From: Oscillospiraceae bacterium
Lineage (GTDB): Bacteria > Bacillota > Clostridia > Oscillospirales > CAG-272
Direction of reading: 5' to 3'
Assembly (NCBI GenBank): GCA_015065065.1
Contig: SVQX01000022.1
Span: 1-32,899, forward strand
Length of the DNA: 32,899 nucleotides
This document shows positions 1 through 32,899 of the stretch, in pieces. A program made the translations under genes and the position numbers. The notes beneath the pieces were generated by a model, which was not told the origin of the DNA, searched no databases, and was given only the letters and a program-made list of their open reading frames with translations. Numbering within the stretch: position 1 is the first letter of the stretch; each line of letters opens with the position of its first letter.

Positions 1-1
1 C

Positions 2-742
2 AAGCGCAGAAGAACAGCGACAGGACGCTTTCAACTCTTTTCGGGCAAACTGTTTTGTGCGGATTGTGGAGCAAAGCTTCATTTCTCGGGTAGTAATACC
101 AACGAAAAAGAAGACCATTACACTTGCGCAAACTATCGAAGCAACATGGGAACTTGCACGGCACATTATATCCGAAATTCCGTGCTATACGATTTGGTTT
201 TCAAGCATATCAAGAGTATGCTCGTGTATGTGCAGCAGTTTGAAGAAACCTTTGTACGTCGAGAGATTGAAAAGGCGGACAAGGAGCGTCAAATAACCGT
301 AGAGAGCGCCAAAAAGGAAATCGTAGTATTGAAGCGACGAGATGAAGAGCTTGACAGAATTTTCAAGCGAACCTACGAGGATATGGTGTCGGGCAGAATA
401 TCCGAGGCGAGATTTGACACTCTTTCCACAGGATACGAACAAGAGCAAGCAAATGTAAAGAGCAAAATTCTTATGCTTCAAGATCTTGTAGAAAACGGCG
501 AGGAGCAGGTAAAAGATTTGAAACAGTTACTTGTCAATGTTCGCAAATACACCGATCCCGAGGAGCTTACTCCCGAAATGTTGAATGATTTGGTTGATAA
601 GATACTCGTCCACGCTCCCGACAAGAGCAGCGGACACAGAAAACAAAAGATTGAAATTTACTACAACGCTGTCGGTATCATTGATTTGCCCGCCAATACG
701 GGAAGCAAACAAGATTCCTCAGCTTCAAAATTAGCCGTATAA
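2..742 (+). CDS. Large serine recombinase, C-terminal part (zinc ribbon, coiled coil, DUF4368-like tail); 5' end lies outside the window
   Basis: Frame 2 is open from the window edge: KRRRTATGRFQLFSGKLFCADCGAKLHFSG...HYTCANYRSNMGTCTAHYIR, then a coiled coil and a ...EELTPEMLNDLVDKILVHAP...KQKIEIYYNAVG tail typical of TnpX/ICE-type large serine recombinases. Stop TAA at 740-742. Confidence 0.88.
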   Translation, partial: KRRRTATGRFQLFSGKLFCADCGAKLHFSGSNTNEKEDHYTCANYRSNMGTCTAHYIRNSVLYDLVFKHIKSMLVYVQQFEETFVRREIEKADKERQITVESAKKEIVVLKRRDEELDRIFKRTYEDMVSGRISEARFDTLSTGYEQEQANVKSKILMLQDLVENGEEQVKDLKQLLVNVRKYTDPEELTPEMLNDLVDKILVHAPDKSSGHRKQKIEIYYNAVGIIDLPANTGSKQDSSASKLAV

Positions 743-799
743 ACGAAGAAAGTCCGTGTGACTCGAAAGCCACACGGACTTATACGGGAAAACTTCGTT
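742..799. terminator. Nested inverted repeat between convergent recombinase and dnaC-like genes
   Basis: AGTCCGTGTG (751-760) / CACACGGACT (771-780), a perfect 10-bp stem, nested inside AACGAAG (742-748) / CTTCGTT (793-799). No strong U-tract, so the terminator function is tentative. Confidence 0.55.
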
Positions 800-847
800 A
801 TCGCTACTTAGCATACAGCAGGTACGCCAAGGTGACCGTTTTTTAAT

Positions 848-1825
848 TTACTTCAATTTCTGCGCGCGGATATCCGTTCCCACGAAAGGCAGAACGGTAT
901 ACTCACCCAACACGCGACTGGTAATTCTATCCCAATATCTGCGGCGGAATTCGTCCTGCGAGAGATTGGTGCTGATTATAGTCGCCAGACGGCGGCTGAG
1001 GCGCGTATTGATAATATTATATAGGACGGACGTAGTAAACTGATTGTTCACCTCCGTACCCATATCATCGATTATAAGCAGGTCGCAGTCAAAATATCTT
1101 GAAGTATCGCCGCTCTCATCTCCGCTCGTGCTGTTGCCGAAGCGCTGATATTCAAAGTCGCCGAGGCAACCTACCGCGGTGGTATAGAACACGTCACAGC
1201 CCTTGGATATGACCGTGCGTGCGATGGCGGATGACAGATGCGTCTTACCAAGCCCCGTGCCGCCAAAGAACACCATACTGCCCGACTTACCCGACACGAA
1301 ATTCTCCGCATAGCTTTTGGTTATGGTAAAAATTCTGTTCATATGCTTATGTATTTCGGGTGAGCTTTTGTAAAAGTCAAGCGAGAAATTATCAAATGAC
1401 TGCTCGTTCATAAGCTGTGCAAGTCCCGACTGCATATATCCCGCTTCTATCATTTTTGCGCGCATACAGTGGCACATTTTGCAATCAACAAATCCCGAGT
1501 CGCCGCAATCGGGGCACTCGTACTTTACCTCTGTATAATCCTCAGGGTAACCGTTGTCTACCAGCAGCCTCTTTTTCTCCGCCTGAATTTTTTCGTTTTC
1601 CAGCCGAAGCTCTGCCATTCGCGCTTCAAGCCTTTCCCCGCTGTTATGGAGCGCCACCTTCATTATTTCAAGTCCGACAGATGAAAGCCTTCTGTCAAGC
1701 TCGCCTATCTCGGGTACTGCTCTTGCCACCTCATCGCGGCGCAGAGTAGCAGCCTCTCGCGCACGGAGATATTTTGTATTGTATTCCTCGCGTATGGCTC
1801 TGAATATATCCTTGTTATAGCTCAT
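848..1825 (-). CDS. dnaC: DnaC/DnaI-like helicase-loader AAA+ ATPase
   Basis: Cys motif CPDCGDSGFVDCKMCHC, Walker A GGTGLGKTH, Walker B LLIIDDMG, STNLS sensor; adjacent to a DnaD-domain gene. Confidence 0.88.
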   Translation of the reverse strand: MSYNKDIFRAIREEYNTKYLRAREAATLRRDEVARAVPEIGELDRRLSSVGLEIMKVALHNSGERLEARMAELRLENEKIQAEKKRLLVDNGYPEDYTEVKYECPDCGDSGFVDCKMCHCMRAKMIEAGYMQSGLAQLMNEQSFDNFSLDFYKSSPEIHKHMNRIFTITKSYAENFVSGKSGSMVFFGGTGLGKTHLSSAIARTVISKGCDVFYTTAVGCLGDFEYQRFGNSTSGDESGDTSRYFDCDLLIIDDMGTEVNNQFTTSVLYNIINTRLSRRLATIISTNLSQDEFRRRYWDRITSRVLGEYTVLPFVGTDIRAQKLK

Positions 1826-1836
1826 AATAACCTCTC

Positions 1837-2895
1837 TTAGCCTTCAAAATCGTCGCCGAAGCTACGGCGGACAGCCGCCTTGAAAAAGTCGTCGGTCTCA
1901 AAGGAGCCGTCCGACTCCTTGCCGTTTTTCTTTTTTGACACGGGATTTTGCTCCGCCTTGAATTTTTCTTGCGCCGCCTTGATATCGTCAAGAGTAGCAT
2001 GTCCCTCCGCATTCCAATTAGCAAGCACAGAATTCATATACGCAATGCTTGGCTTGCCTTTGGCATCTACCGTTATATCATACGCCAAACGAATAATTTC
2101 AAGGTCGAATTTATATTCGTAAAGCCAAGTTGAAAAGCACTTTTTCTCCTTCGGTGTGAGCGCACGCTCTCCCATTCCGAACATAGCGCGCAGGCGGCTC
2201 TCGGACTGTGCCAAAAGATCCATGCTTTGCAGCTTCGCATTAAGCGAACCAATGTCAAACACGTTTTCATCATAAAGCGAAAACGCCATTTTTTCCACGT
2301 AATGAAGCGATTTTTTCACGCCCTTTTCGTCCTGATTCTTTTTAACGTACATCAAAAGTGTCAGCACGTATTCCCAATCAAGACCCAGATAATCCACAAG
2401 CCCAAGGATAATATTTATCTCGTGGGTATTGAACATCTTGCCCCAGATGCGCTGACATTCGTCTATGTAATCCTTTGCTTCCTTGCGTTCCTCAAGCAAG
2501 GCAGTAAGCTCATCGGTCGTATAGTGAGGCAATTCGTCCTTGCGCGACAAGGGCTTTGGCGGTGCGGCTTCCGTAGCTTTAGGTGCAGACTTTGCCTCAA
2601 CGGGCTTTTCTGCGGTCGCTTTTTTAGTGGCTTTGCGCGATTTTTGTCCGTCGGCTACAAGCACACCCGCACCTCTCCAGAATGCTACCGCGCCGTTTAT
2701 CTCATCCTCACCGCATCCGCAGATATCGGCAAGCGCTGCACAATTTTCAGTGCTGTCGATATTCTTACACAGCTCGGGAGAATCGGCAAGTGCAATAAGG
2801 ACCTTTATCTCCACTGCCCCCGCATTTTCAAGATGCTCGCGTATTCCGCCCGGCAGGGAGATGACGGACGTGCCGTAATTTATATTAAGTGTCAT
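1837..2895 (-). CDS. DnaD-domain replication protein (DnaB/DnaD-like)
   Basis: Two DnaD-like segments (TTDELTALLEERKEAKDYIDECQRIWGKMFNTHEINIILGLVDYLGLDWEYVLTLLMYV; LTPKEKKCFSTWLYEYKFDLEIIRLAYDITVDAKGKPSIAYMNSVLANW), directly upstream of the helicase loader. Confidence 0.85.
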   Translation of the reverse strand: MTLNINYGTSVISLPGGIREHLENAGAVEIKVLIALADSPELCKNIDSTENCAALADICGCGEDEINGAVAFWRGAGVLVADGQKSRKATKKATAEKPVEAKSAPKATEAAPPKPLSRKDELPHYTTDELTALLEERKEAKDYIDECQRIWGKMFNTHEINIILGLVDYLGLDWEYVLTLLMYVKKNQDEKGVKKSLHYVEKMAFSLYDENVFDIGSLNAKLQSMDLLAQSESRLRAMFGMGERALTPKEKKCFSTWLYEYKFDLEIIRLAYDITVDAKGKPSIAYMNSVLANWNAEGHATLDDIKAAQEKFKAEQNPVSKKKNGKESDGSFETDDFFKAAVRRSFGDDFEG

Positions 2896-2898
2896 AAA

Positions 2899-3678
2899 TT
2901 ATATTCCTTCCCTATCGGTCACAGCTCCGTCCGAATTGTCCTCGTCGGATGCGAGCCTTGATGCAATTTTATAATTTAGTATCATGAGCGAATCACCGAG
3001 ATGGACGTTCTCAACCACCACCTCGTCGGGGCTGTATTTCAGCTCAACGCCCATATAGTTCCAGAGCCCCTTGACCCTTGCCTTTACAAGTCGGTCGGCA
3101 ACTTCTCTCACCTGCGACTGAGGACAGGTGATAACGGCAATATCAACGACGTGGTTTTTGCAGAATTCCTCAAGCAGGTCAAGGGACATTACATTAACTC
3201 CCGCCACGCACTGCCCGACGAGTCCCTCGCCCGTGTCGAACATACCGATAATATCAACGCCGCGCTTTTCAAACATAGCCTGATGGACAAGTGCGCGTCC
3301 AAGGTCGCCGGCACCGATAATTATCGCGTGAAATCCCGCGCCCACGCCAAGTATTTCGCTAATCTTGGCAAACAGATAGTTTACGTTATAGCCGTACCCC
3401 TGCTGACCGAAGCCGCCAAAGCAGTTAAGGTCCTGACGTATCTGCGAGGCGGTAACATTCATCATCTCGGACAGCTCGCCCGAGCTGATTCTCATTCGTC
3501 CCTGCCTTACAAGCTCACGCAGATATCTGTAATATCGCGGAAGACGCTTTACAACAGCCGAGGAGACCTTTATCTCCTTACCGCCCTCCGCAACCTCATC
3601 AGCCACCACGGATTCCTTTATTTCATCGCTTGCAAATTCGGTATCAGCCCTAAATAAGATGCGGTCGTCGTTCCTCAT
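2899..3678 (-). CDS. rex: Redox-sensing transcriptional repressor Rex
   Basis: Winged helix (RISSGELSEMMNVTASQIRQDLNCFGGFGQQGYGYNV) plus Rossmann GAGDLGRALV, ITCPQSQVREVADRLVKARVKGLWNYMGVEL. Confidence 0.93.
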   Translation of the reverse strand: MRNDDRILFRADTEFASDEIKESVVADEVAEGGKEIKVSSAVVKRLPRYYRYLRELVRQGRMRISSGELSEMMNVTASQIRQDLNCFGGFGQQGYGYNVNYLFAKISEILGVGAGFHAIIIGAGDLGRALVHQAMFEKRGVDIIGMFDTGEGLVGQCVAGVNVMSLDLLEEFCKNHVVDIAVITCPQSQVREVADRLVKARVKGLWNYMGVELKYSPDEVVVENVHLGDSLMILNYKIASRLASDEDNSDGAVTDREGI

Positions 3679-3705
3679 AGCAGTTAAGTCCTACCTTTCA
3701 AAAAT

Positions 3706-4716
3706 TCAATAATCGGTAGCGCGCGCGTTCAGTGACGTATCCGAGCGCTGTCCGCGCAAATATTCGTAATATCCCGCCGCGGCAATCATTGCGCCGTTAT
3801 CACCGCAAAGGCTACGGTCGGGGACGGTAAACTTTATTCCCCTACTCTTGCACAGCTCGTCAAGCGCCGCACGAATATGCGAATTTGCCGCCACTCCGCC
3901 TGCAAGGACGAGAGTTTTGACGTCTGTATTTTTATCAAGTGCTATCGCAGTCTTTTTCACTATACCGCGGACGATAGTGTGAGTGTATGACGCAGAGAGT
4001 GACGCGCGGTCTATCTCCTCGCCCTTTTGATTTGCGGAGTTAATAATGTTCAGTGCCGCCGTCTTGAGTCCGCTGAATGAAAAATCAAGGTTATCGCCGA
4101 CAAGTGCAGGCGACGGAAGCTTATATTTGCTCTTATCCCCTTCGTATGCGAGCTTATCAAGTGCCGCACCGCCGGGGTACGGCATACCTATAACTCTGCC
4201 TATCTTATCAAAGGCTTCACCTGCGGCATCGTCGCGCGTGCCGCCAATTTCTACAATATCGGTATAGTCATTCACAAGATAGAAGGACGTATGTCCTCCC
4301 GATACAACGAGTGACAAAAATGGCGGCTCAAGTGTTGTATCCGCAAGATATGCCGCGGCGATATGTCCGTGAATATGGTTTACGGATATCAGCGGAATAT
4401 TGTTTGCAAATGCAAGCGATTTGGCAAAATTAACGCCCACGAGCAACGCACCTATAAGTCCGGGGTGGGTTGTAACAGCCACAGCGCCTACGTCTGCAAG
4501 CGTTATTCCTGCGGTATCAAGAGCTTCCTGCGTAATCTTACTTATGGCCTCAATATGCGCGCGGCTTGCGATCTCGGGTACTACTCCGCCGTACAGACGG
4601 TGGATATCAATTTGTGAAGCCACGATATCTGATCTTATCCTGCGCACTCCCTCGCCCATCTCAATAACGGCAGCGGAGGTTTCGTCGCAGGAGCTTTCCA
4701 TGCCTAAAATATACAA
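3706..4716 (-). CDS. tsaD: tRNA N6-adenosine threonylcarbamoyltransferase TsaD (TTG start)
   Basis: GMESSCDETSAAV, VNHIHGHIAAAYL metal-binding HxxxH, SGGHTSFYLV, GEAFDKIGRVIGMPYPGG, LAGGVAANSHIR. Start codon TTG at 4716 with AAAGGA upstream. Confidence 0.95.
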   Translation of the reverse strand: MYILGMESSCDETSAAVIEMGEGVRRIRSDIVASQIDIHRLYGGVVPEIASRAHIEAISKITQEALDTAGITLADVGAVAVTTHPGLIGALLVGVNFAKSLAFANNIPLISVNHIHGHIAAAYLADTTLEPPFLSLVVSGGHTSFYLVNDYTDIVEIGGTRDDAAGEAFDKIGRVIGMPYPGGAALDKLAYEGDKSKYKLPSPALVGDNLDFSFSGLKTAALNIINSANQKGEEIDRASLSASYTHTIVRGIVKKTAIALDKNTDVKTLVLAGGVAANSHIRAALDELCKSRGIKFTVPDRSLCGDNGAMIAAAGYYEYLRGQRSDTSLNARATDY

Positions 4717-4738
4717 GTTCGGACATTCCTTTCAGTGC

Positions 4739-6166
4739 TTAATTTCTTTTCAACATCTTTTTTGCCATTCCCAGCACGCCGCCGACAAGGCGCATAACGT
4801 CGCTTATATTCCAAAGCACGACAGCCGCAAATGAGAGAATAGCTCCAAACCACCAGAATCCCGAATAGTGTCCGCCCGTAAAGGTCATGCAAACAGCAAG
4901 CACACAGATGAGGACGGTGTTGACTCCCGCTCTCAATCTTTCCTGTCGGAACGGAATAAGTTTGGTTATAGTCGCAAGACGCACAACAAAAACTACGAAG
5001 TAGCTGATAAACGTGGCAATCGACGCGCCCATTGCACCCCAAATCGGAATCCACCAGATATTCAACACGATATTCAGTGCCGCACCAACGAAAGCAGTGC
5101 GCAAGGAGTAGACAGTCTTTCCGCAAGTATAATATACCGAGCCGAGGAAGGTATCAAGCGCTGTAAAGACAGTCGCAACGCAAAGCACGGGAATATACAC
5201 CCATGCGGAAGAATAGTCCTCTGCGAACAAGATACCCGCAAACGGCTTACATAGCAGAATAAGTATCGCGCCGCCCACAAATCCGAGCGTGGTATACATC
5301 CGCCACACGCGGGAGAAAAACGCAGTTTGCGCGACCTCGTCCTCACTGTCGGATATGGCGGAAAGCTTCCACGCGCCGTCAAATATGGACACGGCGTAGA
5401 TAAGCAGCGTCGGTATCTTGTACGCAGCAGCGTAAAGTCCGTTGCTCTCGGGAGATGCAAGAAACGCGACAAGGTACCTGTCCGACACGCTCGTCACCCA
5501 CCAGAATACCGTGGTAGGAATCAGCGGCAGGCAGAATTTGAGCATGCTTCGCATCACGTTGGGACGAAGCGCGGATATCTTTATCGACCGCCAAAGCTTA
5601 GCGTAGACTACCAAAAATACGGTGGTCAGAAAATCGGCAAGTATGACAGACAGCACGTATCCCGTAACACCCATATCCAGGACAGGCAAGAACAGGAGAT
5701 TGAGCAATACCGTCAGCGCGGTATTGAGAAGTCCTTGCCCAGCAAAGAGCTTGGTATAACCGCAGGCACACAGATACTGCGAGCAGACGGCATGGATATT
5801 GGATACGACCACGTACAGGATGATAAGCCATACGTAGCTTGTGAAAAACTTAATAAATCCAAGCAGCGGGGACAAGACGAGAAAGCCAAGCGTTCCGTAA
5901 AGAAGGATGGCAAGTCCGTTTGTAAAAAATACCTCTCTATCCTCCAGCTTTGCCGCAGTACTGCGGAAAATTCCCTCTCCTATACCCAGACAGGCTATAG
6001 GAATGAGCAGATTAGCCGTGTTTGATATCAGATCCGCTGTACCGTACTGTGCGGTCGTAAGGCACGAGGTATACAGTCGCATCATGAGGAAAACTATTAT
6101 TTTAGACAAAAATTTACCCGCGGTGAAAAGCGCGGTATTGGAGACCAATCGATTATAGCGATTCAT
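4739..6166 (-). CDS. Polysaccharide/lipid flippase, MOP (Wzx/MATE-like) superfamily
   Basis: About 12-14 hydrophobic segments; N-terminal NTALFTAGKFLSKIIVFLMMRLYTSCLTTAQYGTADLISN typical of oligosaccharide flippases. Confidence 0.85.
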   Translation of the reverse strand: MNRYNRLVSNTALFTAGKFLSKIIVFLMMRLYTSCLTTAQYGTADLISNTANLLIPIACLGIGEGIFRSTAAKLEDREVFFTNGLAILLYGTLGFLVLSPLLGFIKFFTSYVWLIILYVVVSNIHAVCSQYLCACGYTKLFAGQGLLNTALTVLLNLLFLPVLDMGVTGYVLSVILADFLTTVFLVVYAKLWRSIKISALRPNVMRSMLKFCLPLIPTTVFWWVTSVSDRYLVAFLASPESNGLYAAAYKIPTLLIYAVSIFDGAWKLSAISDSEDEVAQTAFFSRVWRMYTTLGFVGGAILILLCKPFAGILFAEDYSSAWVYIPVLCVATVFTALDTFLGSVYYTCGKTVYSLRTAFVGAALNIVLNIWWIPIWGAMGASIATFISYFVVFVVRLATITKLIPFRQERLRAGVNTVLICVLAVCMTFTGGHYSGFWWFGAILSFAAVVLWNISDVMRLVGGVLGMAKKMLKRN

Positions 6167-6222
6167 TTATGCAACTTCCTGCCTCACATCTAAAAAGTGC
6201 GCATTTTTGGGCACTATACTAC

Positions 6223-6251
6223 ATTATACTATATATTTTAACAGAAAACAA
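6223..6251 (-). promoter_or_regulatory. Putative sigma-A promoter for the flippase-tsaD-rex-dnaD-dnaC run
   Basis: Minus strand TTGTTT - 17 nt - TATAAT. Confidence 0.5.
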
Positions 6252-6294
6252 GTCCGTAGTCAATAGTAATTTATAAATTTACATTATCACAAAA

Positions 6295-6331
6295 AATTTC
6301 TCCGCAGACGCGCAGCGCATGCGGAGAAATT
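6295..6331 (-). terminator. Intrinsic terminator downstream of yebC
   Basis: 12-bp stem AATTTCTCCGCA / TGCGGAGAAATT, followed on the minus strand by TTTTTTGTG. Confidence 0.82.
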
Positions 6332-6342
6332 CATATTTTTAC

Positions 6343-7077
6343 TTATCTGTCACAGTTTTCCCAGTTGTGATAAACGTCGAGAACGTCGTCGTCTTCCTCC
6401 AGCTTATCAAGCAGAAGTCCCATGAATTTACAGTCCTCCTCACCGTCAATGGCGGTGTAGGTGGACGGGATCATGGTAACCTCGGCGGAGGCTACGTTAT
6501 AGCCAAGTCCCTTAAGCGCATCTGCAACGGCATAAACATCGGCAGGATCGGTGGTAATCTCAAAAATACCGTCGTCTGCGGAGAAATCCTCAGCACCCGC
6601 TTCAAGAGCCTGCTCCATCAGCTTGTCCTCCTCGTACTCGCCGTCCTCGTCCTGAATGACGACAACGCCCTTATCGGTAAACATAAAGCTTACCGATCCG
6701 CTCTGTCCCATGTTTCCGTGGAACTTTGAGAAGTAGGAGCGGACGTTACCTGCGGTGCGGTTACGGTTGTCGGTAGTCGCCTTAACGATAATTGCAACAC
6801 CCGCAGGACCGTAGCCCTCGTAGGTGATCTCCTCGTAATTCTCGCCCGTGCTTCCCTGCGCCTTTTTGATAGTACGCTCGATATTGTCGTTAGGCACGTT
6901 ATTTGCCTTTGCCTTCTGAATAAGGTCGCGGAGCTTGGAGTTGGATGCGGGATCGGGACCGCCTTCCTTTACTGCCACCATAAGCTCCTTGCCGATTTTT
7001 GTGAAAACCTTGGCTCTCTGAGAGTCGGTTTTTTCCTTCTTGTGCTTGATATTAGCCCATTTGCTATGTCCTGACAT
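6343..7077 (-). CDS. yebC: YebC/PmpR family protein (DUF28)
   Basis: MSGHSKWANIKHKKEKTDSQRAKVFTKIGKELMVAVKEGGPDPASNSKLRDLIQKAKANNVPNDNIERTIKKA is the family signature. Confidence 0.96.
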   Translation of the reverse strand: MSGHSKWANIKHKKEKTDSQRAKVFTKIGKELMVAVKEGGPDPASNSKLRDLIQKAKANNVPNDNIERTIKKAQGSTGENYEEITYEGYGPAGVAIIVKATTDNRNRTAGNVRSYFSKFHGNMGQSGSVSFMFTDKGVVVIQDEDGEYEEDKLMEQALEAGAEDFSADDGIFEITTDPADVYAVADALKGLGYNVASAEVTMIPSTYTAIDGEEDCKFMGLLLDKLEEDDDVLDVYHNWENCDR

Positions 7078-7095
7078 GATATATTCCCCTTTAAA

Positions 7096-8829
7096 TTATA
7101 TTTTTTCGGTTTTTCTAAGACAGATAAGTCCAAACGCGCTACCCAGCACGTGCTTTACTGCCGCAGTGAGCTTTATTCTTGAAGCCCGCAGCTCGGGAGT
7201 ATCCGCGTTGTTTATCGGGCACTCGTGATAGAAGCGGTTAAATGCAGTTGCAATATCAAGAATGTAGCGAGTGATGACAGACGGCTCGTAGTCGCGGATG
7301 GCAACTCTCACCTTTTCCTCAAACTGCGAAAGCGTTACGGCAAGAGCCTTTTCCTCGGGAGTGCTTATAGTAACCTCGCCCGCAGGAATATCGCCTGCCT
7401 TTTCAAGGATCGAACAAGCGCGCGCGTAGGTATACTGAACGTACGGGCCCGTATTTCCGTCAAAGGAGAGCGCCTCCTCCATGTTGAAGTTGATATCCTT
7501 GATACGGTTATTGGAGAGATAGTAGAACACGATAGCTCCGACGCCGACAGCCTCGGCAATATCGTATCTGCCCTTGAGTGCGGGGTTCTTTTCCTCCATG
7601 ATCTCCGAAACCTTCTCGATAGCCGCGGCAAAGAGGTCCTTTAGCAGCACCACATTACCCGTTCTTGTCGCAAGCTTTGCGCCGTTTACGCTGACAGTAC
7701 CGTAAGGCACGTGGACAAGCTGATCCGCCCACTCGTATCCCATAAGGTCAACTACCTTGAACCACTGTTGGAAATGGAGGATCTGCTGACCGCTTGTGAC
7801 GTAGATAGCCTTATCAAAGCCGTACTCCGCTTTTCTGTAAACAGCCGCCGCGATATCTCTTGTCGGATAAAGGGTTGAGCCGTCGCGCTTGAGTATAAGG
7901 CAGGGCGGCATGCCGTACTGCTCAAGGTCAACGATAGATGCGCCGTCGTCAAGCTTCAACAGTCCCTTATCTCTCAGCTTTTGCACCTCTGCTGGCATTT
8001 TGTCAGTATAGAAGGACTCGCCCTTGTAGCTGTCGAATGTGATATCAAGCTGCTTGTAGGTCTTTTCGTATTCCTCAAGGCTTATCTTAACAAACCAACG
8101 CCAAAGTGCAAGATTTTCCTCGTCGCCTGTCTCCATCTTGTGGAACTCGGCTCTCGCCTTCTCTGCAAGCTCGGGGCTGGGGGCTATGCCCTGCTCCTCA
8201 TTTCCGCTAATAGCGTTGTTTATGCGGACGTAAAGGCTGACAAGCTCGTCGATTCCGCCCTTTTCGATCAGCTCCTTATTACCCCACATACGGTAGGCAA
8301 GAACCAGCTTTCCAAACTGCGTTCCCCAGTCGCCGAGGTAGTTAATACCCACGCACTTATAGCCTGCAAATTCATGCAGCTTTTTGAGCGAGTGACCGAT
8401 AACCGTCGTTCCGAGGTGTCCGATATGGAAAGGCTTTGCGACGTTGGGGGAGGAATAGTCAAGCACCACCGTCTTGCCCTTGCCAAAATCGGGCGCGCCG
8501 TAATTTTCCTTTTTATCAAGTATTTCGGGAATCACTGCGGACGCGAGATAATCCCTTGCAATGTAAATATTAAGATAGCCGTTGACTGCCTGCGCCGAGT
8601 CAATGCAGTCATCACTCATTTCGGGCACAAGCGTCTGCGCTATCTGCACGGGCGAGCGGCGGAGCGCCTTGGAAAGCTTAAAGCAAGGGAGTGCCAAGTC
8701 GCCCATACTGCTATCGGGGGGATATTCCAGCATTCCTGCAAGCTCGTCGGCTGTTATCTGACATTCGGCAGAGATGTTTTTTATCCCGCACAAAAGCTTA
8801 TCGGCAATCAAGGATTTGATTTTCAGCAT
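7096..8829 (-). CDS. argS: Arginyl-tRNA synthetase
   Basis: DYSSPNVAKPFHIGHLGTTVIGHSL (HIGH region), GDWGTQFGKL, DFNMEEALSFDGNTGPYVQYTYARACSI. Confidence 0.96.
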   Translation of the reverse strand: MLKIKSLIADKLLCGIKNISAECQITADELAGMLEYPPDSSMGDLALPCFKLSKALRRSPVQIAQTLVPEMSDDCIDSAQAVNGYLNIYIARDYLASAVIPEILDKKENYGAPDFGKGKTVVLDYSSPNVAKPFHIGHLGTTVIGHSLKKLHEFAGYKCVGINYLGDWGTQFGKLVLAYRMWGNKELIEKGGIDELVSLYVRINNAISGNEEQGIAPSPELAEKARAEFHKMETGDEENLALWRWFVKISLEEYEKTYKQLDITFDSYKGESFYTDKMPAEVQKLRDKGLLKLDDGASIVDLEQYGMPPCLILKRDGSTLYPTRDIAAAVYRKAEYGFDKAIYVTSGQQILHFQQWFKVVDLMGYEWADQLVHVPYGTVSVNGAKLATRTGNVVLLKDLFAAAIEKVSEIMEEKNPALKGRYDIAEAVGVGAIVFYYLSNNRIKDINFNMEEALSFDGNTGPYVQYTYARACSILEKAGDIPAGEVTISTPEEKALAVTLSQFEEKVRVAIRDYEPSVITRYILDIATAFNRFYHECPINNADTPELRASRIKLTAAVKHVLGSAFGLICLRKTEKI

Positions 8830-8951
8830 TTGTCTATATTCCTTTCAAACTTATATTGCACACAATGTTATATTTTAGCACATCTTGGCGGTAATTTCAA
8901 CAGTTTTTTGAAATTTAAGGTATTTATCAGCAAAATTATTTTCGTATTTCA

Positions 8952-10655
8952 TTATCTCTCGGAAATAAGCTCACGGGCGGCGGCGCGCTGTGCGTCGCTG
9001 ACGTCAAGACCGCCGAGAATTCGCGCGATCTCCTCTACCCTCTCATCCTCCGACAGTCGGCGCACGGAGGTATGGGCGCGTCCGCCCTCCTCGCGCTTTT
9101 CAATGAGGTAATGTGCGTCGGCAAGTGAGGCTATTTGCGCGGAATGAGTTACGCATATAACCTGCGAAAAGTCCTTGCTTTGCAATGAAATATCGCGAAG
9201 CTTAATACCGACCTTTCGCGATGTGCGTCCGGAAATTCCCGTATCCACCTCGTCGTAAATGGAGGCGTACATGCCGTACTTATCGTTAAGCACACTGCGC
9301 AGTGCCAGCATTATTCGGGAAAGCTCACCGCCCGACGCTATTTTAGTCATGGGTGCAGGTGGCTCGCCCGGGTTGGCGGAAACGAGAAATTCCACGTCAT
9401 CAACGCCGTCAGATGTAAATCTGCCTGTGGGCTTTACGGAAATTTCAAATCTTACCTTGGGCATATCAAGGAAGGTTAACGACTCGCGTATCTTCTCCGC
9501 AAGCTCAACCGCCGTACTGCGACGGCGTGCGGTAAGCTTACCTCCGACGACACAAAGCTCGGCTTCTGCCCTCTTGATATTTTTCGTGTATTCAGTGATC
9601 CGCTCGTCGGCTGAGTCTATCTCGTCAAGGCGCTGCGCCGCTCGATCACGGAAAGCAAGTATCTCGGCAATATCCGCTCCGTACTTACGGCTGAGGCGAT
9701 TTATTGTATCCAAACGACCTTCGATCTTGTCGATAAGTGCCGTGGAATCGGCAGACACGTCAAAATCGTCATCGCCCGCAAAGGATCTTACGGCTTCGGA
9801 TATATCGATAAGCTCATATTTCACCTGTGTCAGGCGCTCTATAACGCTTTCACATTCCGGGATAACGTCAAACTCTGCAAGCTGCTCGGCGGCAGATACA
9901 GCACGCTCTACAAGCTCCTTTGCATTGACTCTATCACTGTCGGTCAATGCCTTAGTGACTATCCTGACACCCTTATTTATCTTTTCCTGATGTAAAAGGC
10001 GATCCCGTTGTGCCGTCAGCTTCTCCTCCTCGCCCACCTTCAAGCGTGCGCTGTCTATATCGTTTATCTGATATTCCAGCATTTCACGCAAACGGAGCCG
10101 CTCGGATTCATCCTGCATAAGACCGTTTAGCTTTTCCTCGGCAGATCTCCACTGCGAATAAAGCACTCCGTACTCGGCAAGCAGATCGTCGCAATCGGCA
10201 TACGCATCAAGCGATTTCAAATGCCAAGTCTTTTGCATTATCTCCCTATTGTCGTTCTGACCGTGGATATTTACCAGCAGACCGCCTACCTCGCGCAAAA
10301 GCGACACCGTGACTGTTCTGCCGTTTATCCTTGCCGTAGAACGACCGTCGGACGTGATGCGGCGTTCAAGCATTATCTCACCGCCGTCTTCCTCACAAAC
10401 GGTTATGCCAAGCTCTGAAAGTCCCTCGCTCGCCACGCTGCCCACGTTACAAAAGACAGCGCTGACAAGAGCGTAACTTTCCCCTGCGCGAACAAGCTCC
10501 TTTGAAAGCCGTCCACCCAAGAGCAGGGCGATACTGTCAACGAGAATGGATTTTCCTGCTCCCGTTTCGCCCGTCAGCACGCAAAAGCCGCTCGCAAGGT
10601 CGATATCTGCGGACTTGATGGTTGCAATATTTTCAACGTGCAGCGAGGATATCAT
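8952..10655 (-). CDS. recN: DNA repair protein RecN
   Basis: MISSLHVENIATIKSADIDLASGFCVLTGETGAGKSILVDSIALLLGGR; C-terminal MTKIASGGELSRIMLALRSVL, IYDEVDTGISGRTSRKVG, VICVTHSAQIASLAD. Confidence 0.96.
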   Translation of the reverse strand: MISSLHVENIATIKSADIDLASGFCVLTGETGAGKSILVDSIALLLGGRLSKELVRAGESYALVSAVFCNVGSVASEGLSELGITVCEEDGGEIMLERRITSDGRSTARINGRTVTVSLLREVGGLLVNIHGQNDNREIMQKTWHLKSLDAYADCDDLLAEYGVLYSQWRSAEEKLNGLMQDESERLRLREMLEYQINDIDSARLKVGEEEKLTAQRDRLLHQEKINKGVRIVTKALTDSDRVNAKELVERAVSAAEQLAEFDVIPECESVIERLTQVKYELIDISEAVRSFAGDDDFDVSADSTALIDKIEGRLDTINRLSRKYGADIAEILAFRDRAAQRLDEIDSADERITEYTKNIKRAEAELCVVGGKLTARRRSTAVELAEKIRESLTFLDMPKVRFEISVKPTGRFTSDGVDDVEFLVSANPGEPPAPMTKIASGGELSRIMLALRSVLNDKYGMYASIYDEVDTGISGRTSRKVGIKLRDISLQSKDFSQVICVTHSAQIASLADAHYLIEKREEGGRAHTSVRRLSEDERVEEIARILGGLDVSDAQRAAARELISER

Positions 10656-11125
10656 GCTCCGTCACCGCTCTTTGCACGAACTCGGATAAGCTCCTTTAGC
10701 TGATTACTGATAGCAGCCGCGCTATCGTTATCCTTCGCCACGGTGATGATAGTATCGTCACCCGCAACACAGCCGAGAAGCTGAGAGAGTCCGAGTCTGT
10801 CCACCTCAAGCGCGACAGCCTGTGCCATACCCGCGTATGTATGAAGCACGACGATATTCTGCGAATAATCCACTCGGATTATCGCCTCCGCCAAGGCACT
10901 GCTGATATGCAATCCCTCGTCGCGCATGGATTTCGGGAGCATATATCTGTACGCGCCGTATTCCGAATTTCCCTTTATCAGCTTCAATTCTCTGATGTCG
11001 CGAGATACGGTTGCCTGCGTTACGTCAAAGCCCTCGGCACGCAGATATTCAAGCAGCTCGTCCTGTGTTTCAACGTCATGCTCGGTTATTATATCAACTA
11101 TCTTTGCAAGACGGTTTTTTCTCAT
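10652..11125 (-). CDS. argR: Arginine repressor ArgR/AhrC
   Basis: KIVDIITEHDVETQDELLEYLRAEGFDVTQATVSRDIRELKLIK; C-terminal GCVAGDDTIITVAKDN. Overlaps recN by 4 nt (ATGA). Confidence 0.94.
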   Translation of the reverse strand: MRKNRLAKIVDIITEHDVETQDELLEYLRAEGFDVTQATVSRDIRELKLIKGNSEYGAYRYMLPKSMRDEGLHISSALAEAIIRVDYSQNIVVLHTYAGMAQAVALEVDRLGLSQLLGCVAGDDTIITVAKDNDSAAAISNQLKELIRVRAKSGDGA

Positions 11126-11143
11126 TTCTGTTACCTCACTTGA

Positions 11144-12043
11144 TTACTTATCAGACATTTTGAGTCTGAGCCTACGATAAAATCCGCAATCCTTGATGCG
11201 GATAAGATTTGTTACCTCCGTTGCTCGACGGATACGCACTGATTCGCCCTTGTAAAGCTCACAGTTTATTCTGCCGTCAACGGTAAGATACAGCATCTTT
11301 TCGCGGTTGCTTGTATTTTTCACGCAAAGATCAGCACTGTCGGGAAAGATCATGGGGCGCGATGCCAGCGAATGTGGGCAGATCGGCGTCACGCAGAAGC
11401 AGTTAACTCTCGGGTCGGCAATAGGTCCGCCTGCTGAAAGCGAATATGCAGTTGAGCCAGTGGGGGTTGCGATTATCAGTCCGTCTGCGTGATATGAAGT
11501 CACGGGAATATCCCCCTCCGACAGCTCGATATCCACTATCCGCGCAACTGAGCCGTTAGTAATTACAGCCTCGTTGAGTGCGAGAGCTTCAAATCGCACA
11601 TTGCCCTGTGTATTGACAAGTCGGATATTCAGCATGGAGCGCTCCTCTATGTGATATCCTTCCCTGTCAAACAATCCGTCAAGCAGCTCAAGCTCGCTCA
11701 TTTCAAGCTCCGCCATATAACCCATTCTTCCAAGATTGATGCCGAGGATGGGTGTTTTGCGAGCGGAGGCGCGTCTTGCTGATTCAAGTATGCTTCCGTC
11801 GCCGCCCAGTACCACGAGCAGGTCGACTTCGGCGTACAGATCATCCATTTGCAGAAAGGTAAATCTAACCTTTCCGCGATTCATACGAAGCACCTTATCA
11901 CGGTTTATTGACGGCACTATAAGCTCAGCGCCAAGCTCTGCGAGCTTCTGAGCCACAGTCATAGCCGCATTTGCTTTGTCATAGATATTGTAATTCGTGA
12001 TAAGACCTATTTTTTTGAAGGGGATATCATTAGTTTCGCTCAT
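11144..12043 (-). CDS. nadK: NAD kinase
   Basis: LVVLGGDGSILESAR, GINLGRMGYMAE, SYHADGLIIATPTGSTAYSLSAGGPI. The start at 12043 (MSETND) fits GGAGG spacing better than 12049. Confidence 0.94.
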   Translation of the reverse strand: MSETNDIPFKKIGLITNYNIYDKANAAMTVAQKLAELGAELIVPSINRDKVLRMNRGKVRFTFLQMDDLYAEVDLLVVLGGDGSILESARRASARKTPILGINLGRMGYMAELEMSELELLDGLFDREGYHIEERSMLNIRLVNTQGNVRFEALALNEAVITNGSVARIVDIELSEGDIPVTSYHADGLIIATPTGSTAYSLSAGGPIADPRVNCFCVTPICPHSLASRPMIFPDSADLCVKNTSNREKMLYLTVDGRINCELYKGESVRIRRATEVTNLIRIKDCGFYRRLRLKMSDK

Positions 12044-12809
12044 TTGCATTTCCCTCCTTTACGAAGTAGCCAATATATTCGTGATTTCCGTCGCCTCCCA
12101 TAATTGGTGAGTCAATTATGCCAACGGCGCGAAATCCATAGCCTGCCATTGCTTTTTTAACATTTTCCACGGCATTTTTTCGGTCCTTGGGACTCTTAAC
12201 TATCCCACCCTTACCGACGGCACATCTGCCCACCTCGAACTGCGGCTTGATAAGGCTTATCAGCCATCCGCCATTCCTTACCATAAAGCTGAGTGCGGGA
12301 ATTATGACCGTCTGCGATATAAAGGAAACGTCCATTACCGCTATGTCCACATGACCGTCAAAGCCGTCAATATTGCCGCGAGCGGCAAGGCTTGACGGAG
12401 TCAGCGTGCGTGCGTTAGTCTTTTCAAGCGATATAACGCGAGGGTCTGCGAGCAGGTCCGTGTGAAGCTGTCCGACACCCGAATCCACCGCGAAAATAAG
12501 CTTAGCACCTCGCTTTAAAAGACAATCTGTAAAGCCACCTGTGGACGCGCCCACGTCAAGTGCAATCAAGCCATTCGGCGACAGACCGAAAAAGTCTAAT
12601 GCCGCCTCCAGCTTGAGTCCGCCTCGGCTGACGTATCGCATCTCATCTATTTCGGATATTTCAACGGTATGCTCACCGTCACCAATCTCCTCCGAGGGCT
12701 TACCTATCCTTTTGCCGTCAATACTTACGGCGCCCGATCCAATCAGCTTTTGCGCCATGGTTCGACTTTTTGCAAAGCCACCCACGGTGATATAAATGTC
12801 AGCGCGCAT
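12030..12809 (-). CDS. tlyA: TlyA-family S4 / FtsJ-like rRNA methyltransferase
   Basis: S4 domain N-terminus (GGFAKSRTMAQKLIGSGAVSIDGKRIGKPSEEI), then YVSRGGLKLEAAL, ALDVGASTGGFTDCLLKRGA. Confidence 0.93.
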   Translation of the reverse strand: MRADIYITVGGFAKSRTMAQKLIGSGAVSIDGKRIGKPSEEIGDGEHTVEISEIDEMRYVSRGGLKLEAALDFFGLSPNGLIALDVGASTGGFTDCLLKRGAKLIFAVDSGVGQLHTDLLADPRVISLEKTNARTLTPSSLAARGNIDGFDGHVDIAVMDVSFISQTVIIPALSFMVRNGGWLISLIKPQFEVGRCAVGKGGIVKSPKDRKNAVENVKKAMAGYGFRAVGIIDSPIMGGDGNHEYIGYFVKEGNANERN

Positions 12810-12812
12810 GGA

Positions 12813-13289
12813 TCACAGTATTCCAAACGCAGGAATCGCCATAAGTGCGAAAGGAACTGCCGCGCCGACGATTGCACCAACGAATACCTGCAAGGGAGTA
12901 TGTCCCACAAGCTCCTTGAGGTTTTTATTGAATTCCTCGGGTCTGTCGGATTTGAACAGGTCCTGCATTATGCGGTTAAGCACCTTTGCCTGCTCTCCCG
13001 TTTCCCAACGCACACCCGTGGCATCACGCATAACGATAACGCAGAGAAGAAATGAAATCGCAAAATAGGGCGATCCCAAGCCGAACTTTATTGCACAGGC
13101 GACGCAAAGAGCAACGACAGATGCGGAGTGCGAGGACGGCATACCGCCGTTGCCGAACAAAAATTCTAGCACAGAAAATCTGCGCTCTCTGAAAATCCCC
13201 GTAAATACCTTGAGCACCTGAGCCACAAGCCAAGCGGAGCCCGTACAAATAAGCGGATAGTTTGTTATCAAAGCAGTAAAAGTATACAT
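12813..13289 (-). CDS. Divergent PAP2 family protein (DUF212/YuiD-like)
   Basis: LVAQVLKVFTGIFRERRF, GGMPSSHSASVVALCVA, MRDATGVRWETGEQAKVLN, GHTPLQVFVGAIVGA. Start trimmed to MYTF at 13289, with an AAAGGAAAG SD. Confidence 0.88.
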   Translation of the reverse strand: MYTFTALITNYPLICTGSAWLVAQVLKVFTGIFRERRFSVLEFLFGNGGMPSSHSASVVALCVACAIKFGLGSPYFAISFLLCVIVMRDATGVRWETGEQAKVLNRIMQDLFKSDRPEEFNKNLKELVGHTPLQVFVGAIVGAAVPFALMAIPAFGIL

Positions 13290-13305
13290 AGTCTTTCCTT
13301 TCTGA

Positions 13306-14211
13306 TCAATACTTTCTGACGGCAAGGAATTCTGCCAGTGCTACAAGGCGCTCGTGTCCCTCATACTTGCGTATATGCTCTACGGCTTCCTCCGTCAGAC
13401 GAGCGGCATAGCTCTCTGCTTCATCAACGCTGTAAAAGCTAAGGAAGGTATTTTTACACAGCGCGGCGTCACCGCCCACAGATTTTCCGAGCGCGTCGGG
13501 GGTTGAGGTGGCATCAAGAACGTCGTCCACTATCTGGAATGCAAGTCCTATGCGTTCAGCGTATTCCACTGCATCATGCATTTCCGAGCTATCTTCTCTA
13601 AAGCCTGCCGCAAGCACGCCAAGCTGTGCGGCGACGCGGATAAGCGCGCCAGTTTTGTGAGCGTGGAGGGTAAGTAACTCGTCCAGCGTCAGCTTATGGC
13701 TCTCGCCGTACTTATCGATCATCTGACCGCGCATAACACCGCTCTCCCCTGCAGCCTCGGACAAATATTTTACAGCGAGCAGACGGGTATCAGCGGGAAG
13801 TGACTTATTGGATATCAGCACCTTGAACGCATCAATAGCCATAGCGTCGCCGGCAAGCAGGGCTGTTGCCTCGCCATACACCTTGTGATTGGTAGGCTTT
13901 CCACGGCGCAGCTCATCGTTATCGAGCGCGGGCATATCGTCGTGGATAAGAGTTGACGTATGCAGCATCTCAACTGCCGCGGCAAATTCAATAGCGCGAT
14001 TTACATCACCGCAGAGCATTCGGCAAAATTCAAGCGTCAGTGACGGACGCACACGCTTGCCTCCCGCCATAAGGCTGTATCTTGCGGACGCATCAAGCTG
14101 ACCGTCACATTTTCCCGCACCCGTATACAAGCCATCAAGGAGGCGCTCAACCATTGCCGAGTCCTCGCCAAGTATACTCAAAGCATACTGTGTATCAATG
14201 TTTTCCATCAT
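13306..14211 (-). CDS. ispA: Polyprenyl synthetase (farnesyl/geranylgeranyl diphosphate synthase)
   Basis: Both Asp-rich motifs: HDDMPALDNDELRRGKPTNH and FQIVDDVLDATSTPDALGKSVGGDA. Confidence 0.92.
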   Translation of the reverse strand: MMENIDTQYALSILGEDSAMVERLLDGLYTGAGKCDGQLDASARYSLMAGGKRVRPSLTLEFCRMLCGDVNRAIEFAAAVEMLHTSTLIHDDMPALDNDELRRGKPTNHKVYGEATALLAGDAMAIDAFKVLISNKSLPADTRLLAVKYLSEAAGESGVMRGQMIDKYGESHKLTLDELLTLHAHKTGALIRVAAQLGVLAAGFREDSSEMHDAVEYAERIGLAFQIVDDVLDATSTPDALGKSVGGDAALCKNTFLSFYSVDEAESYAARLTEEAVEHIRKYEGHERLVALAEFLAVRKY

Positions 14212-14215
14212 TTTA

Positions 14216-14491
14216 TCAACCCTCTGACACGTCAAAATCCACGCAAACTATCTCGCCGCTCTCATCTCGGCTGAGCTTCTGCACCTTTTGCTCTGCGGCA
14301 TCAAGCTGGGACAGACAATTCTTTACAAGTCCGACGCCTTCCTCGTAAAGAGCAAGCATCTCGTCGAGAGAGACCTTATCTCCCTCCAAGGACCTTACGA
14401 CCTGTTCAAGTCGGGACACTGCGTCCTCAAACTTAACATCCATTTTGACCGCCGCACTTTTTTTCGCCTTAGTCGCAGTATTCTCACTCAT
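14216..14491 (-). CDS. xseB: Exodeoxyribonuclease VII small subunit
   Basis: FEDAVSRLEQVVRSLEGDKVSLDEMLALYEEGVGLVKNCLSQLDAAEQKVQKL; overlaps the xseA stop. Confidence 0.94.
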   Translation of the reverse strand: MSENTATKAKKSAAVKMDVKFEDAVSRLEQVVRSLEGDKVSLDEMLALYEEGVGLVKNCLSQLDAAEQKVQKLSRDESGEIVCVDFDVSEG

Positions 14492-15774
14492 ATCTTTCCC
14501 CTTTCCTGTTTATCGGGTAGCACCGACAGCACGCTCGCCTCCAACCGACCGTCGGAGAGGCGCAAGGTTATCTTATCGTCTTGACGGACACACGACACCG
14601 AATCAAGCACCCGCCCGTCGTCCCTCTCGGCAATAGCGTAGCCGCGGGTCAACACACTCAGCGGCGAGAGTGAATGCAGCCGCGCCGCCATGGATTCCAG
14701 CAATCTGCGCCGAATGTCCAGCTCACGTCGGACAGCCGCATCCATAGCTCTGTCCAATCGGTCAACGGTTATTTTCCACTCGCCGTAAACCGCCGTCGGC
14801 GCTTCAAGCGCGCGTGAGGATGCGAGAGACTTGACCCGCCTTTTTTCAAGCTCTATTTTTTGGTTTACACTTGACAGCATGGAATTTTTCATATACAGCA
14901 AGCGTTTTTTTAATTCCTCGCCATCAGGAACAGCAATTTCAGCCGCCGCTGACGGAGTTGCCGCGCGCAGATCGGCTACGAAATCGCATATTGTAAAATC
15001 CACCTCGTGCCCCACGGCGGAAATTACGGGAATTTCGCAATCGGCTATGGCACGAGCCAGTTTTTCGTCGTTGAAGGACCACAGATCCTCCATTGAACCG
15101 CCGCCACGACCTATGATTATCACATCAACGCCGCGCGTTGGATCGTCCTTCATAGCGTTAAAATATTTGACTCCGCCCGTAAGATACGTTGCCGCCCGCT
15201 CACCCTGCACGGGTGCGGGAAAGACAAGTATCCTTGCCTGCGGATATCTGCGCCGCGAAACCTTGATAATATCCCTTACCGCCGCGCCGTCGGGTGACGT
15301 TATAACGCCTACGGTACGTGGAAATTTCGGTATTGTTTTTTTGCGTGAGATATCGAAAAGCCCTTCCGCCTCCAAGCGTTTTTTCAACTGCTCAAAGGCT
15401 ACGGCAAGGCTGCCTGCTCCGTCCGGCACAAGCTCCTCGGCGTAAAGCTGATACTGTCCGTCGCGGACGTAGGATGATACTTTACCGTGAAGCAGTACCT
15501 TCATTCCGTCCTCGGGAACGAAATTCAGCTTCTGCGCTGCATAACGGAACATTACCGCGCGGATAAGTCCTCCCTCGTCCTTGAGGGAAAAGTACAGGTG
15601 TCCCGTGCGATAGTGATTTGTAAAGTTAGATATCTCGCCCTTTACCCACACGTCGCGCAGTACTGTGTTTCCGTCCAGGAGCATTTTTATATATTCGTTG
15701 ACTTGGGTGACGGTGAACGCCGCCTCACGCGACGTTGCGCGATCAGTCACGTCCACGCTATATCTGACAGCCAT
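14488..15774 (-). CDS. xseA: Exodeoxyribonuclease VII large subunit
   Basis: VTQVNEYIKMLLDGNTVLRDVWVKGEISNF, VITSPDGAAVRDIIKVSRRRYP, IIIGRGGGSMEDLWSFNDEKLARAI, VGHEVDFTICDFVADLRAATPSAAAE. Start trimmed to MAVRYS with an AAAGGAG SD. Confidence 0.95.
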   Translation of the reverse strand: MAVRYSVDVTDRATSREAAFTVTQVNEYIKMLLDGNTVLRDVWVKGEISNFTNHYRTGHLYFSLKDEGGLIRAVMFRYAAQKLNFVPEDGMKVLLHGKVSSYVRDGQYQLYAEELVPDGAGSLAVAFEQLKKRLEAEGLFDISRKKTIPKFPRTVGVITSPDGAAVRDIIKVSRRRYPQARILVFPAPVQGERAATYLTGGVKYFNAMKDDPTRGVDVIIIGRGGGSMEDLWSFNDEKLARAIADCEIPVISAVGHEVDFTICDFVADLRAATPSAAAEIAVPDGEELKKRLLYMKNSMLSSVNQKIELEKRRVKSLASSRALEAPTAVYGEWKITVDRLDRAMDAAVRRELDIRRRLLESMAARLHSLSPLSVLTRGYAIAERDDGRVLDSVSCVRQDDKITLRLSDGRLEASVLSVLPDKQERGKI

Positions 15775-15795
15775 AAATGCTCCTTTCATTGGATA

Positions 15796-16803
15796 CTATT
15801 TAAGTCCTTCGGCGCGCATTGCCGTCATGAGCGCAACGCCCGCCGCATTGTCCGCAGAGTACTGCGGCTCGGCAAAATAGGTTTTATAATTTTTACCCTC
15901 CGACAACATGGGGCGCATGAGCATATTGCTCATTACACCGCCCGCATAAAGCACATCGTATGGGTATCCCTCGGCATACTCGGCTTGCAGATGATCAGTC
16001 ATTTTGAGTACGGTTTTGCCGATAACCGAGAAAACGAAGGTACAGACCTGCGATTTGTTTTGGCTTGATGCGTAAAGCTGAAGCGCTTTATTTTCAAGTC
16101 CCGACAGATTGCATTTTCCGTCCTTGACGGTGATTTTCATACTCGGGATATCCCCCGTCCACAGATGTGCAAGCTGTTCCATTTCTCTGCCGCAGGGGAA
16201 ACGGAGTCCCATGGCGACTCCCGCTCGGTCAATAGCCTGTCCCGCGTTGATATCAGCCGTGGCACACAGCAGCCGTGACGTAAAAAATCCGTCACGCGCG
16301 CCGTCCGTTGCAACGTCACGCGGAGTAACAAGCACCGCCTCGGTAGTTCCTCCCGATAAATGGAAGGCGAAAAACGGCTTTTCCAACAGCCCGTCCGCCA
16401 AAGCACCCGACGAATAGAGCGCCGCCATGATGTGTCCGTTCTGGTGAGAAAATTCATAAAGCGGCACGCCGACAGCGGATGCATAAGCCTCTGCCGCTAC
16501 CTTGCCCGACAGAAACACGGGCATATACGAGTCCTCAACGTCGCGCGGACGGGATGAATAGCCCACGCCGCACACGCTGTATCCCTTGATATGCTCGGAA
16601 AGCTGACGGATAACGTCGGGCAGATTTTTAGTGTGAGCAAACACTGCATCACTCTGGCGCAGTCCGCGCTCACCCTCCCCTACGGGCAGAGGTGCTTTGC
16701 AGTTGGCTATGACGGAAAGCTCCCCGTCCGCTCCTACTGCGACGGCCGCCGCAGAGGTGGTGTAGTTGCTGGTATCGAAGCCAACGTAGCAGCGGCGACT
16801 CAT
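15796..16803 (-). CDS. TsaD-like (peptidase M22 / ASKHA fold) paralogue, function unknown
   Basis: VGFDTSNYTTSAAAV, FSHQNGHIMAAL (HxxxH), HLSGGTTEAVLV, AIDRAGVAMGLRFPCG, LYAGGVMSNMLMR align with TsaD landmarks, but the canonical tsaD is at 3706-4716. Confidence 0.82.
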   Translation of the reverse strand: MSRRCYVGFDTSNYTTSAAAVAVGADGELSVIANCKAPLPVGEGERGLRQSDAVFAHTKNLPDVIRQLSEHIKGYSVCGVGYSSRPRDVEDSYMPVFLSGKVAAEAYASAVGVPLYEFSHQNGHIMAALYSSGALADGLLEKPFFAFHLSGGTTEAVLVTPRDVATDGARDGFFTSRLLCATADINAGQAIDRAGVAMGLRFPCGREMEQLAHLWTGDIPSMKITVKDGKCNLSGLENKALQLYASSQNKSQVCTFVFSVIGKTVLKMTDHLQAEYAEGYPYDVLYAGGVMSNMLMRPMLSEGKNYKTYFAEPQYSADNAAGVALMTAMRAEGLK

Positions 16804-17261
16804 TTTTCGTCCCCGGCAGCTGCGGGAGCGTCAACTCCCTTACCCGAAAGCTCATCCTTTACGGCGTTCAGCACACCGTTTACAAATCCGCGAGCCTTAT
16901 CCTCTCCGAACTTTTTGACAAGCTCTATCGCTTCGTTGATGGATATGGTATTGGGAATACTGCTGACATATCCCATTTCGTACACGCCAAGTCGAATGAC
17001 TGCGCGGGATACGCGGGAAAGACGTCCCGTTCTCCAGCCCTTTGCGTGGCGCTCGATTATAGCGTCAACAGCCTCCAGCTTTTCGCAAACACCGAAAAAT
17101 ACACTCTTTATGTATTCATCCTCCGCATCGATATCTCTGTCGGCTACCGCACGGTCGAATATCTCCTCGGCACTCGATTCGGGATGAAATTCCATTTCGT
17201 AAAGCAGTCCGAATACAGCCTCTCTCGCTTTGCGACGGCTAACCTTATTTTCTGTTGCCAT
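16800..17261 (-). CDS. nusB: Transcription antitermination protein NusB
   Basis: SRRKAREAVFGLLYEMEFH..., RLSRVSRAVIRLGVYEMGYVSSIPNTISINEAIELVKKFGEDKARGFVNGVLNAV. Start trimmed to MATENK (17261) with an AAGGAG SD. Confidence 0.94.
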   Translation of the reverse strand: MATENKVSRRKAREAVFGLLYEMEFHPESSAEEIFDRAVADRDIDAEDEYIKSVFFGVCEKLEAVDAIIERHAKGWRTGRLSRVSRAVIRLGVYEMGYVSSIPNTISINEAIELVKKFGEDKARGFVNGVLNAVKDELSGKGVDAPAAAGDEK

Positions 17262-17318
17262 TTTACTCTCCTTGCCGCCCGTCCTACCACTTTCGGCGGG
17301 CATAATCTTACATGATAT

Positions 17319-17347
17319 ATTATATACCATTATTATTGAAAAGTCAA
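17319..17347 (-). promoter_or_regulatory. Putative sigma-A promoter of the nusB to recN operon
   Basis: Minus strand TTGACT - 17 nt - TATAAT, about 60 nt upstream of the nusB start. Confidence 0.75.
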
Positions 17348-17559
17348 CAGCCAAAGTGAATAAAAGAGTGAATATTATGCATAAAAGTTCGTCTATCTTT
17401 CCATATATGCGTTTCCTGCGCTAAAAAAGGAAGTATTGAAAAAGCCCGAAAAACTCTCGGAAACGGCGAAAAGCGGCGAAAAGAACACTAACTGCCCCTC
17501 CAATTTCGAAATCCACCCTCAAACTGCCCTAAACCAACAAAGTTTTCGCAAAACTGTCC

Positions 17560-17588
17560 TTGACAGAATTAAAAAAATTATATATAAT
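17560..17588 (+). promoter_or_regulatory. Consensus sigma-A promoter of the tandem CNNM genes
   Basis: TTGACA (17560-17565) - 17 nt - TATAAT (17583-17588). Confidence 0.85.
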
Positions 17589-17672
17589 TAGTAGTAACCG
17601 TGTGCATTTTGGCACAATTCAGACGCGGCGACAACGCCGTAATTTATCTGAGAAAAGGAGTTGGGAGTCCAA

Positions 17673-19085
17673 ATGGACGGGGATAGTACGTTACTTTTGA
17701 TTTTTATAGTCTGCGTTGCCCTCAGCGCGTTCTTTTCTTCATCTGAAAGCAGCTTTGCTACAATGAACAAGATACGCATCAAGCAGAAGGCCGACGACGG
17801 CAATAAAAAAGCAAAAAACGCGCTTTTTATTTCAAACAATTACGACAAGGCGATCACTACCTTGCTTATCGGCAACAATATCGTTAACATTGCCGCTTCC
17901 TCGGTAGCGACCATCTTTGCGCTGAAGCTGTTCAAGCAATATACAAGCCTTGGCGATCAAACCGCAAATCTGCTCACTACGGTTATTACTACCGTCATCA
18001 TCTTCATTTTCGCCGAAATGATACCCAAGAGCTACGCCATTGACAAGAGTGAAACGGTTGCGCTTCGCAATTCCGCGCCCATGCGCTTTCTTATGAAACT
18101 TTTGCGCCCCTTCACCTTTGTTTTCAACGGTATTACCACTCTTGTATCCAAGCTCTTTAAGGCTGAAAGCCTCCCCACCATTACGGAGGACGAGCTTAAG
18201 GATATTATCACCACTGCCGAGGAAGAGGGTGTTATGGACGAGGAGCAAAGCGATCTTTTGATGTCTGCAATTCAATTTTCGGGCACTACTGCCGCTAACG
18301 TAATGACTGCAAGAGATCAGATGATTGCCATCAGCGCGGATATCTCCCGCGAGGATCTGCTCGCTCTTATCCAGACCGCAAACCACTCCCGTCTGCCCGT
18401 TTACGAGGGCGATATCGACCACATTATCGGCTATTTACAGACACGCACGTATCTGCGTGCTTACCTCAAGGATGAGGACGTGAGCATCCGCGATATTCTT
18501 ATTCCTCCCTTTTTCGTAAGTCCCGACGCAAAGATCGACGATCTGCTGACGGTAATGCGCCAGCATAAATTTTACATGGCTGTGGTCAGCGAGACCTGCG
18601 GAGGCGAGGATAATGACGGTGCGGACACCGTTGAGTCGGATGTTGCTCCATGCGAGCACACCCTCGGCATCGTCACGATTGAGGACTTCCTTGAGGAGCT
18701 TGTGGGCGATATATGGGATGAGTCCGATGAGATCGACCACACGTTTACCAAGCTTGGCGGTAACAAGTACAAAATAGATACTCACCTTACCGTGGCAGAG
18801 GCATTCGCACGTATGAATTGCCCCGAGCCCGAGGCGAGAATTGCAAAGATCCCGCTCCTTGCATGGATCGTGCAGGAATTTAAGCACATTCCCGAGCTTG
18901 ACGAATCCTTTGAATATGGTAACATGGAGATCACCGTTGACGAGATCGACGGTCACCGTGTAAGCTATATTACAATCAAGATCGACGTTTCCTCCCCTGC
19001 TGCGGAGGACGAGGCGGATGAGGAAAAGGCTTCCGATACCCCCGCTGACAGCGACGAAAAAGCTGATAAGGAGGTGTCGGTATGA
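17673..19085 (+). CDS. CNNM/CorC (HlyC-type hemolysin) family transporter, paralogue 1
   Basis: LSAFFSSSESSFATMNKIRIKQKA, LLIGNNIVNIAASS, TEDELKDIITTAEEEGVMDEEQSDLL, CBS pair, LGIVTIEDFLEELVGDIWDESDEI, CorC-HlyC C-domain. ORF track starts at TTG 17661; ATG 17673 preferred. Confidence 0.92.
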   Translation: MDGDSTLLLIFIVCVALSAFFSSSESSFATMNKIRIKQKADDGNKKAKNALFISNNYDKAITTLLIGNNIVNIAASSVATIFALKLFKQYTSLGDQTANLLTTVITTVIIFIFAEMIPKSYAIDKSETVALRNSAPMRFLMKLLRPFTFVFNGITTLVSKLFKAESLPTITEDELKDIITTAEEEGVMDEEQSDLLMSAIQFSGTTAANVMTARDQMIAISADISREDLLALIQTANHSRLPVYEGDIDHIIGYLQTRTYLRAYLKDEDVSIRDILIPPFFVSPDAKIDDLLTVMRQHKFYMAVVSETCGGEDNDGADTVESDVAPCEHTLGIVTIEDFLEELVGDIWDESDEIDHTFTKLGGNKYKIDTHLTVAEAFARMNCPEPEARIAKIPLLAWIVQEFKHIPELDESFEYGNMEITVDEIDGHRVSYITIKIDVSSPAAEDEADEEKASDTPADSDEKADKEVSV

Positions 19086-20395
19086 TAGTTCCTTATCTTA
19101 TAATCATTGCCGTTATGATAGTGCTTTCCGCATTTTTCTCGGCAAGCGAGATGTCCTTCAGCTTTGCAAACAAGTCAAGGCTGAAAAAGGCGGCCGAGGA
19201 CGGCAAAAAGACCGCCCGCACAGCATATTACATCACCGAGCATTTCACGTCCGCACTGTCCGCAATACTTATCGGTAACAACCTTGTAAATATAGCGGCA
19301 TCCTCCTTCGGCACGCTGCTGTTTCTTGAGCTGTTCAATAACAATGAAGCACTTGCTTCAGTTGTTGCCACCCTTTCCATTACGCTCGTAGTGCTTATAT
19401 TTGCGGAGATCACCCCCAAGGTGATCGCACGTCAGCACGCAGATAAGCTCGTGCGCTTCTTTGCGTTCCCCATCCGCGTACTCACAATTATTTTCACCTA
19501 TATTATTCCTCTCGGCTCGCTGGCTACGGGAATAGTCAAGCTGGGGCGCAAGATTTGGGGCGCGGACAACGACGAGGATACTCCCACCGTTACTGAGGAT
19601 GAGCTTTCATCCATTATCGACACGGTCGAGGAGGAGGGCGTCATCGACGAGGAAAAGAGCGAGCTTCTTCAGTCCACTCTTGAGTTCCCCGACACAAACG
19701 TTGAGGAAATCATGACCCCCCGAATCGATATTGTGAATATCGACATTGACGACGATCCTGCGACTATCAGACAGATCATCACCGAGTCGCGCTACTCCCG
19801 TATCCCCGTATACGAGGACAATATCGACAACATTATCGGTGTTCTCTACCTCAATCACTACTACAAGGCTCTTGCAAAATGCAAGGCGGACGGACTGGAT
19901 CCCGAGGCGCTGGACATCCGCTCGCTTATCGTCGAGCCGCCCTTCATTTACAAATCCATGAAGCTCCCTGCCGCTCTCGCCACCATGAAGGAGAGTAAGA
20001 TGCACCTGGTCGTCGTAACAGACGAGTTCGGCGGTACCTTGGGTATTGTTACCATGGAGGACATTCTTGAGGAGCTTGTGGGTGATATCTGGGACGAGTC
20101 GGACGAGATCGTTGAGATGATAAACAGGATAGGCGACAATATTTACGAGGTAAAGGGCGATATGAATATCGACGACCTGTTTGCCGAGATAGAATTTGAC
20201 GCCGAGGCTCACGATTTTGAATGTGAATACTCCACCGTTGGCGGTTGGGCGGTTGAAATGCTCAACGACGCGCCGAAGGTGGGCGACAGCTTCAATTACG
20301 AAAACCTCTGCATTATAGTCAACGATATGGACGATATGCGAGTTACCAGCCTTACGGTGCTTGTAACGCCCGTTGAGGAAGAAACGGAAGAATAA
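19082..20395 (+). CDS. CNNM/CorC (HlyC-type hemolysin) family transporter, paralogue 2
   Basis: LSAFFSASEMSFSFANKSRLKKAAEDGK, ILIGNNLVNIAASS, FGGTLGIVTMEDILEELVGDIWDESDEI; ATGA overlap with paralogue 1. Confidence 0.93.
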   Translation: MIVPYLIIIAVMIVLSAFFSASEMSFSFANKSRLKKAAEDGKKTARTAYYITEHFTSALSAILIGNNLVNIAASSFGTLLFLELFNNNEALASVVATLSITLVVLIFAEITPKVIARQHADKLVRFFAFPIRVLTIIFTYIIPLGSLATGIVKLGRKIWGADNDEDTPTVTEDELSSIIDTVEEEGVIDEEKSELLQSTLEFPDTNVEEIMTPRIDIVNIDIDDDPATIRQIITESRYSRIPVYEDNIDNIIGVLYLNHYYKALAKCKADGLDPEALDIRSLIVEPPFIYKSMKLPAALATMKESKMHLVVVTDEFGGTLGIVTMEDILEELVGDIWDESDEIVEMINRIGDNIYEVKGDMNIDDLFAEIEFDAEAHDFECEYSTVGGWAVEMLNDAPKVGDSFNYENLCIIVNDMDDMRVTSLTVLVTPVEEETEE

Positions 20396-20407
20396 AAATC
20401 CCAACAC

Positions 20408-20443
20408 AAAAAGCCTCTTTCCGACTTGGAAAGAGGCTTTTTT
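20408..20443. terminator. Bidirectional intrinsic terminator between CNNM paralogue 2 and guaB
   Basis: AAAAAGCCTCTTTCC (20408-20422) - GACTT - GGAAAGAGGCTTTTTT (20428-20443). Confidence 0.93.
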
Positions 20444-20454
20444 ACATATTTGCT

Positions 20455-21963
<1,509 letters not shown>

Positions 21964-21974
21964 TTATTAGAAAT

Positions 21975-22003
21975 ATTATATCAAAAAGTCCTCCCCCTGT
22001 CAA
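21975..22003 (-). promoter_or_regulatory. Consensus sigma-A promoter of guaB
   Basis: Minus strand TTGACA (22003-21998) - 17 nt - TATAAT (21980-21975). Confidence 0.85.
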
Positions 22004-22140
22004 GGCTGTAACTTTGACGAAATTTATCGACAATTTTGTATTTTTTTAACAAATTATATAATTTTTCAGAATATCGGTAAATCCTTCTGTCAAGGCGGCA
22101 TAAGTTATAGATGTATAAAAACCAAGCCTCGGAGGTCAAC

Positions 22141-22896
22141 GTGGAGAAAAATTCTAAGAAAGCTAATTATTCCTCGCCACTTATTTTTTGTGCGTTTACG
22201 CTGTTTTTATGCGTTTTCTGTATTTTGCTCACGCTGTCAAGCAGGCAGAACGACGCACAAAAAACAGATAGCGATGCCACGGACAGTACCGATGCGTCCT
22301 CCGCCACGCTTACCGCCGTCGTTATCGACGCGGGACACGGAGGCGAGGACGGCGGAGCTGCAAGTGCGGACGGCATGCAGGAAAAGGACATAAATCTTGC
22401 CATTGCTCTCATGCTACGCGATTATTACACCGCCGCCGGGGTACCCACGGTGCTTACCCGTGACGATGACATTTTGCTTTACGACAAAAGCGCTGACCAC
22501 GTGGGCAAAAAGAAAATGATGGACCTTGCCAGCCGCCTCGCTACTGCAAATGGGACTGAAAATGCTCTGTTTATCAGCATACATCAAAACGCATTTTCGG
22601 ACAAGAAATACAACGGGCTTCAGGTGTGGTATTCCCCTTATTCGGCAGTGTCGTTTGATATCGCCAAGGATATTCAGTCGGCTTCAACGCTGATACAGCC
22701 ATCAAATTACCGCAAGGTCAAGGCTGCAGACGAAAAGCTTTTCCTTCTCCACCGCCTGCGTACCCCCGCCGTCCTTGTGGAATGCGGCTTTATGTCAAAC
22801 GACGAGGAGGCTGCAAGGCTCTCCACGGAGGAATATCAAAGGAAGCTGGCATTCACTATTTTCATATCTACATTGAAATATTTTAAAATACCATGA
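22141..22896 (+). CDS. N-acetylmuramoyl-L-alanine amidase (Amidase_3, CwlD-like)
   Basis: VVIDAGHGGEDGGA, KDINLAIALMLRDYYTAAGVPTVLTRDDD, FISIHQNAF, VLVECGFMSNDEEA; one N-terminal TM segment. GTG start at 22141 after CGGAGGTCAAC preferred over ATG 22111. Confidence 0.88.
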   Translation: MEKNSKKANYSSPLIFCAFTLFLCVFCILLTLSSRQNDAQKTDSDATDSTDASSATLTAVVIDAGHGGEDGGAASADGMQEKDINLAIALMLRDYYTAAGVPTVLTRDDDILLYDKSADHVGKKKMMDLASRLATANGTENALFISIHQNAFSDKKYNGLQVWYSPYSAVSFDIAKDIQSASTLIQPSNYRKVKAADEKLFLLHRLRTPAVLVECGFMSNDEEAARLSTEEYQRKLAFTIFISTLKYFKIP

Positions 22897-23016
22897 CGGA
22901 ATGTCACGTTTTCGCCCGAATGTTTGTTTGCGTTCATAAACGGTTAAAAGGAGGTTAACAAAATAATAGTATAATAGATGTGATTATGGGTAAGTGCCCG
23001 TTTTTTCGGAGGATAA

Positions 23017-24531
23017 ATGAAACAGTTAGTTAATGCGCTGAAGGAGTCATTGACATCCGTTCTGCCGATATTCGCAATAGTTTTGCTGCTAAGCATCACT
23101 GTTGCGCCCTTGCAGTCGGGAGTTCTCGTGCTTTTTCTGTTCGGAACCTTACTTTTGCTTGTGGGAATGAGCCTCTTCACGATAGGCTCGGGTATGTCCA
23201 TGCAGCCTCTTGGCGAAGGTATCGGTGTTTCCCTTTCTAAATCCAAAAAGCTGATAATTCCACTCCTCGTGTGCCTCGTGCTTGGTATTCTTATCACTAT
23301 CGCAGAGCCTGACCTTCAGGTGCTTGCCGAGCAGGTCCCATCCATACCCAATATCGTGCTTATACTGTGCGTTGCGGTCGGAGTCGGAGTTTTTCTTGTT
23401 ATAGCAATGATTCGCTCGCGCAAAAGTGTTCAGCTTTCCCGTCTGCTTCTTATCTTTTACGGACTTGCGATCATTCTTACCTTTTTTGTAACTGATGAAT
23501 TTATCCCCACCGCGTTTGACTCGGGCGGAGTTACCACAGGTCCTGTGACTGTTCCCTTTATCATGGCTTTGGGAGCGGGTATGGCGTCCATCAGCAGTGA
23601 CAAGCACTCGCAGGAAAACAGCTTCGGTCTGGTTTCCCTTTGCAGCATCGGTCCTATACTGTCTGTTCTTATTCTGAGTATTTGCTACAAGCCCGAGGCG
23701 GAGTCGGTCACCTCCGAGCTTGGAGTTTTTGAAACCACAAGTGCCGCCTTTGCCGCGTTCCTTGAGGGCTTCCCCAAATATGCGGGGGAGGTGCTTATGG
23801 CTTTCCTCCCTATCGTGGGTATGCTTATAGTTTTCCAGCTTTTAACCAAGCGCTTCCACAAGATGCAGATGATAAAGGTTTGCGTCGGATTGGTTTATAC
23901 ATACGTCGGACTCGTGCTTTTCCTGACGGGCGCTAATGTGGGCTTTATGCCTGCGGGACGTGAGATAGGCAAGCAGATCGCTTCCGGCGACTTCAGCTAC
24001 GTGCTTATTCCTATCGGTATGATAATGGGCTTCTTCGTCGTTTCCGCCGAGCCAGCCGTTCATTCACTCAAAAAGCAGGTCGAGGAGATCACACACGGTG
24101 CTATCGCACAGAAGTCTATCGGACTTGCCCTTTCCATGGGCGTTGCGGTTTCTGTCGGAATCGCTATGCTCCGTGTGCTGACGGGTATTCCAATTTTTCC
24201 CTTCCTCATTGTGGGATATGCGGTTTCTCTTATCATTACCTTTTTCGTCCCCCCTCTTTACACAGGTATAGCATTTGACTCGGGTGGAGTCGCAAGCGGT
24301 CCTATGGCGACCACCTTCATCCTTCCATTTGCTATCGGCGCTTGCGATGCGGTTGGCGGAAACGTCATGACCGATGCCTTTGGCGTTGTGGCAATGGTAG
24401 CCATGACACCCCTTATTACTATTCAGGTCATGGGTCTTTACAGCCGAATAAAATCTCGCAGAATGCGTCAGAAGGCGCACAGCGAGCTGCTGCAGCTTGA
24501 AAACGACATGATCTACTACGATGAAATGTGA
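23017..24531 (+). CDS. DUF1538-family integral membrane protein (internally duplicated transporter-like)
   Basis: Many TM segments and two repeats carrying FDSGGVTTGPVTVPF and FDSGGVASGPMATTF. Confidence 0.85.
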   Translation: MKQLVNALKESLTSVLPIFAIVLLLSITVAPLQSGVLVLFLFGTLLLLVGMSLFTIGSGMSMQPLGEGIGVSLSKSKKLIIPLLVCLVLGILITIAEPDLQVLAEQVPSIPNIVLILCVAVGVGVFLVIAMIRSRKSVQLSRLLLIFYGLAIILTFFVTDEFIPTAFDSGGVTTGPVTVPFIMALGAGMASISSDKHSQENSFGLVSLCSIGPILSVLILSICYKPEAESVTSELGVFETTSAAFAAFLEGFPKYAGEVLMAFLPIVGMLIVFQLLTKRFHKMQMIKVCVGLVYTYVGLVLFLTGANVGFMPAGREIGKQIASGDFSYVLIPIGMIMGFFVVSAEPAVHSLKKQVEEITHGAIAQKSIGLALSMGVAVSVGIAMLRVLTGIPIFPFLIVGYAVSLIITFFVPPLYTGIAFDSGGVASGPMATTFILPFAIGACDAVGGNVMTDAFGVVAMVAMTPLITIQVMGLYSRIKSRRMRQKAHSELLQLENDMIYYDEM

Positions 24532-24541
24532 GGTAACGGAT

Positions 24542-25243
24542 ATGAGCAATACAGATCAAAGCCGTATCGTCGTGATGCTATCCATCCTCGCCCGAGGTAA
24601 GAGCAAGCAATATCTCGAAATGCTCAGCTCCAAAAATATCAAATATCATCTTCAAAGTGTTGGATTTGGAACTGCTCCCTCCGAAATGATGGATATTTTC
24701 GGCTTGGGCAGCAACGACAAGGATATCATTTTCAGCTTTGCACCCGTTGACGACGTTTCTGCCCTTGCCGCAGAGCTTACAAAAAATATTGACAGCTCCG
24801 CACGCTACGGTGGGCTTGCAATTATCCTTTCCCTGTCGTCCATCAACCGACTTACGTCCGAGATAATCAACCGCGCCAACCGAGATGCGGACAACGCCAA
24901 AAAAGGAGTAAAGACAGCTAAAATGAAAAACGAGCTTAAGCATAATCTTATAGCAATTTCCGTAAACCAAGGCTACACCGACGCGGTGATGAGGATAGCC
25001 AAGCAGTTCGGTGCTACAGGTGGCACTGTCATCCGCGCTCGCCTTGCGGGCTCTCAAAATCTTGAGCAATTTGATGACAGCGAGGAGGACGGCATTTCCG
25101 TTGAAAAGGAGATCATTACCATTCTCGCACCTGCAAATATTTGCAAGCAGATAATGGAGGAGGTCAACTCCAAGTACGGTCTTAATTCCGAGGCTCGCGG
25201 AACTATCTGCTCCGTGCCCGTAGAAAAGGCGTTCAAGATCTGA
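24542..25243 (+). CDS. P-II family (GlnB-like) regulator, apparently two P-II-like domains in tandem
   Basis: Second half LIAISVNQGYTDAVMRIAKQFGATGGTVIRARLAG...VEKEIITILAP...YGLNSEARGTICSVPVEKAF matches P-II/DUF1538-associated proteins. Start trimmed to MSNTDQ (24542) after GAGGT. Confidence 0.8.
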   Translation: MSNTDQSRIVVMLSILARGKSKQYLEMLSSKNIKYHLQSVGFGTAPSEMMDIFGLGSNDKDIIFSFAPVDDVSALAAELTKNIDSSARYGGLAIILSLSSINRLTSEIINRANRDADNAKKGVKTAKMKNELKHNLIAISVNQGYTDAVMRIAKQFGATGGTVIRARLAGSQNLEQFDDSEEDGISVEKEIITILAPANICKQIMEEVNSKYGLNSEARGTICSVPVEKAFKI

Positions 25244-25250
25244 CTAAAAC

Positions 25251-25300
25251 AAAAAAATCGCAGTTCCGTCGGAATAAGCTCCGATCGGTCTGCGATTTTT
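25251..25300. terminator. Bidirectional intrinsic terminator between the P-II gene and tadA
   Basis: AAAAAAATCGCAG ... CTGCGATTTTT with an inner CCGTCGGA/TCCGATCGG stem. Confidence 0.88.
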
Positions 25301-25769
25301 ATTTTCTTTTTTTCTCGAAGAACGTGCGGAGCAGCTCACGGCACTCGTCGGCAAGCAAGCCACCCTCTACCTCGGTCGACGTGCGGCTGCTTGGATTTCG
25401 GTGTATGCACCACACGCTTCCCATTCCGCCTGCGACAGTATCCTTTGCGCCGTAGACAACGCGGGATATACGGGAATTGATCACGGCACCCGCACACATG
25501 GGACAGGGCTCAAGGGTGACGTACAGCGTACATCCTTCAAGTCGCCAGCCGCCCAAAGCCTTACAAGCAGTGTCGATTGCACTAATCTCGGCGTGTCCAA
25601 GTGCATTTCCCAACGCTTCGCGTGTGTTGTACCCCTCAGCAATTATCTCGCCGTCACGGGCAATTACAGCGCCCACAGGAACATCTCCGCGCTCCCCTGC
25701 CAAAGCCGCAAGCTTCAGCGCGCGTCTCATAAATTCAATGTCGCTCGTCTTTTTTGTTTGATCTTCCAT
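25299..25769 (-). CDS. tadA: tRNA-specific adenosine deaminase TadA
   Basis: DVPVGAVIARDGEIIAEGYN, GHAEISAID, YVTLEPCPMCAGAVINSRISRVVYGAKD. Confidence 0.93.
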   Translation of the reverse strand: MEDQTKKTSDIEFMRRALKLAALAGERGDVPVGAVIARDGEIIAEGYNTREALGNALGHAEISAIDTACKALGGWRLEGCTLYVTLEPCPMCAGAVINSRISRVVYGAKDTVAGGMGSVWCIHRNPSSRTSTEVEGGLLADECRELLRTFFEKKRK

Positions 25770-25791
25770 TTTCGTTCCGCCTTTACAGAAA

Positions 25792-25817
25792 TCGGGGAGA
25801 AGCTAACCTCTCCCCGA
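25792..25817 (-). terminator. Hairpin downstream of tsf
   Basis: TCGGGGAGA - AGCTAACC - TCTCCCCGA, 9-bp stem; weak T-tract on the minus strand. Confidence 0.6.
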
Positions 25818-25837
25818 ATCTTTATTTTAGAAATAAA

Positions 25838-26767
25838 TTACTTATTTCCGCCTGCAAGCTTCTCGATCTCGGCAGCGAAGTCCTCTTCCTTCTTCTGGAT
25901 GCCCTCGCCCTTCTCAAAGCGGCAGATCTCAACAACTGCGATCTTTCCGCCGAGAGCCTTTGCGGTGTTCTCGATATACTTGCCTACCTTCATATCGTCT
26001 TCCTTAACGTAGCCCATATCTACAAGGCAGTTTGCCTCGTAGTACTTGCCAAGCTTACCCATTACGATACCCTCAAGTACCTTCTCGGGCTTGCCTGCCA
26101 TCTTGGGATCGTTAGCGAGCTGAGTCTTGATGATCTCCTTCTCAGCCTCGATAACGGATGCGGGAACGTTCTCGCGGGCGATATACGGTGTGGGATATGC
26201 GCCTATCTGGAGAGCGATATTCTTTGCAAACTCTGCAAAGCCGTCCTTATCGGCAACGTCGGTATCGAACTTTGCGATAACGCCTATAGAGCCTGCGCCG
26301 TGAATGTAGGTGCTGGTGATACCCTCAACTACAACGAAGCGGCGGATGCTGATCTTTTCGCCGATAACGAAGATCATTTCCTTCAGCTTCTCATCAACGG
26401 TAACGGTGCCGTCAACGTACTTACCTGCCAAAAGAGCATCAACGTCAGCGGGCTTGTTAGCGATAATGGTCTGAAGCAGAGCCTTTACGAACTCCTTGAA
26501 CTTCTCGTTCTTTGCAACGAAGTCGGTCTCGGAGTTAACCTCGATCATAGCGGTTACGTTGCCTTCCTTCATGATATCAACGATACCGTCGGCAGCGATA
26601 CGGTTTGCGATCTTGGACTGAGCCTTCAGCTCGCCCTTCTCACGCAGGATCTTAATAGCGGCCTCAACGTCTCCGTCAGCCTCAACAAGTGCCTTCTTGC
26701 ACTCCATCATACCGATACCGGTCTTTGCGCGGAGAGCGGCAACATCCTTAGCAGCAATAGTAGCCAT
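25838..26767 (-). CDS. tsf: Elongation factor Ts
   Basis: AKDVAALRAKTGIGMMECKKALVEADGDVEAAIKILREKG, MIEVNSETDFVAKNEKF. Confidence 0.97.
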   Translation of the reverse strand: MATIAAKDVAALRAKTGIGMMECKKALVEADGDVEAAIKILREKGELKAQSKIANRIAADGIVDIMKEGNVTAMIEVNSETDFVAKNEKFKEFVKALLQTIIANKPADVDALLAGKYVDGTVTVDEKLKEMIFVIGEKISIRRFVVVEGITSTYIHGAGSIGVIAKFDTDVADKDGFAEFAKNIALQIGAYPTPYIARENVPASVIEAEKEIIKTQLANDPKMAGKPEKVLEGIVMGKLGKYYEANCLVDMGYVKEDDMKVGKYIENTAKALGGKIAVVEICRFEKGEGIQKKEEDFAAEIEKLAGGNK

Positions 26768-26791
26768 TTTCGTATTCTCCTTTGTATTTAA

Positions 26792-27532
26792 TTACTCTGC
26801 AGCAACGGTCTCGTCTGCTGCCTCGGGAGCAGTCTCCTCGGTGAGCTGCTCGCCCTGTCTGCCTTCGATGATCGCGTCAGCGATAACGGAGGAGATGAGC
26901 TTGATAGCGCGGATAGCGTCGTCGTTACCGGGGATAACGTAGTCTGCGTCATCAGGATCGCAGTTGGTATCAACGATAGCGATTACGGGGATACCCAGCT
27001 TCTTAGCCTCCAGAACAGCGATATGCTCCTTGTGGGGGTCTACGATAAAGATAGCATCGGGAAGCTTCTCCATAGTCTTGATACCGCCGAGGTTCTTTTC
27101 CAGGTCGAAGATCTCCTTCTGCTTGCCTGCAACTTCCTTCTTGGGAAGCAGCTCAAAGGTTCCGTCCTCCTGCATCTTGTTAAGAGTGTTAAGACGGTTG
27201 ATGGAACGCTTGATGGTCTTGAAGTTGGTCATCATACCGCCGGGCCAACGTACGTTTACATAGTACATGCCGCAACGGGTAGCCTCCTCCTTGATAGCCT
27301 CAGCAGCCTGCTTCTTCGTACCTACGAAGAGGAATGTGCCGCCCTCAGCGGAGAGGTCGCGAACGAAGTTGTAAGCTTCCTCAAACTTCTTAACGGTCTT
27401 CTGCAGGTCAATGATGTAGATACCGTTACGCTCGGTGAAGATGTACTCCTGCATCTTCGGGTTCCAACGTCTGGTGTGGTGTCCGAAATGAACACCTGCT
27501 TCAAGCAGCTGCTTGATGGTGATTACTGACAT
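26792..27532 (-). CDS. rpsB: 30S ribosomal protein S2
   Basis: [46 protein letters not shown]. The true start is 27532 (AAGGAGG SD); the ORF-track extension to 27616 is leader sequence. Confidence 0.96.
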
Positions 27533-27562
27533 TTTCATGTCCTCCTTAAACGGTTTTTCCAC

Positions 27563-27630
27563 CACAGACACCGTTGCAAAATGATCTGGGCACACGCCCC
27601 GACACCGATTTTGCACTGTCCATGTCTGTG
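27563..27630 (-). ncRNA. Structured 5' leader of rpsB, candidate r-protein autoregulatory element
   Basis: Three nested complementary pairs: CACAGAC (27563-27569)/GTCTGTG (27624-27630), TGCAAAAT (27575-27582)/ATTTTGCA (27608-27615), GGGC (27588-27591)/GCCC (27596-27599). Confidence 0.5.
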
Positions 27631-27669
27631 TGTGTATTTTTATTGCTGTGCTTCGCGCACAACAGGGGT

Positions 27670-27698
27670 ATTATACCATACCTATCAACATTTTGCAA
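27670..27698 (-). promoter_or_regulatory. Putative sigma-A promoter (extended -10) of rpsB-tsf
   Basis: Minus strand TTGCAA - 17 nt - TATAAT with a TG-n extended -10. Confidence 0.8.
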
Positions 27699-27732
27699 CA
27701 GATGCCCGCACTTTTTACAATTTATTTACAAT

Positions 27733-28026
27733 TTATTTGAACATTCTGCGTTTTCTCCTCCCCCCGCACTCGCAGGAGCAAAGCTCGTCGGCGGGCAGGC
27801 GGACGAGTATAGTATCGTCGCCGAAGCACTCCACCTTGCACCACGGGATCTTGTACTCCTTGCCCTTTCCGAAGCCGAGCCCGCCCGATTCGCCCGGGAC
27901 AATAATAGATATCAGCTTGCCGTCAGGGACGGACAGCTCAAAATCGCAGGGATAGCCGAGTCTTGCACCGTCGCAAAGATTTATTACCTCCATGGATGCA
28001 AGCTCGGATACAGTTGTACATTTCAT
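27733..28026 (-). CDS. YlmC/YmxH-family (PRC-barrel-like) sporulation-associated protein
   Basis: MKCTTVSELASMEVINLCDGARLGYPCDFELSVPDGKLISIIVPG...YKIPWCKVECFGDDTILVRL; GGAGGTG SD upstream of 28026. Confidence 0.8.
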   Translation of the reverse strand: MKCTTVSELASMEVINLCDGARLGYPCDFELSVPDGKLISIIVPGESGGLGFGKGKEYKIPWCKVECFGDDTILVRLPADELCSCECGGRRKRRMFK

Positions 28027-28101
28027 ATACGCACCTCCAAAATTATTTGGTACAGTATATGATTGCGGCGACGGAAAATTTCTCCGCCGCCACATGGCAA
28101 A

Positions 28102-30843
28102 TCATTTTTCGGTTTTTCGTCTTTTTCTGATAAGTCTTAACGCAACGGCGTAAGCCAACGGTGCAGCCACCGTGGGCAACAGTGATGCGGGCGGCGTACC
28201 GCTTACGATAGCTGCCACCGCCGCGACCACTGTCAGAGCCAGCATAAGAAGCGTAAGAATAGCCGACGCACGGCTGACGGTAGTTCTGCCGCCATGTTCT
28301 CCGCGTCCCCGCCATTTGACGAGCATTGCGTAAACTGCAAGCTGAACGGCAAGCAGTGCCGCAAGAGCCGAGCCAAACAGCTCGTCCAGTGCGCCAAATC
28401 CAAAGGAAAATACGATAAGGAGTGTCAGCACGTAAGACACGAATGCAATTCCGACACACAGCAAATTATCCTTGCACAACAGCAAAATTCCCTGTACATC
28501 GTGTTTGCACAAAGAGGTATTTTTCCCCGTAGCCTCGGTATACTCTGTGGAATCCCCCGCAAGAGCGAGTGAGAGCATAGCCATAGCGTCAAATGCCATT
28601 CCAGAGAGAAGTATTCCGATTCCGCTCATAAGCGAAAGACCAAATATCATTGGCACTGCAACAAGCACGGCTCGCGCCGCCATGGCAGACACGAGATATT
28701 TGATTGAGGCGGTAAGCTTGCGGTCGCATCTTCTTGCGGAACCGTAAGCACGCGCGAGCGAAAGAAATCCTCCGCCCGTTTCGGTAGCTCTGCCGATAAT
28801 GATATCCGCACGACGTAGCATAAGGTCGCACGCTCTGCCGCCGTTTGGATGCGAGTCGGGCGATCCGCCTGCAAGAGCAGGTCTTTGAGGCATACCGACC
28901 TTAGTCCTTCTCTCATAACATTCGGGAGAGCAGGCTACCGCTACGTCGGCGCACGACATAAGTCCAAGGTCATCAAGCTCGTGAGCGATCACTGTGACAC
29001 GTCTGCCGTCACGCTTTAGTTCAAGTATGAAATTATGTATTTCATCACGGTCAACGCCCGCGAAGGCACGCACACCGCAATCTGCAAAATCCTTGATACT
29101 ATTGAATATTTTATCGTCGGTGTTCAAGGCAAGTATACATTCCTCCCTGCGTGATGCGCAAAGCAGAGGGGCGTTTTGATCAAATCCGCACTCGCGAAGC
29201 ACGCGCTGTGCCTCGAAGGATTCGGAATGCTCAAACATAAAAACGCGCACTCCCCTATCCTCAAGTGAGCGGACAGCACCGCCCGTGCGCTTGGAGGTGT
29301 GTCGGGCGTATGCCACAGCACCCTTCAGCTCATTTCCGTCGCCTCCAAGCAAAAACAGCACGCCGAGTCCCTCACGGCTTACTTGATTTACAAAGTTAAT
29401 GTAATTGCTTTTCAGCTCTCCCTCGGGCAAGGAGCGTCTTATCTCGCTGAAATTGTCAGACAGACGCAAGGTCCCCTCCTCACCGCTTTTGTACGCCACA
29501 TGAACCCCTATATCCAACGGAACGGTGCTGTCAAGTCGCAGGCTCAGGCTTTCAAGCTCCGGCTCGCCCCAAGCACAGGTAAGCTCGGACAAAAGCCTTA
29601 TTTCACTTGCCGACATATAAGTATTGAAGCGCCGGCAATTATGTGCGGCGAGATGTAATTTTTCGGCAAAATCCGAAAGGCGGGTGTCATTATCACCCTC
29701 CGACAGCACGTATCTCTCCCCGTCTATCATTATTTGCTCGGGATGCGGGATGCCGTCGTGAACGGCAGACGTACCGATAGCTATAATATCGGTAATCTTT
29801 CCAAGCGTATCAACGCAAGCGCGCGTTTTGACGATACTTGAAGTTCCCGATTCGCCAAGTCGGTAAAGTCCCGTGCGGCAGACAGTATGGCTCACACGGA
29901 CAAGAGCGATAGCTTGCACACCCATCGAAGCCGTGGCAAGTGCTACGCAAGAAAGAATTATACCAAAGAGATCGCTTTTTGAGCTAAGCGTGAGTATGCT
30001 TACAATAAGAAGCGGAATGATACTTACCGCAGACACAAGGCTGTAAACGGAGAAAAATCCGTTGACGCTTCTCACAGCCGCGCTGTCGCGGCTAAGGTGT
30101 GCCGGAAGATGCAAGGGGCGGATTCCCCCGTCCTTTGCTCCCGCGTGAGTATCAAGTCCTACCGCAGTTACCACGGCAACTCCGTAGCCACTTCTCACGA
30201 CGTCGCCCGCGTAAACCATATTATCGGGAGAATTCATCTGTCCCTTCGGAATATCATCGCCGGTTGGCTCTGCGCGCTTTGAGAGCATTACTCTCTCCCC
30301 CGTGAGGTATTCCTCCACCTCAAGCTCGGCGGCGGACAGCAGTCTTGCGTCTGCCGCGGCTATATCTCCCTCAAACAAAATGACGATATCGCCCACGACC
30401 AGCTCTTCCTCGCGGACTCGGTAAAGCTTACCCGAGCGAAGCACGCGCGGCATGGGTGCATCCTTGCGCTGAAGCTCCATATCAAAGGTCTGTGCCTTAC
30501 GTTCAAGCAGGCCGAGGACGATTCCCTCCGCTACGGCAACAAATGCGACTGCCGCGCCAAGAAAAGCCCTCTCAAACAGAATAGCCACAAGTGCTATTGC
30601 AAGTAGAAGCCACAAAAGCGGATATGAAAACATTTCGCCCATGCATACGGACGCGCTTTTTCCGTGGATAGAAAACAGTCTGCCCCCCGTGCGCCTTGAG
30701 CGTCTTGTACTCGCCTCGCGGTGAGTAAGTCCCGCCGATGCGTTTGTACCGTAAAACTCCTCCAGCTCCTCAACACTCATTCGGCAAAGCTCGGATGCGC
30801 TTATATCCACGTCGGTATATTGGGGACGCTTTTCGGTTGCCAT
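28102..30843 (-). CDS. P-type cation-ATPase homologue with degenerate catalytic motifs (candidate pseudo-ATPase)
   Basis: 913 aa. P-type architecture: N-terminal TM hairpin, A-domain VGDIVILFEGDIAAADARLL...LTGERVML, M4 region, TLGKITDII, C-terminal TM bundle. DKTGT is IGTSA and GDGVND is AHELDD. Confidence 0.82.
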   Translation of the reverse strand: MATEKRPQYTDVDISASELCRMSVEELEEFYGTNASAGLTHREASTRRSRRTGGRLFSIHGKSASVCMGEMFSYPLLWLLLAIALVAILFERAFLGAAVAFVAVAEGIVLGLLERKAQTFDMELQRKDAPMPRVLRSGKLYRVREEELVVGDIVILFEGDIAAADARLLSAAELEVEEYLTGERVMLSKRAEPTGDDIPKGQMNSPDNMVYAGDVVRSGYGVAVVTAVGLDTHAGAKDGGIRPLHLPAHLSRDSAAVRSVNGFFSVYSLVSAVSIIPLLIVSILTLSSKSDLFGIILSCVALATASMGVQAIALVRVSHTVCRTGLYRLGESGTSSIVKTRACVDTLGKITDIIAIGTSAVHDGIPHPEQIMIDGERYVLSEGDNDTRLSDFAEKLHLAAHNCRRFNTYMSASEIRLLSELTCAWGEPELESLSLRLDSTVPLDIGVHVAYKSGEEGTLRLSDNFSEIRRSLPEGELKSNYINFVNQVSREGLGVLFLLGGDGNELKGAVAYARHTSKRTGGAVRSLEDRGVRVFMFEHSESFEAQRVLRECGFDQNAPLLCASRREECILALNTDDKIFNSIKDFADCGVRAFAGVDRDEIHNFILELKRDGRRVTVIAHELDDLGLMSCADVAVACSPECYERRTKVGMPQRPALAGGSPDSHPNGGRACDLMLRRADIIIGRATETGGGFLSLARAYGSARRCDRKLTASIKYLVSAMAARAVLVAVPMIFGLSLMSGIGILLSGMAFDAMAMLSLALAGDSTEYTEATGKNTSLCKHDVQGILLLCKDNLLCVGIAFVSYVLTLLIVFSFGFGALDELFGSALAALLAVQLAVYAMLVKWRGRGEHGGRTTVSRASAILTLLMLALTVVAAVAAIVSGTPPASLLPTVAAPLAYAVALRLIRKRRKTEK

Positions 30844-30861
30844 AGACAGTCCTTTCTCAAA

Positions 30862-30888
30862 AGCCGCAAAAGAGATTCCTTTGCGGCT
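30862..30888 (-). terminator. Hairpin between the clpC-like gene and the P-type-ATPase-like gene (weak terminator/attenuator?)
   Basis: AGCCGCAAA (30862-30870) / TTTGCGGCT (30880-30888), followed on the minus strand by TTTGAG. Confidence 0.45.
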
Positions 30889-30893
30889 GATGC

Positions 30894-32899
30894 TTATTTA
30901 GTGGTTATTCGAAGTCCATCCGAGTCGGCGTCAAGCAGTATCATGCCAACACCGTTTTTGTATCCCGAAATAATTGCTTCCGCCACGGGGTCCTCCACGT
31001 TGCGCTGGATATATCTGCGCATATTGCGCGCGCCGAATTTGACGGAATAGGACTCCTCGGCAATATGCCTTGCCGCCTCGGGAGTGTATTTGAGGCTGAT
31101 CTGCTTTTCCTCAAGCGACGCCCTCAATTCGTCAAGCATTATAGACGCGATACGTGCAAAATCCTCTCTGCCAAGCGAGCGGAAGGTGATTATCTCATCC
31201 ACTCGGTTGATGAATTCGGGACGCAAAAATCCCGACAGCGCCTTCATTGTCGCGCTCTCCTCCATGGAATGGAGTCCTTCGGAGAATCCGACAACAGCCC
31301 CCGAGCGATCCGAGCCTGCATTTGTGGTCATAACGATCACGGTGTTTTCGAAGTTGACGGTCTTGCCGTGCGCGTCCGTCAATCTTCCGTCGTCGAGTAT
31401 CTGAAGCATTACGTTAAGCACGTCGGGATGTGCCTTCTCTATCTCGTCAAAAAGCACGATGGAGTAAGGACGGCGGCGTATCTTCTCGGTAAGCTGTCCC
31501 GCGTCGTCGTAGCCGACGTAGCCGGGGGGCGAGCCGATAAGTCGGGACACCGATTCGCGACTCATAAATTCCGACATATCAAGTCGCACAAGCGTTTCGG
31601 GCGAGTGGAAAAAATCTGCCGCCAGCGTTTTCACAAGCTCGGTCTTACCCACGCCCGTAGGTCCTGCGAATATAAAGGACACAGGCTTTTTCTTATAGCT
31701 CACACCTGCGCGGTTGCGCTTGATGGCTCTTGCGACGGCACTCACCGCCTCGTCCTGACCGACGATACGGCGCTTGATACGCTCCTCCAGCTTATCCACC
31801 TGCTCAAACTCATTCTCGGTCACGGTGGTGGCGGGAACACCCGTCCACACCTCTATCACAAGGGCAAGCTCGTCAGCGGTAAGAGTGATGCCGTTACATT
31901 CGGGCTCTATCTCGCCAAGGCGGGCTGACAGCTTCAGCTCCTCTGCCTTGATGGAGGCAAGCTCCTCGTATTTTCTGCGGTCGTCCGCCTCTGCACTCTC
32001 CGCGCTCTCGATAGCCTCTCTTTGCTCCTTGAGGCGAAGCAGCTTGTCGCGTATTTCATAGGATTCGTTAAGCGTTGCGTTTGACAGTGACGCATGTGAC
32101 GCCGCCTCGTCAAGCAGGTCTATCGCCTTGTCCGGCAGATATCTGTCGGTAATGTATCTCTCCGACATGATGACAGCGCGGCGCAACAGCTCCTCGGGAA
32201 TGGATACCGCGTGGAATTCCTCGTAATAATGCTTGATGCCTTTGAGCATTTCCACGGTTTCCTCAAGGGACGGCTCAAGCACCGTAACAGGCTGGAAGCG
32301 TCGCTCAAGTGCCGTATCCTTTTCGATATATTTACGGTATTCCGTCAGGGTAGTCGCGCCGATTATCTGTACCTCGCCGCGAGAGAGTGCGGGCTTCAAG
32401 ATATTCGCCGCGTTAACACTTCCCTCCGAATCTCCCGTTCCGACGATATTATGCACCTCGTCGATAACCAGAATGACGTTTCCCTCAGACTGCACCTCTG
32501 ACAGCAATCCAAGTATACGCGACTCAAACTGTCCTCTGAACTGCGTACCCGCAACGAGTGCCGTCAGATCAACGAGATATACCTCTTTATTTTTCAGCTT
32601 GTACGGCACGTTGCCGTCAGCGATTAGCATAGCAAGAGCCTCCGCGATAGCCGTTTTGCCGACTCCGGGCTCGCCGATAAGACAGGGATTATTCTTTTGG
32701 CGGCGGCAGAGTATCTGTACGACTCTTGCAAGCTCGCGGTCGCGACCTACTATTCTGTCAAGGCGACCGTCACGCGCCATTTGCGTAAGGCAACGGCAAT
32801 AGGTGGTAAGATATTTCAGCTTTTTCTCCTTGCCCTTTGCTCCCTTTTTAGCGCCGCCCTTATTGTTCATACCCTCAAAGGGTACGACATTAGCGCCCA
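30894..32899 (-). CDS. ClpC-type AAA+ unfoldase (5' end beyond the right edge)
   Basis: Two AAA modules: GEPGVGKTAIAEALA / ILVIDEVHNIVGTG and GPTGVGKTELVKTLA / IVLFDEIEKAHPDV; VGF tripeptide; short M-domain. The frame stays open upstream of the M at 32870 (GANVVPFEG-MNNK). Confidence 0.9.
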   Translation of the reverse strand, partial: GANVVPFEGMNNKGGAKKGAKGKEKKLKYLTTYCRCLTQMARDGRLDRIVGRDRELARVVQILCRRQKNNPCLIGEPGVGKTAIAEALAMLIADGNVPYKLKNKEVYLVDLTALVAGTQFRGQFESRILGLLSEVQSEGNVILVIDEVHNIVGTGDSEGSVNAANILKPALSRGEVQIIGATTLTEYRKYIEKDTALERRFQPVTVLEPSLEETVEMLKGIKHYYEEFHAVSIPEELLRRAVIMSERYITDRYLPDKAIDLLDEAASHASLSNATLNESYEIRDKLLRLKEQREAIESAESAEADDRRKYEELASIKAEELKLSARLGEIEPECNGITLTADELALVIEVWTGVPATTVTENEFEQVDKLEERIKRRIVGQDEAVSAVARAIKRNRAGVSYKKKPVSFIFAGPTGVGKTELVKTLAADFFHSPETLVRLDMSEFMSRESVSRLIGSPPGYVGYDDAGQLTEKIRRRPYSIVLFDEIEKAHPDVLNVMLQILDDGRLTDAHGKTVNFENTVIVMTTNAGSDRSGAVVGFSEGLHSMEESATMKALSGFLRPEFINRVDEIITFRSLGREDFARIASIMLDELRASLEEKQISLKYTPEAARHIAEESYSVKFGARNMRRYIQRNVEDPVAEAIISGYKNGVGMILLDADSDGLRITTK

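Follow-up and report, generated by a model that had tools for sequence, protein, structure and literature searches.

Catalytically degenerate P-type ATPase homologues, candidate pseudo-pumps, encoded beside clpE in a clostridial order

P-type ATPases are the textbook example of obligate phospho-cycling pumps. The closest published departures from this pattern that were found are eukaryotic, namely TMEM94 and PfGC-beta. Human TMEM94 is built like a P-type ATPase, with ten helices and A-, P-, and N-like domains, and has no TGES; whether it is an ATP-driven pump is disputed (PMC12134183; contrary claim in PMC13322241). The apicomplexan PfGC-beta contains a degenerate P4-ATPase domain that has lost most signature residues and is attached to a guanylate cyclase (PMC6592433). 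For bacteria, the open-access literature searched yielded no earlier account of a pseudo-P-type-ATPase family, and a term search of a review of open P-type ATPase questions turned up no mention of pseudo-pumps (PMC10654040). With regard to the Hsp100 unfoldases, clpE is described as typically monocistronic, ClpE works in vitro without an adaptor, and its adaptors were left open by the authors, while the ClpC adaptors McsA and McsB offer a precedent for an Hsp100 gene co-organised with adaptor genes (PMC13125188).

The window, which is the whole 32,899-nucleotide stretch analysed, contained a gene at positions 28102 to 30843 coding for a 913-aa protein (P0001). The preliminary description had reported an intact 913-codon frame with a good Shine-Dalgarno sequence; the frame is intact and lies on the minus strand (the plus strand across the same positions has many stops), but the Shine-Dalgarno-like AAAGGA (30850-30855, minus strand) is of moderate strength. 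PF00122 (E1-E2, A domain; E 2.5e-19) was the sole Pfam domain above the cut-off, covering the A (actuator) domain and M3/M4 region (residues 130-308; 29920-30456, minus strand), and Cation_ATPase_N fell just below threshold. The closest solved structures were Listeria LMCA1 and other P2 pumps, matching residues 36-355. The match to canonical pumps extended over the full length on profile-profile comparison (hhalign), in which the core family and the canonical pumps aligned over 856 columns (probability 100, E 4.4e-97). The earlier claim of a full-length P-type ATPase homologue was thereby borne out, and the alignments indicate that P0001 is a P2-type ATPase homologue by descent. Hydropathy fitted a ten-helix topology, and an AlphaFold model built from P0001 and one orthologue alone had a pLDDT of 32. 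Also present in the same genome are an intact pump of the PMR1/SERCA type (L002/L044), separate from P0001, and a more distant P-type ATPase, L003, which has DKTGT.

Compared with the P2A Ca-ATPases (PMR1/SERCA; Listeria LMCA1, PDB 6zhf/9euq; the intact pump L044), P0001 has the same length, domain order and hydrophobic segments, and shares the structural residues of the A domain (GD, GD, AD.R). Unlike them, the family of P0001 is without DKTGT, GDGxND, DPPR, KGA and PEGL, carries Arg or Lys at the M5 Glu771 position, and is linked to clpE. TMEM94 resembles it, by description, in P-type architecture, but is eukaryotic and has a proposed phospho-Asp (D417). PfGC-beta, likewise compared by description, is eukaryotic with its P-type domain fused to a cyclase, whereas P0001 is a separate protein encoded beside an unfoldase gene. 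McsA and McsB are unrelated to it as proteins.

Inspection of the alignment showed what has replaced each catalytic motif (all on the minus strand). The segment DIIAIGTSAVHDG (residues 352-364; 29752-29790) stands in place of VICSDKTGTLTQN. Ile356 aligned with the phosphorylated Asp of active pumps, as had been proposed, but Gly357 fits that position about equally because the loop looks one residue shorter in relatives; the nearest Asp residues are D352 and D363. AHELDD replaces GDGVND (28969-28986), its second acid falling at the SERCA D707 position, SMGVQ replaces the M4 ion-site motif IPEGL (29914-29928), and the KGA motif is absent, all as first described. The loss of DPPR and TGD also stood, in a corrected register: RHTS aligned with DPPR, and EHS, where FEH had been read, with TGD. 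The TGE of the A domain (T181-G182-E183; 30295-30303) is present, but its earlier interpretation as a persisting motif was not upheld across the aligned homologues, in which the column is not conserved, and a 90%-identical orthologue has TAE. The features of active P2A pumps missing from P0001 are the DKTGT Asp, GDGxND, KGA/DPPR/TGD, and PEGL in M4.

A first search covered 295 genomes from the family to which the window's genome belongs (f1) and returned strong matches in 20 other genomes; those matched genes whose full-length frames were read had neither DKTGT nor GDGxN. A profile built from 20 members matched much more widely. A degenerate member was present in about 89 of 148 f1 genomes chosen for their completeness, a manual count of matches that ran beyond model position 480 together with individually checked ones; intact pumps in f1 genomes match the profile over the first ~430 positions only. 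Members were also present in families f16 and f19 of the same order. In total, 55 degenerate homologues were examined (47 from f1, 5 from f19, and 3 from f16), representing three families of one clostridial order. Identity between genera within the group was about 20-30%, pointing to rapid divergence.

None of the 55 homologues had DKTG or DRTG in the alignment, and a single one (L098) had an Asp in the phosphorylation column, in the sequence DREGALT. An Asp stood one column away in 10 of the 47 f1 members, P0001 not being one of them, and a slip of register may account for these. The D703 position was lost in 51/55, and the DPPR, TGD, and K684 positions were eroded. Since similar degeneracy recurs in 55 homologues, chance degeneracy was excluded. 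On Pfam, many relatives showed N-terminal, A-domain, and C-terminal modules, the HAD hydrolase domain was found in 0 of the 20 core members, and it appeared once, weakly, in L098 (6169-8937, plus strand), a possible intermediate in catalytic loss. Apparent GDGxN and DxTGT motifs in L075 and L076 were rejected as matches out of place.

No intact ancestral pump was found at the same locus across the order or the class searched. The best matches outside the clpE-linked group, elsewhere in the class, were intact DKTGT pumps, and the intact pumps of related genomes formed a clade of their own, at other genomic positions. A 63-row tree, for which no root was inferred, placed the intact pumps on one side of a branch (100/100) and all degenerate members on the other. 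This topology fits a single loss of catalysis and is no proof of one, as the degenerate branches are long and the root was not inferred.

The gene was nevertheless clearly constrained. Against the closest (90%-identical) orthologue, dN/dS was 0.119 for the whole gene, 0.074 for the A-domain/M3-M4 region, 0.098 for P/N, and 0.180 for M5-M10, compared with 0.024 for the neighbouring clpE and 0.018 for rpsB, so that the pseudo-ATPase gene evolves faster than its neighbours. Other pairs of family members gave values from 0.05 to 0.28, with dS saturated in several, and the frames of the members examined were open and full length. With its catalytic residues gone by alignment and the gene conserved under selection, P0001 is classed as a predicted pseudoenzyme. 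The earlier proposal of a repurposed pseudoenzyme that is not a pump thus gained support: relatives at the locus with intact DKTGT or GDGVND were not found, the frames were open, and dN/dS stayed between 0.05 and 0.28 across pairs. The roles suggested with it, namely ion or lipid sensor, scaffold, or channel, are candidates.

The most informative functional clue, absent from the preliminary description, was the conserved neighbour. Directly upstream, after a gap of 50 nt, lies a clpE-type Hsp100 gene (30894-32897, minus strand) whose 5' end is missing at the contig end. The features listed for ClpE (PMC13125188) were read from a full-length orthologue (L025), which has the N-terminal CxxC/CxxC, two AAA modules with Walker A motifs, and the VGF ClpP loop; the window copy has no N-terminus. 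Among 48 members found by profile search, 46 had clpE as the immediately preceding gene in the same orientation (tblastn placed 44 within 210 nt, and the ORF map added L040 and L086). In the two exceptions, clpE is 2.0 kb away (L028) or the contig begins 1.9 kb upstream (L027). The pairing recurred in f16 and f19, and clpE was found beside none of the 10 intact pumps checked. Eight further members (L154, L157, L162, L163, L164, L166, L170, and L173) came to light because the region following clpE was inspected, so they add no independent support for linkage. Given that clpE is described as typically monocistronic, it is unusual for it to have a fixed partner downstream. In most families sampled from the order, clpE occurs and the pseudo-ATPase gene does not, so ClpE in general does not need it.

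Several other features of the locus were recorded. A stem-loop in the gap between the two genes (30862-30888, minus strand; about -19 kcal/mol, followed by TTTT) was common to the nearest orthologue only and absent from the other gaps inspected; it is a possible attenuator or processing site and could lower read-through between the genes. Downstream are a ylmC/ymxH-like gene (27733-28095, minus strand) at a distance of 6 nt and rpsB (26792-27616, minus strand), neighbours confined to that part of the family to which the window belongs. A 345-aa frame at 25754-26791 (plus strand) had no Pfam or NCBIfam match, and counterparts with 47-59% identity occur near the locus in several related genomes. 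The same contig carries a CNNM/CorC-type protein with CNNM, CBS, and CorC_HlyC domains (17661-19085, plus strand). In L028, a 630-aa frame on the opposite strand (7451-9340) with no NCBIfam match lies between clpE and the pseudo-ATPase gene. In family f6, similar frames of about 660 aa (L145, 2460-4439; L165, 2495-4471) follow clpE where the pseudo-ATPase would be. One genome (G011) had two clpE/pseudo-ATPase regions (L102 and L103); the two contigs run collinear for 8 kb at 80% DNA identity, which makes mixed strains as likely an explanation as duplication.

Examination of the membrane ion site showed that R724 (M5; 28672-28674, minus strand) takes the place of the SERCA Ca ligand Glu771, and that D752 (M6; 28588-28590, minus strand) corresponds to the SERCA Ca ligand Asp800, which is retained. 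Across f1, the Glu771 position is Arg in 41 and Lys in 5 members, and the same 46/47 carry Asp or Glu in M6. The M4 Glu309 is retained in 36/47 f1 members, P0001 having Val, and the preceding Pro is lost in 53/55 overall. Both the basic M5 residue and the M6 acid are absent from f19 and f16, so the charge pair is not universal. The alignment indicates that in the family of the window the ion site is rewired and not lost, a basic/acidic pair having apparently been built into it.

P0001 is very probably not an active phospho-cycling pump, judging from its aligned residues. An active pump using unconventional chemistry, for example with a nucleophile that has migrated to D363 or, in some relatives, an Asp in or next to the original position, would draw on the invariance of D363 among the core group of 20 members (G364 is almost invariant) and on the D707 position, where an acid (Asp or Glu) is mostly kept among the 55 homologues. 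It would also draw on the f19 members, in which the Lys after the missing Asp and an N-domain motif resembling KGAPE are retained, and on DREGALT in L098. In the wider alignment, however, the D363 column is Asp in just 25/47 of the f1 sequences, f19 has Pro there, and the group-wide erosion of D703, K684, DPPR, and TGD, together with the lack of a HAD hydrolase match in the core members, makes such a pump very improbable. A decaying pseudogene or an assembly artefact would suit the loss of every signature motif and the fast divergence, but decay was rejected, the orthologues being under purifying selection: 55 degenerate homologues exist, dN/dS is 0.12 for the window gene and well below 1 elsewhere, the frames of the members examined are open at full length, and the gene keeps a fixed place beside clpE in a family that reaches about 89/148 f1 genomes. 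This reading is regarded as extremely improbable.

The main rival to a role with ClpE is a pseudo-pump serving ion or lipid homeostasis apart from it, as a passive conduit, an ion or pH sensor, or a regulatory partner of the intact Ca pump, clpE being a mere operon neighbour. The charged residues kept in the f1 ion site (M6 acid 46/47, M5 Arg/Lys 46/47, M4 Glu 36/47) and the intact PMR1/SERCA-type pump in the genome speak for such a role, which is a distinct though doubtful possibility, but it leaves unexplained a clpE linkage that holds across very diverged members in three families, and in P0001 Val stands where the M4 Glu would be.

It is this linkage that favours a ClpE-linked anchor, adaptor, or sensor. 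Because the residues for using ATP are lost, the gene is kept by selection, and it stands beside clpE, the product is probably a membrane-bound helper or sensor. The genomic neighbourhood suggests that the pseudo-ATPase is, on balance, functionally tied to ClpE; that it serves ClpE directly as anchor, adaptor, or sensor is quite possible, with doubt somewhat the stronger. The favoured reading as a whole, a pseudo-pump that works without ATP and serves ClpE as membrane anchor, adaptor, or sensor, is put forward tentatively, at slightly less than even odds. According to it, a clostridial P2-type (calcium-pump-like) ATPase would long ago have lost its phosphorylation chemistry and been retained as an ATP-independent membrane protein, unable to run the Post-Albers cycle. 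The M5 Arg/Lys and the M6 acid would fill the old ion site and lock or tune the membrane domain. The cytoplasmic A/P/N-like domains would bind ClpE made from the upstream gene, so that the pseudo-pump would position or regulate ClpE(P) as its membrane anchor, its adaptor, or a sensor of envelope state. A more specific form, a membrane receptor or adaptor of ClpE-ClpP whose frozen M5/M6 ion site would sense ions, pH, or the state of the membrane, is conceivable but unlikely.

A family that has remained under selection after losing its chemistry would amount to a natural separation-of-function experiment, which may reveal the parts of the P-type architecture that still serve a purpose in the absence of ATP. 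Should the link to ClpE hold, the pseudo-pump would be a candidate membrane partner for this unfoldase, whose gene usually stands alone and which has no known dedicated partner, and the question of bacterial pseudo-pumps would become directly testable.
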